From Ruminococcus sp. (GTDB lineage Bacteria > Bacillota > Clostridia > Oscillospirales > Ruminococcaceae), in NCBI GenBank assembly GCA_017542475.1, contig JAFXXD010000016.1, positions 85,591-149,590 of the forward strand: a stretch of 64,000 bases of DNA. The letters are read 5' to 3'. The notes under the pieces are model-generated. The model was not told the DNA's origin and ran no database searches. It saw only the letters and a program-made list of their open reading frames with translations. Below, piece after piece: positions 1 to 64,000 of the stretch. Both the position numbers and the translations under genes were made by a program. The stretch's first letter is position 1. The number at the start of each line of letters is the position of its first letter.

Positions 1-120
1 GCGTGCGTCTATCAGCTCCGCGACCGCGTCCACGAGCTTGAGGTTAGCGCTTATCGCCCGCCTCGTCTTCGCCATATGCCCCGGGAACCACTGTATCGTC
101 TTCATATCGTTGTTTTCCAA
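1..120 (-). CDS. rbgA: Ribosome biogenesis GTPase RbgA (YlqF), N-terminal part
   Basis: Only the first 40 codons lie in the window. The protein is cut by the left edge. The N-terminus contains [16 protein letters not shown] followed by [12 protein letters not shown], the hallmark start of RbgA/YlqF, a circularly permuted GTPase needed for late assembly of the 50S subunit. I chose the TTG at 118-120 because an AAGGAG box lies six bases upstream. An in-frame ATG at 103-105 has no such site. It is the last visible gene of the rplS-signal peptidase-Nudix run, and rplS-lepB-rbgA is a common Firmicute order, which supports the call. The G motifs are outside the window. Confidence 0.9.
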
Positions 121-135
121 AGCAAACTCCTTCGT

Positions 136-591
136 TTACAGCTTTATCTCTCCGCTTATGAGTCTGTCGATTATAGCCTTTGCCCGCGATTCGAGCTCGG
201 GCAGCTTGTCAAGCGGGAAGAATCTCAGCTTCGTGCTCTCGCCGTCGTTGATACCGAGCTCTCCGCTGTAGTTTTTGACCTTGTACAGCGCTATCACGCA
301 GTCTACCTCGTCGCCGTTCGGGTAGGTGAACCAATACTCCCTGCCCGAGAGCACCGCAACAAGCTCCAGCGCCGATGTTTCGAGGTTTGTCTCCTCCCTG
401 AGCTCCCTGACGGCACATTCCTCCAGCGTCTCGCCGAGCTCCTTGCCGCCTCCGGGGATCCCCCAGTCGGAAGTGTCACTGCGCAGATTCAGCAGAAGCT
501 CGCCTGCCCTGTTGAAGACGAGGACGGTGGCTCCCGCGTATATTATCGGCTCGTGACCGACCTTTTTCCTCATATCGGATATGTAGCTCAT
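136..591 (-). CDS. Nudix hydrolase
   Basis: A 151-residue protein of the usual Nudix size. The Nudix box spans about residues 48-70, with GGGKELGE followed by VRELREETNLE. It keeps the metal-binding RELREE core, while the Gly near the box end is Asn. The family hydrolyses nucleoside diphosphates linked to another moiety. The substrate cannot be told from the sequence. The start has GGAGAG five bases upstream. It sits 12 bases after the second signal peptidase gene and 15 bases before the rbgA TTG start, so all are likely co-transcribed. A housecleaning role is a family-level guess. Confidence 0.88.
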   Translation of the reverse strand: MSYISDMRKKVGHEPIIYAGATVLVFNRAGELLLNLRSDTSDWGIPGGGKELGETLEECAVRELREETNLETSALELVAVLSGREYWFTYPNGDEVDCVIALYKVKNYSGELGINDGESTKLRFFPLDKLPELESRAKAIIDRLISGEIKL

Positions 592-603
592 TTCTCTCTC
601 CTG

Positions 604-1209
604 TCAGTCAACAGCTCCGAAGCTGCTGAATGGGTAGAACCTCAGCACTACCCTGCCTATCACGCTCTTCACGGGGACGAAGCCTATCTCCGACGAGCGG
701 CTGTCCTTCGAGACCGAACGGTGGTCGCCCATTACGAATACGCAGCCGTCGGGCACGGTGACGGGATACTGACCCGTGAATGCGCCGCCGTCGGCGTGGG
801 TCAGTCCGAGGCGCACGTAGCCCTCGCGGAGCTTTTCGCCGTCCACGGAGACAACGCCCTTCGTGAAGTCGATGTCAACGGTCTGACCGCTGTGCGCGAT
901 AACGCGCTTGACGATGATGTCGCCGACTCCCTCGCCCTTTTCAAGCGTGCCGTCCTCCGCTAAGGTAAAGCTCTCACGCGCGTCTATCAGCACGATATCG
1001 CCGTTCTCGGGCGACCTGTCGAGCAGGTTCACGATGACCTTGTCGTTCGGCATCAGGGTATTCTCCATAGAGCCGCCTCTTATCGCGGCTATCCGCAGAA
1101 TATAGGTAAAAATCAGCGTCACAACAAAAAAAGTTATGACAAGGGTCTCTGCGATGTCGGCAAAGCCGCCGCGCGGAGACCTCTTACTGCTGTCGGGGAC
1201 CTCAGCCAT
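604..1209 (-). CDS. lepB: Signal peptidase I (second copy in operon)
   Basis: A 201-residue type I signal peptidase that removes signal peptides from exported proteins at the outer face of the membrane. One N-terminal membrane segment lies at about residues 22-40, followed by the catalytic Ser47 in GGSMENTL and the general-base Lys101 in IIVKRVIAHSG. The late GDHRSVSKDSR box is also intact. It overlaps the upstream signal peptidase gene by eight bases, implying translational coupling. The two copies differ clearly in sequence (for example GDHRS against GDNRN), so they may favour different substrates. Confidence 0.93.
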   Translation of the reverse strand: MAEVPDSSKRSPRGGFADIAETLVITFFVVTLIFTYILRIAAIRGGSMENTLMPNDKVIVNLLDRSPENGDIVLIDARESFTLAEDGTLEKGEGVGDIIVKRVIAHSGQTVDIDFTKGVVSVDGEKLREGYVRLGLTHADGGAFTGQYPVTVPDGCVFVMGDHRSVSKDSRSSEIGFVPVKSVIGRVVLRFYPFSSFGAVD

Positions 1210-1903
1210 TCTTCGGTCCCTTCCATGAATCTGTCAGTATGTCGAAATCCTTCAGCGGCGAGTACCTCACGAGAGCCTTGCCGTAGATCTGATCCTTCTT
1301 TACGAGACCGACGCTCCTTGCGCGGCTGTCGGTCGAGTGGTTGCGGTTGTCGCCCATTACGAAGAAGTAGCCCTCGGGGACTGTTATCGGGTACTGGTCG
1401 GTGAATGCGCCGTAGCCGATGTCGGATGTGGGCGTGCCCTCGTTAACGTAGGGCTCGGAGAGTATCTTGTCGTCAACGATGACCTTGCCGTCCCTGATGT
1501 CAACGGTCTGTCCGCCGACCGCGATAACACGCTTGATTATGCACTCGCCTATCGCGTCGGAGCCTGCGCCGTCGGGGATGTAGGGCTTGCCGTTCTCGTC
1601 GAGGAGGTAGTTCACGTCCTTGTTGATGACGAGGATATCGCCGTAGTCAACGTCGAAGAACACCGTGGACATAAATATCTTGTCGGTGTTGCCTATAGAC
1701 GGGTCATAGTCCTTGTTGAGCGTGGGCACCATCGAATGTCCCACGATATTTACGGGGTGGAGGATATACGTGAACACCATTACTATGATGAACACCGTCA
1801 CGAGCGTGGACTCCACGATCTCGATGATATCCTTAACTATGCTCGACTTTTCGGCATTAGCCGCAGTCTGAGTGTTTTCTGTTTTATCGTTATTGTTTCC
1901 CAT
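1202..1903 (-). CDS. lepB: Signal peptidase I (first copy in operon)
   Basis: A 233-residue type I signal peptidase. It has a hydrophilic N-terminal tail of about 25 residues, a membrane segment at about 30-50, the catalytic Ser57 in VGHSMVPTL, Lys124 in CIIKRVIAVGGQ, and the GDNRNHSTDSR box. It is longer than its downstream neighbour because of the tail and an insertion after the Ser box containing DYDPSIGNTDK. It lies about 110 bases downstream of rplS and upstream of a second signal peptidase. One lepB after rplS is the usual Firmicute arrangement. Two in tandem is less usual and fits a species with many exported proteins. Confidence 0.94.
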   Translation of the reverse strand: MGNNNDKTENTQTAANAEKSSIVKDIIEIVESTLVTVFIIVMVFTYILHPVNIVGHSMVPTLNKDYDPSIGNTDKIFMSTVFFDVDYGDILVINKDVNYLLDENGKPYIPDGAGSDAIGECIIKRVIAVGGQTVDIRDGKVIVDDKILSEPYVNEGTPTSDIGYGAFTDQYPITVPEGYFFVMGDNRNHSTDSRARSVGLVKKDQIYGKALVRYSPLKDFDILTDSWKGPKNG

Positions 1904-2014
1904 AACGTGACCTCGCTGAAAAAATTATATGTAGCAAAAAAGGGACCTTGCGTCCCCCGAGGATAAGTCCGACCTGCCGACAGCAACTGCCGGCAGATAC
2001 GGTCTCTTCCGCTT

Positions 2015-2362
2015 TTAGCGGATCTGTTCCTTGACCTTTGCAGCCTTACCAACTCTGTCTCTGAGGTAGTAGAGCTTAGCTCTGCGGACTTTACCGCTTC
2101 TTACGATCTCTACCTTGTCAACAACAGGTGAGTGGAGAGGGAAAACTCTCTCGATACCGCAGCCGTGTGCAACACGTCTTACAGTGAAGGTCTCGCTGAT
2201 GCCACCGTGCTTCTTGGCGATAACTGTACCCTCGAATACCTGTATACGGCTCTTGTCGCCTTCCTGGATTCTTACGTGGACCTTTACGGTGTCACCGATG
2301 TTGAAAGCAGGAACGTTCTCCTTCTTAAGGCTTGATTCGCTGATCATTTTGAGTGCATCCAT
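2015..2362 (-). CDS. rplS: 50S ribosomal protein L19
   Basis: A 115-residue protein matching L19 along its length. Recognisable parts are [31 protein letters not shown] and the basic end [16 protein letters not shown]19 sits at the interface of the 30S and 50S subunits. A strong AGGAGG box precedes the ATG. The gene follows a roughly 220-base structured leader and a consensus promoter, and heads the operon with two signal peptidases, a Nudix gene and rbgA. The usual upstream neighbours rpsP, rimM and trmD are absent here. Confidence 0.97.
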
Positions 2363-2584
2363 TGTAATTTCCTCCTAAAATTTCCGAACATTCATACCCG
2401 TTCCGCACATCGGGATCAGCATTCCTCGCTGTACGGGAAAATGTATATAAGGTGTGGAGCTCCACACAGATCACTTGCGTGACCCTCTGCATAAGCAGGT
2501 ATCGGGCAGCGGACTATCCGATTTAATGTCTTTCGGCATTAACCCTCGACCGTATGTGAGATATACGGACGGAATTTTAAATGC
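2363..2584 (-). promoter_or_regulatory. Structured 5' leader of rplS (candidate L19 autoregulatory leader)
   Basis: About 220 bases separate the promoter from rplS, and the transcript is full of small perfect hairpins. Examples are CCGTAT/ATACGG, TTAATG/CATTAA, CTGC/GCAG, TCAC/GTGA around GCAA, and the palindrome TGTGGAGCTCCACA at 2453-2466. An L19 leader RNA is known upstream of rplS in Firmicutes, where ribosomal-protein feedback is proposed. Position and structure fit that, but I cannot confirm the family consensus by eye. Confidence 0.5.
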
Positions 2585-2590
2585 TCTGAT

Positions 2591-2619
2591 ATTATATCAC
2601 ATCTTTGCAGGAAATGCAA
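2591..2619 (-). promoter_or_regulatory. SigmaA promoter of the rplS operon
   Basis: Reading the minus strand, TTGCAT and TATAAT are separated by exactly 17 bases. Transcription would start near 2584. This drives rplS and the downstream signal peptidase, Nudix and rbgA genes. Confidence 0.8.
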
Positions 2620-2749
2620 GCCTTTTTTTAAAGAAATAGAAAAATAATTGTTTTGACGATTGTTCTGCGGCGCGAACGCTGCCGATATGTCCAGTAGGGG
2701 CAGCGTTCCGCCGCCCGCCATTATACCGACAAACTCACGGCAACCGAAT

Positions 2750-2776
2750 GTAGGGGACGCCGCCCTCGGCGTCCCG
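2750..2776. repeat. GTAGGGG-type intergenic hairpin
   Basis: GTAGGGGACGCCG followed by CGGCGTCCC forms a nine-base-pair stem with a CCCT loop. It belongs to the GTAGGGG family found in many intergenic gaps of this window. Confidence 0.75.
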
Positions 2777-2860
2777 TGCCTTACGAATTTCTCGTCTCAA
2801 AACGGCATTGCAATCTCGTGCGGAGATAACTCCGCAAGCAAGCGATTTCGGAACGGCAGA

Positions 2861-2922
2861 AGGGGACGCCCTCACTTGCAGGGCGTCCCCTCTCTGAAAA
2901 CAGCTCACTGGGCTGTTTTCAG
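2861..2922. repeat. Two adjacent perfect inverted repeats
   Basis: AGGGGACGCCCT pairs with AGGGCGTCCCCT across a seven-base loop. It is followed directly by CTGAAAACAGC pairing with GCTGTTTTCAG. They lie in a 450-base non-coding gap (2640-3093) between the rplS promoter and the methyltransferase gene. Nothing there looks coding. Confidence 0.7.
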
Positions 2923-2984
2923 ATTCACCCCTTGCGGAGCGCCTTCGTTTTGTTTCGCCGTTCTTTAAAAACTGTGAACGGCGA

Positions 2985-3049
2985 CCAAAGGCTCTGCCTT
3001 TGGAATCCGCAAGCCTTTGAAAAGGCTTGAGCGAAACTTTCGGTTTCGC
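2985..3049. repeat. Compound CTCTGCC-type hairpin cluster
   Basis: Three successive hairpins: CCAAAGGCTCTGCCTTTGG, AAGCCTTT with AAAGGCTT, and GCGAAA with TTTCGC. The same modules recur in a different order near 48.4 kb, and close relatives lie at 40.0 and 55.2 kb. Confidence 0.7.
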
Positions 3050-3093
3050 GCAGTAGCGTGTTAGGGGCGGAAGATGCCCCCGCGCAGTAGGCT

Positions 3094-3885
3094 TTATTTC
3101 TTCTTTAGCACCGCCATTGCCGCGTGGTGGAGGATATCAAACTCCGCGGGAGCTGTCTTTTCAAGCATTTCCATATGCTCGCGCTCCCACGCCGCCGTCT
3201 CCTCGGGCGTGAGCGACGCCGCAACTCCGCGGCACGCCTTCATTCTGTCGTTCCAGCTCTCGCGCGTAAAATGCACGGGCAGGTCATAGTCCTCGGCGTG
3301 CTCAACCTCGAAGTATTTGTTCGCTATTTCGGGAATATACACGGGCTTGCGCTCGTAGCCGCCGCCTGTCCAATTAGGATTGTGCTTTAGCACGAGCTCC
3401 TCGCTCTCCCTCGCAAGCGCGTCGTCCGCAGGCACCCACGCCATAAACAGTATGACCAGCCTGCCGCCGTCCTTGAGCAGGCGGGCAAGCTTCGGTATCA
3501 CAACGTCGTAGTCGAAGTAGAAGAAGCACTGGCACGCCGTTATCACGTCGAATGTGCCGTCGGGGAAGTCAAGCTCCTCCGCCGCCGAAACGACGAATCT
3601 GATGTCCATATCCGAGCGCTCGGCGAGCATTTTCGCCTGTGCTATCTGGTTCTCGGAGATGTCCGAGCCGACCCACTCCGCTCCGAAACGGTACATACTG
3701 CGCGGTACTACGCCCGTGCCCGTGCCGAGGTCGAGAACTTTCTGTCCCTTCACGCACAGTTCGCGGTCTGCGACCTTCTCGAAGAATATCGGCGGGTAGA
3801 TGTCGCGGTATTTGGCGTAGTCCGACGAGGTGCGTCCCCAGTCGAACGCCTTGCCGCCGTCGATGTCCTTTTTGAAAATATCCAT
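3094..3885 (-). CDS. Class I SAM-dependent methyltransferase
   Basis: A 263-residue protein with the Rossmann SAM-binding core. Motif I VLDLGTGTG lies at about residue 50, the acidic WVGSDIS follows, and the motif IV region is FDVITACQCFFYFD. This matches the UbiE/Methyltransf_11 type, transferring methyl from SAM to an unknown small molecule. AAAGGAGA precedes the start. It stands alone, with repeats on its 3' side and a 43-base gap before the next gene upstream. A ubiquinone or menaquinone role is not supported by the neighbours. Confidence 0.85.
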   Translation of the reverse strand: MDIFKKDIDGGKAFDWGRTSSDYAKYRDIYPPIFFEKVADRELCVKGQKVLDLGTGTGVVPRSMYRFGAEWVGSDISENQIAQAKMLAERSDMDIRFVVSAAEELDFPDGTFDVITACQCFFYFDYDVVIPKLARLLKDGGRLVILFMAWVPADDALARESEELVLKHNPNWTGGGYERKPVYIPEIANKYFEVEHAEDYDLPVHFTRESWNDRMKACRGVAASLTPEETAAWEREHMEMLEKTAPAEFDILHHAAMAVLKKK

Positions 3886-3931
3886 ATTTATCTCCTTTCA
3901 ATTTGTCTGATGCGTAATTGAATGTGCCCGC

Positions 3932-4588
3932 CTATTCAAAGACCGTGTTGTCTGCGCAGAGAATGGCTGTCCGTCGGATATCGCGCACCTCGAAGGGCAG
4001 GTCGGTAGTCTGTCTGAGGGCTTCGATGAAGAGCGTGGGGTTGTAGTTGGTCTGCGTGCCCGCGGGCAGGTACATCGTAATGTCCACCGAGCTGCCCGTA
4101 TCCGCGCAGGTAAGCACCTCGGTATCGGGCTTGATATCGACCGTCTTTATGCCCTTTTTCGTCTTCTTCTCGATGAGTATCTCGGGCTGTGTGAGAAGCG
4201 TCTGCACCGCCGCGTACAGTCCCGCAGAATCGTCCGTGACGAGGGAGAAGGCATACTCCGCCTTCGCTATCGCCGTTATCTTCTGCTTCTGCTCCGCGAC
4301 CTTCACTATCCGCATACCCTCGGGCATTACGGCGTTGAGAGCGTCACGTATCGCCTCCATCGGCATCTCGTCGTCGGTGATGTTGAAGTCCAGTATCTCG
4401 CAGCTGCTCTCGAAGCCCAGCGACAGCGCCAGCGCGAAGCTGTAGTAAGGGTGCGGGTTGAAGCCCTCGGTGTACCATATCGGTATCCGCGAGCGCCTGA
4501 AGGTCCGCAGCATACAGCGGTTCAGGTCGAGGTGGGAGATGTACTTTGCACGCCCTTTCTTCTCAAACGTTGCTCTTACTCTTTGCAA
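3932..4588 (-). CDS. Radical-SAM-linked DUF2344 protein
   Basis: A 218-residue protein starting VRATFEKKGRAKYISHLDL, then FNPHPYYSFALALSLGFES, the signature of the DUF2344 family (TIGR03936). Members are encoded next to or fused with a large radical-SAM protein, as here, where it overlaps the radical-SAM gene by 26 bases. Its role is not established. Association with ribosome or RNA modification has been suggested from context. No catalytic motif is visible. Confidence 0.85.
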   Translation of the reverse strand: MQRVRATFEKKGRAKYISHLDLNRCMLRTFRRSRIPIWYTEGFNPHPYYSFALALSLGFESSCEILDFNITDDEMPMEAIRDALNAVMPEGMRIVKVAEQKQKITAIAKAEYAFSLVTDDSAGLYAAVQTLLTQPEILIEKKTKKGIKTVDIKPDTEVLTCADTGSSVDITMYLPAGTQTNYNPTLFIEALRQTTDLPFEVRDIRRTAILCADNTVFE

Positions 4589-6425
4589 AGCATTCCCTCC
4601 CCACTTTCTTGTTCACTCCGCAGCCCGAGCACCTCTGGCGGCAGTTCGGAGTAGTCTTTGACTCGTGCGCGGTCTTGTTCTCGCGGACAAGGAACGCCTT
4701 GTCCACGAGGTAGTCGAGGTGATCCCACGGCAGTATCTCGTCATATTCAAAGCGGCGGTTCGCGTAGAAGGACGGGTCTATGCCGCAGTCCGCGAACGCC
4801 TCCAGCCACAGGTCGGGCTTGAAATATTCCTCCCAGCTGTCGAACTTGCAGCCCTTCCTCCACGCCGCGTATATCGCGGGACACAGCCTTCTGTCGCCCT
4901 TCGCCAGTATGACCTCGAGCATACTCACGTTCGGGTCGTGGTAGCTTATCTTTATCTTTTTGCTCTTCGTCGAGCCCAGCAGCAGCTTCTGCTTGTGCTC
5001 GACCATTTCACGGGTGTCCTGCGGCTCGAACTCGAACGGCGTGAACGGCTTCGGTACGAAGGTGGCACAGCTCACCGACACCTGCACGCCCTTGCCGCGA
5101 GGTCTGTCCTCTATGCTGTAGAACAGGTCCACGATGCGCTGGGCGAGCTCCGCTATGCCGACGATGTCCTCGTCCGTCTCGGTGGGAAGTCCCATCATAA
5201 AGTAGAGCTTCACACTGCTGTAGCCGCCCTCAAACGCGATACGACAGGTGTTCATTATCTCCTCCTCGGAGACATTCTTGTTTATGACGTCGCGGAGGCG
5301 CTGTGTGCCGCCCTCTGCCGCGAAGGTAAGTCCGCTCTTGCGCACCTTCTTTATCTTGTTGAGCAGGGACTCCGAGAAGTTGTCCACTCTCAGCGACGGC
5401 AGCGAGAGGTTGATGCGCTCGCCCGCGGTGTAGTCTATCAGCTTCGTGAGCATATTGTCGATGTCGTAGTGGTCGCTCGTGCTCAGCGAGGCGAGCGATA
5501 CCTCGTCGTAGCCCGTGTTCTCGCACAGAGCCTTGGTCTGCGCGAATATGGTATCCGCCGTCTTCTCGCGGAAGGGACGATATATGAAGCCCGCCTGACA
5601 GAAGCGGCAGCCGCGTATGCAGCCGCGCAGCACCTCCACGGAAACGCGGTCGTGGACTATCTCCGTGAAGGGCACGACGAAGTTGTCGGGGTAGTAGACC
5701 TTGTCGTAGTCGCGGATTATGCGCTTGCGGACGGTGGTCGGTATGCCCTCGTCAACGTCGAGGCGGTCTATCGTGCCGTCCTCCTTGTAGACGAAGTGGT
5801 AGAACTGCGGCACGTACACGCCCTCTATCTGTGCCGCGGCGCGCAGGAATTCCAGCCTTGTCGCGCCCTCCTGCTTCATTCTGTGGTAGAGGTCGATGAG
5901 CTCGAGATTTACCTCCTCGCCCTCACCGAGCACGAACAGGTCGAAGAAGTCGGCAAGCGGCTCGGGATTGCACACGCAGGGACCTCCTGCCATGACTATC
6001 TGACGCAGCTCGGGTGTCCTGTCCTTAGCGAATATCGGTATCCCCGCGAGGTCGAGCATATTCAGTATGTTAGCGTACGAGAGCTCGTACTGCAATGTGA
6101 AGCCTACGAAGTCGAAATCGCGTATCGGGTCGAGGGATTCAAGCGCGTAGAGCGGTATATCGTTCTCGCGCATTATAGCCTCGAAGTCCTCAGACGGCGC
6201 AAAGCAGCGCTCGCACCAGTAGTTCTCGCGTGCGTTCGTCAGCGAGTAAAGTATCTTCATTCCGAGGTGCGACATTCCGATGTCGTACGTGTCGGGGAAG
6301 CAGAAAGCGAAGCGGACGTCCACCTTAGACTTGTCCTTTATCACGCTCCCGACCTCGCCGCCGATGTAGCGCGAGGGCTTCTGCACCTCAAGAAGGTGCT
6401 TCTCGATTTTTTGTTTTAAGTCCAT
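4563..6425 (-). CDS. B12-binding/radical-SAM protein, TIGR03960 type
   Basis: A 620-residue protein with an N-terminal B12-binding-like fold (CFPDTYDIGMSHLGMKILYS), a radical-SAM core with the CxxxCxxC cluster motif CIRGCRFC at about residue 265, and a C-terminal Cys-rich end (CRQRCSGCGVNKKVGREC). I place the start at the ATG ending at 6425, with GGTGG upstream and the sequence MDLKQKIEKHLL. A longer reading would run through a GTAGGGG hairpin repeat. It overlaps the DUF2344 gene, so the two are translationally coupled partners. The reaction is unknown. Confidence 0.87.
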   Translation of the reverse strand: MDLKQKIEKHLLEVQKPSRYIGGEVGSVIKDKSKVDVRFAFCFPDTYDIGMSHLGMKILYSLTNARENYWCERCFAPSEDFEAIMRENDIPLYALESLDPIRDFDFVGFTLQYELSYANILNMLDLAGIPIFAKDRTPELRQIVMAGGPCVCNPEPLADFFDLFVLGEGEEVNLELIDLYHRMKQEGATRLEFLRAAAQIEGVYVPQFYHFVYKEDGTIDRLDVDEGIPTTVRKRIIRDYDKVYYPDNFVVPFTEIVHDRVSVEVLRGCIRGCRFCQAGFIYRPFREKTADTIFAQTKALCENTGYDEVSLASLSTSDHYDIDNMLTKLIDYTAGERINLSLPSLRVDNFSESLLNKIKKVRKSGLTFAAEGGTQRLRDVINKNVSEEEIMNTCRIAFEGGYSSVKLYFMMGLPTETDEDIVGIAELAQRIVDLFYSIEDRPRGKGVQVSVSCATFVPKPFTPFEFEPQDTREMVEHKQKLLLGSTKSKKIKISYHDPNVSMLEVILAKGDRRLCPAIYAAWRKGCKFDSWEEYFKPDLWLEAFADCGIDPSFYANRRFEYDEILPWDHLDYLVDKAFLVRENKTAHESKTTPNCRQRCSGCGVNKKVGRECFAKSKSNV

Positions 6426-6455
6426 ATATCCACCTTTGGGTATCATCAAATATGT

Positions 6456-6519
6456 GTAGGGGACGGCGTCCTCGACGTCCCGCAAATCAATTGCCTGTAG
6501 GGGCGGATATCATCCGCCC
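6456..6519. repeat. Two GTAGGGG-type hairpins
   Basis: Two family members in direct orientation: one with GGGACG/CGTCCC at 6456-6482 and one with GTAGGGGCGGAT/ATCCGCCC at 6497-6519. They fill the gap between the radical-SAM start and the cdd stop codon. The second is repeated almost exactly at 42846-42868. Confidence 0.75.
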
Positions 6520-6531
6520 TGTCTGTTCATT

Positions 6532-7118
<587 letters not shown>

Positions 7119-7133
7119 AGTGCACCTCTTGTC

Positions 7134-8552
7134 TCAGTTTTTACTCATATATTCCGATATATCGCCGCTTCCACCCGTTGAGATGTACGAGTAGTAACCC
7201 AGTATCGCGGACGCGTCCTTCGCGTCGAGCATACCGTCGGCGTTGACATCGGCGGCGTTTTTTATCTCTGTCGGGAGCGGCTCTGTCTCCGCACCGGTGG
7301 ACAGCTTCGAGTATTCAGCAAGAATGAACGAGGCGTCCTTGGAATCGACCTTGCCGTCGCAGTTGGGGTCGCCGAACGAAACGGTTTTAGGAGGTTCACC
7401 GTCAAGTGCTTCAAACCTGTATCCGTATTTTTCAGCGTAAGCCTGTGCTGTTGAACTAACATATCCACGAATACACTCTTTTTCGACTTCTTCTCTACAA
7501 GTGTATGTCTCCTTTCCACCATAAATATCACAATCAGGATTCAATATCGTAATCTCACATAATCCCGTATAATAAAAAGCACCGCTACCTATTTTTTCAA
7601 GACTTTTGGGTAGAGTTATTCTTTCTAAATCGGATGTACAGCTAAATGATGCGTTTTTTATGAGCTTTAAGTTTGAAGATAATTCGCACTCTTTCAAGAA
7701 ATAACACGCATAAAATGCTTCTTTGCCAATTATTTCAACCGTGTTTGAAAAAACTATTTTATCAATATTTTGGTTTTCAAAAAATGCATAATCGCCTATC
7801 TCGACAACACCATTGGGGATACTGTATGTATTCGATTCACAGTTTTTTCCAAAAGGATAGCATATCAACAAGGTTTTGTCTTTGTTAAACAACACCCCAT
7901 CTATACTTGAAAAGTAATGGTTGTCTTCTGATACAGTAATACTCTCTATTCCACGTTCCCTTTGTCCAGTTTTTCCGCCAACAAAAAACCAATGACCAAC
8001 TGTTTCTGTTAAAAAAGCTGTACTTGATATCTCTTTAATATTTTTTGTGATACTAACTGTCTTTAGAGAGCGACAGTTTCCAAAAGCAAGCGGCTCAATC
8101 GTTTCAACCGAATCTGGAAATGCTACTTCCTCTAATTGCTCGCAATCATGAAAAACAGCTCTACGCATGGTGCTGACCCCATTAGGAATATTAATGCTTT
8201 TAAGGCTTATACAGCCATTAAATGCGCGTTCTCCAATATCAATAATAGAATTAGGAATTACCACAGATTCAAGTTTTTCACATTTCTCAAAAGCCTCACC
8301 TTCAATACAAGTTACAGTTACTCCATTTATACTGCTTGGAACATTTATGTTTCCAGCAATGCTTTCATCGCAATGAACCAAAACAGCATAATCAGAATAA
8401 ACATTAAAAGTCAAATCTCCCTCAACGACCTCGGCGTAATCTAACGCACTCGCGGTGATAACGCAGCCCGAACGCTCTGCCGTGAACGGCGCGGCTGCTC
8501 CGCACACCATCGCAGCCGCCATCACAGCCGCCATTATCCTGCCTTTTCTCAT
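7134..8552 (-). CDS. Secreted leucine-rich-repeat (BspA-type) protein with C-terminal dockerin
   Basis: A 472-residue exported protein. The signal peptide is at about residues 1-35. Many LRR_5/BspA-type repeats follow (for example LESVVIPNSIIDIGERAFNGC), then a type I dockerin with two calcium loops: GDPNCDGKVDSKDASFILAEY and ADVNADGMLDAKDASAILGYY. The dockerin suggests attachment to a cohesin-bearing scaffold. The LRR part probably mediates binding. I chose the ATG at 8550-8552 because GGAGGA sits ten bases upstream. A GTG nine bases earlier abuts that box. The LRR segment (about 7440-8430) is visibly richer in A+T than either end of the gene, suggesting a transferred module. Confidence 0.88.
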   Translation of the reverse strand: MRKGRIMAAVMAAAMVCGAAAPFTAERSGCVITASALDYAEVVEGDLTFNVYSDYAVLVHCDESIAGNINVPSSINGVTVTCIEGEAFEKCEKLESVVIPNSIIDIGERAFNGCISLKSINIPNGVSTMRRAVFHDCEQLEEVAFPDSVETIEPLAFGNCRSLKTVSITKNIKEISSTAFLTETVGHWFFVGGKTGQRERGIESITVSEDNHYFSSIDGVLFNKDKTLLICYPFGKNCESNTYSIPNGVVEIGDYAFFENQNIDKIVFSNTVEIIGKEAFYACYFLKECELSSNLKLIKNASFSCTSDLERITLPKSLEKIGSGAFYYTGLCEITILNPDCDIYGGKETYTCREEVEKECIRGYVSSTAQAYAEKYGYRFEALDGEPPKTVSFGDPNCDGKVDSKDASFILAEYSKLSTGAETEPLPTEIKNAADVNADGMLDAKDASAILGYYSYISTGGSGDISEYMSKN

Positions 8553-8670
8553 TCTTTCCACTCCTCCGCACGCGCCGTGTCGGCTCCGCGCATATTCTTA
8601 AATCTATCTTATCATAATCCGTCCCAAAAGTCAATAAATCCGAGGCGGAGTTCAAACTGAACAACCGGAC

Positions 8671-8697
8671 GGGCGGCGGAACGTCGCCCCCTACAAT
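8671..8697. repeat. GTAGGGG-type hairpin, inverted orientation
   Basis: Reads GGGCGGCGGAACGTCGCCCC then CTACAATTG, the complement of the family consensus. It lies in the gap between the two divergent genes at 8553-8803, upstream of the helicase promoter. Confidence 0.65.
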
Positions 8698-8725
8698 TGA
8701 ATGTGAAAATTTTTTCATAATTATA

Positions 8726-8754
8726 TTGTAATATGTGTCGATATATGCTATAAT
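8726..8754 (+). promoter_or_regulatory. SigmaA promoter of the giant helicase gene
   Basis: TTGTAA and TATAAT separated by 17 bases, with TGC before the -10 hexamer (extended -10). This gives the helicase gene its own promoter. Confidence 0.75.
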
Positions 8755-8803
8755 AATAAAGTATATGAAAAATTCAGCCCTTTCGGGCGGAACGGAGCTT
8801 GAT

Positions 8804-11800
8804 ATGGACAACATCATCACCTTCGGCGGAAGTATGACCAAGCAGATCAATTTTGCTATGCAGCAGAATTATGTGCCCGTTTTCCGCAATATCACCCTCA
8901 CCAACAACACCGACGAGACTATCCCCTCCGTGAAGCTGAGGATAAGCTTCGAGCCCGAGTTCGCGAAGCCGTTCGAGTCGCTCCCGACCGACCTTTTGCC
9001 CTCGCGTCCCGCGGAGATAGCTCCCGTGAACATTGTCCTCAACGCCGACTACCTGTTCAGCCTTACCGAGAAAATGGTCGGCAGCGTGACCGTCGAAGCC
9101 GTAAAGGGTGACGAGGTCATCGCCTCGCAGGTGAATACCATCGAGCTCCTCGCCTACGACCAGTGGACGGGCGTGCTCTTCATGCCCGAAATGATAGGCG
9201 CTTTCATCACGCCCAACCACCCCAAGGTGAAGGAGATAGTCGCCGAGGCGGGCAAATATATGCAGAAGTGGAGCGGCTCGCCCTCGTTCACGGGCTATCA
9301 GGACCGCAACCCCAACATCGTGAAAATGCAGATGGGCGCGATATATGCCGCCTTGCAGGAGCAGAACATCGCCTATACGGCTCCGCCCGCGAGCTACGAG
9401 ACAGCCCAGCGCGTCCGCCTGCCCGAGGACGTACTCACGGGCAAGAGCGGTACCTGCATCGACCTCGCGGTGCTCTACTGCGCGTGCCTCGAAGCCATTG
9501 ACCTCAATCCGCTGCTGTTCATCGTCAAGGGTCATGCCTTCGCAGGCTGCTGGCTCATAAACGAGACCTTCTCCGACTGCTTACAGTATGACGTTTCCGC
9601 CATTTCCAAGCGTATCGCCAAGGGCGTCAACGCGATGAGCGTGGTCGAGTGCACCGACTTCACCGCTGGCAAGGGCGTTGATTTTGATGCGGCTGAGACT
9701 CACGCTGCCGCCCACCTTGAATCCTTCGACGACTTCAATTTCGCCATAGATGTCACCCGCACGAGAGCAGGCGGTATCCGTCCCATGCCTGCGCGTGTAT
9801 GCGAGAACGGCACCTTCAAAGCCGTTGACTACGGCGAGCGCAAGCGCAGCGATATCACCTCAGCTCCCTCGGAAATGGACATTATCGGCGATATCCCGCA
9901 GGACGGCGAGCCGCGCGAGGTCACCAAGCAGATGGTGTGGGAGCGCAAGCTCCTCGACCTCAGCCTCCGCAACAGCCTGCTCAACTTCCGCCCGTCCACT
10001 ATGAACGTACAGGTGATGATGAGCGACCTCGGTCAGCTTGAGGACGTCATCTCCACGGGCGAGGAGTTCAAGGTCTGCGCCGTGCCGAACGATATGTCGT
10101 TCCAGATGGCTGACAGCAAGATATTCGAGACTGAAAACGACAAGACCCAGATAGAAGCCGTTGCTGAATCCGAGTTCAAGAGCCGCCGTCTGCGCACCTT
10201 CATCAGCGAGAGCGAGCTCGACAAGATAATGAAGAAGCTCCACAGACAGGCGAAGGTCAGCATAGAGGAAAACGGCGCTAATACGATATATCTCGCGCTC
10301 GGCTTCCTGCGCTGGTTCGAGACCGACAAGAGCGAGAAGGCGAGGTATGCTCCGCTGGTGCTCGTGCCTATCGACATCAACCGCAAGGTGCAGGATAAGT
10401 CCTACTCCATAAGAGTGCGCGACGAAGAAACGCAGGTCAACATCACTGCGCTCGAAATGCTCAGACAGTTCTTCGGCATCGACATAAAGGGGCTCGACCC
10501 CGTGCCCATGGACGAGAACGGCGTTGACCTGCCGCTCATTTTCAGCACCATACGTCAGGGCATAATGGCACGCACTCGCTGGGATATCGAGGAGTACGCC
10601 TTCATCGGTCAGTTTTCATTCAACCGCTTCATTATGTGGAACGATATCCGCAACCGCGCCGATGAGCTCGCCGAGAACAAGGTCGTGGCAAGCCTCATCT
10701 CGGGCAGGACCGAGTGGGAGGAGGGCGACATCTCGATGACGCCGCTTGAGCTCGACAACAAGGTCGCTCCCGCAGACCTCGCCGTGCCCGTTGCCGCAGA
10801 CTCGTCACAGCTGGCGGCTGTATACGCTGCAAACGCGGGCAAGAGCTTCGTTCTGCACGGACCTCCGGGAACAGGCAAGTCGCAGACGATAACAAATATG
10901 ATAGCCAACGCCCTCCACCACGGCAAGACCGTCCTCTTCGTCGCCGAGAAAATGGCGGCTCTGGAGGTCGTGGAGAAGCGTCTGAACAAGATAGGGCTCG
11001 GACCGTTCTGTCTTGAGCTCCACTCGAACAAGGCTCAGAAGCGTGCCGTGCTAAAACAGCTTGAGGACACGCTCAATGTCGGCAGGGTGAAAACTCCCGC
11101 CGAGTTCGAGGCTCAGGCTCAGAAGATATCCGAGCTCCGCGCCGAGCTCAACGACACGATGTCGGAGATACACAAGATTCGCCCGTGCGGTATGTCACTG
11201 TACGACGCGGCGGTGAAGTACGAGCAGTTCAAGCCATACGGCGGAAAGTTCAGCTTCACGCAGACGCAGATAGACGCGATGAACGCCGAAACCTATACGA
11301 AGTGGCGCGGCGAGCTCGAACGCCTTGCCGCGGCAGGCAGGGAATTCGGCGACGTCACTGCTACTCCCCTCACCTGCTGCCGTCTCACGGACTGCACTCC
11401 CGATACGCGCGGAAGGCTTGAAAGCAGGCTCGGCGAGTTCAAGTCCGCACTTGCGGCGGCGGGAGCTCACAATGGCGAGCTCTGCGCGGCTGTGGGCTCG
11501 GAAGGTCTCAGCTACGAGCAGTGCAGAGCAGCAGCCGACCTCATCACGACGGCTTGCTCCGAGGGCTATATCCTCCCGCAGATACTCACGGGAAGCGGCT
11601 GGGAGCTCCGTAAGGCGGCGGCTGAACAGCTCATCGCTTCGGGACGTCAGCAGCGCGCCCTCAAAGCAGAGGTGCTCGGTCAGTTCGAGCCGTCCGTACT
11701 CGCATACGACGTGAGCGGCGCTCTCGTCAACTGGAAGACCGCGCAGAGCAAGTGGTTCCTGCCCAAGCTGTTCGGTACGAACAAGCTCGTCAAGGAGCTC

Positions 11801-14602
11801 GCGGCGCACGCTAAATCGCCGGCGACCGTTACAAAGCAGAACATAGAGGGACACTACGCCAAGCTCAATCAGCTCGGTGCGCTCAGCAATGAGATAGTCA
11901 GCGCTCAGCCCGACTTAACGGCGGTATTCGGCGCTCTGTGGCAGGGCGAGAGCTCCGACTGGGATATGATAGAAAAGGCAGTTGCGCTGTCGGATAAGCT
12001 CCGCGGCGGACTGGCAGCGGCTCCGCTGAATACAGAGGAGAAGTCGATGCTCGCGCAGACGCTCGTGACGGGCTACGGCGACCCGACCGCAAAGACGGCT
12101 TCAAAGGCGGCGGCTGACAAGCTGTCCGCGGACTATGCAAGGCTCGGTGCGGAGGTTTCCGCGCTCGGTAGCGAATTCGCGCTCACGCCCGACCTCAGCG
12201 GCGAGGATGACTGGTCTGCACACGCTTCGGCTCAGGCTGACAGCGTTATCGGCGCGCTCCCGCAGCTCAAGGAGTGGACGGGTATCGTCACGATATGCAA
12301 CGAGCTCACGAGCCTCGGTATCGGCAACGTCGCCGACAACTTCCTCGCGGGCAAGGTGCGTCCGAACGAGCTGCTCGGCGGCTTCGACTGCGACCTCTGC
12401 CGCGCTGTGGTGACCTCTGTTATCTCCTCGACGCCTGTACTCGCGAAGTTCCAAGGGACGCTCTTTGAGGAGACGATACGCAAGTACGGCGAGGTGCTCG
12501 ACAAGTTCTCGACACTGACAATAAACGAGCTCGTGGCGGAGCTGTCCGCGAAGATACCCGCAGCGGAACAGTCGGCGGCAAGCTCAGAGATAGGCATACT
12601 CCAGAAGGCGATAAAGAGCAACGGACGTATGATGTCCATACGCAAGCTCTTCGACAGCATTCCCAATCTCCTGAGGAGAATGTGTCCCGTTATGCTGATG
12701 AGCCCGATATCCGTTGCTCAGTATATCGACCCGTCATACCCGAAGTTCGACCTCGTTATCTTCGACGAGGCTTCACAGCTCCCGACCTGCGAGGCTGTCG
12801 GTGCTATCGCGCGCGGCGAGAACGTCATCGTCGTCGGCGACCCCAAGCAGCTCCCGCCTACCAGCTTCTTCTCCTCCAATCAGGTGGACGAGGAGAACTA
12901 CGAGAAGGAAGACCTCGAAAGCGTGCTCGACGACTGTCTCGCACTCTCGATGCCGCAGGAGCACCTGCTCTGGCACTACCGCTCGCAGCATGAGAGCCTC
13001 ATCGCCTACAGCAACGCCAAGTATTACGACAACAAGCTCTTCACCTTCCCGTCGCCCGACGACCAGATTTCCGAGGTCAGCTGGGTGCACGTCGAGGGCT
13101 TCTACGACAAGAGCTCCACACGTACAAACAAAGCCGAGGCTAAGGCTATCGTGGACGAGATATCCCGCAGGCTCGAAGACCCGAAGCTGCGTAAGCAGAG
13201 TATCGGCGTAGTTACCTTCAGCCAGCCCCAGCAGAACCTCATAGACGATATGCTGATGGACGCCTACAGAGAGCGTCCCGAGCTCGAGCAGTGGGCGAAT
13301 GAGCAGTACGAGCCCATCATAATCAAGAACCTCGAAAACGTACAGGGCGACGAGCGCGACGTCATAATGTTCTCTATCGGCTACGGTCCCGACAAGGAGG
13401 GCAAGGTCAGCATGAACTTCGGTCCCCTCAACCGCGACGGCGGCTGGAGACGTCTCAATGTCGCGATATCGCGCTCGAAGTGTCAGATGATAGTGTTCTC
13501 CGTCATCACTCCCGATATGATAGACCTCTCGCGCACACGCTCCGACGGCGTGGAGGGGCTCAAGGGCTTCCTCGAATTTGCGGCTAAGGGCAGGAGTGCT
13601 CTCGCCGTAAGAGGCAACACCTCCGCAAAGACTGCCGACTTCAGCGGCGTGCTCGCGGACGAGCTCCGCAAGCACGGATTCACCGCAAATACTGCGGTCG
13701 GCTGCTCCGACTTCAAGATAGATGTGGCTGTAGCCGACCCCGAGGATACCACGAAGTACATACTCGGCATAAACTGCGGCACGAAGTCCAACTACGTCAA
13801 CGGCACCGCCAAGGACAGACACCTCTCGCAGTCGTCCGTGCTTCGCGGTCTCGGCTGGAACACGATGAACGTCTATATCCTCGACTGGCTTGACAACAAG
13901 GACAAGGTCATCAAGAAGATAGAGGACGAGATAGCCGCGATAATCGAGCGCAGGAATGCGCCTCCCGAGCCCGCAAAGGACGAACCGAAGCCGCAGAAGC
14001 AGGAGCTTGTTTTCGAGACCGAGGAGGTAAGCCCGCTCGCCGAGAGATGTGACACATACAAGCCCTTCAAGGTGAAGGAATACGGCAAGAGCGAGGCTTT
14101 CAACGAGATGGGCGAGGTAAAGATAATCAAGTGCGTCAAGGATATCCTCGCGGCTGAGGCTCCCGTAAGCAGGACGGCTCTCACGAAGAAGCTGTTCGCC
14201 TGCTTCAGCGTGGCGAGGACTACTCCCAATACCAAGGCGACTGCCGACTCCGCGATAGAGAAGTGCGGCGCTGTTGTCACCAAGGCGGGCGAGAACGACT
14301 TCCTGTGGCTGCCCGACCAGACTCCTGCAAGCTACGATATCTGCCGCGCGAACTGCTCCGATGAGGACAGGCGCACGCTCGACGAGGTAGCTCCCGAGGA
14401 GATAGCCGCGGGTATCAAGCTCATTATGTCCGAGCAGATAGCTATGCTCCGCGAGGATCTTATCCGCGAGACCGCTCACCTCTTCGGCTTCACGAGGGTC
14501 ACTCCCACCATAGAAACTGCTGTTTCCCTCGGCATTCGCGAGGCGAAAAAGCGCGGATTCGTGGAGTTCTCCGAAGACGGAAGGATAAGCTATACGGAAT
14601 AA
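8804..14602 (+). CDS. Giant transglutaminase-like/DUF4011/SF1 helicase/Vsr-like/DUF3320 protein
   Basis: A 1932-residue multidomain protein. In order: an N-terminal beta-rich region; a transglutaminase-like core with Cys218 (GKSGTCIDLA) and His244 (KGHAFAGCW); DUF4011 from about 378 (WERKLLDLSLRNSLLNFR); an SF1/Upf1-like helicase with Walker A GPPGTGKS at 686-693, DEAS at about 1321, GDPKQLPP at about 1345, then WHYRSQHESL, NVQGDERDV and NVAISRSK; a Vsr/MTES_1575-like nuclease fold at about 1610-1690; and DUF3320 near the C-terminus. In the nuclease region Asp1640 (KIDVAV) is kept, but the usual ECDG-type motif reads INCGTK, so cleavage activity is doubtful. The start at 8804 has GGAG six bases upstream. 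Such proteins are suspected defence factors. No defence genes adjoin it. Confidence 0.85.
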   Translation: MDNIITFGGSMTKQINFAMQQNYVPVFRNITLTNNTDETIPSVKLRISFEPEFAKPFESLPTDLLPSRPAEIAPVNIVLNADYLFSLTEKMVGSVTVEAVKGDEVIASQVNTIELLAYDQWTGVLFMPEMIGAFITPNHPKVKEIVAEAGKYMQKWSGSPSFTGYQDRNPNIVKMQMGAIYAALQEQNIAYTAPPASYETAQRVRLPEDVLTGKSGTCIDLAVLYCACLEAIDLNPLLFIVKGHAFAGCWLINETFSDCLQYDVSAISKRIAKGVNAMSVVECTDFTAGKGVDFDAAETHAAAHLESFDDFNFAIDVTRTRAGGIRPMPARVCENGTFKAVDYGERKRSDITSAPSEMDIIGDIPQDGEPREVTKQMVWERKLLDLSLRNSLLNFRPSTMNVQVMMSDLGQLEDVISTGEEFKVCAVPNDMSFQMADSKIFETENDKTQIEAVAESEFKSRRLRTFISESELDKIMKKLHRQAKVSIEENGANTIYLALGFLRWFETDKSEKARYAPLVLVPIDINRKVQDKSYSIRVRDEETQVNITALEMLRQFFGIDIKGLDPVPMDENGVDLPLIFSTIRQGIMARTRWDIEEYAFIGQFSFNRFIMWNDIRNRADELAENKVVASLISGRTEWEEGDISMTPLELDNKVAPADLAVPVAADSSQLAAVYAANAGKSFVLHGPPGTGKSQTITNMIANALHHGKTVLFVAEKMAALEVVEKRLNKIGLGPFCLELHSNKAQKRAVLKQLEDTLNVGRVKTPAEFEAQAQKISELRAELNDTMSEIHKIRPCGMSLYDAAVKYEQFKPYGGKFSFTQTQIDAMNAETYTKWRGELERLAAAGREFGDVTATPLTCCRLTDCTPDTRGRLESRLGEFKSALAAAGAHNGELCAAVGSEGLSYEQCRAAADLITTACSEGYILPQILTGSGWELRKAAAEQLIASGRQQRALKAEVLGQFEPSVLAYDVSGALVNWKTAQSKWFLPKLFGTNKLVKELAAHAKSPATVTKQNIEGHYAKLNQLGALSNEIVSAQPDLTAVFGALWQGESSDWDMIEKAVALSDKLRGGLAAAPLNTEEKSMLAQTLVTGYGDPTAKTASKAAADKLSADYARLGAEVSALGSEFALTPDLSGEDDWSAHASAQADSVIGALPQLKEWTGIVTICNELTSLGIGNVADNFLAGKVRPNELLGGFDCDLCRAVVTSVISSTPVLAKFQGTLFEETIRKYGEVLDKFSTLTINELVAELSAKIPAAEQSAASSEIGILQKAIKSNGRMMSIRKLFDSIPNLLRRMCPVMLMSPISVAQYIDPSYPKFDLVIFDEASQLPTCEAVGAIARGENVIVVGDPKQLPPTSFFSSNQVDEENYEKEDLESVLDDCLALSMPQEHLLWHYRSQHESLIAYSNAKYYDNKLFTFPSPDDQISEVSWVHVEGFYDKSSTRTNKAEAKAIVDEISRRLEDPKLRKQSIGVVTFSQPQQNLIDDMLMDAYRERPELEQWANEQYEPIIIKNLENVQGDERDVIMFSIGYGPDKEGKVSMNFGPLNRDGGWRRLNVAISRSKCQMIVFSVITPDMIDLSRTRSDGVEGLKGFLEFAAKGRSALAVRGNTSAKTADFSGVLADELRKHGFTANTAVGCSDFKIDVAVADPEDTTKYILGINCGTKSNYVNGTAKDRHLSQSSVLRGLGWNTMNVYILDWLDNKDKVIKKIEDEIAAIIERRNAPPEPAKDEPKPQKQELVFETEEVSPLAERCDTYKPFKVKEYGKSEAFNEMGEVKIIKCVKDILAAEAPVSRTALTKKLFACFSVARTTPNTKATADSAIEKCGAVVTKAGENDFLWLPDQTPASYDICRANCSDEDRRTLDEVAPEEIAAGIKLIMSEQIAMLREDLIRETAHLFGFTRVTPTIETAVSLGIREAKKRGFVEFSEDGRISYTE

Positions 14603-14604
14603 AT

Positions 14605-14678
14605 GCAGGGGGCGATGCCTTCATCGCCCCGTCAAATCTATGCCGTTTTTCGGGCGGATGTGGGCATCCGCCCCTACA
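14605..14678. repeat. Two GTAGGGG-type hairpins in opposite orientation
   Basis: The first (14605-14631) pairs GGGCGATG with CATCGCCC. The second (14651-14678) pairs GGGCGGATG with CATCCGCCC and ends in CCCCTACA. They separate the helicase stop codon from murT. Confidence 0.72.
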
Positions 14679-14707
14679 GCGGCTATCACAACGAAAGAAG
14701 CGATAAA

Positions 14708-16051
14708 TTGAACAGACTTCTCATACTCATTGGTAAAATTATCGTCGGCATACTGCGCCTTCTCGGGCGCAATGCGGGCAACCTCCCCGGAATCGTGCTG
14801 TGGCACCTCACAAGCGGAAAATGCTGCAAGATGTTTAAGGTCGACTGCCCGATAATCGCCGTAACAGGCACGAACGGCAAGACCTCCGTCACCAACTGCG
14901 TGGCTCAGCTCTTCGAGCAGAGCGGCAGGAAGATAATCATCAACAAGGAGGGCAACAACCTCGACACGGGTATCTGCTCCCTCCTGCTCCGCCACTGCGA
15001 CGGCTCGGGCAAGGTCAACGCAGACTACCTCATTCTCGAAACAGACGAGAGCCACGTCCCCGTGGTGTACTCTCAGCTGAAGCTGGAAACCCTCGTGGTG
15101 CTCGATTTCTTCCGCGACCAGCTCGACCGCAACGGCGAGATGGAGACCCTCATTCAGAAGATAAACTGCTTCTGCAAGACCTTTGACGGCAACCTCATAC
15201 TCAACGGCGACGACCCCAATACCGCTCGTCTCGGCAAGGCGAATCCCGACAGCAAAAATATCAGATACTTCCGCGCGGACAGGTACGCATTCGCGACCGA
15301 GAAGATATTCGAGGCGTCAGAGGGCAGGTTCTGCCCGTTCTGCGGAGAGGCGCTCGTGTACGAGTTCTACCAGTATTCGCACATTGGCAGATTTGCCTGT
15401 CCCAAGTGCGGCTTCGGCAATTACGAGCCCTACGTCACCGCGGGCGGCATTGACCTCGAAAAGCCCGTGTTTACCGTTGACGGGCACGAATACTCGCCCA
15501 AGCTCAACAGTATCTACAACGTCTACAATATGACTGCTGTCGCGGCAGTGGCGAAGCTCTACGGCATTGAGCAGGGCGTCACCGAGAATGTCATCAACAA
15601 CTACACCGTCAACAACGGACGTATGGAGACGTTTATTCTCGGCGACAGGCTCACCACCCTCAACCTCGCGAAAAATCCCGTAGGTGCGAATATGACCCTC
15701 CGCGTGATGAACGAGATGAAGGGCGAGAAGGAGCTCCTCTTCGTGCTCAATGACAATGTCGCGGACGGTCTTGATGTGTCGTGGATATGGGACATCAATT
15801 TCAGCATTTTCGAGCGCGTCACCCGCGTTGTTACGTCGGGCACGCGTGCCTACGACATCGCCGTGCGCATAAAATGCTCAGGCTATGACCCTGCGAATAT
15901 CGTCGTGCGCCCCGACCTCGACGAGGCTGTGGCGGAGCTCGCCAAGACTGAGGGACGAAAGTTCGTCATCGCGAACTACACCGCCGTCCAGCCCACGCGT
16001 GCCGCACTGAAGCGCTATATTTCGAGCAACGGAGGTAAGTGCGATGAGTGA
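14708..16051 (+). CDS. murT: Lipid II isoglutaminyl synthase, MurT subunit
   Basis: A 447-residue Mur-ligase-family protein. With GatD it amidates the D-glutamate of lipid II to D-isoglutamine. The ATP site GTNGKTSVTN lies at about residue 54. A Cys4 zinc ribbon (CPFCGE, then CPKCGF) is inserted at about 209-240, typical of MurT. The C-terminal domain follows. The start is a TTG at 14708 giving MNRLLILIGKIIVGILRLLGR, the family N-terminus. The 35 codons before it run through hairpin repeats and are not credible coding sequence. It overlaps gatD by eight bases. Confidence 0.93.
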   Translation: MNRLLILIGKIIVGILRLLGRNAGNLPGIVLWHLTSGKCCKMFKVDCPIIAVTGTNGKTSVTNCVAQLFEQSGRKIIINKEGNNLDTGICSLLLRHCDGSGKVNADYLILETDESHVPVVYSQLKLETLVVLDFFRDQLDRNGEMETLIQKINCFCKTFDGNLILNGDDPNTARLGKANPDSKNIRYFRADRYAFATEKIFEASEGRFCPFCGEALVYEFYQYSHIGRFACPKCGFGNYEPYVTAGGIDLEKPVFTVDGHEYSPKLNSIYNVYNMTAVAAVAKLYGIEQGVTENVINNYTVNNGRMETFILGDRLTTLNLAKNPVGANMTLRVMNEMKGEKELLFVLNDNVADGLDVSWIWDINFSIFERVTRVVTSGTRAYDIAVRIKCSGYDPANIVVRPDLDEAVAELAKTEGRKFVIANYTAVQPTRAALKRYISSNGGKCDE

Positions 16052-16787
16052 GATAAAAATCCTCCATATGTACGCGGATATGCTCGACCTCTACGGCGAC
16101 GGCGGCAATATGGAAATAATAAAGTACCGCTGCGGAAAGCGCGGCATAAGCTGCGTTATCGACAAGTATTCCATAGACTCGGCTATGCCCGATTTCGGCA
16201 GCTATGACGTCATCTATATCGGCGGCGGCGCTGACCTTGAACAGCAGCACATCTCCGCCGACCTGCTCAAATGCAAAGACGGCATCAAAGCCGCCTACGA
16301 GAAAGGGACTTTCCTGTTCCTCATCTGCGGAGGCTACCAGCTCATGGGCAAATACTACCGCGACGCCGACGGCAACGAGATAGCGGGACTGGGACTGTTT
16401 GACTACTACACCGTTGCCCCGTCAAGCCGCAAGAAGCGCTGTATCGGCAACGTCGTGATACGCACCACCTTCACGGGCGCTACCGTGGACGTGGTCGGCT
16501 TCGAGAATCACGGCGGTCAGACGCAGGACGTGAAAACGCCGCTCGGTGAGGTGCTCTGCGGAAACGGCAACTGCTCGAAAAGTCAGTACGAGGGCTACTT
16601 CGAGAAGAATGTCATCGCGACCTATATGCATGGTCCGTGCCTCTCGAAGAACCCCGAGCTCTCGGACTATATCATAGGCTACTGCCTCGACCGCAGGAAC
16701 GGCTCGCACGTGGAGCTTGCCAAGCTCGACGATAAGCTCGAGCTCGACTGCCGACGTGTAATGACGGAAAGGCTGCTGAAAAAGTAA
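16044..16787 (+). CDS. gatD: Lipid II isoglutaminyl synthase, glutaminase subunit GatD
   Basis: A 247-residue class I glutamine amidotransferase of the CobB/CobQ type. It supplies ammonia from glutamine to MurT. The nucleophile is Cys95 in FLICGGYQLMG and the catalytic His is His196 in TYMHGPCLSKNPEL. The start overlaps the murT end by eight bases, so the complex subunits are coupled. Amidation affects peptidoglycan cross-linking and lysozyme resistance, fitting the lysozyme and transpeptidase genes that follow. Confidence 0.94.
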   Translation: MSEIKILHMYADMLDLYGDGGNMEIIKYRCGKRGISCVIDKYSIDSAMPDFGSYDVIYIGGGADLEQQHISADLLKCKDGIKAAYEKGTFLFLICGGYQLMGKYYRDADGNEIAGLGLFDYYTVAPSSRKKRCIGNVVIRTTFTGATVDVVGFENHGGQTQDVKTPLGEVLCGNGNCSKSQYEGYFEKNVIATYMHGPCLSKNPELSDYIIGYCLDRRNGSHVELAKLDDKLELDCRRVMTERLLKK

Positions 16788-16905
16788 GCTATCAGCCGTT
16801 AGCCGTAATCCATTAGCTATCGGTGTTCACTGCGATCATATTTTTAAATATCATTGCCGAAGGCAATACCGCGAGCTAACGGCTAAAGGCTAAAAGCTAA
16901 CGGCT
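16788..16905. repeat. TAGC-arm inverted-repeat element
   Basis: The left arm, built of TAGC/CCGTTAGCC units, is complementary to the right arm AGCTAACGGCTAAAGGC and its continuation. Between them lie a core with GTGTTCAC, an A/T stretch and ATTGCCGAAGGCAAT. Related elements lie at 54.4, 58.1 and 61.7 kb. It occupies the whole gatD to GH25 gap. Confidence 0.8.
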
Positions 16906-16929
16906 CAAATTTATACAAATGGAGACAAT

Positions 16930-18225
16930 ATGAAAAAATACACACTTACAGCTGTCGCGGCGGCGGCTCTGCTGCTGACGGGCTGCGGTCACAGCGCAGG
17001 GACGGAAAAAGAACCAACCACGACAATCACCACCGCGACCACCACGGCTCAGACAACTGCCGCAACCACCGTGACTACCACAGTCACTACCACCAAAAAG
17101 ATAAGCACCGATATACCCGAGGGCGTGATACTCGACTCCGTGGCGGAGGTGGAGGTCTACTCGAAAACGACCGTCGCGGAGCTCATCACCGACAACAACG
17201 TCAGGCTCACGGCTCCCGCCGACCTCATCGACACCGAGGAGCTCGGCGAGAAAAAGGCTAAGGTCACCTTCGAGTACGAGGGGAATGAGTACGAAAAGGA
17301 GATAACGTACAGCGTCGTTGATACCACTCCCCCGCTCATTCTCAACTCGGGCTGGAATCCGTATGCCAAGGTCGGCGAGCCCTTCAACATCGACAGTATC
17401 ATCGGCTACGTCGATAACTACGACCGTGCTCCCGCCGTCACCTATTCGGGAGAGGTGGACACCTCGGAGTCGGGCAGGGCTGACCTTACGGTCACCGTCA
17501 CCGACAGCTCGGGAAACTCCACAGACTTTGACCTCACCGTGCTTATTCTCAACGAGATACCTCGTCCCGAGGACAACAACGAGCGCGTCGCCTACTCCGA
17601 CTTCATCGACAGCTACAGCTACCTCGGCGATGTGAGCTTCGGCATTGACGTGTCCGCGTGGCAGACCGATGTTGACTACGAAGCCGTGAAGAATGAGGGC
17701 TGCGAGTTCGTGCTCATGCGTATGGGCTACTACTATAACGGCGAGCCCGAAATGGACGACTACTACAGGCAGAATATGGAAAATGCGTCCGCGGCGGGAC
17801 TTGACATAGGCGTGTACTTCTACACCGCCGACAACACCGAGGAGGGCGCCCGCGAGCACGCTCGCTGGGTCATCGACCAGCTCGACGGCAGGGAGCTCGA
17901 CTACCCGATAGCCTTCGACTGGGAGGAGTGGGCTTCGTTTCAGGAGTACGGTATGAATATCCGCGACCTCAACAACGTTTTTGAAGCCTTCGCGGACGAG
18001 TGCAAAAAGCACGGCTACTCGGCTATGCTCTACAGCAGCAAGAACTTCCTCAACAACTTCTGGGAGAACGACGGCAACCACCCCGTATGGCTCGCGCACT
18101 ATGTTGACGAGACGGACTATGATGGGCTGTTCGCGTTATGGCAGGCGAGCGCCTACGGGCGCATTGACGGCATTGCGGGCGATGTGGATATGAACATCCG
18201 CTTCAACTCCGTGCCGCTTGAATAA
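16930..18225 (+). CDS. GH25 lysozyme-type lipoprotein
   Basis: A 431-residue lipoprotein. The lipobox LLLTGC gives Cys at about residue 20. A Thr-rich linker follows to about 55, then a beta-sandwich region with DTTPPLI (Ig/HYR-like), and a C-terminal GH25 domain from about residue 235. The GH25 part has FGIDVSAWQ (Asp240) at its start and YPIAFDWEEW with the catalytic acidic residues, as in muramidases that cut the MurNAc-GlcNAc bond. Lipid anchoring suggests local wall remodelling. It sits between gatD and a PBP. Confidence 0.9.
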   Translation: MKKYTLTAVAAAALLLTGCGHSAGTEKEPTTTITTATTTAQTTAATTVTTTVTTTKKISTDIPEGVILDSVAEVEVYSKTTVAELITDNNVRLTAPADLIDTEELGEKKAKVTFEYEGNEYEKEITYSVVDTTPPLILNSGWNPYAKVGEPFNIDSIIGYVDNYDRAPAVTYSGEVDTSESGRADLTVTVTDSSGNSTDFDLTVLILNEIPRPEDNNERVAYSDFIDSYSYLGDVSFGIDVSAWQTDVDYEAVKNEGCEFVLMRMGYYYNGEPEMDDYYRQNMENASAAGLDIGVYFYTADNTEEGAREHARWVIDQLDGRELDYPIAFDWEEWASFQEYGMNIRDLNNVFEAFADECKKHGYSAMLYSSKNFLNNFWENDGNHPVWLAHYVDETDYDGLFALWQASAYGRIDGIAGDVDMNIRFNSVPLE

Positions 18226-18255
18226 AAAGCAAATTCTGATAAAGGGTGAAATGAA

Positions 18256-19719
18256 ATGAACAGGAAAAAGATTATGCTGTCCGCAGTTTCGGCAGCGGTA
18301 CTGCTTGCGGCGGTGAGCTCGTGCGGGACTGTGGTCGAGCGTGCGGGCACTGAGGATACAGTTGCGGCGATAGCTCCGAACACTACCGCGGCGACGACCT
18401 CCGCAGATGGCGGAAGTACGACCGAGGCGATCACCTCCGCGGGAAAGAGCAGCTCCGACATTATGCGCGGCGACCTCATCGACATCAACGGGACTATCCT
18501 GATGTACAGCGTCATGGACGAATCGGGGACGGGCAAGGAAGTCCGTATGACGAACGACGCCAACAAGGTCGCCTTCGCGAACGTGCTCAATGAGATGTCT
18601 GAGGGGCTCGACCTCACCTTCGATGATATTCTCCGCACCGAAAATCCCTCGCCGCTTGACGTCAAAATGGGTCAGACGGTACAGCTCACCTTCGACGCCG
18701 ATATGCAGAACGCCATTTACGACTATATGGCGGGTGCTAACCTCATCGGCTCGGCTGTAGTTATGCGCACTGACGGCTCGCTCGCGGCTCAGGTCAGCTA
18801 CCCGTCCTACGACCCCGACCTCTATTACGGCACCGACACCGAGGAGGACCTCGCGTGGGGCAGCTACGGAAACAAGGCTTTCCAGAACGCGGAGCCCGGC
18901 TCGTGCTTCAAGATAATGTCCGAGGTCATCTCCGACAAGCACGGCGTCACCTGTCTCTATGACGAGGGCACGTGGGAGTTCGACGGCGTCTCCATCGTCA
19001 ACTGGGACCACGAGGATACGTGGAAATACCCCGTCTACGAGCGCACGCTCAACTCCGCATTCGTAAATTCGAGCAATATCTTCTTCGCCAAGGCATTCGA
19101 CCAGATAGGCAAGGACGACGTTCTCGCCGACCTTGAGGACATCTTCCATTTCTGCTCAGATATCGACTGCGACTTCGGCACTCTCCACAACAATGTCGAG
19201 ATATACTGTGACGACGACCTGCGAAGGACAGCCTTCGGTCAGTCCTACGTGCTGACCTGTCCGCTGTATCTCGCGGCTCTCGGTCGTGAAGCGGTGTTCG
19301 GCGATATGGTAAAGCCGTTCACTATCGCGAATATCGTGGATACCAACGACTTTGACAAGACCCTGAAGTCGGGTACTGAGCCGAATCAGAAGGTGTGCAG
19401 TATCCCCGCCGAGTACAGGGCGAATCTGCTCTCGGGTATGTACGGAGTTGCGGGAAACATCGGTCTTGCCGTACCCGCAGGATATGAGTTCTACGCGAAA
19501 ACAGGCACTGCCGAGACGTGGAAGGGCGACTTCCTGTACATAACGGGCGTGCTGAAAAAGCCCGACGACAACGGCTCGGGGACGTGGTCGGACTACAGCA
19601 GCTACGACGGCTCATACATCATCGTGATGCAGGTGCAGAACCCCGAATACTTCGGCTACAGCTTCGCGAGCGACTCCGTATCGCTGTATCAGGGAATCGT
19701 AAATGCTGTTATGAGCTGA
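18256..19719 (+). CDS. Penicillin-binding transpeptidase lipoprotein
   Basis: A 487-residue protein with a lipobox-like end to its signal (LAAVSSCG) rather than a plain membrane anchor. A class B PBP fold is visible: MRGDLIDINGTIL resembles the RGDIYDRNG start. The active-site tetrad is S216-C-F-K (PGSCFKI), SxN is SSN at about 272, and KTG is at 415 (AKTGTAE). It should cross-link peptidoglycan peptides. The short N-terminal region and the Cys inside the SxxK motif are mildly unusual. It lies 30 bases after the GH25 gene, probably in the same operon. Confidence 0.87.
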   Translation: MNRKKIMLSAVSAAVLLAAVSSCGTVVERAGTEDTVAAIAPNTTAATTSADGGSTTEAITSAGKSSSDIMRGDLIDINGTILMYSVMDESGTGKEVRMTNDANKVAFANVLNEMSEGLDLTFDDILRTENPSPLDVKMGQTVQLTFDADMQNAIYDYMAGANLIGSAVVMRTDGSLAAQVSYPSYDPDLYYGTDTEEDLAWGSYGNKAFQNAEPGSCFKIMSEVISDKHGVTCLYDEGTWEFDGVSIVNWDHEDTWKYPVYERTLNSAFVNSSNIFFAKAFDQIGKDDVLADLEDIFHFCSDIDCDFGTLHNNVEIYCDDDLRRTAFGQSYVLTCPLYLAALGREAVFGDMVKPFTIANIVDTNDFDKTLKSGTEPNQKVCSIPAEYRANLLSGMYGVAGNIGLAVPAGYEFYAKTGTAETWKGDFLYITGVLKKPDDNGSGTWSDYSSYDGSYIIVMQVQNPEYFGYSFASDSVSLYQGIVNAVMS

Positions 19720-19771
19720 TGTATATTTCGGCTCGCTCCGCAGACAATAACTGCGGAAGGAGCTGAAAGCT

Positions 19772-19966
19772 ATGAGAAGAAAGAAGTCCATCCCCCTGCC
19801 CGATCCCGAAAATGCGGGGTTCGAGTACAGCTGCCCGACAGCGGCGTGGGACGGTATGACGCGTATCATCCCCATAGGCGAGAGCGACGACAAGGTCGAT
19901 GAAGCCCGCAAGGAGATACTGCCCCACCGCACCGAATATTTCGGTGAAAATACGAAACAGCCATAG
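19772..19966 (+). CDS. Small conserved-looking protein of unknown function
   Basis: A 64-residue protein beginning MRRKKSIPLPDPENAGFEY, with no signal peptide or membrane segment. It has AAGGAG nine bases before the ATG and ends just at a strong terminator, which supports a real gene. It follows the PBP gene by 52 bases. I do not recognise a family. Pro, Asp and Glu are frequent and no motif stands out. Confidence 0.6.
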   Translation: MRRKKSIPLPDPENAGFEYSCPTAAWDGMTRIIPIGESDDKVDEARKEILPHRTEYFGENTKQP

Positions 19967-19987
19967 AGAACCCTCTATGGCTGTTTT
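19955..19987. terminator. Bidirectional intrinsic terminator
   Basis: A 14-base-pair stem, AAACAGCCATAGAG with CTCTATGGCTGTTT around AACC, flanked by T-runs on both strands. It serves the converging small gene and the 633-residue membrane protein gene, and overlaps the last codons of the small gene. Confidence 0.88.
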
Positions 19988-19990
19988 GCT

Positions 19991-21892
19991 TTATATATTG
20001 TTGTTCTCGGCAAGGACCTTCATCGCCTTTATCCTGTAGCCCTCGCTCGTCTCGGAAAGCGTGAACTGCACCGACTTCGATGAAGTCTTCGGCAGCCACT
20101 CGGGGAGCTCGTCGATATAGTCAACCACGAGCGTGTACTCGCTGCCGCTCTTGGTAACGGACTTTATCTCGGGTGAGTATGTGAACGTTACGGGGGTGAG
20201 CGGGATATTGTACGACTCCTTCTCCTCGTTGTAGTAGAATCTCGACTCCGCAGGACCTACCGTCGTGTGGGTGAGCTCGGGGAGGTCGTCGCCGAACAGC
20301 TTTACGGCGTAGGACTCGACATCTACCGCGGGTACTCTTACCACGTCAAAGGTCTTTTCGTACTGGTCGAGCGTTCCGTCGGACATTATCATCGACCAAA
20401 TAGCCGCTGTGATGACCTGATCGGAGGTGAGCTGGCTCGGCTCGTCGAAGGACTCGATGTCCATTATGACTACGGGGTATACCACATCGGCAAAGCCCGT
20501 CTTCTTGGAGTCGCCCGATGTGAACTTGCCGAACAGCCTGCCCGCTGTGGCGATGACTGTGATAAGTCCAACACACGCGAGCACCGCGAACACGATACCG
20601 AATATCGTATACAGGCGCTTTTTCAGCCTGCCGCCCTGCTCGGCGGTATCGTCGCCCTCGACCTTTTCGCTTCTCTCGGCGATTATCTCGTCGGGGTCCT
20701 CGTCCATTATCTTTTCGAGCGCGGCGGTTATCTTGCCCTTGGGCTTTTCAGCTTCGTCAGCCTCTGCTGCCTCTGCGTCCGCCTTCTTCATCTCCTCGAA
20801 GCGCTTCTTCGCTTCCGACACCTCGTCCTCTTCGGACTCGGCTGTCTCCCCTGAGCTTTCGGGCTCGGCGGCGTCATCCTCCTCTGCGGGAGCTTCCTCC
20901 TCGGGAGCAGTCGCCTCGTCAAGCTCGGACAGCTTCTTCTCGGCGTCCTCGCGGATAGTGTCTATCATATTGCCGACAGGGTCGGTCTCGGGCTCTTCCT
21001 CTGCGGGAAGCTCCTCGGGAGCCTCCGCTATCTCCTCGGCTTCTGCCTTGACAGCCGCGAACGCCGCCGCCATCAGCTCGTCTACCGAGGGCTCTCCGCC
21101 GAGGCTGTCCTCGGTCTGCGAGGATACCACGACGTTTATCTCTTCCTCGAATGAGTACGAATTATCAGCGCTTTCGGGAGCTTCAGCAGGCTCTGCGGGC
21201 TTCTTCGAGAACGCCGACTTTGCCGCTGCTGCCTCCTCGGCTGCCTTCTTTGCGGCTTCAAGTCGCTGACGGTCTGCCTCCTCCGTTGCCTTCTTTGCAG
21301 CTTCAAGGCGCTGGCGCTCCGCCTCCTCGGCTGCCTTCTTTGCAGCTTCAAGGCGCTGACGTTCTGCTTCCTCCGCCGCCTTCCTTGCAGCCTCAAGACG
21401 CTGACGCTCCGCTTCCTCGGCTGCCTTCTTTGCAGCTTCAAGACGCTGGCGCTCGGCTTCCTCCGCTGCTTTTTTCTCAGCCTCGGCGCGTCTTATCTCG
21501 GCTTCGCGGGCTGCCGCCATTCTCTCGGCTTCAAGGCGCTTCTGCTCTGCCGCGGCGCGGTCCTTCGCGAGCTCCGCCTGCCTGATAGCCTCGTAATCGG
21601 GAAGGTCGCCCGAAATAACTATCCTTTTCTTCTTCACAGGCTCGGGTGCGGGCGCAGTTGCGGGTGCAGGTGCAACGGGTGCGGGAGCGGGAGCAGTCTG
21701 CGCAGGCGCTTCCTTCTCGTGAGAAAGAGTGCTGAGCAGGTCATCGACCGACATATGGTTGATCTTCTCCTCCGCGCTGTTGGGCTTGTGCACGGGCGGC
21801 ACTGCGGGCTCCGCCTTCTTTGCGGGCGCATTGCCTTCGTTGTTTGCTTTAAGGTTATTCAGCATATCGTCAAGGTCTTTTCTGATAGCCAT
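19991..21892 (-). CDS. Single-pass membrane protein with charged coiled-coil repeats
   Basis: A 633-residue protein of unknown function. There is no N-terminal signal. Residues 1-120 are Pro/Ala-rich. At about 150-235 five near-identical 15-residue units of the form RQRLEAAKKAAEEAE predict a long helix. An acidic region follows to about 420. One membrane segment (FGIVFAVLACVGLITVIA) lies at about 430-450, then a folded C-terminal domain of about 170 residues outside the cell. The topology resembles division or envelope scaffold proteins, but no family is recognised. It lies 49 bases downstream of proA. Confidence 0.75.
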   Translation of the reverse strand: MAIRKDLDDMLNNLKANNEGNAPAKKAEPAVPPVHKPNSAEEKINHMSVDDLLSTLSHEKEAPAQTAPAPAPVAPAPATAPAPEPVKKKRIVISGDLPDYEAIRQAELAKDRAAAEQKRLEAERMAAAREAEIRRAEAEKKAAEEAERQRLEAAKKAAEEAERQRLEAARKAAEEAERQRLEAAKKAAEEAERQRLEAAKKATEEADRQRLEAAKKAAEEAAAAKSAFSKKPAEPAEAPESADNSYSFEEEINVVVSSQTEDSLGGEPSVDELMAAAFAAVKAEAEEIAEAPEELPAEEEPETDPVGNMIDTIREDAEKKLSELDEATAPEEEAPAEEDDAAEPESSGETAESEEDEVSEAKKRFEEMKKADAEAAEADEAEKPKGKITAALEKIMDEDPDEIIAERSEKVEGDDTAEQGGRLKKRLYTIFGIVFAVLACVGLITVIATAGRLFGKFTSGDSKKTGFADVVYPVVIMDIESFDEPSQLTSDQVITAAIWSMIMSDGTLDQYEKTFDVVRVPAVDVESYAVKLFGDDLPELTHTTVGPAESRFYYNEEKESYNIPLTPVTFTYSPEIKSVTKSGSEYTLVVDYIDELPEWLPKTSSKSVQFTLSETSEGYRIKAMKVLAENNNI

Positions 21893-21941
21893 GATTCCCT
21901 CCTGAGTTTGTTTCGGCAGTCCCCTGCCGAAGTGTTACATA

Positions 21942-23189
21942 TTATCTTATCTGTCCGTTTCCTTCGATCAGATATTTCACAGTTGTGAGCTCGGTGAGTC
22001 CCATAGGTCCTCTTGCGTGGAGCTTCTGCGTGGATATGCCTATCTCTGCGCCAAGCCCGAACTCTCCGCCGTCAGTGAAGCGGGTAGAGGCGTTAACGTA
22101 TACAGCCGCCGCATCTACCTCGTCGCGGAACTTAGCCGCCGACGCAAGGTCGCGCGTGACGATGCACTCGGAGTGGCGGGTGCTGTACTTTCTTATATGG
22201 GCGATAGCCTCGTCGATGCTATCCACGACCTTCACCGCGATGATGTAGTCGTTGAACTCGGTGGCGTACTCGGTCTCGGTAGCCTTCTCTATGCCCTCGC
22301 CGAGTATCTCCCTCGTCCTGTCGCAGCCGTATATCTTCACATTGTGAACCTTGAAGCGCTCTGCGATTACGGGCAGGAAGTCCGCCGCGATGTCCTTGTG
22401 GACGAGCAGGCTCTCTATCGCGTTGCATACCGACGGACGCTGTGTCTTCGCGTTGTCGGTGATGTTAGCCGCCATTTCTATGTCAGCCGAGGCGTCAACG
22501 TAAACGTGGCAGTTGCCTGCGCCCGTCTTGATAACAGGGACGGTCGCCGTCGTGACTACTGCCTGTATCAGCCTTGCGCTTCCTCTCGGGATAAGTACGT
22601 CAACATATCCGTTGAGCCTCATAAGCTCATTCGTTGTCTCGCGGGAGGTGTTGTCCACCACCTGTACGATATCGGCGGGAAGTCCCACGCTCGCGATAGC
22701 CTCGCGCATTATGCGTCCGAGGACGATGTTGGAGTTGATAGCCTCCTTGCCGCCCTTGAGGATAACGGCATTGCCTGCCTTGAGGCACAGTGCCGCCGCG
22801 TCAACGGTGACATTCGGGCGCGATTCGTAAATAATGCCGATAACTCCGAGCGGTACGCGCGTCTTAGTGATGTGCAGACCGTTCGGGCGGACGCCGCCGC
22901 CGATGACCTCTCCGATAGGGTCGCCGAGCGCGATGAGCTCGTCTACGCCCTTGGCTATGCCCGCGATACGGCTCTCGTCGAGGCGCAGTCTGTCCTGCAT
23001 AGCCTCGGATATGCCGTTGTCCTTAGCCGCCGCGAGGTCTTTCGCGTTCTCGGCGATTATCTCTGCCGCGTTCGCGATAAGAGCCTTCGATATAGCCGCG
23101 AGTGCCGCGTTCTTCTTGGCTGTGCCCGCGTTCGCTATGACGGGCTCTGCCGCCTTTGCCTTTATTCCTAAATCCTGTGTATAACTCAT
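21942..23189 (-). CDS. proA: Gamma-glutamyl phosphate reductase
   Basis: A 415-residue protein, the usual ProA length. It reduces gamma-glutamyl phosphate to glutamate semialdehyde with NADPH in proline synthesis. Visible marks are GVIGIIYESRPNVTVDAAAL, LKGGKEAINSN, and the late block VYVNASTRFTDGGEFGLG followed by IGISTQKLHARGPMGL. I chose the ATG at 23187-23189, six bases after AGAGGTG. An upstream extension would enter repeats. proB lies directly upstream, separated by two repeat elements. Confidence 0.95.
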   Translation of the reverse strand: MSYTQDLGIKAKAAEPVIANAGTAKKNAALAAISKALIANAAEIIAENAKDLAAAKDNGISEAMQDRLRLDESRIAGIAKGVDELIALGDPIGEVIGGGVRPNGLHITKTRVPLGVIGIIYESRPNVTVDAAALCLKAGNAVILKGGKEAINSNIVLGRIMREAIASVGLPADIVQVVDNTSRETTNELMRLNGYVDVLIPRGSARLIQAVVTTATVPVIKTGAGNCHVYVDASADIEMAANITDNAKTQRPSVCNAIESLLVHKDIAADFLPVIAERFKVHNVKIYGCDRTREILGEGIEKATETEYATEFNDYIIAVKVVDSIDEAIAHIRKYSTRHSECIVTRDLASAAKFRDEVDAAAVYVNASTRFTDGGEFGLGAEIGISTQKLHARGPMGLTELTTVKYLIEGNGQIR

Positions 23190-23215
23190 AATTATCACCT
23201 CTGTGTCGTGTCGGA

Positions 23216-23246
23216 CGGGACGCCGAGGGCGGCGTCCCCTACATTG
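23216..23246. repeat. GTAGGGG-type hairpin between proB and proA
   Basis: CGGGACGCCG with CGGCGTCCC, ending CCTACATTG, in inverted orientation relative to the consensus. Confidence 0.72.
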
Positions 23247-23257
23247 TTTTAGCTCCG

Positions 23258-23352
23258 TGTAATTCGGAATGCGTAATTCGTAATTCGTAATTGCGGTGTC
23301 GCTTCGCGACGATTTAAATAATGTGAGCGAAGCGAACACATTAATTCCGAAT
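23258..23352. repeat. Inverted-repeat element with TAATTCG arms
   Basis: The left arm, made of repeated GTAATTCG units, is complementary to the right arm ATTAATTCCGAATT. The core contains GGTGTCGCTTCGCGAC, an A/T stretch and GTGAGCGAAGCGAAC. The same core appears with unrelated TAGC arms at 54.4 and 58.1 kb. The right end abuts the proB stop codon. Confidence 0.75.
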
Positions 23353-24147
23353 TTATTTGTTTGCCTTGAACAGCGTGCCTATCTCCGCGTCCTCGAAGAG
23401 GTCGTAGAGCTTCTCGGGATCTCTGCCGTTCATTATGACCATATCTATGCCCGCCTCGGTAGCTATCTTCGCGGCGTTTATCTTCGTGGACATTCCGCCC
23501 GTTCCGAGGGAGGTGCCCGCTCCGCCTGCCATTGCCTCTATCTCGGGAGTTATAGCCTCTACGACGTGTATCGGCTCGGCGTCGGGATTCGTGCGTGGGT
23601 CGTCGGTGTAGAGACCGTCGATGTCCGAGAGTATCAGCAGGAGGTCTGCTCCCGAGAGCTCCGCAACGAGGGCGGAAAGGGAGTCGTTCTCGCCGATTTC
23701 GAGCTCCAGCTCGTCAATGGCGATGGTGTCGTTCTCGTTCACTATCGGGATAACGCCCATTCCCACGAGCGTCTCTACCGCCGTCTTGAAGTTCGAGCAG
23801 TGGCTCGGGTTGTCGATTATCGCCTTGGTGAGCAGTATCTGCGCCACCGTTACGCTGTATTTCGCGAACATATCGTCGTATACGTGCATCAGCTCGCACT
23901 GTCCGATAGCCGCTACCGCCTGCTTGATGTTGGTCTGCTTCGGCTTCTCGGGGAGCCCGAGCTTGCCTGCTCCGAGCCCTACAGCTCCCGACGAGACCAT
24001 GATTATCTCACGTCCCGCGTTGTGGAGGTCGGATATCACGCGGACGAGGTTCGTCATTCGGCGGATATTGAGCTTGCCCGTCTTGTGGGCAAGGGTGGAG
24101 GTGCCGAGCTTTATCACGACCCTCTTCTTTTCCGATATATTTCTCAT
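23353..24147 (-). CDS. proB: Glutamate 5-kinase (catalytic domain only)
   Basis: A 264-residue amino-acid kinase that phosphorylates glutamate as the first committed step of proline synthesis. It has RVVIKLGTSTLAHKTGK, MVSSGAVGLGAGKLGL, VNENDTIAI and GTGGMSTKINAAKIA. The protein ends after the kinase domain, so the C-terminal PUA domain of longer ProB proteins is absent, as in several Firmicutes. The start at 24147 (MRNISEKKR) has AGAAG upstream and overlaps the end of the dehydrogenase gene. Proline feedback inhibition would be expected from the family. Confidence 0.95.
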   Translation of the reverse strand: MRNISEKKRVVIKLGTSTLAHKTGKLNIRRMTNLVRVISDLHNAGREIIMVSSGAVGLGAGKLGLPEKPKQTNIKQAVAAIGQCELMHVYDDMFAKYSVTVAQILLTKAIIDNPSHCSNFKTAVETLVGMGVIPIVNENDTIAIDELELEIGENDSLSALVAELSGADLLLILSDIDGLYTDDPRTNPDAEPIHVVEAITPEIEAMAGGAGTSLGTGGMSTKINAAKIATEAGIDMVIMNGRDPEKLYDLFEDAEIGTLFKANK

Positions 24148-24160
24148 AAAAATGCTTCTT

Positions 24161-25111
24161 TCAGTTGACTTTGTTGGTGGGAGCTCCGCTCTGCCATGCA
24201 CGGATATTCGCGCAGACTATGTCCACAAGGCGGCGTCTCGTCTCGTATGCCGCCCACGCCGTGTGAGGCGTGATGGTCAGGTTCTTCGCGCCCTTCAGCG
24301 GAGTGTCGGGCGACATCGGCTCCTTTTCGAGCACGTCCACGTAGGCAGCAGCTATTTTTCCGCTGTTGAGAGCCTCCGCGAGGTCTGCCTCATTGACTAC
24401 AGGTCCGCGGGAGGTGTTGATAAGCGTCGCAGTCGGCTTCATCACGCCGAGGAGCTTGCTGTTTACCAGTCCCTTAGTCTGCTCTGTGAGCGGGCAGTGG
24501 AAGGTGATAACGTCCGCCTTTGCCGCGGCTGACATCACGTCAGTTACCTCATACGGGCAATCCTGCGGCTTCGTCCTCGTGCTGACGACGATGTTCATTC
24601 CGAACGCCGCGCCGAGCTCCGCTACGCGCCTGCCTATCGAGCCGTAGCCCACTATCGCGAGGGTCTGTCCCGCGAGCTCTGCCGTGGGTATCGGGAAGTA
24701 AGAGAACGCGGGTGAGCGCTCCCATTCGCCGTTCTTCACGGCGTTGTCGTAGTCGCGTATGCGGCTGTATCTGTCAAGTATGTAGGCGAAGACCTGCTGT
24801 GCTACGGCATTCGTGGAATACTGACCCGCATTGCAGACCGTTATCCCCTTCTCCGCGGCATATGCGACGTCAACGTTATTGTAGCCCGTCGCGAACAGAC
24901 CTATGTATTTCAGGTTCGGACAGGCGTCCATTACCTCTTTCGTTATCAGCACCTTGTTGCAGAGGACGATGTCTGCGTCGCCGATATTGGCGGCGGTATC
25001 CTCAGGCTTCGTCAGGGAGATGACCTTCACGTCGCCGAACTGCTCGAGAGCCTCGGTCGTGATGTCGCCGCTCACGCTGACGGTGTACCAGTCAAGAACT
25101 GCTATCTTCAC
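24161..25111 (-). CDS. D-isomer-specific 2-hydroxyacid dehydrogenase
   Basis: A 316-residue NAD-dependent oxidoreductase. The Rossmann motif is LAIVGYGSIGRRVAELG. The catalytic Arg (INTSRGPVVNE), Glu (EKEP) and His (TPHTAWAAYE) are all present. The family includes 3-phosphoglycerate, glycerate/hydroxypyruvate and D-lactate dehydrogenases. The length and lack of an ACT domain point towards a hydroxypyruvate or glycerate type, but the substrate is not certain. It lies immediately upstream of proB and three bases after the small membrane protein gene. Confidence 0.9.
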   Translation of the reverse strand: MKIAVLDWYTVSVSGDITTEALEQFGDVKVISLTKPEDTAANIGDADIVLCNKVLITKEVMDACPNLKYIGLFATGYNNVDVAYAAEKGITVCNAGQYSTNAVAQQVFAYILDRYSRIRDYDNAVKNGEWERSPAFSYFPIPTAELAGQTLAIVGYGSIGRRVAELGAAFGMNIVVSTRTKPQDCPYEVTDVMSAAAKADVITFHCPLTEQTKGLVNSKLLGVMKPTATLINTSRGPVVNEADLAEALNSGKIAAAYVDVLEKEPMSPDTPLKGAKNLTITPHTAWAAYETRRRLVDIVCANIRAWQSGAPTNKVN

Positions 25112-25114
25112 GGC

Positions 25115-25561
25115 TTATTCCTCTTCCTCGTCGTCATCGTCGTCGGAGTCAGCCTCTTCGTCAGCCTCGGCTACGTCTTCGTCGAAGCCCTCTTCCTCGT
25201 CATCATCCTCGTCATCGTCAGCCGCGGGAGCTGCCTCAGCCCTTGCGGGCTCGGCGGGCTTTTCCTCTGGCTTATCCTTGAAGATGAAGGTCGTGATAAG
25301 AGCACACAGTATCAGCATACCCTCGATAGCTCCGAGTGCATAGAACCACGCCCTGCTCTCCGAGAGCCATATCGTCAGCGAGAACGGTATCGCGAACGCG
25401 AATATCAGCTGGTACGGCTTCTTGTCGGTCACGAAGCGGAACAGGAAGAAAAGCAGTCCCACTATCGCGAAGGTGATGTGCATACCGAACGGAAACGGGA
25501 AGAGATTGGGATTTTCTATCTCTGCCTCGGAAAGTGTTGTGAGCATATTGAAGTCTATCAT
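25115..25561 (-). CDS. Small membrane protein with acidic tail
   Basis: A 148-residue protein of unknown function. Three hydrophobic segments at about residues 26-44, 50-68 and 72-94 are followed by a Pro/Ala/Glu linker and a C-terminal tail of almost only Asp and Glu. It heads the dehydrogenase-proB-proA run, with a good promoter 90 bases upstream. I see no family motif. Acidic tails in membrane proteins can recruit basic partners or cations, but that is speculation. Confidence 0.75.
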   Translation of the reverse strand: MIDFNMLTTLSEAEIENPNLFPFPFGMHITFAIVGLLFFLFRFVTDKKPYQLIFAFAIPFSLTIWLSESRAWFYALGAIEGMLILCALITTFIFKDKPEEKPAEPARAEAAPAADDDEDDDEEEGFDEDVAEADEEADSDDDDDEEEE

Positions 25562-25647
25562 AATTTATCTCCGATCTCCGCAATATCGCGGAAAATGATT
25601 ATGTATTTTTCCGAAAATCTTTTTACCGAAAAAAGTACGCTTTTTAT

Positions 25648-25676
25648 AGTATACCATAATTATAATGAAATTTCAA
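25648..25676 (-). promoter_or_regulatory. SigmaA promoter for the proBA-region operon
   Basis: On the minus strand TTGAAA and TATACT lie 17 bases apart, about 87 bases upstream of the small membrane protein start. Confidence 0.7.
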
Positions 25677-25766
25677 CACTTTTTTCGCAAAATCTCCCCT
25701 TCGCGAAGAAAACGCAAGTTCATTCATTTAATTTTCTCCAAAGAGTATAAAATCACGGAAATTCTA

Positions 25767-25795
25767 TTGACAGGATTGCAAAAAAAGTGTATAAT
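25767..25795 (+). promoter_or_regulatory. Full-consensus sigmaA promoter of rny
   Basis: TTGACA, exactly 17 bases, then TATAAT. No mismatch to the sigmaA consensus. It faces away from the proBA-side promoter about 90 bases to its left. Confidence 0.85.
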
Positions 25796-26071
25796 AACTA
25801 TGTTGTATTTATTTGCAAAAATATTACTTTTGGCAGTAACTGCAGCTTTGTTTTAAATCATTCCGCAGCAGGCGATAAATATATATGCCGTGCGCGGATG
25901 GGATATATTACAAATAACGGACGGAATGTCCAATATTTTCTTGCGGTACCGCTTCGGCGACACCCTTTCAATATATTTTAACAAATGAATAAAATAAGCG
26001 GCATTTACCGCCTTGAGTAATAAAGGTTTTATGATACAAACATATATTACGAAAAGGAGGTAATGCACTGT
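25796..26071 (+). other. Long A/T-rich 5' leader of rny
   Basis: About 265 bases lie between the consensus promoter and the rny start. I see no ORF with a ribosome binding site. Around 25943-25966 a fragment, TGCGGTACCGCTTCGGCGAC, resembles the core of the arm-type repeats. The leader could hold a regulatory structure, but no known element is recognised. Confidence 0.4.
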
Positions 26072-27649
26072 ATGGATCCTGTTATTGCAATCATTCTCAT
26101 CGTTGTCGCTCTCATCGCAGGTGCAGCTGTGGGCGCCTTCATCGCCTACAAGAAAGGTGTGGCTGCGGGCGTTGAGCAGCGTAAGCACGACGCGGAGTCT
26201 ATGGTCGGCTCTGCCGAGCAGCAGGCTGCACGCATAGTCGAGGACGCCGAGAAGGACGCCGACAGCAAAAAGAAAAGCGCCCTTATCGAAGCCAAGGATG
26301 AGATACATAAGCTCCGCACCGAGGCGGACAAGGAGATCAAGGATCGCAGGGCTGAGCTGTCACGTCAGGAAAGACGTATGCAGCAGAAAGAGGAGAATCT
26401 CGATAAGAAGACCGATAACCTTGAAAAGAAGGAGGACACTCTCAATCAGAAGATAAAGAGTGCCGACGAAAAGCTCAAGGAGGCTGAGTCCATCAAGAAG
26501 TCTCAGATGGATATTCTCGAGAGGATCTCGGAATTCACCAAGGATCAGGCAAAGGAATACATCCTCTCCACTCTCGAGGACGACCTCGTTCACGAAAAGG
26601 CTGTCAAGGTACAGGCTTACGAGCAGCTCCTCAAGGACGAGTGCAACGAAAAGGCAAGAAGCTACATCTCCCTCGCTATCGCTAAGGTGGCTGCGGATCA
26701 GGTATCGGAGGCGGCTGTCTCTGTAGTTCCGCTCCCCAATGACGAGATGAAGGGAAGAATTATCGGACGTGAGGGTCGTAACATCCGCACGCTCGAAACG
26801 CTCACGGGTGTCGACCTCATCATCGACGATACCCCCGAGGCTATCACACTTTCATGTTTTGACCAGATACGCCGCGAGGTCGCAAGGATCGCCCTCGAAA
26901 AGCTCATCGCTGACGGCCGTATCCACCCCACACGCATCGAAGAAATGGTCGATAAGGCTCGCCGCGAGGTCGAGCACCGCATTAAGCAGGAGGGCGAAAG
27001 AGCCGTTATCGAGACCAATGTTCACGGTCTCAACCACGAGCTCATAAAGCTCCTCGGACGTCTCAAGTTCCGTACCAGCTACAGACAGAACGTCCTCGAC
27101 CACTCGATAGAAGTCGCACAGCTCTGCGGCGTTCTCGCCTCCGAGCTCGGTGTTGACGCCAATATGGCAAGACGTGCAGGTCTTCTCCACGATATCGGTA
27201 AGGCTCTCACCTCCGAGATCGAGGGCTCGCACGTGCAGATAGGCGTTGACGTATGTAAAAAATACAACGAAAATCCCGTTGTTATACACGCTGTCGAAGC
27301 TCACCACAACGATGTTGAGCCCAGAACAGTCATCGCCTGCATCGTTCAGGCTGCCGACGCTATTTCCGCTGCAAGACCTGCCGCAAGAAGCGAGAACTAC
27401 GAAAGCTATATCAAGCGTCTCCAGAAGCTTGAGGAGATATGCACCTCCTACGAGGGCGTTGATAAGTGCTTCGCCGTTCAGGCAGGCCGCGAAGTCAGGA
27501 TCATGGTTGTTCCCGAGGTCATCAACGACGAGAAGATGGTTCTCGTTGCAAGACAGATCGCTCAGCAGATCGAGACCGAAATGGATTATCCCGGTCAGAT
27601 CAAGGTCAACCTCATTCGCGAGAGCAGAGTTTCCGACTACGCAAAATGA
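26072..27649 (+). CDS. rny: Ribonuclease Y
   Basis: About 525 residues. A membrane endoribonuclease that starts mRNA decay in Firmicutes. It has one N-terminal membrane helix (residues 2-25), a long charged coiled coil to about 190, a KH domain with [15 protein letters not shown], and an HD domain with [13 protein letters not shown] giving the catalytic His-Asp. I prefer the ATG at 26072 ([12 protein letters not shown]). The ATG at 26063 is also in frame but only two bases from GGAGG. It is transcribed from a consensus promoter through a long leader and ends at a perfect terminator. Confidence 0.96.
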
Positions 27650-27657
27650 TTCGGTAT

Positions 27658-27687
27658 GCTGCGGACGATTTCGTCCGCAGCTTTTTT
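27658..27687 (+). terminator. Intrinsic terminator of rny
   Basis: An 11-base-pair perfect stem, GCTGCGGACGA with TCGTCCGCAGC around TT, followed by six T. Confidence 0.92.
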
Positions 27688-27725
27688 CTACCCGCTCACA
27701 CTTATGCTTCCAAGGAGCTGATATT

Positions 27726-29375
27726 ATGAAACGCTTTCTCCTCAAAGTAGCTGCTGCCGCTGCCGCAGTCAGCTCTGTTGTCTCATATGCACTGCCCGCT
27801 TCGCTCTCTGCGTCTGCCGAGTGGCAGATGACGGGCTACGTCGGTGACCTCAACAGCGACGAGAGGTTCACCGTCGCCGACCTCGTTATCCTCACCAAGT
27901 ATGTGCTCGGCGCATCGGGGCTCCCCGAAACGGGCGTCTACAATATCGAGGGCGCGTACTTCCTCATAGGCAGCCGCGATGAGATACCGAACCTCGGACA
28001 GGAAGCTATCCAGAGCGGCGCGGACTACATTCAGCTTGCAGATATCGACAGGGACGGCGTCATCGACACCTTCGACCTCGTAGCTATGAGGCAGCTCGTC
28101 ATCGAGCCCGACAATGCCAAGCTCGTCTACCGCTGGTACGAGGCGCAGAGCAGCTTCATAGAAGCGCCTATATACGACCTCTACGGCTCGATGCCCTCGC
28201 AGGGAGAGGCGAAGGTCGCTGTGTTCAGCGTAGAGTTCCCCGACTGCAAGTTCAGCTACAAGCCCTCCACCGACGAGTACGAGCAGGCTGTCTTCGGCGA
28301 GGCTGACCCGAACAGCAGACAGTTCCCGCTCGAAAGCATAGGCGCGTTCTATGAGCGCTCCTCCAAGGGCGCACTCAAGCTCAGCGGCGCGGCGTTCGAG
28401 TACACCGCACAGCAGTCGATCTCGGCATACGAGGGAGACGTTTTCCACAAGCTCCTCATCAACGAGGTGCTCGACGCCTTCGACGAGCAGATAGACTTCA
28501 GCGATTACGACGCCGACAAGGACGGTATGATAGACGCGATACTAATAGTTGTCCCCGCCTCCGCGAACGACGACAACTGGTGGCCGACCTCGGGAGGCTA
28601 CGGCGGCGACCACAGTAAAAAACTCGACGGGATGTCCATAGGTCACGTCATCGTCGGCAACAGAGCCATCGAAGGCAAGAACAACTACAGCGCCTTCTGT
28701 CAGACCTTCTCCCACGAGATGGGACACTGTATGGGTCTGCCCGACTACTACCTCTACGGCGTCGATGACTTTCAGGGTATGCACGGCTCGGGCGGCTTTG
28801 AGCTGATGGACGACGCCTTCGGTGACTTCGGCGCCGCGTCGAAGCTTATGCTCGGGTGGTATAAGTCCGACCAGATAAGCGTGTACGACAGCTCGAAGGG
28901 CGAGCAGAGCTTCACCCTCAATAACTGCGAGACAGACGGCGGCAACTGCGTCATTATCCCGCGCGGCGACCTCGCCGACAAGTACCGCTCGGAGTTCTTC
29001 ATCATCGAGTATGCTTCCCTCGACAACAACAACCTCCGTATCAAGGACTACTGGTGGAAGAAAACGGGTACGGGCGTGCGCATCTATCACGTTGAGGCTT
29101 CGCAGAACGACAACAGATGGTACCCGAGCTGGAAGTTCGCCAGCGGCAACGATACCGAGACCAACTATAACAACGGTATCCGCTTCATCCGCCTCGTCAA
29201 CGAGGGCGACGACAAGACCGACAACCTCTTCAACGACGGCGCTGTCATCAACAGCGGCACAAAGGGGTATATGTGGTACGGCTCGGACGGCTCGCTGTCC
29301 GTTGACCCGGGTACGTCGATATCCGTGAAAAAGGGCGCGGACGATACGTTCGTCATTACGATAAAGTCTAACTAA
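27726..29375 (+). CDS. Secreted M6-like metallopeptidase with N-terminal dockerin
   Basis: A 549-residue exported protein. The signal peptide covers about residues 1-31. A dockerin-like pair of calcium loops follows at once (GDLNSDERFTVADLVILTKY and ADIDRDGVIDTFDLVAMRQL, with an insertion between). A metallopeptidase domain then carries HEMGH at about 330-334 and the downstream MGLPDYY, as in M6 immune-inhibitor-A-type peptidases. Further acidic Asp-rich motifs (DYDADKDGMID) look calcium-binding. A dockerin at the N-terminus is unusual, since they are mostly C-terminal. AAGGAG lies eight bases before the ATG. Confidence 0.85.
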   Translation: MKRFLLKVAAAAAAVSSVVSYALPASLSASAEWQMTGYVGDLNSDERFTVADLVILTKYVLGASGLPETGVYNIEGAYFLIGSRDEIPNLGQEAIQSGADYIQLADIDRDGVIDTFDLVAMRQLVIEPDNAKLVYRWYEAQSSFIEAPIYDLYGSMPSQGEAKVAVFSVEFPDCKFSYKPSTDEYEQAVFGEADPNSRQFPLESIGAFYERSSKGALKLSGAAFEYTAQQSISAYEGDVFHKLLINEVLDAFDEQIDFSDYDADKDGMIDAILIVVPASANDDNWWPTSGGYGGDHSKKLDGMSIGHVIVGNRAIEGKNNYSAFCQTFSHEMGHCMGLPDYYLYGVDDFQGMHGSGGFELMDDAFGDFGAASKLMLGWYKSDQISVYDSSKGEQSFTLNNCETDGGNCVIIPRGDLADKYRSEFFIIEYASLDNNNLRIKDYWWKKTGTGVRIYHVEASQNDNRWYPSWKFASGNDTETNYNNGIRFIRLVNEGDDKTDNLFNDGAVINSGTKGYMWYGSDGSLSVDPGTSISVKKGADDTFVITIKSN

Positions 29376-29390
29376 AGGAAAGGTCACACT

Positions 29391-30938
29391 ATGGCTAAGG
29401 AAATATTCCACACAAGTGAAAAATCAAACTTCATTCTCAATATGACCGAGGAGAAATACGCAAAGCTTGCCTCATACGGTCTGCTCGCGGCGCTGTTCAC
29501 GACCTCGCTCGCTACGGCGATACCCGTTGTCACTGGCTATTCACTGTTTGAGCTGCCCGCTGCGGGACTTGCGGTCGCGGGCGTTATCTGTATGATACTC
29601 GCTCTCATCGCGCTGATGAAAAAGTACGTCAGCGGCAAGCTCGTTTTCCCGATATGCGCGTTCGCCGCTATGATCCTGTGGGGCGTCGTTTCGCTCATCA
29701 ATTCCTATGACATCGGTATCTCCTTCTACGGCTACAACGGCAGAGGCGAGGGTCTGCTCGCGCTGATATTCTACCTCTGCTTCTTCATCACAGCCGCCTC
29801 GATAAGACGCGAAAAGGCGCTGAAGCCCCTCGTGTACGGGCTCGCGGCACTCGGTCTGCTCAACTCCGCTTTCGCTGTGATACAGGTGTTCACAGGCAGA
29901 ATGAGCAGCTTCAAATATGCGTCGACCATTATACAGGTCAACGCTGCCTCGGGTCTCTCGCAGTCGCCGCTCTTCCTCGCAATGGTGCTCACACTTGTTA
30001 TAACGTCGTCGCTCATTGCTTTCGTTTCAGTTAAGGGTGCGGCAAGCAAGGCTTTCTTCATCATAACCGTTATTCTCTGCTCGTTCACGATGATGTTCAC
30101 GTACTCGTTCATCGGTATCTGCGGACTCGTTTTCGCGGTAATAGCTGCGGCTATCGTAGTGTTCAGGCTCAAAGTCAGCAAGGCGGGGCTCGCCTCCGTG
30201 CTCGCTGTCATCGTACCCGCTGCTGCCGCGGTGGGACTTGTACAGGCAGGACTTATCGGCGATATCTCGCAGTACCGCCTCTATGACGGTCGTCTCCTCT
30301 GGTTCGCCGATGCCTACTACCGCATATCCGCAAGCGGAAATATCCCGAACAGCGATGTTCTCGACATCGACAACACCTACGACGTGTACACCACGCTCAA
30401 TGACAAGACTATGAATATCATCAGCCTGCACAAGCTCACGGGTACGGGTCCCGAGCAGCTCGTGTTCCCGCAGCTGTACACCTTCGGTATCCTGTCCGAA
30501 GACGATAACCCCGAGATCACCGACGTCGTAGTCGAGAACACGGGCACCTTCGACAAGGTGTACAACGAATACCTCTATACCGCCGCCACACGCGGTATCC
30601 CCTCGCTGATAGCGCTCATCGCAGTGCTCGTGCCGATACTCTTCATCGGCTTCAGGCGGACAAAAAACGGCACGTGGACTCAGACCTGTATGTTCATCCT
30701 CTCGCTCGGAGGCGTGCTCATATTCTTCATCGGTGTCAGCAATACTGCCTTCTCTCCGATATTCTGGACTATTGCCGGCTGCTCGATAGCTCAGATAGCA
30801 GCTCCCGAAAAGGTCAGGGAGGAAGCTCCCGCGGAGAAGGCTCCCGAAAAGAAAGCCGAGCCCGCAGCTGAGAAAAAGACTGAGACTGCTCCAGCAAAGA
30901 AGGCTCAGCCGAAGAAAAAGGGCAGCAAGAAAAAGTAA
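29391..30938 (+). CDS. O-antigen ligase/polymerase-like polytopic membrane protein
   Basis: A 515-residue protein with about ten hydrophobic segments. A large outside loop with LTGTGPEQLVFPQLY and VYNEYLYTAATRGIPSL resembles the Wzy_C signature of O-antigen ligases. Members transfer or polymerise glycans on lipid carriers at the outer membrane face. The C-terminus is a Lys/Ala/Glu/Pro tail of about 50 residues inside the cell. It lies 15 bases after the M6-like peptidase gene and is probably co-transcribed. The glycan substrate in this Gram-positive is unknown. Confidence 0.78.
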   Translation: MAKEIFHTSEKSNFILNMTEEKYAKLASYGLLAALFTTSLATAIPVVTGYSLFELPAAGLAVAGVICMILALIALMKKYVSGKLVFPICAFAAMILWGVVSLINSYDIGISFYGYNGRGEGLLALIFYLCFFITAASIRREKALKPLVYGLAALGLLNSAFAVIQVFTGRMSSFKYASTIIQVNAASGLSQSPLFLAMVLTLVITSSLIAFVSVKGAASKAFFIITVILCSFTMMFTYSFIGICGLVFAVIAAAIVVFRLKVSKAGLASVLAVIVPAAAAVGLVQAGLIGDISQYRLYDGRLLWFADAYYRISASGNIPNSDVLDIDNTYDVYTTLNDKTMNIISLHKLTGTGPEQLVFPQLYTFGILSEDDNPEITDVVVENTGTFDKVYNEYLYTAATRGIPSLIALIAVLVPILFIGFRRTKNGTWTQTCMFILSLGGVLIFFIGVSNTAFSPIFWTIAGCSIAQIAAPEKVREEAPAEKAPEKKAEPAAEKKTETAPAKKAQPKKKGSKKK

Positions 30939-30946
30939 TACAAACA

Positions 30947-30975
30947 GTAGGGGCTGATGCCCGCATCGCCCCTAC
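30947..30975. repeat. Symmetric GTAGGGG-type hairpin
   Basis: Begins GTAGGGGCTGATG and ends CATCGCCCCTAC, so both ends carry the family motif as inverted repeats. Confidence 0.78.
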
Positions 30976-30984
30976 ATATCAGCA

Positions 30985-31016
30985 AAAAGGAGTTGTTCAT
31001 ACGAACAACTCCTTTT
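30985..31016. terminator. Bidirectional intrinsic terminator
   Basis: A 14-base-pair stem, AAAAGGAGTTGTTC with GAACAACTCCTTTT, around ATAC, between converging genes. T-runs lie on both strands. Confidence 0.9.
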
Positions 31017-31019
31017 GTT

Positions 31020-31778
31020 TTATTCCTTTTTCTCGAACTGCTCGGCTATGCCCTCGCCGTTGTAGAAGGTCACGCTGTCACCGTCAAGGACGAATGTGCT
31101 GTCGCTGAGCTCGTCGGCTATGCTGCCGTCTGCCGAGTTCGGCAGCAAGAGCGAGAACTCGTCACCGTTCTGCGTATACTCGCAGAAATCAGGCAGGCAA
31201 ACGATGAACTTGCCGTACCTTATCCTCACCTGCACTTCAAAATCTGCGGCTTCCTCGTCAATGAAGAGCCCTGCGAGCCTCTGCTTGAAGTCCGCAGTCT
31301 CGATGTTGTACAAGCCGTCATAGCTGTCGGGGTCGGGGTCGTCTGCGCGTGTGAGCGTGAGGAATTCGACTACGTCGCCCTCCTCCTCGCCGTTCGTGTA
31401 CAGCGTCAGCTTGCTGCCGTCGTATTCCGCCTTCGGCTGCTCCTCGCCGCTGAGCATAAATGTGCCGTCCTTATCGAGCATCATCACCTCGGAGATGTCG
31501 AACTCTGCCGTGACCTTGCCGCTGTCGCTGAGCACGATGTCAGCTTCGTCGCCCTCCCAGCGGCCGACAAGGACGCCGTCCTCGTAGTCGTGGCGCTCGT
31601 GGAAGGTGGCGGGCTCGGCGGTGGGCTGCTCGGGAGCGGCTGTCGTGGTCTGCATCGCAGCAGTAGCGCTCTCCTCTATTACCATCGGTCTTACCGACGA
31701 TTCCTCCTTGCTCCCGCACGAGGCGAGCGACAGCACGGCGGCTGCGGTCGCGAGAAGGGCTGTTACACGTTTTTTCAT
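31020..31778 (-). CDS. Lipoprotein of unknown function (paralogue 2)
   Basis: A 252-residue lipoprotein with the lipobox SLASCG at about residue 22 and a short Thr/Ala linker. The mature part is beta-rich and acidic, with blocks WEGDEADIVLSDSGKV, DKDGTFML, YDGSKLTL and DSYDGLYNIET. The same block order occurs in the lipoprotein encoded 13 bases upstream, so the two are tandem paralogues. GAGGAG precedes the ATG. The function is unknown. The repeated DGTF/YDG blocks suggest a lipocalin-like barrel, which is inference only. Confidence 0.8.
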   Translation of the reverse strand: MKKRVTALLATAAAVLSLASCGSKEESSVRPMVIEESATAAMQTTTAAPEQPTAEPATFHERHDYEDGVLVGRWEGDEADIVLSDSGKVTAEFDISEVMMLDKDGTFMLSGEEQPKAEYDGSKLTLYTNGEEEGDVVEFLTLTRADDPDPDSYDGLYNIETADFKQRLAGLFIDEEAADFEVQVRIRYGKFIVCLPDFCEYTQNGDEFSLLLPNSADGSIADELSDSTFVLDGDSVTFYNGEGIAEQFEKKE

Positions 31779-31791
31779 TGCATTTCTCCTC

Positions 31792-32472
31792 TCATTTTAC
31801 CTTTGTGAGTATCTCCTGCGCCCCGTCCTCATAGGTGAGCGTAAGAGTATCCCCGTCTATCTTGTATGTGTATTTCACCGAGTCGTCGGTGTGCTTCTTG
31901 TAGCTCATATTCTCGCTGAACAGCTCAAGTACGCCGTTGTTCGTCTCGAAGCTGCAATAATCCACGACCGTGAACCTGAGATTCTCGCCGTCCACCTCTG
32001 TCTCGACGTTTATCTTCTCAGAGTCTATCGCAAGGTTGTAGGCAAGCATATCGCGGTACGTGCCGCCGAGGAGCTCGTAGCTTCCGTCGTAGCTGTCCTT
32101 GTTCGCGGCGTCGGTGCGCTTCATATCGAGCAGCAGCAGCGTTTCCTCCGCCTCCTCGTACTTGTGCGACACCTTCAGGCTCGTACCGTCGTACTCTATC
32201 TCGTCCTTGCCGACCTTCGTCGTCTCCATTGAGAATGTGCCGTCGCTGTTGAAGTGGGCGGACGATGTGAAGTCTATCGGCAGCGAGACAGTCCTGTCCT
32301 CACTGAAAATGTAGCCGTTGGCTCCGCCGCTCCACTCACCGAGAATGGCTGAGTCTATGTCGGTCGTGCTTACACGCACCGATCTCTCGACCGTCTGCGG
32401 CTCACGCGAGCAGCCGACAAGGAGCGTCCCCGCCACAGCGGCGGCAAGAAGTGTTGCTGTTATCCTTTTCAT
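31792..32472 (-). CDS. Lipoprotein of unknown function (paralogue 1)
   Basis: A 226-residue lipoprotein with the lipobox TLLVGCS at about residue 21. Blocks WSGGANGYIFSEDRTV, NSDGTFSM, YDGTSLKV and DSYDGSYELLGG align with those of the downstream lipoprotein, indicating a gene duplication. GGAGG precedes the start. It follows tsaD by 13 bases in the polA-rimI-tsaD run, so it is probably co-transcribed. No function can be assigned. Confidence 0.8.
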   Translation of the reverse strand: MKRITATLLAAAVAGTLLVGCSREPQTVERSVRVSTTDIDSAILGEWSGGANGYIFSEDRTVSLPIDFTSSAHFNSDGTFSMETTKVGKDEIEYDGTSLKVSHKYEEAEETLLLLDMKRTDAANKDSYDGSYELLGGTYRDMLAYNLAIDSEKINVETEVDGENLRFTVVDYCSFETNNGVLELFSENMSYKKHTDDSVKYTYKIDGDTLTLTYEDGAQEILTKVK

Positions 32473-32485
32473 ATTATCCTCCGAA

Positions 32486-33496
32486 TCATATTTCGTCCAT
32501 CGAGAGCGTCGCGACTGCGTTGAGGCTCTCGTCCGCGGTTATGCCCGCAAGCAGGTTGTAGCTGCCCTGACAGCCTATCATCGCGCCGTTGTCGCCGCAA
32601 AGGCTCTTCTCGGGCATATAGAAGCTGTATCCGCGCTTTTCGCACGCCTCCGAGAGTGCCGCACGGACTCCCGAATTCGCGGAAACTCCGCCCGCAAGCG
32701 CTATCTTCTTATAGCCGAGCGCCTCAGCCGCGAGCATCGTCTTGTCCGTGAGTATCGCCGCGATAGTGGCTTGCAGGCTCGCCGACAGGTCGTTTCTGTC
32801 GATGTCCTCGCCCTTCTGCTCGGCGTGGTGGAGCAGATTTATCACGTTGGTTTTAAGTCCCGAGAAGCTAAGGTCGAACTCGTTGCCCGCAACTGCGGGG
32901 TGCGGCAGTTTGAACGCCTTCGGGTCGCCCGACTGAGCTGCATTGTCAACGTGAACTCCGCCGGGGTACGGGAAGCCCATTGCCCTCGCGCACTTGTCGA
33001 AGCACTCGCCTGCCGCGTCGTCGCGGGTACGTCCCACCACGCGGAATTTCGTGTAGCTGAGCACCTCGATGATGTGGCTGTGTCCGCCGCTCGCGACAAG
33101 GCAGAGATAGGGCGGCTCAAGGTCGGGGTGGCTGAGGTAGTTCGTGGCGATGTGTCCCGCGATGTGGTGGACAGGTATCAGCGGCTTGCCCGAGGCAAGT
33201 GCCAGTCCCTTCGCGAAGTTCACGCCCACGAGCAGAGCTCCGATAAGTCCCGGAGCATATGTCACGGCGATTCCGTCAAGGTCTGCGAGCTCCACGCCCG
33301 CATCGCCGAGAGCCTTCCTCGTCACGCCCAGTATGTTCTCGCAGTGCCGCCGCGAGGCTATCTCGGGCACAACTCCGCCGTATTTCCTGTGCTCCTCTAT
33401 CTGCGTGGATATAACCGACGAACGTATCGTGCGGCAATCTTCGATTACGCTCGCCGCGGTCTCGTCGCACGAGCTCTCTATTCCAAGTATAAGCAT
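32486..33496 (-). CDS. tsaD: tRNA N6-threonylcarbamoyladenosine synthase subunit TsaD
   Basis: A 336-residue member of the ASKHA fold. It transfers threonylcarbamoyl to A37 of ANN-decoding tRNAs. The metal-binding HxxxH is HHIAGH, preceded by KPLIPV. Other family marks are ILGIESSCDETAASV, CLVASGGHSH and the late GGVSANSGVRAAL. The length is normal. Its ATG abuts the rimI stop codon, a common rimI-tsaD pairing. tsaB and tsaE are not in the window. Confidence 0.97.
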   Translation of the reverse strand: MLILGIESSCDETAASVIEDCRTIRSSVISTQIEEHRKYGGVVPEIASRRHCENILGVTRKALGDAGVELADLDGIAVTYAPGLIGALLVGVNFAKGLALASGKPLIPVHHIAGHIATNYLSHPDLEPPYLCLVASGGHSHIIEVLSYTKFRVVGRTRDDAAGECFDKCARAMGFPYPGGVHVDNAAQSGDPKAFKLPHPAVAGNEFDLSFSGLKTNVINLLHHAEQKGEDIDRNDLSASLQATIAAILTDKTMLAAEALGYKKIALAGGVSANSGVRAALSEACEKRGYSFYMPEKSLCGDNGAMIGCQGSYNLLAGITADESLNAVATLSMDEI

Positions 33497-33961
33497 TTAT
33501 ATCTTCCTTTTTGAGTTTATAGACTTGCGCATTACGACCGCATTTTCACGCGGCGAAACGTAAAATCCCTTCCTGACCGACAGCCTTTCAAACCCGCACT
33601 TTTCGTACAATGCGATAGCTCCCGCATTGGATTCCCTAACTTCGAGGAAGATGTCCTCGGTGTCATCGGGGAGAAGCTCCTCGAAGCGCTCTGTCAGCGC
33701 TCGGGCATAGCCTCTGCGGCGGAAGTCGGGGTGAACGGCAACGCTCGTGATATCGGCTTCACCAACCGCAGTATACCCGCTGAGCAGCGCGGCAATGCGG
33801 TCACCGTCCGTGATATACAGAACAATGCCATTGTCCTTTTCGGCTTCGCTCATGAACGATTCCGCAGACCAGCCCTCCGCACCAACACAGAGCTTATCAA
33901 GCGCCGAAAGCTCCACGTAAAGCGTGTCGGGAGCTCCCGCTGTAAGTCTCAGTATCTCCAT
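33497..33961 (-). CDS. rimI: RimI-type GNAT acetyltransferase
   Basis: A 154-residue GNAT protein with the acetyl-CoA motif VHPDFRRRGYARAL and the late block ESNAGAIALYEKCGFE, as in RimI-family N-alpha-acetyltransferases. I chose the ATG at 33959-33961 because AAGGG lies just upstream, within the last codons of polA. An ATG 15 bases earlier lacks a clear site. It lies between polA and tsaD, a frequent position for rimI. The in vivo target, ribosomal protein S18 in Escherichia coli, is not proven here. Confidence 0.88.
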   Translation of the reverse strand: MEILRLTAGAPDTLYVELSALDKLCVGAEGWSAESFMSEAEKDNGIVLYITDGDRIAALLSGYTAVGEADITSVAVHPDFRRRGYARALTERFEELLPDDTEDIFLEVRESNAGAIALYEKCGFERLSVRKGFYVSPRENAVVMRKSINSKRKI

Positions 33962-33962
33962 A

Positions 33963-36496
33963 TCAGCCCTTCGCATCGTACCAGCTCTCGCCCTGATGGA
34001 CGTCCACTGCGAGCGGCACGCGCATATCGTACACGCCCTGCATTTCCTCCTTCAGTATCTCGGCGGCGCGGTCTGCGCAGGAGAGGTCGGACTCGATGAT
34101 GAGCTCGTCGTGCACCGCAATATCAGCTCCGCATTGAGGTTTTCCGCCTTCAGTCGGCGATGAACGTTTATCATCGCTATCTTGATGAGATCGGCAGCCG
34201 TGCCCTGCACGGGAGTGTTCATCGCGATACGCTTGCCCGCCGCCTGTAACATCTTGTTCGAGGACAGCAGCTCGGGTATGCGGCGCTTTCGCCCGAACAT
34301 CGTCGAGACTGCACCCGTTTTCATCGCGTCATCTACCGTCTGCTCCATAAAAGCGTTTACCTTCGGGTACTTGGCGAGATAGTCCGCGATGTACTTCTTA
34401 GCCTGAGCCACCGATGTGCCGATATCCTTCGAGAGCGAGAATGCTCCGATACCGTAGATAATACCGAAGTTTACGGCTTTGGCGGCGCTTCTCATCTCGG
34501 GAGTGACCATTATCGACGGCATATCGAATACCTGTGCGGCTGTCGAGGTGTGGATATCCTCGCCCGAATTGAAGGCGGCTATCATATTCTCGTCGCCGCA
34601 GAGGTGAGCCATCACGCGCAGCTCTATCTGGCTGTAGTCGGCGTCCACGAGGGTGCGTCCCGCGGAGGCTGTGAAGAATTTCCTCATCTGCGAGCCGAGC
34701 TCCGTGCGGACGGGTATGTTCTGCACGTTCGGCTCGGTGGACGAGATACGTCCCGTCCTCGTCTCGGTCTGGCGGAAGCAGGTGTGTATGCGTCCGTCCT
34801 CCGCGACCTTGTCGAGCAGACCCTCGACGTAGGTGGAGTTGAGCTTCGTGTACTGGCGGTATTTCAGCACGTTGTCCACTATCGGCGAGTAGTTGCGGAG
34901 CTCCTCGAGCACGTCCGCATTCGTGGAGTAGCCGCTCTTCGTCTTTTTCTTCGCGGGCAGACCGAGCTCCTCGAACAGCACCGTTCCGAGCTGCTTCGGC
35001 GAGGAGATGTTGAACTCGTGTCCCGCGTCGTCGTATATCATTTTCTGCGTTTCCTCTATCTGCTCCGAGAGCATCGTGCCGAATCTGCGGACGCCGTCTT
35101 GGTCGATGTTCACGCCGCAGTGCTCCATGGAGGCGAGCACCTCTATCAGCGGCATTTCGATGTTTTCGAGCAGGTCTGTCATACCCTCGCTGTCTATCTC
35201 GGCGCGGAGCCTTTTCACCAGTCCGCGCAGGGAGACGAGGTCGGCATATTCGCCGTTCTCGGTGCAGTAGTGCACGCCGTACTCCGCGCAGAGCTTGTCC
35301 GCGGCGTAGTCGGTCGCGGAGGTGTTCAGCAGGTAGCCGCATATCGGCACATCGCTCCTCAGGGCGCGGAGCTCGCCGCCGTGAGCCATAGCCCAGCGGT
35401 AGTGCGGCTTGGCGTCGAAGGTCAGCTTATCGCAGTCGGAGGCGAAAAACGCGCTTATCAGCTCTGCCTCGGATGTGGTGTAAACGGTAGTGCCGTCGAG
35501 CACTGACAGCCTCTCGCCGTCAAACAGGTAGCTGACGTCCTTGAAACCCGCAATATCGGCAGCTGTGAGCTCCTGCTCCGTGACCTCTATCGGCGTGTAC
35601 TCGTCCTGCTTCTTCTTGGGAGCGGCTTCGCCCGCGGAAGCTGCTATGCCGAGCTTGTCGAGCAGCTTGAACATCTCGAGCTCGGTCAGCAGACGGCTCA
35701 CGCCCGCATTATCGGGCTCGCCGAGCTTGTACGAATCAAGGTCATTATCTATCGGAGCATCGCGGACTATCGTCGCGAGCCACTTGCTCTCCTTCGCGGA
35801 TTCCTCGCCCGCCGCGAGCTTCGCCTTGACGCCGTTTGTCAGTCCCGAAGCCTCGTAGCCCGCGTACACGCCCTCAAGCGTGCCGAACTCCTGTATCAGC
35901 GACTTTGCCGTCTTCTCGCCGATACCAGCCACACCCTTTATGTTATCGGAGCTGTCGCCCATAAGCGCCTTCAGGTCGATGAGGCGTATCGGCTCGAAGC
36001 CGTAGTCCTCGCGGAAGCGCTCGGGCGTGTAGTGTATCGTCTCCTTGTTCGTGGCGAGGAGCACCGTCACCTTGTCGTCTATGAGCTGGAGACTGTCCCT
36101 GTCGCCTGTGAGCACATAGCACTCATTCCCGCTGTCCGAGCAGAGCTTCGAGAGCGTGCCGAGGATATCGTCCGCCTCATAGCCCTCGCACTCGATGACC
36201 GTGATTCCGAGCAGACCGAGGAGCTCCTTTATCAGCGGGAGCTGCTGGGCGAGCTCTTCGGGCATACCCTTGCGGTTAGCCTTGTAGTAGTCCACAGCCT
36301 TGTGGCGGAAGGTCGGCGCTTTGAGGTCGAATGCGACCGCGACCGCGTCGGGGCGGACGTCGTCGAAATTCTTCATATATATGTTCATAAAGCCGAAAAT
36401 GGCGTTCGTAAACACGCCGTTTTTGTTCGAGAGCAGCTTTATGCCGTAAAATGCGCGGTTGAGTATGCTGTTGCCGTCTATTGCGAGGAGCTTCAT
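33963..36496 (-). CDS. polA: DNA polymerase I, with an apparent one-base deletion near the C-terminus
   Basis: About 846 codons if one base is restored. The N-terminal 5' flap nuclease (LLAIDGNSILNRAFYG, GYEADDILG), a 3'-5' exonuclease-like domain without the acidic catalytic residues, and a family A polymerase domain (DYSQIELRVMAHL, MRSAAKAVNFGIIYG) are visible. After AELIL the frame shifts. The next bases should encode QVHDELIIE, but one base is missing at about 34116-34117. The literal reading ends instead at 34052 after a Ser/Pro tail and loses the catalytic HDE. The original frame continues well to 33963. The start at 36496 has AAGGAAG six bases upstream. Confidence 0.9.
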
Positions 36497-36512
36497 ATTC
36501 ATCTTCCTTTCG

Positions 36513-36540
36513 TGCAGGGGACAGCGTCAACGGCGTCCCG
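36513..36540. repeat. GTAGGGG-type hairpin variant in the polA leader
   Basis: GTGCAGGGGACAGCGTC followed by GGCGTCCCG. It lies between the polA promoter and its start, so it is transcribed as 5' leader. Confidence 0.6.
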
Positions 36541-36556
36541 CAATACATACTTTATT

Positions 36557-36585
36557 AGTATATCATAAATGAATAAAAATAGCAA
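36557..36585 (-). promoter_or_regulatory. SigmaA promoter of the polA operon
   Basis: On the minus strand TTGCTA and TATACT lie 17 bases apart, about 60 bases upstream of polA. Confidence 0.72.
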
Positions 36586-36645
36586 GTGCTGTCAGCACCG
36601 CAGAAGCTGTATATATAAAATATATCCCCGATTTTTCGGGAATGC

Positions 36646-36674
36646 TTGACTTTTTCGGAAAGATGTGGTATTAT
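36646..36674 (+). promoter_or_regulatory. SigmaA promoter of the ECF S-component gene
   Basis: TTGACT, 17 bases, TATTAT. A TATAAT three bases further on gives a longer 20-base spacing. A small hairpin, TCCTC/GAGGA around GCAA, lies in the short leader. Confidence 0.65.
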
Positions 36675-36730
36675 AATGCCGTTGTATTGTATCCTCGCAA
36701 GAGGAATAATAACAAGGAGGAAAATTTAAT

Positions 36731-37765
36731 ATGAAAACTAAGTTCAACACACGGTCAATGGTACTGTTGGGACTGCTGATGGCGATCGTTCTGCTTTTCT
36801 CGCTGACGCCGATCGGTACTATCCCCATAGGACCGCTGTCCATCACCCTGAACATCATCCCCATTGCCATTGCAGGCATTGCGCTCGGACCCGTGGGCGG
36901 TCTCATCGTGGGCACGTTCTTCGGAATATTCAGCTTTTTGCAGTGCTTCGGCATAGGTCCCCTCAGCTCGATGGGCGCAACACTTGTCGAGATCAACCCT
37001 GTTTTCGCGTTCATTCAGCGTGTTATCCCGCGTGCTCTTGACGGTCTGCTCGTAGGTCTCATCTATCAGGGTATGACAAAGCTCAAGGCTAAGCGTGCCT
37101 ACTACGCTGTAGCGGGACTGGTAACATCGTTCTTCGGTATCGCGCTCTTCCTGTCGATAATGCAGTTCGCATTCTCGCACTCCGTTGTCGGCGAGGACGG
37201 CAAGAAGGTATGGGTGCGCGACAAGGTAATGGACGACCTGATGTCTTCCGGCGGACTTATCTGGTATATATGCATAACTGTAGCGCTGCTGCTGTTCTGT
37301 ATCGGCTACCTGCTCGTAAGCGGGCGCAAGCTCACACGTATGCAGGTATCGAGCGCTGTAACGGGCTTCTGTGCAGCTATCCTGAATACTATCTTCTTTA
37401 TGTCGGCACTGGTGCTGCTCTTCGGCAGGACTGATTACGTGAAGAACCTCATCGACTCCAAGGGCAACGGCAATGTTCTGCTCTTCGTGGTCGTATTCGT
37501 CGGTATCAACGCGCTGTTTGAGATGGTCGTATCCACTGTCGTGACAACGGCTGTAGGCTCGGCTCTCCATAAGGCGAAGCTCGTTGAGGGTCCCGAGGAA
37601 GAGGTTGACGTCAAGGCTGCCGAGAAGGCGGTAAAGAAGGCGGAGAAGGAGCTCTCCGAGGCAAAGAAGGCTGTAAAGTCGAATGCCAAGGCTGAGAAGG
37701 CTGCCGAAAAGGCTGCGGAGCTCGCCGAGGAAGCCGCTGACGAAATAACAAACACCGAAAAGTAA
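36731..37765 (+). CDS. ECF transporter substrate-binding (S) component
   Basis: A 344-residue membrane protein. The N-terminal 190 residues have about six membrane helices, with RSMVLLGLLMAIVLLFSL and LNIIPIAIAGIALGPVGG typical of S components of energy-coupling-factor vitamin transporters. The substrate cannot be read (folate, pantothenate and others share this look). The central region carries further helices. The last 50 residues are an Ala/Lys/Glu-rich helix not usual for S components. It is a single-gene unit with a promoter and terminator. No EcfA or EcfT genes are nearby, so it probably shares a module encoded elsewhere. Confidence 0.8.
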   Translation: MKTKFNTRSMVLLGLLMAIVLLFSLTPIGTIPIGPLSITLNIIPIAIAGIALGPVGGLIVGTFFGIFSFLQCFGIGPLSSMGATLVEINPVFAFIQRVIPRALDGLLVGLIYQGMTKLKAKRAYYAVAGLVTSFFGIALFLSIMQFAFSHSVVGEDGKKVWVRDKVMDDLMSSGGLIWYICITVALLLFCIGYLLVSGRKLTRMQVSSAVTGFCAAILNTIFFMSALVLLFGRTDYVKNLIDSKGNGNVLLFVVVFVGINALFEMVVSTVVTTAVGSALHKAKLVEGPEEEVDVKAAEKAVKKAEKELSEAKKAVKSNAKAEKAAEKAAELAEEAADEITNTEK

Positions 37766-37778
37766 ATACGATACAACA

Positions 37779-37803
37779 AAGCCTCCCTTCGGGGAGGCTT
37801 TTC
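37779..37803 (+). terminator. Intrinsic terminator
   Basis: AAGCCTCCC with GGGAGGCTT around a TTCG tetraloop, followed by TT and C. It lies 13 bases after the S-component stop. Confidence 0.85.
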
Positions 37804-37847
37804 CTGTATGGCGTATTCCTGTACACAAAGATTTTTTCCTGAGCCTG

Positions 37848-37876
37848 TTGCATTTTTGCCGATACTGTGTTATAAT
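37848..37876 (+). promoter_or_regulatory. SigmaA promoter of the GH5 gene
   Basis: TTGCAT, exactly 17 bases, TATAAT, about 45 bases before the ATG. Confidence 0.8.
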
Positions 37877-37921
37877 CAGCATATACTTCACAAGAAAGTA
37901 TGAGATCAGAGGTAAAACATA

Positions 37922-39997
37922 ATGAAAAACACTAAAAAAGCTTTGCTGATAGGCGTATCTGCGGTATGCCTTGCTCTCACGGGCACGCTATTCGCGTGCG
38001 GCAAGAGCTCAGACGGGGAGGACTCATCTCCCGAGCAGACCAATGAGGAGGAAAGCGAGGCGCAGAAGACCTCCCGCAGCACGGACTCCAAGACCAAGAC
38101 CGAGCCCGATACAGAAGCCGTGACCGAGCACGTCACGCCCGTTGAGACTCTCTCTGCCGGGTGCGCCACTCAGCAGACCGTAAGTCAGACCATTCTCCGC
38201 GACCACGGAAGCAATACGCTCAAGCTCCCGCTCTCCGACTTCATCGAGGAGGGCGACAGGATAGACTCCTTCACCTTCGTCATCTATTCGGCGGACGGGA
38301 ATAATATCGGCGAGTACAAGGGCGGATGCGGTATCTCCGTATCCGATGACTGCCCGTCAAAAACTACCGACGAATGGTATCAGACACCCGATTTCACCGC
38401 TCCGACCGAGGGCTCATACGGCGAGATAAAATGGGACGTTCCCGCCGATATCCGCGACTACATCACCGCCGACGGCGAGGTGCTCTTCGGCTACTGGTGG
38501 GGAGGCGCGGGAAGTGTCCGCATAGAAGAGGTCGTCTGCACCTATACGAGAACAAGGGACATTCCCGTTGACGGCACTGTATCACAGCAGATAGGCGCAA
38601 GCGTGAGCTTCAACGACGAGGACAACACGATAAGGATACCGACTTCGGGCATGATCCCCAAGGGCGCTGTCCCCGAGGCTGTGACCTTCAGCGTCAGCGC
38701 GGCGGGAAGGCTCCGGAAGTTCACGGGCGGATTCGGCTACAGCTCCTCCGCGGGAAGCTATATGTCGCCCGATACAGCAGTTTTCACCGACAGCTCGTCC
38801 GCCGAGCTGACATGGTTCGTGCCCGACGAGGCTAAAAACTACATCGCAGAGGACGGTGAGCTCATGCTCGGATACTGGTGGAGCGAGCAGCCAACGGTGA
38901 CGCTTGACGAGGTCACCGTGAAATACAGCGGCGGCGACGGCGTTATCCCCGACAGTGCCACAGTTGTCAAGAAGCCCGCAGCAGCTTCCGAGATAGGCTT
39001 CCGAAGCTCGGAGGAGATAGTCAGCGATATCAAGGTCGGCTGGAACCTCGGCAACACGCTCGAATGCTACAACACGGGCAAGGTCGGGCTCTCCACCGAG
39101 ACGGGCTGGGGCAATATGAAAACCACCGAGAAGATAATAGTCGGCGTAAAGAACGCAGGCTTCAATGCGATACGTATACCCGTTACGTGGGACGAGCATC
39201 TGGACGGTGACACCATCCAGCAGGACTGGCTCGACCGCGTGAAGGAGGTCGTTGACTACGCATACGATAACGATATGTACGTTATCCTCAATATGCACCA
39301 CGACGACTACATCTGGTTCGACCCGAACGACTCCGAGTATGCGGGCGACAGCGCCAAGCTCATAAAGATATGGGAGCAGATATCCGCCGAGTTCAGGGAC
39401 TACGGCGACCGCCTCCTCTTCGAGGGCATGAACGAGCCGCGCACCGTCGGCAGCCCAGCCGAGTGGTCGGGCGGTACTCCCGCAGAGCGCAGTATCGTCA
39501 ACAAGTACGAGCAGGATTTCGTCAACACCGTCAGAAAATCGGGCGGCAACAACTCCGAGAGAACGCTCGTCATTACGAGCTATGCCGCCTCCGCCGAGGA
39601 CGCCGCTATGAGCGACGTTATCGTGCCAAACGACGATCATGTTATCGTGTCACTGCACTACTACGCTCCGTGGAGATTCGCGAGCGGCGAATCCACGACG
39701 TTCGGAAGTGCGGAAAAGTCAGAGCTTGATTCCAAGTTCGCGGCTATGAAGAGCAAGTTCATAAACAAGGGCACGCCCGTTATCATCGGCGAATTCGGCT
39801 GTGTGGCAGAGGCTGACGACGAGACCCGCGCGGAATTCTTCAGGTATTATGTCTCCGCCGCCAAGGCTCAGGGCATAAAGTGCTTCGTCTGGGACAACGG
39901 CGTAAGAACGGGCAAGGACGGCTACGGCATCTACAACCGCGGCGCGGGTACGTGGAACGACACTATCCTTGCAGGCATTATGGAAGGCGCGAAGTAA
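37922..39997 (+). CDS. GH5 endoglucanase-type lipoprotein with two N-terminal binding-like modules
   Basis: A 691-residue lipoprotein with the lipobox GTLFAC at about 26. An acidic/Thr linker follows, then two related modules (about 78-205 and 212-337), each ending in GYWW and a DEV/EEV strand. They look like ruminococcal carbohydrate-binding modules. A GH5 domain spans about 350-691: VGWNLGNTLE, IRIPVTWDEH, MNEP with the acid/base Glu505, VSLHYYAPW, and the nucleophile Glu624 in IIGEFGC. This resembles the subfamily that contains endoglucanases and xyloglucanases. The lipid anchor would keep the enzyme at the membrane rather than on a dockerin scaffold. It is a single-gene unit with its own promoter. 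Confidence 0.93.
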   Translation: MKNTKKALLIGVSAVCLALTGTLFACGKSSDGEDSSPEQTNEEESEAQKTSRSTDSKTKTEPDTEAVTEHVTPVETLSAGCATQQTVSQTILRDHGSNTLKLPLSDFIEEGDRIDSFTFVIYSADGNNIGEYKGGCGISVSDDCPSKTTDEWYQTPDFTAPTEGSYGEIKWDVPADIRDYITADGEVLFGYWWGGAGSVRIEEVVCTYTRTRDIPVDGTVSQQIGASVSFNDEDNTIRIPTSGMIPKGAVPEAVTFSVSAAGRLRKFTGGFGYSSSAGSYMSPDTAVFTDSSSAELTWFVPDEAKNYIAEDGELMLGYWWSEQPTVTLDEVTVKYSGGDGVIPDSATVVKKPAAASEIGFRSSEEIVSDIKVGWNLGNTLECYNTGKVGLSTETGWGNMKTTEKIIVGVKNAGFNAIRIPVTWDEHLDGDTIQQDWLDRVKEVVDYAYDNDMYVILNMHHDDYIWFDPNDSEYAGDSAKLIKIWEQISAEFRDYGDRLLFEGMNEPRTVGSPAEWSGGTPAERSIVNKYEQDFVNTVRKSGGNNSERTLVITSYAASAEDAAMSDVIVPNDDHVIVSLHYYAPWRFASGESTTFGSAEKSELDSKFAAMKSKFINKGTPVIIGEFGCVAEADDETRAEFFRYYVSAAKAQGIKCFVWDNGVRTGKDGYGIYNRGAGTWNDTILAGIMEGAK

Positions 39998-39999
39998 CA

Positions 40000-40260
40000 A
40001 GGGCTCTGCCCTTGACCCGTCGGGGCTCTGCCCCGAACCCCGCAGGGGAACACAGTTCCCCTGACCCCGAACTACGTTGCCGCTCGTTTCACTCGCTCAC
40101 TCTATACAAACGGCTCAGTCTGCTTTCGGCGGATAACAATTCTGAATCGGTATGGCCCGCGGAAAAAGTCTTGCTGTCCATACACGTAAGCAAGCTTGCG
40201 AGCGACTGCGCGAACCGCCCGCAGGGGCTCCCTGCCTTTCGGCGGGCGGCAAATCGCCAA
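40000..40260. repeat. Compound CTCTGCC-type repeat
   Basis: Starts CAAGGGCTCTGCCCTTG, then CGGGGCTCTGCCCCG, then AGGGGAAC with GTTCCCCT. A longer tail follows, containing ACCCCGAACTACGTTGCCG and CTGCTTTCGGCGG. The tail recurs at 55.3 kb almost unchanged. It fills the GH5 to yqfD gap and nothing in it looks coding. Confidence 0.8.
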
Positions 40261-40264
40261 TCAG

Positions 40265-41428
40265 CTATTTTATCAATATCTCCCTCGGGGAGCAGATATC
40301 GCCTTTAAGACGGTACGCGACAGTCAATGTCAGCGTGCCGTCTTTTTCTGTCTGCATGATATCGCGTTCGAGTATCTCGCAGTCCGACAGGAAGTTCTTT
40401 TCGTAGATGTACACCTTCTCCATAAGCTCGTCGGTCAGCTCCTCTGGCGTGAGCTCCGTCTCCTCGCGCGCGTATTCGGTGTACCTCTGCCGCGTGACGC
40501 TTATCGGGAGCGTCTTCCCGAACACAACGAGCGGCTTCTCCGTACTCTCCTCATCGCGGAGCTCATAGCCGTTTCTGCCGAGATACAGCGGGATATCAAG
40601 GCTGAACAGACGCAGTCTGCGGCGGGTGTCGGTCCTGCCCGTGGGAACAAGACGCTCCTGTATGAGCTCGCCCGTGAAGGCGGCTTCCTCGCTGTATATC
40701 CCCGTGACCGTGCCCATTGCGCGGTGGAGCGTCGTATGCCCCGTATCGTCGCCCGTCACGCCGCTTATAAGCATATCCCCCGCCCTGACGTAGTCCCCGA
40801 CCTTGTGCATGAGCTGTCCGTCTACGACCGTCGTGCCGACTATCTCCGCCTCGTGCGCGGCGACGAGGTTGCACGGTATGCGGGTACGGCGCATTTCGGG
40901 CTTCTCCACCACCTCCGTGACCTCCACGACAAGACGGTGCCCCGTCCTGTGCATACCCGCCCACGACAAGCCCTCGACCCCGAGCTGGAGCTGATTCTCG
41001 CAGGTGACGTAGTCAATACGGCGAAACGGCGTTCCTCTGCGGACTCCCATTCCGTCGAGAGCGGCAAGAATGACCTCGTCGGCGACGCTCTCGTTGCCCT
41101 GTATGTCGATAGTGACCACAACTCCCGAAAAATAGAGCGAAGCCGCTATCACAAGCACCAGTCCGAGGGCAATGCCGAAGCGTCTGCGGCGGCGTATCAC
41201 CTCAGCGGAGAGGGTGCCGTACTCGAAGTGGGTGAGCTCAATGCCGTGCTCATCTGCGATGTCCGTGACGCGCCCGAGGTCGGAGCGGTATATCTCCGCG
41301 CAGAAGCTCCCGCCCTTCACGTACTGGCTGAAGCAGCTTATGCGGCTTGCGTGGACGGCGTTGATGAAGCCGTAGAGGTCGCGCCCTTTGGCGTTTATCT
41401 TAATGCTCCCGCGAAGCTGGTTTTTCAT
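40265..41428 (-). CDS. yqfD: Sporulation protein YqfD
   Basis: A 387-residue protein of the YqfD family, a membrane protein of the sporulation mother cell programme in Bacillus and clostridia. An N-terminal domain (GRDLYGFINAVHASRISCF) is followed by one membrane segment at about residues 82-103 (FGIALGLVLVIAASLYFSG) and a large outside domain with VTIDIQGNESV, EVTEVVEKPEM and VGDYVRAGDMLISG. The start at 41428 lies ten bases after AAAGGAGA. It overlaps yqfC by 29 bases, the conserved yqfC-yqfD order. Confidence 0.9.
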   Translation of the reverse strand: MKNQLRGSIKINAKGRDLYGFINAVHASRISCFSQYVKGGSFCAEIYRSDLGRVTDIADEHGIELTHFEYGTLSAEVIRRRRRFGIALGLVLVIAASLYFSGVVVTIDIQGNESVADEVILAALDGMGVRRGTPFRRIDYVTCENQLQLGVEGLSWAGMHRTGHRLVVEVTEVVEKPEMRRTRIPCNLVAAHEAEIVGTTVVDGQLMHKVGDYVRAGDMLISGVTGDDTGHTTLHRAMGTVTGIYSEEAAFTGELIQERLVPTGRTDTRRRLRLFSLDIPLYLGRNGYELRDEESTEKPLVVFGKTLPISVTRQRYTEYAREETELTPEELTDELMEKVYIYEKNFLSDCEILERDIMQTEKDGTLTLTVAYRLKGDICSPREILIK

Positions 41429-41690
41429 CGCCCTGCCGTCTCCTTTCCGCAAGCTCCACCCGCGATATCCTCCCGCGTATGACGAGTCCGCCCGTCTTGT
41501 GGTCGTATGCGCGAAGACCGCTCCCCCACACCTGCACGCGGAGATGTCCCGATATGAACTGCATAAAGACTTCGTCGCACTCCTCTATGCGGCGGCAGTT
41601 CTCGACGATGAGCTCCCTGTTGCTCTCTATATGTATGCCCGACACGGGACTGAGGACTTCCCCCGCCCTGTCGGTCAGCTTTTCAAACAT
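41400..41690 (-). CDS. yqfC: Sporulation protein YqfC (YabP/YqfC family)
   Basis: A 96-residue protein with the YabP/YqfC block NRELIVENCRRIEE followed by VWGSGLRAYDHKTGGLVIRG. Members are small mother-cell sporulation proteins. I placed the start at the ATG 41688-41690 after GAGGGGTG. A TTG 15 bases upstream lacks spacing. It precedes and overlaps yqfD, and diverges from ylbJ across only 41 bases. Confidence 0.88.
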   Translation of the reverse strand: MFEKLTDRAGEVLSPVSGIHIESNRELIVENCRRIEECDEVFMQFISGHLRVQVWGSGLRAYDHKTGGLVIRGRISRVELAERRRQGDEKPASREH

Positions 41691-41731
41691 ATTATCACCC
41701 CTCAAATAATATGATTGACTGGGTGATATTT

Positions 41732-42820
41732 ATGAAAAAAGCAAGACAATTTCTGACTGCCGCCCTCCTCGTCGGAGCCGCCGCGATGTGCATTTTCGCC
41801 GCAGATTCGGTCGAAGCGGCGGTATATGCCGCATTGCAGCGCTGTCTCACGGCTGTGATACCCTCGCTGTTCGCGATGATAGCCGTGTCGGGACTGCTCA
41901 TCCGCAGCGGCACTGTCGCAGCCGCGGGAAGGCTCGTACACAGGGCGGGCAGGCTGCTACTCGGTATGGACGGCGATATCTTCATCATCTTCCTGTTCTC
42001 CAACATCGCGGGCTATCCCGTGGGAGCGCGTATGCTCCTCGCCGCATACGACTCGAGCAGGCTCACCAAGCGGGAGGCGGAGCTCCTTGCGGGCGTGTGC
42101 TTCGGAGCGGGTCCCGCCTTCGTCTACGGCTGTATCGCTGCGCAGCTATACCGCTCGGCACGGGTCGGACTGCTGATAAGCCTGTCCTCGTTCGCGGGAA
42201 GCCTCGCCGCGGCGGCTGTACTGTCGGTGTATCTGCGGCGGCGCGGCCACGGAGCTCCGCCGCGCACGGGAATACAGTTCACCGCGGAAATGCTCCCCGA
42301 CTGCGTTTCCGCAGCGGGACGCGCTATGACTGAGATATGCGCTGCGATACTCGGATTTGCAGTGATATCGGCGATACTGGCGCGGGTAGGTATTCTCCCC
42401 GCCGCCGCTGACCTGCTCTCGCGGCTGACAGGTCGCGACTTCCCGACCTCTGCGGGACTGATATGCTCGGCTCTCGACGTCACAGCGGTCGCGTGTCTGC
42501 CCGCGGGAGATTTCACTCTCCTGCCCGAAATAGCGGCGCTCGTCACCTTCGGAGGCGGATGCGTGTTCATGCAGCTCGCCTCTGTTTTTCGCGGGAGGCT
42601 CTCGCTCCTGCCAGCCGCAGGAATACGCCTCGGAGCAGCCGCCGTCAGCTTCGGGCTGTGCAGGCTAATGCTGCCATTTTTTATCGCGGGCGAGACAATC
42701 TCCGCAGCCGTGACAGTGCGGGCGCACAGCGCTCCGTCGCCCGTTCCGTCGGTGATACTCGCGGTGATGACGGCGATGGTGTTCGTGAAGTATGAGAGGG
42801 GCAGAAGGAAAAATGTGTAG
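41732..42820 (+). CDS. YlbJ-like sporulation/nucleoside-recognition membrane protein
   Basis: A 362-residue polytopic protein with about eight hydrophobic segments. The first half has the GATE/nucleoside-recognition pattern, VIPSLFAMIAVSGLLIRSG and NIAGYPVGARMLLAAYDS. The second half repeats GLICSALDVTAVACLP. The order matches YlbJ, a sporulation integral membrane protein. The nearby yqfC/yqfD genes support this. I prefer the ATG at 41732 (MKKARQFL) preceded by GGGTG. The ATG at 41711 has no ribosome binding site. Confidence 0.78.
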   Translation: MKKARQFLTAALLVGAAAMCIFAADSVEAAVYAALQRCLTAVIPSLFAMIAVSGLLIRSGTVAAAGRLVHRAGRLLLGMDGDIFIIFLFSNIAGYPVGARMLLAAYDSSRLTKREAELLAGVCFGAGPAFVYGCIAAQLYRSARVGLLISLSSFAGSLAAAAVLSVYLRRRGHGAPPRTGIQFTAEMLPDCVSAAGRAMTEICAAILGFAVISAILARVGILPAAADLLSRLTGRDFPTSAGLICSALDVTAVACLPAGDFTLLPEIAALVTFGGGCVFMQLASVFRGRLSLLPAAGIRLGAAAVSFGLCRLMLPFFIAGETISAAVTVRAHSAPSPVPSVILAVMTAMVFVKYERGRRKNV

Positions 42821-42976
42821 GGGGCGGCGTCCTTGACGCCCCACTGTAGGGGCGGATATTATCCGCCCGCAAAAAAACACTATCCGTACACGGACGCCCA
42901 AAGGGCGCCCCTACATTACGTTGCAGCAGGTCGTTCTGTAAATCGCGGGACACCGAGAGCGGCGTCCTCTACATTG
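42817..42976. repeat. Cluster of four GTAGGGG-type hairpins
   Basis: Two members point one way (42817-42842 and 42846-42868) and two the other (42892-42918 and 42947-42976), so the cluster is itself roughly symmetric. The second is nearly identical to the one at 6497-6519. The first overlaps the stop codon region of the ylbJ-like gene. Confidence 0.8.
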
Positions 42977-42990
42977 CATTTCTGTGCAGC

Positions 42991-43017
42991 AAAAAAGGCG
43001 CTCAAAAGAGCGCCTTT
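42991..43017. terminator. Bidirectional intrinsic terminator
   Basis: AAAGGCGCTC with GAGCGCCTTT around AAAA. The minus strand has a run of six T after it, serving tadA. The plus strand has CGGTTTT, serving the ylbJ-like gene. Confidence 0.87.
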
Positions 43018-43022
43018 CGGTT

Positions 43023-43487
43023 TTACTGTTTATTCTTTCGTTTCAGTCTGAGCTTCGCGAAAAACTCCGACAGGAGCGCCGCGCACTCGTCCTCCATTAT
43101 CCCGCCGATGACCTCGGGCTTGTAGTTGTACGGGTACTCGAACATTCTCTGCACCGACACCGCCGACCCGCTTTTCAGGTCGTATGCTCCGAAGCAGACC
43201 GTGTCTATCCGCGAATTGATTATCGCGCCGCAGCACATCGGACACGGCTCGAGCGTGACATACAGCGCACACTCGGGCAGTCTCCAGCCTCCGAGCTTCC
43301 TGCATGCCTCGTCTATAGCCATTATCTCTGCGTGTGCAAGAGCGTTTTTTGCTCCCTCGCGCATATTCCTGCCCTCGCCGACTATCTCGCCCGTCGGCTT
43401 CTTCACGACCACCGCTCCCACGGGGACTTCCCCCGCCTCGAAAGCGATACGCGCGAGCTCCAGCGCACGCTGCATATACTTGTCCAT
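43023..43487 (-). CDS. tadA: tRNA-specific adenosine deaminase
   Basis: A 154-residue zinc deaminase that converts A34 to inosine in tRNA-Arg. It has the catalytic ALAHAEIMAI and the zinc motif TLEPCPMCCGAIINSRI. I placed the start at 43487 (MDKYMQRAL), overlapping the upstream gene stop by one base (TGATG). Longer readings run into the CPBP gene. The length fits TadA. It follows a membrane protease-like gene in the same operon. Confidence 0.93.
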   Translation of the reverse strand: MDKYMQRALELARIAFEAGEVPVGAVVVKKPTGEIVGEGRNMREGAKNALAHAEIMAIDEACRKLGGWRLPECALYVTLEPCPMCCGAIINSRIDTVCFGAYDLKSGSAVSVQRMFEYPYNYKPEVIGGIMEDECAALLSEFFAKLRLKRKNKQ

Positions 43488-44644
43488 CACTGTGTCAGCC
43501 TCATCGCGGCGTAGGCAAGGCATACGAGCAGCACTGCCGAATACGGGAAGGTCTTCAGCGCGAAGCCGAATCTGCGCCACCTCGGATACTCCGAGCCGTA
43601 ACGCGCGATACCGCCCTTTTTCCTGCGGACGAACGCTATCCAGAACACCACGAAGCCGACTATGCCGATCGCCAGTGCTATCATCATAAAGATGTTGCGG
43701 GTGAGCGGCATTTTCTCAGTCCTGTCGGTCTCAAGTATCATCAGCGCGAGATTGTACATCTTGTAGACGATGCTGACTGATACCGCCGTGAACAGCGTAC
43801 CGCTGCTGACCATTCCGTAGCCTGCTACAAGCGATATCAATATCGTTGCGGGCATTGCGCGGAAGTCCTGCGTGAGCAGACCCGCGGTCAGCGAGGTTAT
43901 TATTATGGCGAACGGGTCGCCGAACTGTCTCAGAGCCGCAAACATCGCGCCGCGGAAGAATATCTCCGAGATTATCGACATTATCACAACGTCGAATATC
44001 GTGTACATCAGGAATTCCGTCTGGTCCCACACGTAGAGATCGGCGTCTATGCTGCGGAAGTAGTCGTATATCTCCTTGGATTCGCTCGAATACGCACTCG
44101 GGAGGCTTGTCGCCGTACAGACGATGAGCGCCATCGAGATAGCTCCGATGAGCGCAAGGCTGTTGTTCATTCTCCCCATTATCTCGACCTTCCGCGGGAG
44201 CCTGAACTTGATATGCGCGTATATCGCGGGAACTGCTATCTTCAGCACCGATACGACTATCAGCGCCGCGACTATCTCCATACTGCCGCCGTATATCGAG
44301 GAGTTGAAGAAGTTGGTATGTATATCGAAGCCGAGGAACGAAAAGAGCGCTATACCGAGCTTGCCGACGACGTCCTCGGTGAACAACCATATCAGTGCGG
44401 CAATTCCGATGATGTAGACGATATGCGTCAGCGAGTCCTTCTCCGCCTCCTCGACGGAGTGGGCAACGAAGCCCTTGTTGTCAACGTAGACCTTCTCGTT
44501 CTTGTTCGCGGCGTAGTTGAAGGCGCAGTGGTTGTCCTTATTGCGCCGCCACTTCTTGAATTTTTCGTTGTATGTATCGTTCTGAGTTGAGTAGTCGAAC
44601 TCGTCGATAACGTTCACTATGCCGTTCTTGGTCTCATCGCTCAT
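43487..44644 (-). CDS. CPBP-family membrane protein with altered protease motif
   Basis: A 385-residue protein with a cytoplasmic N-terminus of about 70 residues and about eight membrane helices. The region ISEIFFRGAMFAALRQFGDP corresponds to the EExxxR motif of CPBP/Abi (CAAX-like) proteases, but the first Glu is Ser. The following His-containing helix reads FAIIITSLTAGLL without His. It may therefore be catalytically inactive or act as a binding protein. AAGGAGG precedes the ATG. It is translationally joined to tadA. Confidence 0.78.
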   Translation of the reverse strand: MSDETKNGIVNVIDEFDYSTQNDTYNEKFKKWRRNKDNHCAFNYAANKNEKVYVDNKGFVAHSVEEAEKDSLTHIVYIIGIAALIWLFTEDVVGKLGIALFSFLGFDIHTNFFNSSIYGGSMEIVAALIVVSVLKIAVPAIYAHIKFRLPRKVEIMGRMNNSLALIGAISMALIVCTATSLPSAYSSESKEIYDYFRSIDADLYVWDQTEFLMYTIFDVVIMSIISEIFFRGAMFAALRQFGDPFAIIITSLTAGLLTQDFRAMPATILISLVAGYGMVSSGTLFTAVSVSIVYKMYNLALMILETDRTEKMPLTRNIFMMIALAIGIVGFVVFWIAFVRRKKGGIARYGSEYPRWRRFGFALKTFPYSAVLLVCLAYAAMRLTQ

Positions 44645-44692
44645 CCGACCACCTCCTTCGCGGCACGAAATGCCGATTCTGTTCTACCTTTC

Positions 44693-44701
44693 ATTATACC
44701 A
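44693..44701 (-). promoter_or_regulatory. Extended -10 promoter for the CPBP-tadA operon
   Basis: On the minus strand TGGTATAAT, 48 bases upstream of the CPBP start. No good -35 hexamer is seen. The same TGGTATAAT string precedes the GH94 and ppdK genes. Confidence 0.55.
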
Positions 44702-44763
44702 CATTTTTCCCTATACAATGTTATATTTTTAGCTTCTATATGTGAACAAACTGTTAATTCACC

Positions 44764-45093
44764 TTATTCCATAACATGGTCAAGAGCGCAGTAGAAGATA
44801 CGCTGTACGTGCTCGTCACAGAGCGAATAGAATATCGTCTTGCCCTCGCGGCGCGTAGTCACGAGCCTTGCCTGCTTCAGCACCCGTAGCTGGTGAGATA
44901 TAGCCGACTGCGTCATACCGAGAAGCTTCGCGATATCGCACACGCACATCTCGCTCCTGCACAGGGCGGATATTATCCTCAGCCTTGTGGGGTCGCCGAA
45001 GACCTTGAGGAGCTCCGCTGCGTCGTAAAGTGCCGATTCGTCGGGCATTGCGTCCGCGACTCTGCCGATAATATCATTATTATGCTCTTCCAT
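44764..45093 (-). CDS. ArsR/SmtB-family metal-type repressor
   Basis: A 109-residue winged-helix regulator with VFGDPTRLRIISAL, the metal site Cys50-Val-Cys52-Asp at the start of the DNA-binding region, and the recognition helix MTQSAISHQLRVLKQARLV. The CxC pattern resembles CadC/SmtB-type sensors for thiophilic or divalent metals. No metal pump or arsenate gene is adjacent. Its only operon partner is the small membrane protein gene 11 bases upstream, which may be its target. AAGGAGAG precedes the ATG. Confidence 0.9.
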   Translation of the reverse strand: MEEHNNDIIGRVADAMPDESALYDAAELLKVFGDPTRLRIISALCRSEMCVCDIAKLLGMTQSAISHQLRVLKQARLVTTRREGKTIFYSLCDEHVQRIFYCALDHVME

Positions 45094-45104
45094 ATCTTCT
45101 CTCC

Positions 45105-45551
45105 TTAAAACATTGGTATTATCGACACCAGCTGCATTGTCAGGAATACAGCGAACGCACTAAAAAGAAAACCGATGATGCACGTCAGCACGGTCCATTT
45201 GTCGTAGACCTTCTTGCCATGCCTGCTCAGCAGTACGTGGTACGTGCGGTCGGTGCGGTACATCTTGTCGTTGAGTATCATCTCGCTCGGGAATATGCAC
45301 GGATACTCCGTGCCCTCGACCTCGTAGTACGCGACCTTGAAGCTGCCCTTCGGAGCCTTGTCCACGCGCGTGAACCTCGCCTCTTTGCGCTTGGTGAAAA
45401 GCATACGCACGCAGAAGAACGCAAACATAAACATCATCAGCACGATGGTCAGCTCGATGAGCGCAAGTCCGCCCAGCACGAGCATCTCATTGCTGACGCC
45501 CAGTATCTTGCAGAAAACGATGATAACTATCAACGCTATGACGAGCTCCAT
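45105..45551 (-). CDS. Small membrane protein of unknown function
   Basis: A 148-residue protein. Hydrophobic segments lie at about residues 2-18, 22-50 and 118-145, with a basic loop (FTKRKEARFTRVDK) and a folded central part containing Tyr-rich strands. I do not recognise it. It is the first gene of a two-gene unit with the ArsR-type regulator, transcribed from a TTGACT/TAGAAT promoter, divergent from the GH94 gene. Confidence 0.7.
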   Translation of the reverse strand: MELVIALIVIIVFCKILGVSNEMLVLGGLALIELTIVLMMFMFAFFCVRMLFTKRKEARFTRVDKAPKGSFKVAYYEVEGTEYPCIFPSEMILNDKMYRTDRTYHVLLSRHGKKVYDKWTVLTCIIGFLFSAFAVFLTMQLVSIIPMF

Positions 45552-45604
45552 ACGCTCACCTCCGTCCGACCGCTCTCACTCCGACACGTTCTCAATTATG
45601 TATT

Positions 45605-45633
45605 ATTCTATCATATTTATGCAAAAAAGTCAA
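45605..45633 (-). promoter_or_regulatory. SigmaA promoter of the membrane protein-arsR operon
   Basis: On the minus strand TTGACT, 17 bases, TAGAAT, about 54 bases upstream of the ATG. Confidence 0.7.
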
Positions 45634-45662
45634 CTTTCGGCGTGATACGGACTTGCGGACTG

Positions 45663-45676
45663 ATTGTACGTACAAT
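45663..45676. promoter_or_regulatory. Perfect 14-base palindrome between divergent promoters
   Basis: ATTGTACGTACAAT reads the same on both strands. It lies 30 bases behind the minus promoter and 74 bases before the GH94 -35 hexamer. This is a plausible operator. The factor is unknown. Confidence 0.5.
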
Positions 45677-45749
45677 GCGGCGCTGACCATTGCCCATTTT
45701 CAACAATATATCGCTTGGGTTTTTGTTCAAAAATGTCCGCCGCACCCCC

Positions 45750-45778
45750 TTGATTTTTATCCGAAAAAATGGTATAAT
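45750..45778 (+). promoter_or_regulatory. SigmaA promoter of the GH94 gene
   Basis: TTGATT, 17 bases, TATAAT, with TG before the -10 hexamer. Confidence 0.8.
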
Positions 45779-45789
45779 ATTGTATCATA

Positions 45790-45820
45790 CTGTACGGTCG
45801 TAAGCACTGCGGGCGTACAG
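45790..45820 (+). promoter_or_regulatory. Inverted repeat in the GH94 leader
   Basis: CTGTACG and CGTACAG flank a 17-base spacer just after the transcription start. The half-sites share GTACG with the upstream palindrome, so this may be a second operator or a leader hairpin. Confidence 0.45.
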
Positions 45821-45846
45821 CAATATCGAGTTAGGAGTTTATTTAT

Positions 45847-48261
45847 ATGAAGTACGGACATTTTGACCTTGAAAACAAGGAATACGTCATCACTAACCCC
45901 GCTACTCCCGCACCGTGGGCGAATTACCTCGGCGACCCCGAGTACGGCGCTATGATATCCAACAACGCCGCAGGCTACAGCTTTGTGAAGTCGGGCGCTA
46001 ACGGTCGTATCTCGCGCTTCCGCTTCAATTCCGAGATGGCGCTCCCCGGACGCTATATCTATATCCGCGACAACGAGGCTAACGACTACTGGTCGGCTTC
46101 ATGGCAGCCCGTAGGCAAGCCGCTCGACAAGTACAAGAGCGAGTGCCGCCACGGTACTGCGTATACTATAATCTCCGCCGAGTATACAGGCATAAAGTCC
46201 GAAGTGACGTACTATGTCCCCTACGGAAAGACATACGAGGTATGGCGTGCTAAGGTGACAAATGCCTCCGACAAGGAGAGAAAGCTCTCTGTTTACGGTA
46301 TGGTCGAGTTCACCAACGAGCCCAACTACGAGCAGGATCAGGTAAACCTCCAGTATACGCTGTTCATCACACGTACAAGCTTCGAGGAGAACCGCATTAT
46401 CCAGCATATGAACGAGAATACAGGCTTCGACGAGACAGGCTCGAACCACAAGGAGCGCTTCTTCGGTATGGTGGGTCAGCCCGTTACAGGCTATAACGGC
46501 TCGCTCAGCAACTTCATCGGTCCCTACAGGACCTTCTCCAATCCTATCGCTGTAGAGTCGGGCAAGTGCGACGGCGTTATGAACTTCAACTCCAATTCCT
46601 GCGGTGCTCTCCAGAGCGATATCACCCTCGCAGCAGGCGAGACAAAGGAGTTCGTCTTCATTATGGGTCAGCGCAACAGCGCTGAGGCTGCCGTTATACT
46701 CGACGAGTACAAGGCTGCGGGCAAGGTCGATGCCGAAATCAAGCAGCTCAAGGACTACTGGCACGGTCAGCTCGCGAACTTCCAAGTCGAGACTCCGTCC
46801 GATGAGTTCAACAATATGATAAATGTCTGGAACGCCTACCAGTGCTTCATCACCTTCATCTGGTCGAGAGCCGCTTCCTTCGTTTACTGTGGTCTCCGCA
46901 ACGGCTACGGCTACCGCGACACCGTTCAGGATATTCAGGGCATTATCCACCTCGACCCCGAGCTTGCCGCCGAGAAGATACGCTTTATGCTCTCCGCTCA
47001 GGTAAGCAACGGCGGAGGTCTGCCCCTCGTTAAGTTCACGCACAATGCGGGTCACGAGACCTGCCCCGACGAGAACGACGAGCACAGCGTTTACGCCAAG
47101 GAAACAGGTCACCCGTCGTACCGCGCAGACGACGCTCTCTGGCTCTTCCCGACTATAGTCAAGTACCTCGGTGAGAGCGGCAACAAGGGCTTTCTCGACG
47201 AGGTCATCACCTACGCTGAGGAGGGCGGCGGAGAGGCTACCGTCTACGAGCACCTCAAGAACGCTATCCGCTTCTCGCTCGAGCGCCTCGGAAGCCACGA
47301 TATGCCCGCAGGTCTGCACGCTGACTGGAACGACTGCCTCCGTCTCGGTGCGCAGGGCGAGTCCACATTCGTTGCGTTCCAGCTCTACTACGCGATGACA
47401 GTTATCAAGGATATGGCTGTTTCACGCGGCGACAGCGAGTACGTTGACTACATCACAGGCGTTCAGAAGAAGCTCGGCGACGCGCTCGAAAAGTGCTGGG
47501 ACGAGGACAGATTCATCCGCGGTATCCGCGACAACGGCGTTATCGTCGGCGCGAAGAAGGACCCCGAAGCGAATATGTGGCTCAATCCGCAGAGCTGGTC
47601 TGTAATCTCGCGCTTTGCTTCCGACGAGCAGGCTGAAAAGGCTATGAACAGCGTTCACGATATACTCAACACGCCCTACGGAGCTAAGCTCCTCGAGCCG
47701 CCCTACAAGTACCATCACTTCGAGGGTGCGCTCATGCAGGTGTTCAACCTCGATACAAAGGAGAACGGCGGTATCTTCTCGCAGTCTCAGGGCTGGCTGA
47801 TACTCGCGGAGGCTCTCCTCGGTCACGGCGACCGCGCATTCGAGTACTTCCTCGAAAGCTCGCCTGCTGCTATGAACGACAAGGCTGAGATACGCGTTAT
47901 GGAGCCCTATGTACACGGTCAGTTCACCGAGTCCAAGGCTTCTCCCTACGAGGGTCGCTCACACGTTCACTGGCTCACAGGCACGGCTTCGACTGTTATG
48001 GTCGGCTGTGTGGAGGGTATATGCGGTATGCGTCCCGACCTCGGCGGACTTGCAATTTCACCGTCTATCCCCGCAAGCTGGGACGGCTTCAGGATAAAGA
48101 AGAACTTCCGCGGCAAGAAGCTCGACATCACTGTTGACAACTCCGCGCACGTTCAGTCGGGCGTGAAGGAGCTCTTCCTCAACGGTGCGAAGCTCGACGG
48201 CAATTATGTTCCCGCGGACAAGCTTGCCGATACCAATGAGATAAAGGTAGTTCTCGGCTAA
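45847..48261 (+). CDS. GH94 cellobiose/cellodextrin phosphorylase
   Basis: An 804-residue phosphorylase that cleaves beta-1,4 glucosides with phosphate to give glucose-1-phosphate, saving ATP during cellulose breakdown. Family marks are EYVITNPATPAPWANYLG, GLRNGYGYRDTVQDIQG with the catalytic Asp358, GLHADWNDCLRLG, and GLAISPSIP near the end. The length matches bacterial cellobiose phosphorylases. Cellodextrin or other disaccharide specificity cannot be excluded by eye. No signal peptide is present, so it acts in the cytoplasm on imported sugars. AGGAGT lies eight bases before the ATG. Confidence 0.93.
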   Translation: MKYGHFDLENKEYVITNPATPAPWANYLGDPEYGAMISNNAAGYSFVKSGANGRISRFRFNSEMALPGRYIYIRDNEANDYWSASWQPVGKPLDKYKSECRHGTAYTIISAEYTGIKSEVTYYVPYGKTYEVWRAKVTNASDKERKLSVYGMVEFTNEPNYEQDQVNLQYTLFITRTSFEENRIIQHMNENTGFDETGSNHKERFFGMVGQPVTGYNGSLSNFIGPYRTFSNPIAVESGKCDGVMNFNSNSCGALQSDITLAAGETKEFVFIMGQRNSAEAAVILDEYKAAGKVDAEIKQLKDYWHGQLANFQVETPSDEFNNMINVWNAYQCFITFIWSRAASFVYCGLRNGYGYRDTVQDIQGIIHLDPELAAEKIRFMLSAQVSNGGGLPLVKFTHNAGHETCPDENDEHSVYAKETGHPSYRADDALWLFPTIVKYLGESGNKGFLDEVITYAEEGGGEATVYEHLKNAIRFSLERLGSHDMPAGLHADWNDCLRLGAQGESTFVAFQLYYAMTVIKDMAVSRGDSEYVDYITGVQKKLGDALEKCWDEDRFIRGIRDNGVIVGAKKDPEANMWLNPQSWSVISRFASDEQAEKAMNSVHDILNTPYGAKLLEPPYKYHHFEGALMQVFNLDTKENGGIFSQSQGWLILAEALLGHGDRAFEYFLESSPAAMNDKAEIRVMEPYVHGQFTESKASPYEGRSHVHWLTGTASTVMVGCVEGICGMRPDLGGLAISPSIPASWDGFRIKKNFRGKKLDITVDNSAHVQSGVKELFLNGAKLDGNYVPADKLADTNEIKVVLG

Positions 48262-48273
48262 AAATGCATAATG

Positions 48274-48300
48274 AAAGGCGCTCAGACGAGCGCCTTTTTT
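48274..48300 (+). terminator. Intrinsic terminator of the GH94 gene
   Basis: AAAGGCGCTC with GAGCGCCTTT around AGAC, then a T-run. The stem is the same sequence as in the terminator at 42991-43017. Confidence 0.9.
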
Positions 48301-48399
48301 GCGCGTTGTCGCTCGCAAGCTCGCTGACTTTACAGAAAAGGCAAGTTTGCTTTCGCGAATGTAAGAATCGCGGCGATAAACTTCCGTATTATTCATCTA

Positions 48400-48515
48400 C
48401 CGCGCGAAGTCGAAAGTTTCGCTCAAGCCTTTTCAAAGGCTTGCAGGGTCGAGGGCGGAGCCCCGCGAGTCAAGGGCAGCGCCCTTGTGGGTTCCAAGGG
48501 CAAAGCCCTTGGTAG
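48400..48515. repeat. Compound CTCTGCC-type repeat cluster
   Basis: Contains GCGAAG/GAAAGTTTCGC, AAGCCTTTTCAAAGGCTT, CAAGGGCAGCGCCCTTG and CCAAGGGCAAAGCCCTTGG in series. The modules are those of 2985-3049 in the opposite order. Confidence 0.72.
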
Positions 48516-48608
48516 CCTCCTATGGAGGCGAAACATTCGATTTTATTGAAAATCTCCCCTTCGCAAACAATCCAGTGAATTGTTTGCGAACATATTGACT
48601 GCCACATT

Positions 48609-48799
48609 GTAGGGAACGCCTCCCAACGGTCGCCCCTCCCCTCTGTCAGCTTCGCTGACATCTCCCCACGCTGTGGGGAGTCACCCTCGGCGTTCCGCGA
48701 CTAACAGATAGACCAACGGGAACGAATTGTAGGGGCGACAATTGGTCGTCCGTGAATATACGAAAAGCCGGCGGACGCGCAATGCGCGTCCCTACAATT
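48609..48799. repeat. Nested hairpin repeats
   Basis: A GTAGGGAACGCC end at 48609 is matched by CGGCGTTCC about 75 bases later. Between them sits a different element with TGTCAGC/GCTGACA and CTCCCCAC/GTGGGGAG. Two more GTAGGGG-type hairpins follow, at 48729-48752 and 48768-48796. With 48400-48515 these fill the 48301-48803 gap, in which I see no gene. Confidence 0.7.
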
Positions 48800-48803
48800 C
48801 AGC

Positions 48804-48832
48804 AAAAAGCGCAGGCACTCGTCCTGCGCTTT
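48804..48832 (-). terminator. Intrinsic terminator
   Basis: AAAGCGCAGG with CCTGCGCTTT around a seven-base loop, followed on the minus strand by five T. It ends the lipoprotein gene at 48837. Confidence 0.85.
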
Positions 48833-48836
48833 CTCG

Positions 48837-49844
48837 TTAACCTCTTAAATCTGCCGCCATGCTCGCAGCCTCGGCAATAGCATCGTCAGCCTTTGAATTT
48901 GCCTCCGCAAGAGCAGCCTCGGCAGCCGCAAGACCGTCATCGACTGTCTTGTCTATCTCTGCCTCCAGCGAAGCGTTATCCTTTTCTATCTCTGCCTTAT
49001 CCGCAGCTAACGCCGCGTCAAGCTGTGCCTGAGCATCGGCAGCCGCCTGCTCAGCACCACCGTAAGCTTCAACGAGCGTCTCATCTATCGGGAGCGAATT
49101 GCCGTCCTCATCGTAGAACACGATGTTATCAACATACATATTGCCCTCGTTCTGAGCGCCCCACCTCATAATGAGGAAAACAGCCTCGTCCATTGTCTCG
49201 TCCCAGCACTGTCCGCCTGCCGCGAGCACGAACTTGAACTCGGCATGAGCAGCGCCCGACATATCGAAGTTGTACTCGCCGCCGCTCCATTCGCCGAACT
49301 GGTACCACTTGTCGCCTGCGACGTTGGCTCCGCCGCCGCCGCCTATCCAGCCGGGAGCCTTGAGGAACTCGCCGTCGTCGTTCTGGAAATCGGAAGCAGT
49401 TGCGTCCGCGTAAACGTCGAACTGGATAGAGCGTACCTTAGCCACATTCTCATGGCTGAGAAGCATTGCCGCGTCTATCTGTATCTTCTGTACCGTGCCG
49501 TTTGCGCAGTTCTTGCCGTCGTCTGTGAAGCGGAGCATCTTGTTGCCCTGCACCTCGACTATCTCGAGCTTGCCCTGTGCGGAATCGTCATCTGTCGTCT
49601 TGGGCGAAGCAAAGAAGAAGTGTCCGTCGTCGAAGGTGATAGCGTTCGGGTCTGAAGCCTCGACGGGCTTGGGCGGCTCGAGCTCCTCCGTTGTAGCCTC
49701 GGTAGCCTCTACCGTTGAGGCCTCTGTTGAAGCGGCAGTTGTAGCCTCGGAGCTCTCTGACGATGACTCCTTGTCTCCGCAGCCCGCAAAAGCAGCCGCA
49801 AGTGTGAGCGACATAGCGCTCGCAAGTATTTTCTTGTAATCCAT
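48837..49844 (-). CDS. Lipoprotein with binding-like domain and helical tail
   Basis: A 335-residue lipoprotein with the lipobox AAAFAGCG at about 22. A Ser/Thr/Glu-rich linker to about 65 is followed by a beta-rich domain at about 68-255, with aromatic residues (WYQFGEWSGG, MRWGAQNEG and VDNIVFYD) typical of jelly-roll carbohydrate-binding modules. The last 75 residues are an Ala/Glu/Asp helix (AAEAALAEANSKADDAI). No enzyme motif is seen. A role in surface glycan binding is inferred from the fold type and context only. Confidence 0.72.
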   Translation of the reverse strand: MDYKKILASAMSLTLAAAFAGCGDKESSSESSEATTAASTEASTVEATEATTEELEPPKPVEASDPNAITFDDGHFFFASPKTTDDDSAQGKLEIVEVQGNKMLRFTDDGKNCANGTVQKIQIDAAMLLSHENVAKVRSIQFDVYADATASDFQNDDGEFLKAPGWIGGGGGANVAGDKWYQFGEWSGGEYNFDMSGAAHAEFKFVLAAGGQCWDETMDEAVFLIMRWGAQNEGNMYVDNIVFYDEDGNSLPIDETLVEAYGGAEQAAADAQAQLDAALAADKAEIEKDNASLEAEIDKTVDDGLAAAEAALAEANSKADDAIAEAASMAADLRG

Positions 49845-49868
49845 AGTGATTATCTCCTTCCTATCAGA

Positions 49869-49894
49869 AATGCCCCCTGCAAGCAGAGGGCATT
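49869..49894 (-). terminator. Possible hairpin between two exported-protein genes
   Basis: AATGCCC with GGGCATT around a C/T/G-rich loop. There is no good T-run, so it may be an attenuator or processing site rather than a full terminator. Confidence 0.35.
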
Positions 49895-49921
49895 ATCCTT
49901 ATAGCTTTAGTCAGACTTGAA

Positions 49922-50728
49922 TTAGTCCTTCTTTCTTACTGCGAAAGCTGTAGCAGCAGCAAGACCGAGTGCAGCAACTGCAACTGCAGCGCCTGCGTCA
50001 CCTGTCTGAGCGGAAGCCTCGCCCTTCTTTGAAGCAGTTGTTGTAGCTGTACCTGTACCCGTTGTAGTAGTTGTTGTAGATGTGGTCGTTGAGGAATCAG
50101 CACCTGTTGTGGTTGTTGTAGCCTCAGTTGTAGTTGTTGTGGGAGCCTCAACGCCGTCGTCTGTCTTAACGCTCTTTATTGTGAGCTTGGCAGATGTAGC
50201 TGCAAGGTCTCCGCCGTACTCGAAAATCGGGATATTTGTCTGAACGTAGAGTATCTGAGCTGTTGAAGAGGGCTCGTCGAACTTCCACTCAACTGTGTAC
50301 TCGCCATCGCCTGTGATCTTAACGATCTCGTCCGAGGGAATCTTGCCACCCTCATAAGCGTCCATGTGACGGCTGTAGGGTCCGACGCCGCCGCAGAGGA
50401 AAGCCTCGAGGTCCTTGTCGGTCTCAGCGCCCTCAGCCTTCACCTTGGAATCGGAGCCGATGCCCGAAACCTCGAAGGTCACCTTGATATAGCTTGTGTA
50501 GGGATTCTCTGTATCCTCGGTGGGGATATCCGAAACAGCAGGAGAAGCCCACTGGTTGAGGATATTGGCTCTGAGGAGCTTGCCATCGTCGGAAGTACCT
50601 GCTGAATTGCCCGAATCAGTGTACTTCACGTCCTTCTCAACTGCGAATGAAGTAACACTCATTGCGCAGAATGCAGAAGCTGCAACGACTGATGCAGCCA
50701 TAGCTGCGAGAACCTTGTTCATCTTCAT
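49922..50728 (-). CDS. Exported surface protein with sortase-like C-terminus
   Basis: A 268-residue protein. The signal peptide covers residues 1-30. A beta-rich domain lies at about 32-190. A Thr-rich linker of about 35 residues follows. The end has a sorting-signal layout: AQTGDAG, a hydrophobic helix (VAALGLAAATAFAV) and RKKD. The TGD core resembles variant sortase motifs rather than LPxTG. AAGGAG lies eight bases before the ATG and a TTTACA/TAAAAT promoter lies 75 bases upstream. The ligand is unknown. Confidence 0.75.
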   Translation of the reverse strand: MKMNKVLAAMAASVVAASAFCAMSVTSFAVEKDVKYTDSGNSAGTSDDGKLLRANILNQWASPAVSDIPTEDTENPYTSYIKVTFEVSGIGSDSKVKAEGAETDKDLEAFLCGGVGPYSRHMDAYEGGKIPSDEIVKITGDGEYTVEWKFDEPSSTAQILYVQTNIPIFEYGGDLAATSAKLTIKSVKTDDGVEAPTTTTTEATTTTTGADSSTTTSTTTTTTGTGTATTTASKKGEASAQTGDAGAAVAVAALGLAAATAFAVRKKD

Positions 50729-50801
50729 AATAAAAACTCCTTACTTATCGTGCGTATAAGCGGAAAAATAGAGGGAAACCCGCACTTATTTTTATAAAAT
50801 C

Positions 50802-50830
50802 ATTTTAGCATAAATGCAACCGCTTGTAAA
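50802..50830 (-). promoter_or_regulatory. SigmaA promoter of the surface protein gene
   Basis: On the minus strand TTTACA, 17 bases, TAAAAT, with TGC before the -10. The -10 region (ATTTATGCTAAAAT) is shared with the promoter at 57176-57204. Confidence 0.7.
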
Positions 50831-50882
50831 GTGGCGGTATGCACAATGTTAACAAACGTTTAAACCGCAAAATACAGCACAT

Positions 50883-53800
50883 TCAACAGTTTTTATCAGC
50901 TGCGGAGCCTATTATCCCCACGACCTCCTTCATCATATCGAAGGGGCGCTTCTTCGGGTCTATTTTCACCGAAACATAGGACTTTCCCGAGCCGTTGAAG
51001 GTTATCCTGCCCTTGTAGGAAGCCGAGAGTGCCTGTATCTGGTCTATGGTGAGATATTCCGTGTAGAAGTACATCTGCGCGTTCTTCTGCGATATCTCCG
51101 TGATACCGAGATGTGCCGCCTTGTTTCGCAGGAGCGAGACCTCGATAAGTCCCACCACCGACTTCGGCGGCTCGCCGTAGCGGTCTATCAGCTCGTCGAT
51201 GAGGTCGAGCTTGTCCTCGTCGCGGGTAACGTGCATTATCTTCTTGTAGAGGTCGATACGCTGATTGAGGCTCTCGATGTAGTTCTCGGGGATATGGGCG
51301 TCTATCTGTATGTCCACGAGGCACTCGGGCACCTTCTCGGGCTGCTCGCCCTTCTCCTCGGCTATCGCCTCCGACAGCAGCTGCAAATACATATCGTAGC
51401 CGACAGCCTCCATATGTCCGTGCTGACTGCCGCCGAGTATGCTTCCCGCGCCGCGTATCTCAAGGTCGCGCAGAGCTATGCGGAAGCCGCTGCCGAACTG
51501 CGTGAACTCGCGCATGGCGTTGAGGCGCTTTGCCGCTATCTCGGTCAGCACCTTGTCACGCTGATAGGTGAAGTACGCATAGCCGCGGCGGTTGGAGCGT
51601 CCCACGCGTCCGCGGAGCTGATACAGCTGCGAGAGCCCGAAGCGGTCGGAGTCCTCGATTATGAGCGTGTTCACATTGGGGACGTCCACGCCCGTCTCGA
51701 TTATTGTTGTGCAGACGAGTATGTCTATCTCGTGCTCGACGAGCTGCTCCCATATGTCACTCATCTCGTCCTCGCCCATCTGTCCGTGCGCCACGGCGAT
51801 ACGAGCCTCGGGCAGGAGCTGCTGAAGTCTGTCAGCGCAGGAGAGTATGCTCTCGACGCGGTTGTGTATGTAGTAGACCTGTCCGCCGCGTCTGAGCTCA
51901 CGCACTATCGCCTGCACGACCGTGCCGACGTTGTACTCGATGACGTAGGTCTGCACAGGGTATCTGTCCTGCGGCGGCTCCTCGAGTACGGACATATCGC
52001 GTATGCCGCTCATAGCCATATTGAGCGTTCGCGGGATAGGCGTCGCCGACAGCATAAGCACGTCCACGCCCGTGAAGGTCTCCTTGAACTTCTCCTTGTG
52101 AGCCACGCCGAAGCGCTGCTCCTCGTCGATTATGGCGAGTCCGAGGTCCTTGAATCTGACGCTCTTCTGTATTATCTTGTGCGTGCCGATGAGGAGGTCT
52201 ATGCGTCCCTGAGCGAGCTTCTTCACTATCTCCGCCTGCTGCTTCGGCGAGCGATAACGGCTGAGGAGCTCCACATTCACGGGGAAGTGCTCGAAGCGGC
52301 GCAGAGCCGTCTGATAGTGCTGATACGCGAGGACCGTCGTCGGTGCGAGGATAGCGCACTGCTTGCCCGCGAGTATGCACTTCATAGCCGCGCGGAAGGC
52401 GACCTCGGTCTTGCCGAAGCCGACGTCTCCGCAGAGCAGGCGCTCCATGGGGCGGATACGCTCCATATCCGACTTTATCTCGGCTATCGCGGTGAGCTGG
52501 TCGTCCGTCTCGACGTAGGGGAAGCGCTCCTCGAAATCGTGCTGTATCTCGTCGTCGGGGTAGAAAGCGAAGCCCTCGCTCTTCTCGCGCTTGGCGTAGA
52601 GGGCTATCAGCTCGTGAGCCATATCCTTGACCGCGCGCTTGACGTTGCTGCGCGTGCGCTGCCACTCGCCCGAGCTGAGCTTGTTCAGCTTCACGCCGCT
52701 GTCGTCGCGCGGACCGATGTACTTCGACACCATATCGAGCTGCGTTACGGGTATGTAGAGCTTGTCCGTGCCCGCGTACTGAATGGTGATGTAGTCCTTG
52801 ACAACGCCGTCGAATTCAAGCTTGCGGATACCTATGAATCGTCCGATACCGTGGGCGCTGTGTACGACGAGGTCGCCCTCGGTGATGTCCGCGAGACTGC
52901 GTATCTCCTCAGCCTTGTTCTTCTTTGTGCGGGTCTTGCGCTTGCGGACGGAGTCCATAGCCCGTCCCTGCGTGATGAGGACAGTCCTGTTCTCGGGGTA
53001 CTCGAAGCCGCTGCTGAGGCTTCCCGACATCAGCGCCACGCGCCCCGCTCGGAGCTCGAGTTCGTCCGTGGCGATATCGCATGGTACCCCCGCGTCCTCC
53101 AAGTCCTGACGTATTATCGGGAGGGTCTTCTCGCTGCCCGCACAGAGCAGTATGCGGTACTTGCGCACCTTGTAGTCGGTGACGTCCTCGATTAGCTGCT
53201 TCAGCTCGCCGCCCCAGTAGGCGGTCTGCATAGCCTCGAAGCTGACGAGCCTGCGGAAGTCGATACGCTCGCCGCCCTGTACGAAATTGCTCATATAGAG
53301 GCAGACCTTCTTCTCCGCGATGAGCTGTATCTTCGCGAGCTCAAGGCAGTAGCCCTCCAGTCCCTTGCAGAGCTGACCGTCCTCCATAAGGACTTTTATG
53401 TCCTCGTTGTAGCGCGTAGTTATGCCTGCCGCGCTGTCCATTACGTTTGAGTAGTCGCTGAACAGCACCGCTCCGTCGATATAGTCGAAAACCGTCGAGG
53501 GCTCGCCGTAGACGAGCGGGTAGTACTTCATTCCGTGTGCGAGTATCTCCCCCGCCCTCAGTCTGCGGACGTCCGCACCGAGGTGCTCACGTATGAGCTC
53601 CATACGCTTTCCACGCACCCTCTTGCAGAGCTCCTCTATCTTATCCGCGAGCTCGTTCCCGTCGTAGAGTATCTCTCCCGCGGGTGATATCTCGGCTTTT
53701 TCGAGTCTGACGTCCGAGCGGCGCTGGGTGTCCGTCTCGAACTCGGAAATGCTCTCTATCTCGTCGCCCCACAGCTCGATACGTACGGGCTTGTCAGCCT

Positions 53801-54353
53801 GAACGGGGAAGATGTCGATGATGTCGCCGCGCACCGAGAACTGCGACGCTCCCTCGACCTTCTCGCTGCGCTGATAGCCGCTCCGCGTGAGCGAGAGGCA
53901 GAGCTTGTCTCGGTCTATCTCCTGCCCCGCAGTGAGCTCAATTCCCGCCGCGATGAGGACTCCGACGGGGATAACGGGCTGCATTACGGCTTCTATGCTC
54001 GCGCATATCACGCGGCAGCCGCCGTGCACCGCCCTCGCGAGCGCCGACACGCGCATATACTCGTACTCGCGGTTGGCGCTGTCAACAGGTGTGAAGACGA
54101 GCTCCTTCGACGGAAAAAGGACTGCCGACTCGCCGCCCGACATCATATTGATATCGTCGCAGAGCTTCTTTGCCTCAGCCTCGCTGCCCGTGATGACGAG
54201 GCTGACCTTTCCCGTGTCGAGGGCGTTTATCAGCTGCGCCCTGTGTATATGCGAAAGACCCGTCACGGAGACGGGTGAGATGTTTTTTTCAATTGCCTCC
54301 CGAACGCTCTTATAGCCCGAGAGCTCGGTGAAAATGTCCTTGAATAGTTTCAT
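50883..54353 (-). CDS. mfd: Transcription-repair coupling factor Mfd
   Basis: A 1156-residue ATPase that removes stalled RNA polymerase from damaged DNA and recruits UvrA. An N-terminal UvrB-like region (VRGDIIDIFPVQADKPVRIE) is followed by an RNA-polymerase-interacting domain (GDLVVHSAHGIGRFIGI) and an SF2 motor with GDVGFGKTEVAFRAA, LIGTHK, DEEQRFG, LSATPIPRT and LRGRVGRSNRRGYAY. A C-terminal TRCF domain follows. The length is normal. It follows pth after a 145-base gap occupied by an inverted-repeat element. pth-mfd is a common Firmicute pair. Confidence 0.98.
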   Translation of the reverse strand: MKLFKDIFTELSGYKSVREAIEKNISPVSVTGLSHIHRAQLINALDTGKVSLVITGSEAEAKKLCDDINMMSGGESAVLFPSKELVFTPVDSANREYEYMRVSALARAVHGGCRVICASIEAVMQPVIPVGVLIAAGIELTAGQEIDRDKLCLSLTRSGYQRSEKVEGASQFSVRGDIIDIFPVQADKPVRIELWGDEIESISEFETDTQRRSDVRLEKAEISPAGEILYDGNELADKIEELCKRVRGKRMELIREHLGADVRRLRAGEILAHGMKYYPLVYGEPSTVFDYIDGAVLFSDYSNVMDSAAGITTRYNEDIKVLMEDGQLCKGLEGYCLELAKIQLIAEKKVCLYMSNFVQGGERIDFRRLVSFEAMQTAYWGGELKQLIEDVTDYKVRKYRILLCAGSEKTLPIIRQDLEDAGVPCDIATDELELRAGRVALMSGSLSSGFEYPENRTVLITQGRAMDSVRKRKTRTKKNKAEEIRSLADITEGDLVVHSAHGIGRFIGIRKLEFDGVVKDYITIQYAGTDKLYIPVTQLDMVSKYIGPRDDSGVKLNKLSSGEWQRTRSNVKRAVKDMAHELIALYAKREKSEGFAFYPDDEIQHDFEERFPYVETDDQLTAIAEIKSDMERIRPMERLLCGDVGFGKTEVAFRAAMKCILAGKQCAILAPTTVLAYQHYQTALRRFEHFPVNVELLSRYRSPKQQAEIVKKLAQGRIDLLIGTHKIIQKSVRFKDLGLAIIDEEQRFGVAHKEKFKETFTGVDVLMLSATPIPRTLNMAMSGIRDMSVLEEPPQDRYPVQTYVIEYNVGTVVQAIVRELRRGGQVYYIHNRVESILSCADRLQQLLPEARIAVAHGQMGEDEMSDIWEQLVEHEIDILVCTTIIETGVDVPNVNTLIIEDSDRFGLSQLYQLRGRVGRSNRRGYAYFTYQRDKVLTEIAAKRLNAMREFTQFGSGFRIALRDLEIRGAGSILGGSQHGHMEAVGYDMYLQLLSEAIAEEKGEQPEKVPECLVDIQIDAHIPENYIESLNQRIDLYKKIMHVTRDEDKLDLIDELIDRYGEPPKSVVGLIEVSLLRNKAAHLGITEISQKNAQMYFYTEYLTIDQIQALSASYKGRITFNGSGKSYVSVKIDPKKRPFDMMKEVVGIIGSAADKNC

Positions 54354-54372
54354 ATTTACTCCAAATCGGGTT

Positions 54373-54499
54373 ACAGCCTTTAGCTATTAGCCTTTAGCCT
54401 TTAGCTCGCGGTATCGCCTTCGGCGATAGATTTTAAAATGTGAGCGAAGCGAACTCCTTCAGCTAACGGCTAATGGCTAATGGCTAATGGCTAACAGCT
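54373..54499. repeat. TAGC-arm inverted-repeat element
   Basis: The left arm has TTTAGCTATTAGCC units. The right arm, AGCTAACGGCTAATGGC and onward, is complementary. The core holds GTATCGCCTTCGGCGATA and GTGAGCGAAGCGAAC. It is inserted between pth and mfd and is transcribed with them. Confidence 0.82.
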
Positions 54500-55125
54500 C
54501 AGGAATTATACTTATTCATCGCCTCGTCGGTCTTGCCCTGCACCATCAGCTTTATGCACTCGCAGGCGTTATCGGCGGCTTCCTTGAGCGCTGCCGCGTC
54601 CTCCTTGCTGAACTTTCCGAGCACCCATTTCGCGAGGTCGTAGTCGGGGTGAGGCTTCTTGCCGACGCCCATTTTTATGCGCGGGAAGTCGTCCCTGCCC
54701 GTGAGCTCGATAATGCTCCTCATGCCGTTGTGACCGCCGTGGCTGCCCTTGCGGCGTATGCGGAGCTTCCCCGGCTCGAGGGAGATGTCGTCGTATATGA
54801 CGATGAGGTTCGCGGCGTCTATCTTGTAGAACTCCAGCGCCTGAACTATCGACTCGCCGCTGTTGTTCATATAGGTCGTGGGCTTGAGCAGCAGACAGCG
54901 CTTGTCGCCGATGGTGACCTCCGCGGTCTTCCCCTTGAGGCGCAGGCGGTCTATCTTCTCACCGAGCTGCTCCGCGAGCGTATCTATCGTGAAAAAGCCC
55001 GCATTATGGCGGCTCCCCTCGTATTCGAGCCCCGGATTGCCCAGCCCCGCTATCACATACTCTATTTTACCTCTTGCCGCCGTCGAATTGGCGGAAATGC
55101 GGTCGAAAACATCAAAAATACTCAT
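54499..55125 (-). CDS. pth: Peptidyl-tRNA hydrolase
   Basis: A 208-residue enzyme that frees tRNAs from dropped-off peptidyl-tRNA. It has IAGLGNPGLEYEGSRHNAGF with the catalytic His, LLLKPTTYMNNSGES, LIVIYDDISLEPGKLRIR, and SHGGHNGMRSI. About 20 extra residues (MSIFDVFDRISANSTAARGK) precede the usual start. AAGGAGA lies seven bases before this ATG, so I keep it. Its last codon abuts the arm of a repeat element. Confidence 0.96.
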   Translation of the reverse strand: MSIFDVFDRISANSTAARGKIEYVIAGLGNPGLEYEGSRHNAGFFTIDTLAEQLGEKIDRLRLKGKTAEVTIGDKRCLLLKPTTYMNNSGESIVQALEFYKIDAANLIVIYDDISLEPGKLRIRRKGSHGGHNGMRSIIELTGRDDFPRIKMGVGKKPHPDYDLAKWVLGKFSKEDAAALKEAADNACECIKLMVQGKTDEAMNKYNS

Positions 55126-55183
55126 TTTATCTCTCCTTGCTGAACTAATGCCCGCTTATTATAACACAAAATCAAAAAAATAG

Positions 55184-55460
55184 CAAGGGCTCTGCCCTTG
55201 ACCCGCCAAAGGTGACTCCCCGCAGTGCGGGAGATGTCGCGAAGCGACAGAGGGAACGGGCTCGTTGAGCCTGCCTTAGGAATCCGCAGGGACTCTGTCC
55301 CGGACCCTGCAGGGGAACGCAGTTCCCCTGACCCCGAACTACGTTGCCGCTCGCTTTGCTCGCTCGCTCCTTACAAAAGGCGCAGTCTGCTTTCGGCGGG
55401 TAGCAATCGCGGCGAAAGACCACCGCAGCATTTTGTAGGGGACGGCGTCCTCGACGTCCC
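55184..55460. repeat. Composite repeat: CTCTGCC, TGTCGC and GTAGGGG families
   Basis: Starts AAGGGCTCTGCCCTT. Then comes an inverted copy of the element nested at 48.6 kb (GGTGACTCCCCG and TGTCGCGAAGCGACA). Next is the AGGGGAAC/GTTCCCCT block with ACCCCGAACTACGTTGCCG as at 40.0 kb. It ends with a GTAGGGG hairpin at 55435-55460. Confidence 0.78.
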
Positions 55461-55522
55461 ATATCCCCAAATCGGCTGCTTACCCGCGGAGTTACCTCCG
55501 CGCACTATCAGTCACAGGGCAC

Positions 55523-55745
55523 AAAAAAAGCGTCCCGACGACGCAAGGTTCAACAAATGAAAAGACGCTCTTCACCGACACCCTCTCAAAAGTCAGTGAA
55601 GAACGTCTCTCAGCGTCAAAGAAGCGCACCCTCTATACGCATCTCCGACTACGGCAGATACAATCCGAAGTATCCATACATCCGACTGCTGTTGCGGGAA
55701 CAGTCTACAGCGTGTAAACCATCTGAAGCTGAGTTTAGGCGATTA
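55523..55745 (-). ncRNA. Candidate structured small RNA with tandem 3' hairpins
   Basis: On the minus strand a TATAAT (55751-55756, weak -35) is followed by about 220 bases with many short hairpins. A 17-base-pair stem (55563-55579 with 55592-55608, two G-T pairs) and a perfect terminator, GCGTC/GACGC with seven T (55523-55544), end the transcript. No ORF with a ribosome binding site reads through it on that strand. I could not match it to 6S, SRP, tmRNA or RNase P by their conserved motifs. Confidence 0.5.
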
Positions 55746-55756
55746 AACATATTATA

Positions 55757-56312
55757 GGCATTAATGTTTAATAAACAGCTTTCTTGCCCAAATGTCTGCA
55801 AAGACGTAGTAGTAAAAATTAATATCCGGCGGAGTTTGAACCGGAAAGCAGATCGAGATGTATTTGCCGTTGATCACAGGACACAATAATAATCATATTG
55901 TGCTGTCGTCCGAAAGCCTGTTTTTGGCAGTTTTTCGATTCCGACACTTGTATTATAAAATAATCCCGCAAGATAATCAACCTATAATATTGCTCATTTT
56001 TAGTACAAAATTGCGATTGCATATCATTTTCTATAGTTTAACATTTAGTAAATATATATTTTATTATAACAAGAAAGTATTTCATTCATATACGTAAAAA
56101 TATACTGATTGTGTACTGGTTAAATGTATGTTTGATATAAAGAATTTCGCTAAATACAGTCGTTTTTAACCTTGCAAGCAAACAAACTGTGCCGAATATG
56201 TTCATTTTTGTATGCTTTATCACTGTACAGCAGGACTCGCAGGAGTACAAAAGTTATTTTTTATAATTATATGCCGATGTGGAAAATTTTTCGATTTTTT
56301 TCGTTTCCGCCC
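55757..56312. other. A/T-rich gap with no recognisable gene
   Basis: About 550 bases of strongly A/T-rich sequence with only short reading frames lacking ribosome binding sites. I see no convincing feature. It may hold the upstream control region of the candidate small RNA. Confidence 0.4.
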
Positions 56313-56346
56313 GAAAAAACAAAAGCAGGAGCCGTATGACTCCTGC
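56313..56346 (-). terminator. Intrinsic terminator
   Basis: On the minus strand GCAGGAG with CTCCTGC around an eight-base loop, followed by TTTTGTTTTTT. It ends the helical-repeat protein gene. Confidence 0.88.
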
Positions 56347-56360
56347 AATATTATTCTAAG

Positions 56361-57077
56361 TTATATTATCCCCTGTGCTGCGTCCTCAATGAGCTTCTCG
56401 TAGTAAGCCTTCAGCCACGGGTGCTCGAACTCGGTGAACAGCTTCAGTGCTCCGTGCGCGTTCTCGATGTTGCTCGCAACGCTGTCGCGGTCGCCCGATT
56501 TTGCGCAGATGTAGATGCACGTGATGAATATATCAACGAGCTTGGCATCGTTCTTTCCCTGCGGCTTGTAGCCGAAATTCGTCAGCAGCTTGAACGCCTG
56601 CATCGGCTTCTTCGACGCGCAGTCAACAAGCGCGAGCGCGATGTACATATCCGCGAGCTGCTTCATATCGATCTTCTTGGAGTAATTCTGCATAAAGTTG
56701 ATGTTCTCCGTGCGGAAGTCGACAGCGTCGCGCCAGTGTCCCTGCTTGCTCTTGACCTTGAGTGCCTCTATGCAGTACGCGAATTTGTCGTCGTTGCTGA
56801 GCTTCTTATCCTTGAGCATATCAAGGTAGAACTCGGCACTGCCGAAATCGCGTATCTTATCGAAGAGTATCGCAGTCTGTATGATGTCCTCGGCGAGAGG
56901 CTTCTTCTGGTCGTTCACGAAGGCGTCGGCATAGCCGTCGGCAAGCTCGCGGGTATAGCCCAGCTGGCTGAAATCCGCGTAAAGCTCCATATATCTGCTC
57001 GTCTGGGCATTTCCGCCCGAACGAAGCGCCTTTGCGAACACTCCCTTTTTGCGTTCACGTTCCTGTGGTGACAGCAT
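56361..57077 (-). CDS. Helical (TPR-like) protein of unknown function
   Basis: A 238-residue, mostly helical, cytoplasmic protein. Paired helices such as AEFYLDMLKDKKLSNDDKFA and LADMYIALALVDCASKKPMQ suggest TPR-like packing, but no canonical TPR motif is clear. It starts MLSPQERERKKGVFAKAL after AAGGGG. It is a single-gene unit with its own promoter and terminator, divergent from the two-component system. A link to that system is possible by position only. Confidence 0.7.
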   Translation of the reverse strand: MLSPQERERKKGVFAKALRSGGNAQTSRYMELYADFSQLGYTRELADGYADAFVNDQKKPLAEDIIQTAILFDKIRDFGSAEFYLDMLKDKKLSNDDKFAYCIEALKVKSKQGHWRDAVDFRTENINFMQNYSKKIDMKQLADMYIALALVDCASKKPMQAFKLLTNFGYKPQGKNDAKLVDIFITCIYICAKSGDRDSVASNIENAHGALKLFTEFEHPWLKAYYEKLIEDAAQGII

Positions 57078-57175
57078 TATCAACACCCCTTATCTCACGC
57101 GGCAGTGCTAAAGCCGCTGCAGTAATTCTGTCCCGCGCGCCGTATCTCTATGCAGGCGCACGTCTTTACTCAGTA

Positions 57176-57204
57176 ATTTTAGCATAAATCTTAAACTTAG
57201 TCAA
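57176..57204 (-). promoter_or_regulatory. SigmaA promoter of the helical protein gene
   Basis: On the minus strand TTGACT, 17 bases, TAAAAT, with TGC before the -10. The leader is about 90 bases. Confidence 0.8.
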
Positions 57205-57316
57205 CATTTGTTTATCTATTTCGGGTAAAACTGGTGTTTTGCACAAAAAACAAGTTCTATTTTTTCCAAATCAAAAAATTAAACTTTCTTGCTTTTAAGC
57301 TTATTTAAAGAAATTG

Positions 57317-57325
57317 TGTTATAAT
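57317..57325 (+). promoter_or_regulatory. Extended -10 promoter of the two-component system
   Basis: TGTTATAAT about 45 bases before the response regulator start. No good -35 is visible, which would fit dependence on an activator. Confidence 0.55.
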
Positions 57326-57369
57326 AGTATACAGGACAGTATAGGCTGTCGGTGAAGGGGGTAATCCAT

Positions 57370-58050
57370 ATGAAACTGCTCGTTGTTGAAGACGAGATAC
57401 AGCTCGCTGACGCGCTCAGCGAGATACTCAAGCGAAATATGTACTCCGTGGACACGGTCTACGACGGGATAGACGGGCTCGATAACGCTCTCACGGGCGT
57501 TTACGACTGCATTATCCTCGATATAATGCTTCCCGGTATGAACGGGCTCGACGTGCTGAAAAACCTCCGCGCGGAGAAGATAAGCACGCCTGTTCTCCTG
57601 CTGACCGCGCGGAGCGAGATAGATGACAAGATAAACGGTCTCGACTGCGGCGCGGACGACTACCTCACAAAGCCGTTCGTTACAGGCGAGCTCCTCGCGA
57701 GGGTGCGCGCTCTCACCCGCAGAAAGGGTGAGATACAGGACGACAACCGCTTCGACTTCAACGGCGTACAGCTCCACAAGAACACCTGCTCCATAAGCTA
57801 CGCGGGCAACGACGTGAAGCTCAGCCTGAAGGAGTACCAGATAATGGAGCTCCTCATCGCGAACCCGAAGCAGATACTCACGAAGGAACGCATTATCGAA
57901 AAGATATGGGGCTACGAGAGCGACGTCGATTACAACAACATCGAGGTCTACATCTCGTTCCTGCGCAAGAAGCTGAACGTCATTTCCGCTCCCGCGCAGA
58001 TAAAGACAGCCCGCAGTATCGGTTATTCAATCGAAGCCATAGAGAGATAG
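57370..58050 (+). CDS. OmpR/PhoB-family response regulator
   Basis: A 226-residue regulator. The receiver domain has acidic residues VVEDE at 5-9, the phosphorylation site Asp51 (CIILDIMLPGMNG), TAR and the Lys in LTKPF. The C-terminal winged helix has LSLKEYQIMELLIAN and NNIEVYISFLRKKL. AAGGGGG lies eight bases before the ATG I chose. A GTG six codons upstream overlaps that site. The cognate kinase gene follows after an inverted-repeat element of about 110 bases. Confidence 0.95.
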   Translation: MKLLVVEDEIQLADALSEILKRNMYSVDTVYDGIDGLDNALTGVYDCIILDIMLPGMNGLDVLKNLRAEKISTPVLLLTARSEIDDKINGLDCGADDYLTKPFVTGELLARVRALTRRKGEIQDDNRFDFNGVQLHKNTCSISYAGNDVKLSLKEYQIMELLIANPKQILTKERIIEKIWGYESDVDYNNIEVYISFLRKKLNVISAPAQIKTARSIGYSIEAIER

Positions 58051-58056
58051 CGTTTA

Positions 58057-58168
58057 AAGCCGTTAGCTATTAGCCGTTAGCCTTTAGCTAAAGGTGTTCG
58101 CTTCGCTCACATTTTAAATCTATCGCCGAAGGCGATACCGCGAGCTAAAGGCTAATGGCTAATGGCTC
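58057..58168. repeat. TAGC-arm inverted-repeat element inside the two-component operon
   Basis: The left arm has TTAGCTATTAGCC units. The core is GTTCGCTTCGCTCAC and TATCGCCGAAGGCGATA. The right arm AGCTAAAGGCTAATGGC is complementary. It is the reverse orientation of the copy at 54373-54499. Confidence 0.85.
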
Positions 58169-58215
58169 AACAAACCACAAACCATTTCGGGAATCCACAC
58201 ATTTTACGGAGGTGT

Positions 58216-60165
58216 ATGCCTTTGTTCAGGAAGGTACAGCTTAAATTCTTCGGCATCATTACTTCCATACTCCTCGCCATATTCATCGCCGTGCTCGGCT
58301 CCATAAACATCATTATGGACACCGTTATGGAGCACCAGACCAAGATAGTTCTCGAGCAAGTCGCGGCAGGCGTAGAGTACGACGGAATGACAAAGAGATT
58401 CTTCATTGAGCGTCCCGACGACGAGAACTGGCAGAGATTCGACGACTACCAGCGCACGGAGCCGCCGTCCAAGCCTGATATGAAGCCATCCGACGCTCCG
58501 ACAACACAGACCGAGGCAGTATCGACCGAAGGCGAGACCTCGGAGACGGTCGTTACGTCTTCTGCCACTACATATGAGGAAACAGAGCCTCCGCAGACAA
58601 CTCCTCCGCCCGAGACACAGGCTCCCGCGCCGCAGACTACACGCGCTCCCGAAACTCAGCCTACTTGGGCAAAAACGACACGTGCGACTGCTTACAAGCC
58701 CGTCACAACTACCGAGGCTGTCCGCACTACTCAGGAATGGCGCACTCAGCCTCCGCAGACTCAGCCGCCTCAGACGCAGCCTCCGCAGACTCAGCCTCCG
58801 CAGACAGCTCCTCCGCCCGAAACTACCACTCAGGCAGACTGGGGCGGCGGTCAGCCCGTATGGGGACCGTGGGGTCCGTGGTACCCGTGGTGGATGTATG
58901 GCGGCGACGGCAATAATAACGGCGGCAGCGACGGAAACAACGGCGGCGGCATATACAACGACTACTGGAAGCCGCAGGAAGAGACAGTATCGGGTATGGC
59001 GAACAACGAGTTCATCCCCGTGCTCGACGGCTATACTATAATTAATGACGACTCGCAGACTACTACCACAGCCGTCACCTCCGAGGCGACCACTACCGCT
59101 CCCCCGCCCGTTCCGCGCGCCCCCGTTCCCGCAAACGGCGGCGAATACGACAAGGAAAGCGTACCGCGCTCGCTCGGCTCCATCGACTTCTTCCTGCTGA
59201 TGGCTGACGAGGACGGCAAGCTGGTCGGGATACAGAACAACGACGAGATGTCCGACGAGGTGGCTCAGCAGTACGTGACCGAGATACTCAGCAAGAAGGC
59301 GGACTCGGGTATGGCGAACAGCTACCAGTTCTGCACCGAAAAAAAGGACAACGGCACGCTTATGGTCTTCACCGACAAGAGCGCCGAGATAGATATGATG
59401 AACAAGCTCAAGCGCACGACCGTCATCGTCGGTCTTATCAGCATCGTCATTCTCTCAGCCGCTGCCTACTTCCTCAGCGGACTCATCGTCCGCCCGATAC
59501 AGGTGGCATTCGACAAGCAGAAGCAGTTCATCTCCGACGCGAGCCACGAGCTCAAAACTCCGCTGACGGTCATCTCCGCGAACGCTGACGTCCTTGAGGG
59601 CGAGATAGGCGAGAACAAGTGGCTGACCTATATACAGGATCAGGCTGACCGTATGAACGTGCTCGTCAACGACCTGCTCAACCTCACAAGGCTGGAAAAC
59701 AACTCCAACTTCATTGTAAGCGAGTTCGACCTCAGCAAGGCGATAGCCAATACCGCTCTCCCGTTCGAGTGCCGTGCCTTCGACGCAGGCAAGAACTTCG
59801 TTCTCAACATCGAGGACGGTATCCGCATATCGGGAAGCGAGCAGCACATCAAGCAGATGGCGGCTATCTTCATCGACAACGCGCTCAAATACTCCAAGGA
59901 GAAGGGTACGGTGCGGGTGTCGCTCACCAACGACGGCGGAAAGATACGCTTCTCGGTGTACAACACGGGAACGGGTCTGAAGGAATCGGAGAAGGAGAAG
60001 GTCTTCGAGCGCTTCTTCCGCAGCGACGCCTCGCGCAACAGAGCTACGGGCGGCTACGGTCTCGGACTTGCCATTGCGAAGTCCATCATTGATAAGCACA
60101 AGTTCAAGCTCTTCGTAGATAACGCCGAGGGCAAGAGCGTCTGCTTCATCGTCACAATGAACTGA
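58216..60165 (+). CDS. Sensor histidine kinase with Pro/Thr- and Trp-rich extracytoplasmic region
   Basis: A 649-residue kinase. The first membrane segment is at about 10-33 and the second at about 401-424. Between them lies a roughly 365-residue outside region: a Thr/Pro-rich stretch with tandem QPPQT units (about 75-205), a Trp/Gly patch (VWGPWGPWYPWWMYGG, about 210-255), then a more ordered segment. The cytoplasmic part has HisKA with His444 (DASHELKTPL) and HATPase motifs IDNALKYSKEKG, GTGLKESE and GGYGLGLAIAKS. GGAGG lies just before the ATG at 58216. Upstream in-frame codons fall in the repeat. The signal is unknown. A wall or glycan ligand is a guess. Confidence 0.92.
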   Translation: MPLFRKVQLKFFGIITSILLAIFIAVLGSINIIMDTVMEHQTKIVLEQVAAGVEYDGMTKRFFIERPDDENWQRFDDYQRTEPPSKPDMKPSDAPTTQTEAVSTEGETSETVVTSSATTYEETEPPQTTPPPETQAPAPQTTRAPETQPTWAKTTRATAYKPVTTTEAVRTTQEWRTQPPQTQPPQTQPPQTQPPQTAPPPETTTQADWGGGQPVWGPWGPWYPWWMYGGDGNNNGGSDGNNGGGIYNDYWKPQEETVSGMANNEFIPVLDGYTIINDDSQTTTTAVTSEATTTAPPPVPRAPVPANGGEYDKESVPRSLGSIDFFLLMADEDGKLVGIQNNDEMSDEVAQQYVTEILSKKADSGMANSYQFCTEKKDNGTLMVFTDKSAEIDMMNKLKRTTVIVGLISIVILSAAAYFLSGLIVRPIQVAFDKQKQFISDASHELKTPLTVISANADVLEGEIGENKWLTYIQDQADRMNVLVNDLLNLTRLENNSNFIVSEFDLSKAIANTALPFECRAFDAGKNFVLNIEDGIRISGSEQHIKQMAAIFIDNALKYSKEKGTVRVSLTNDGGKIRFSVYNTGTGLKESEKEKVFERFFRSDASRNRATGGYGLGLAIAKSIIDKHKFKLFVDNAEGKSVCFIVTMN

Positions 60166-60169
60166 AACA

Positions 60170-60202
60170 AAACCGCGCTAAAGTTCCTTTAGCGCGGTTT
60201 TT
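60170..60202 (+). terminator. Intrinsic terminator of the two-component operon
   Basis: A 14-base-pair stem, AAACCGCGCTAAAG with CTTTAGCGCGGTTT around TTC, then T. Confidence 0.9.
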
Positions 60203-60205
60203 CAG

Positions 60206-60324
60206 TGAATAGTGAATAATGAATAATGAAAAGTGAATAGTAAAGGTATCTCCTTCGGCGATATATTAAAATACGTGCCGAAGGCACACCGCAATTATTC
60301 ACTCTTCACTATTCATTCTTCACT
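60206..60324. repeat. Inverted-repeat element with GTGAATA arms
   Basis: The left arm of GTGAATA/ATGAATA units is complementary to the right arm TTCACTCTTCACTATTC. The core (CTCCTTCGGCGATAT, A/T stretch, GTGCCGAAGGCAC) resembles that of the TAGC-arm elements. Confidence 0.78.
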
Positions 60325-60328
60325 AAAT

Positions 60329-60356
60329 AAAAAGTCGCTCGTATGAGCGACTTTTT
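60329..60356. terminator. Bidirectional intrinsic terminator
   Basis: AAAAAGTCGCTC with GAGCGACTTTTT around GTAT. It touches the rmuC stop codon. Confidence 0.88.
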
Positions 60357-60357
60357 A

Positions 60358-61596
60358 TCATTCCGTATCCAGCAGCCCAGCTGTGTCCTCTCCCCCGCTC
60401 GGGAGCTCCACCTTGCTGAGGCTGCGGTTTATCTGACGTGTACGCGTACCGATGAGCTTTTCGAGGTCGTCGTCCACCTGTCGGATATGCTTCTGCGTCT
60501 TTTCGAGAGCCTCGGAGAAGTTGCCGAACTCCTTCTTCACCGAGCCCAGTATCTCCCAGACCTCGTTGCTGCGCTTCTGTATAGCCAGCGTGCGGAAGCC
60601 CATTTGCAGCGAATTCAGCATTGCCGCCATAGTTGACGGACCTGTTATGCTCACGCTGTAGTCGCGCTGGAGCGTCTCCACGAGCCCGAGGTTGACCGCC
60701 TCGGCGTACAGACCCTCGAACGGCAGGAACATAATGCCGAAATTGGTAGTATGCGGCGGTGATACGTACTTCGAGCGGATATCGCCCGCGCACTTCTTTA
60801 TCACGGCGACGAGGTTCTTCTTCGCTGCGTCGATGCGCTCCTTTTCGCCCGATTCGTAGGCTTCCTGCAGGGCAGCATAGGTGTCGCCCGGGAACTTCGA
60901 GTCTATCGGGAGGTAGATATTCGAGCCGTCAGACGCTCCGGGGAGCTTCACCGCGAATTCCACGTGCTCGCGGCTGTTCGGGACCGTCGCTATCTCCGTC
61001 TCGTAGAGCTCGGGCGCGAGTATTTCTTCGAGTATGCTCCCAAGCTGTATCTCGCCCAGTATACCGCGGGTCTTGACGTTCGAGAGCACCTTTTTGAGGT
61101 CGCCGACGCCCGAGGCTATGCTCTGCATCTCGCCGAGGCTCTCGTACACCTTCTCCAGCCTCTCGCTGACGAGCTTGAAGGACTTCTGCAGCTGTGTTTC
61201 GAGCTTTTCGTTGACCGTGTTCTGTATCACGTCGAGCTTCTTCTGGTTCTCCTCCTGTATGGAGGTGAGCTGGCGCATCATCGTGGTGCGCATACTCTCG
61301 AGCTTCTCGTTGTTGGTGGATTCAAGCGTCTTGAAGCGGTTTTCGAGGTTCGTCAGCTGGCGGAGCTGAGCCTCCGACGCCTGATTCTGGTTGTCGGTGA
61401 GCAGTCGGCTGAAGGTCTGCATACCGCCGTTGAGCTCGGTCGTGAGCTCCCGCCGCGAGGCTGAAAGTCCCTCACGAAGCGATTTTTCGAGCTCTGCGCC
61501 CTTGCCGATGCCGACCGCCGACATCTGCTTTATAAGTATCACTACCAGCAATACTATTATCACCGCACACAGTATTATCAGAATTATATCTGTCAT
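60358..61596 (-). CDS. rmuC: DNA recombination protein RmuC
   Basis: A 412-residue protein. An N-terminal membrane anchor (residues 3-22) is followed by a coiled coil to about 170 and the RmuC domain with TRGILGEIQLGSILEEIL, YLPIDSKFPGD and FLPFEGLYAEAV. The fold is related to PD-(D/E)XK nucleases, and DSKFP carries the core acidic residue and Lys. RmuC limits inversions between short inverted repeats in Escherichia coli, notable in a genome with so many of them. AAGGAG precedes the ATG. Confidence 0.94.
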   Translation of the reverse strand: MTDIILIILCAVIIVLLVVILIKQMSAVGIGKGAELEKSLREGLSASRRELTTELNGGMQTFSRLLTDNQNQASEAQLRQLTNLENRFKTLESTNNEKLESMRTTMMRQLTSIQEENQKKLDVIQNTVNEKLETQLQKSFKLVSERLEKVYESLGEMQSIASGVGDLKKVLSNVKTRGILGEIQLGSILEEILAPELYETEIATVPNSREHVEFAVKLPGASDGSNIYLPIDSKFPGDTYAALQEAYESGEKERIDAAKKNLVAVIKKCAGDIRSKYVSPPHTTNFGIMFLPFEGLYAEAVNLGLVETLQRDYSVSITGPSTMAAMLNSLQMGFRTLAIQKRSNEVWEILGSVKKEFGNFSEALEKTQKHIRQVDDDLEKLIGTRTRQINRSLSKVELPSGGEDTAGLLDTE

Positions 61597-61681
61597 ATCC
61601 TACATCTCCTTCTTGTCCCGTGAGCGGGACTTCGCCTATGATTATACCACATTTTTGTGTAAAGCGCAAGATGTGGAGGGT

Positions 61682-61796
61682 AAGCCGTTAGCCGTTAGCC
61701 GTTAGCTCAAGGTGTTCGCTCCGCTCACTTTCTAAAATAATATCGCCGAAGGCGATACCGCAAGCTAATGGCTAAAGTCTGATAGCTAAAAGCTAA
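61682..61796. repeat. TAGC-arm inverted-repeat element
   Basis: The left arm has GCCGTTAGCC units. The core is GTGTTCGCTCCGCTCAC and TATCGCCGAAGGCGATA. The right arm, GCTAATGGC and onward, is partly decayed. The rest of the 61597-62012 gap is A/T-rich leader and promoter. Confidence 0.82.
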
Positions 61797-61930
61797 ATCA
61801 AACATCTGCCGTCAGCGTAAATCATAACATATTTTACAATAATTATTTCTTTTCACATTTTTTGTGCAATGTGTAAGAAATTCAACGGAGAATTTTTACC
61901 TTATTCTATATGGCTTTTTCTTACATTTTA

Positions 61931-61939
61931 TGGTATAAT
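61931..61939 (+). promoter_or_regulatory. Extended -10 promoter of ppdK
   Basis: TGGTATAAT about 75 bases before the ATG, without an obvious -35. Confidence 0.6.
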
Positions 61940-62012
61940 ATATCTAAGTCGGAATGGGCTCGCTTCGGTGTGCCTTTCTCCGAACAAAGTTTAAAACTGG
62001 AGGTATATTCCC

Positions 62013-64000
62013 ATGGCTACAAAATATTGCTACCTTTTCTCTGAAGGTAATGCCAACATGAGAGAGCTTCTCGGCGGTAAGGGCGCTAACCTCGCTGAGA
62101 TGACAAACATCGGTCTCCCCGTTCCCCAGGGCTTCACGATCACTACTGAGGCCTGCACACAGTACTACGAGGACGGCGGTATCTCTGACGAGATAATGGC
62201 AGAGATCAACGAGTACATCGTTAAGATGGAAGGTATCACAGGCAAGAAGTTCGGCGATAAGGAGAACCCGCTCCTCGTTTCCGTTCGTTCAGGTGCACGT
62301 GCTTCCATGCCCGGTATGATGGATACTATCCTCAACCTCGGTCTCAACGAGACTGTTGTAAATACAATCGCTGAAAAGTCCAACAACCCCAGATGGGCTT
62401 GGGACTGCTACAGAAGATTCATCCAGATGTACTCCGACGTTGTTATGGAAGTCGGCAAGAAGTACTTCGAGGAGCTCATCGACGAGATGAAGGCTAAGAA
62501 GGGCGTTACTCAGGACGTAGAGCTCAATGCTGACGACCTCAAGGAGCTCGCCGGACAGTTCAAGGCTGAGTACAAGGCTAAGATCGGCACTGACTTCCCC
62601 GACGACCCCAAGGAGCAGCTCATCGGCGCTATCAAGGCTGTTTTCCGTTCATGGGACAACCCCAGAGCTAACGTATACAGAAGAGATAATGATATCCCGT
62701 TCTCATGGGGTACTGCTGTAAACGTACAGTCAATGGCATTCGGTAACATGGGCGACGACTGCGGTACTGGCGTTGCGTTCACTCGTGACCCCGCTACAGG
62801 CGAGAAGAAGCTCATGGGCGAGTTCCTTACAAACGCACAGGGCGAGGACGTTGTTGCAGGCGTTCGTACTCCTATGCCTATCCAGCAGATGGCTGAGACA
62901 TTCCCCGAGGCTTTCGCTCAGTTCAAGGAAGTTTGCCAGACTCTCGAAAATCACTACCACGATATGCAGGATATGGAGTTCACTGTTGAGAACAAGAAGC
63001 TCTATATGCTCCAGACAAGAAACGGTAAGAGAACTGCTCAGGCTGCTCTCAAGATCGCTTGCGACCTCGTTGACGAGGGTATGAAGACAGAGGCTGAGGC
63101 TGTTGCTATGATCGACCCCAGAAACCTCGATACTCTTCTCCACCCCCAGTTCGATACCAAGGCTCTCAAGGCTGCTACTCCTATCGGCAAGGGTCTCGGT
63201 GCTTCACCCGGAGCTGCTTGCGGTAAGGTAGTCTTCACAGCTGACGACGCTGTTGAGTGGGCTGCTAAGGGCGAGAAGGTTGTTCTCGTTCGTCTCGAGA
63301 CTTCTCCCGAGGACATCACAGGTATGAAGGCTGCTCAGGGTATCCTCACTGTTCGCGGCGGTATGACTTCTCACGCTGCTGTTGTTGCTCGTGGTATGGG
63401 TGAGTGCTGCGTTTCAGGCTGCGGCGACATCAAGATGGACGAGGCTAACAAGAAGTTCGAGCTCGGCGGCAAGACCTTCAAGGAAGGCGACGCTATCTCC
63501 ATCGACGGTACTACAGGTAACATCTACGACGGTATCATCCCCACTGTTGACGCTCAGATCGCAGGCGAGTTCGGTCGCATTATGGCTTGGGCTGACAAGT
63601 ACAGAACTCTCAAGGTTCGTACAAATGCTGATACTCCCGCTGACGCTAAGAAGGCTCGCGAGCTCGGCGCTGAGGGCATCGGTCTCTGCCGTACAGAGCA
63701 CATGTTCTTCGAGGCTGACAGAATCGCTGCTTTCCGTGAGATGATCTGCTCCGATACAGTTGAAGGCAGAGAGGCTGCTCTCGCTAAGATCGAACCCATG
63801 CAGCAGAGCGACTTCGAGGCTCTCTACGAGGCTCTCGAGGGCAACCCTGTTACTATCCGCTTCCTCGATCCTCCTCTCCACGAATTCGTTCCCACAGAAG
63901 AGGCTGACATCGAGCTCCTCGCTAAGTCGCAGGGCAAGTCAGTTGAGGACATCAAGAACATCATCGCTTCTCTCCACGAGTTCAACCCCATGATGGGTCA
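62013..64000 (+). CDS. ppdK: Pyruvate, phosphate dikinase, N-terminal part
   Basis: 662 codons are visible and the gene runs off the right edge. It interconverts pyruvate plus ATP plus phosphate and phosphoenolpyruvate plus AMP plus pyrophosphate. Visible are the nucleotide-binding domain (GGKGANLAEMTNIGLPVPQG, VSVRSGARASMPGMMDT, TGVAFTRDPATGEK), the phosphohistidine domain with His454 in GGMTSHAAVVARGMG, and the start of the PEP domain with EGIGLCRTEHMFF. GGAGGT lies eight bases before the ATG. Codon choice is strongly biased towards a few codons, as in highly expressed genes. Confidence 0.97.
   Translation, partial: MATKYCYLFSEGNANMRELLGGKGANLAEMTNIGLPVPQGFTITTEACTQYYEDGGISDEIMAEINEYIVKMEGITGKKFGDKENPLLVSVRSGARASMPGMMDTILNLGLNETVVNTIAEKSNNPRWAWDCYRRFIQMYSDVVMEVGKKYFEELIDEMKAKKGVTQDVELNADDLKELAGQFKAEYKAKIGTDFPDDPKEQLIGAIKAVFRSWDNPRANVYRRDNDIPFSWGTAVNVQSMAFGNMGDDCGTGVAFTRDPATGEKKLMGEFLTNAQGEDVVAGVRTPMPIQQMAETFPEAFAQFKEVCQTLENHYHDMQDMEFTVENKKLYMLQTRNGKRTAQAALKIACDLVDEGMKTEAEAVAMIDPRNLDTLLHPQFDTKALKAATPIGKGLGASPGAACGKVVFTADDAVEWAAKGEKVVLVRLETSPEDITGMKAAQGILTVRGGMTSHAAVVARGMGECCVSGCGDIKMDEANKKFELGGKTFKEGDAISIDGTTGNIYDGIIPTVDAQIAGEFGRIMAWADKYRTLKVRTNADTPADAKKARELGAEGIGLCRTEHMFFEADRIAAFREMICSDTVEGREAALAKIEPMQQSDFEALYEALEGNPVTIRFLDPPLHEFVPTEEADIELLAKSQGKSVEDIKNIIASLHEFNPMMG

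Follow-up and report, generated by a model that had tools for sequence, protein, structure and literature searches.

The gene at 8804-14602 (+) of the window, the whole 64,000-nucleotide stretch of Ruminococcus DNA that was analysed, encodes a protein that can be assigned by its profile match as an intact, full-length member of the family named anti-phage protein ProA (NCBIfam NF058533), which has no relation to the namesake proA of proline biosynthesis. Our tentative reading, to which we give a probability of about 0.45, is that this ProA variant acts through its helicase and a cysteine hydrolase and not by DNA cutting. The nuclease site is lost, a protease-like site is kept and cell-wall genes are adjacent; the action is therefore probably other than cutting of DNA. 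The features of the locus are as follows.

8726-8754 (+): extended -10 promoter, TTGTAA-17-TATAAT, the second hexamer preceded by TG, 10/12 matches
8777-8788 (+): candidate leader hairpin GCCC-TTTC-GGGC, found by eye, directly upstream of the ribosome-binding site
8804-14602 (+): proA-type gene, 1932 aa, NF058533
8804-9163 (+): N-terminal beta-sandwich, residues 1-120
9167-9781 (+): transglutaminase-like cysteine hydrolase domain, residues 122-326
9455-9457, 9533-9535 and 9590-9592 (+): C218, H244 and D263 of the transglutaminase-like domain
9947-10462 (+): DUF4011, residues 382-553, Pfam PF13195, 158.7 bits
10793-13513 (+): SF1 helicase core with a long insert, residues 664-1570, Pfam AAA_11 and AAA_12
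10859-10882 and 12761-12775 (+): Walker A and motif II (FDEAS) of the helicase core
13640-13933 (+): MTES_1575/Vsr-like nuclease fold, residues 1613-1710, Pfam 64.4 bits (cut-off 38.2)
13721-13723, 13772-13774 and 13793-13795 (+): D1640, kept; N1657, in place of Glu; Y1664, in place of His
14120-14599 (+): winged-helix tail (DUF3320 region and C-terminal winged helix), residues 1773-1932
14708-16051 (+): murT, probable TTG start, MurT_C 113.4 bits, Mur_ligase_M 47.2 bits
16044-16787 (+): gatD, overlapping murT by 8 bases, Pfam GATase_3 123.1 bits
16930-18225 (+): GH25 muramidase-like gene, Pfam PF01183, 94.0 bits
18256-19719 (+): penicillin-binding transpeptidase-like gene, Pfam PF00905, 70.5 bits

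The 1932-aa frame contains no internal stop, and its product scored 2098.6 bits against NF058533 (curated equivalog threshold, 1500 bits) over model positions 1-1903 of 1903. The best PADLOC match was PDC-S37 (1222.5 bits), followed by Hhe (539.1 bits). A GTG start at 8735 is improbable because the promoter at 8726-8754 would fall inside the extended frame.

The helicase sequences GPPGTGKS, DEAS and GDPKQLPP, as well as Cys218 and His244, were found where a sequence-only reading of this DNA had placed them, and the SF1 motifs are intact by our own family criterion. Pfam thresholds were exceeded by DUF4011, by two pieces of the SF1 motor and by MTES_1575. The transglutaminase-like and DUF3320 domains of that reading scored below the Pfam cut-offs (Transglut_core 17.3 bits against 23, DUF3320 21.3 bits against 25), but comparison of folds backed the transglutaminase-like domain and the C-terminal winged helix. 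The fold matches, of moderate strength, were to PNGase/protease-like and Vsr-type nuclease-like structures. Placement in the transglutaminase-like/PNGase superfamily agrees with both the Cys-His-Asp order and the fold, and placement of the MTES_1575/Vsr-type fold with both profile and fold. No HEPN family appeared among the best 25 of the 28 Pfam matches of the protein. The HEPN motif carries a His where the start of DUF4011, R-N-S-L-L-N, shows an Asn (Asn in 73/75 proteins of the ProA clade), and no HEPN motif was seen within DUF4011.

Two variations of this layout were observed in relatives. On a Cyanobacterium plasmid (L200:5959-12369), alignment showed two genes, one with the hydrolase and the start of DUF4011 (517 aa) and one with the helicase and nuclease fold (1546 aa). 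In others (G483, G460, G481, G501, G510 and L092) ProA stops at model position ~1712-1725, where the nuclease-like domain ends, and so lacks the winged-helix tail; the linkage to murT is retained.

Conservation was read from an alignment of 75 full-length ProA-clade proteins including that of the window (>1480 bits to the window protein, >1700 aa), taken from 77 genome_contigs loci and from genome searches. Identity to the window protein goes down to 40%; 45 proteins are at 62.5% or above, and the set holds 65 representatives at 95% identity. The SF1 helicase motifs are near-invariant, and the C218/H244/D263 triad is retained in 74/75 proteins. Cys and His are also present in every aligned plasmid-borne relative with a transglutaminase-like domain. 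In comparisons with five close relatives (L060, L063, L088, L091 and L061; whole-gene dS 0.42-0.80), dN/dS was 0.036-0.062 for residues 1-340 and 0.019-0.042 for the second motor block, the most constrained part of the protein. Selection thus keeps the helicase and the transglutaminase-like site, the two parts through which the sequence-only reading had supposed that the protein may act.

The sole exception to the triad is L084 (10001-15799), where Cys218 is replaced by Ala and His244 by Arg; such a joint loss is what one would expect of a functional pair. The nuclease Glu is likewise absent from L084, and its full-length frame is open. Further downstream of ProA in L084 lies a frame of at least 2796 aa, with a counterpart of at least 2865 aa in L082.

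The open frame of L084 and the strong constraint on the second motor block would suit a defence by the helicase only, with a motor that obstructs or strips the replication of phage DNA, a dead nuclease fold that binds DNA and a transglutaminase-like domain that serves just to bind proteins. We consider this unlikely, because a mere scaffold would need no triad and the triad is kept almost throughout the clade and, as Cys and His, in the plasmid relatives.

The gene had been described as standalone; it is in fact the head of a proA-murT-gatD cluster. MurT-GatD amidates lipid II. In the window, 105 bases separate the proA stop from murT, and the two further cell-wall genes listed above follow gatD. 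On the other side, a gene for a BspA-type leucine-rich repeat protein with a dockerin (7134-8561, -) is divergent from proA. The Pfam results for nine genes flanking proA in the window, two of which had no match, agree with the earlier statement that there are no defence neighbours.

The 77 genome_contigs loci comprise 51 at or above 62.5% identity and 26 below. Among loci of the first group with at least 600 bases downstream, murT is the next gene in 43/43, against 1/22 of the less similar loci with room. The genome_contigs records matching the genus sample are from Ruminococcus, many of them from R. flavefaciens. In a sample of 120 Ruminococcus genomes, 59/64 ProA places immediately precede murT and share its strand (adjacency meaning within 2 kb; by the measure applied, the distance never exceeds 733 bases). 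At four of the five remaining places (G024, G506, G023 and G522) the contig ends within 615 bases, and the fifth, in G499, is a lower-scoring ProA match in a genome with no murT hit. Anti-phage genes are expected in mobile, variable places, and a fixed site before murT-gatD throughout the genus is unusual for a family named anti-phage.

The spacer between proA and murT could be measured in 42 of 44 loci (two were unreadable). It is 1-28 bases long in 31/42, 44-111 in 7 and 337-545 in 4, the last being near relatives of the window. The probable murT start is TTG in 40/42, and a GGAG-type ribosome-binding site is frequent in the spacers listed. Distances between ProA proteins and between MurT proteins agree across 44 loci (Mantel r 0.80; 0/999 permutations as high). 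In the window, the spacer also contains a perfect GGGCGGAT..ATCCGCCC palindrome (14652-14673). A pattern search of the window recovered this palindrome plus two matches at 3 mismatches; since 0.45 are expected by chance on average, no repeat family is claimed, and none was evident within the window.

The promoter attributed to proA by the sequence-only reading held up well. Its pattern is present in 46/52 loci that are murT-linked or at least 62.5% identical, against 3/17 others, with a mean of 0.055 in single-base shuffles as control, the loci being related by descent. The promoter is also conserved in the alignment of related loci, and it stays in place although the genes 5' of proA vary. 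Promoter-type sites are more frequent than expected in the region (8 in an 8.6-kb stretch against 2.9). We infer that proA, murT and gatD are co-transcribed in Ruminococcus from proA's own promoter. A short GCC..GGC hairpin was also noted in leaders of related loci; between loci, its two arms seem to vary in a matched way.

Such an arrangement raises the possibility that ProA was co-opted in Ruminococcus, together with MurT-GatD, for a housekeeping or cell-wall-stress role and that defence was abandoned. The constant position before murT, the short spacers, the agreeing distances and the cell-wall genes that follow in the window are all in line with it. The sequence-only reading had proposed that homologues found uniformly in housekeeping operons, with no defence association, would count against it, and the neighbourhood is uniform within the Ruminococcus group but not elsewhere. 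ProA is, however, dispensable. It was found in 64/120 genomes (E <= 1e-60; 40/65 of those of good quality) and murT in 103/120 (E <= 1e-100), 42 of them without ProA. When the murT regions of 20 of the 56 ProA-less genomes (same ProA threshold; 4 regions shortened by contig ends) were inspected, gatD was present in 20/20. Outside the genus group the family is located elsewhere, and neighbours can stay together by vertical inheritance alone. For these reasons we regard co-option as improbable.

No trace of ProA (E <= 1e-3) was detected in 18 of these 20 ProA-less regions, within the stretch examined. The other two, from the related genomes G503 and G014, contain a frame of 596-599 aa directly upstream of murT (L195:5141-6928 and L192) that is about 30% identical to ProA and consists only of DUF4011 (Pfam, 65.6 bits) and the middle part; neither the Walker A region nor the hydrolase nor the nuclease fold has a match in these short frames. 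In L179 and L189, gene families that precede ProA elsewhere (f4 and f2) stand immediately 5' of murT. A tree of MurT from 64 loci (ProA present in 44, absent from 18 and in its short form in 2) needed 7 changes overall against 17.6 in shuffles; it came from a short search and has many weak forks, and its starred branches force only 2 changes for presence. Inheritance with loss in individual lineages accounts for this pattern better than frequent exchange does, and ProA seems to have been passed on largely vertically in Ruminococcus.

The nuclease-like domain was compared with the active-site motif as read in intact relatives, namely the Glu of ECDG, the His of YH and the second Asp of RDRD. 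The window protein has N1657, Y1664 and H1673 at these positions and so lacks the motif of an active MTES_1575/Vsr nuclease. Across the clade, Glu occurs at position 1657 in 0/75 proteins and His at 1664 in 2/75; the second Asp of RDRD is mostly gone and position 1659 is Asp in 25/75. D1640 (75/75), D1671 (74/75) and R1672 (75/75) are kept. The sequence-only reading had noted a degenerate ECDG-type motif beside a conserved Asp, and the aligned segment indeed reads INCG, with D1640 retained; its suggestion that cleavage has been lost is very probably correct. It had ascribed the loss to this copy. Judging from the alignment, the degenerate nuclease is a trait of the whole ProA clade. Among the members displayed, the motif is mostly I-(M/L/I)-x-D outside Ruminococcus and mostly I-(N/S)-C-(G/C) within it, and the degeneration therefore appears to have been inherited and to be further advanced in Ruminococcus.

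The nuclease-like domain is under purifying selection like the rest of window proA (dN/dS 0.068-0.210 against the five close relatives). Constraint was weaker against the distant L100 (73% identity, dS 1.47; 0.277 for the domain and 0.137 for the whole gene), and values against L095 and L062 were saturated or undefined in places. The pseudonuclease is therefore retained for some use, for which binding is the simplest guess. It could in principle still cleave in an unrecognised form, and a rearranged nuclease site would accord with this selection and with the constancy of D1640, D1671 and R1672. Given the loss of Glu, of nearly every His and of most second Asp residues of RDRD, we think this very unlikely. 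Apart from D1640 and D1671, acidic residues between 1600 and 1712 are conserved in at least 90% of the proteins only at positions 1694 and 1697, at the domain end. A complete alternative acidic triad, named by the sequence-only reading as evidence that would count against it, was not conserved in the 75-protein alignment.

Wider homologues were represented by 17 plasmid loci taken from record lists of 467 and 74. The nuclease Glu is present in 13/17 (two from Rhizobium, one each from Gluconobacter, Comamonas, Pseudomonas, Klebsiella, Thioclava, Paraburkholderia, Pseudoalteromonas, Paracoccus, Falsirhodobacter and Picosynechococcus, and the split Cyanobacterium copy), and 12 of these 13 also have the His, Picosynechococcus being the exception. 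Glu is absent from two Acinetobacter copies and one Bacteroides copy; a fragmented Microbacterium copy is unreadable at the nuclease site. In L036, from Bacillota, Glu is retained and His is gone. A Bacillota-only alignment had suggested the rule that a transglutaminase domain goes with a lost nuclease; this was refuted by the homologues on plasmids of Proteobacteria and cyanobacteria, which have both.

On a tree of residues 560-1570 (nuclease excluded; 36 of 40 rows), the nuclease Glu needs two changes, both forced by well-supported branches. They map to the ProA clade (13 rows) and to the Acinetobacter pair, and both groups keep the Cys-His pair. These changes are read as losses because all seven rows without an aligned transglutaminase-like part have Glu and His, several of the seven being on long branches and many rows of the tree having an odd composition. 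The nuclease was thus apparently lost twice in the sampled family.

Several plasmid copies are near toxin-antitoxin, restriction or ThiF/JAB genes and others are away from them, in a tally without a control set. PADLOC was applied to 131 proteins flanking 22 of the 25 loci that are below 62.5% identity and not next to murT; the matches fell into 82 families, each hit by at most 3 proteins; the 25 families listed were all Cas1, Cas2, mad3 or mad8 (again without a control set). A scan of viral_contigs with a single-protein query, which reaches close relatives only, returned no phage-borne copy. Three records of a phage collection matched, one across most of the length (41.7%); this unverified faecal scaffold (L146) is similar to the Bacteroides plasmid copy.

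In the mechanism that we infer for a ProA acting through helicase and hydrolase, the DUF4011/SF1 helicase would recognise or remodel unusual (phage or damaged) DNA, with the winged-helix tail and what was once a nuclease as its DNA-binding parts. ATP-driven motion of the helicase would release the Cys218-His244-Asp263 site, which would act on a protein by cleavage, deamidation or cross-linking, and this modification would bring the phage or its infected host cell to a halt. The MTES_1575 domain would have ceased to cut DNA.

A more specific proposal, and a highly improbable one in our estimation, is that the nuclease-dead ProA of Ruminococcus is part of a cell-envelope response, with a DNA-sensing helicase and a hydrolase acting on the MurT-GatD pathway or on its amide-bearing precursor product. 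If true, phage DNA or DNA damage would alter or halt peptidoglycan synthesis, and sensor and target pathway would share one transcription unit. The cell-wall link may reflect long neighbourhood alone.

That the gene is decaying, an option left by the sequence-only reading, is hardly credible: ProA-less genomes occur in the genus and the frame is in two pieces in the nearest relative (L075 of G004, 97% identity) and in L020 (G033), where sequencing or assembly error is possible, but the window frame is intact, whole-gene dN/dS is 0.079-0.097 against the five close relatives and the frames of eight relatives at 73-93% identity are stop-free.

Among known systems, the window protein matches ProA (NF058533) over its full length, and the members over the cut-off that were compared align along the same parts, starting with the transglutaminase-like domain and ending with the nuclease fold. 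The window branch differs in lacking the nuclease Glu and His and in its link to murT-gatD in Ruminococcus. Two proteobacterial proteins, L138 and L143, keep both residues and also exceed the ProA cut-off; the loss of the nuclease therefore splits the named family. A literature search found no description of an anti-phage ProA. The anti-phage label thus rests on the database name, and the window branch would owe a putative anti-phage role to its family name only. Identity with Hhe (NF042953) is ruled out by a score of 758.8 bits, far under the cut-off of 2000; the best stretch, 1138-1735, corresponds to the second motor block and the nuclease fold.

Another architectural parallel is with the giant HEPN-transglutaminase-SF1 helicase-Vsr-wHTH proteins (MTES_1575; Anantharaman et al., 2013, PMC3710099). 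The transglutaminase-like domain, SF1 helicase, Vsr-type fold and winged helices are shared. The giant proteins bear HEPN, whereas the window protein has no recognised HEPN and its nuclease site is lost. Protein cleavage is proposed in that survey as an additional line of defence in such proteins (PMC3710099). With the nuclease given up and the cysteine-hydrolase triad kept, the window branch would present this second effector of the giant proteins in isolation, where it is directly testable.
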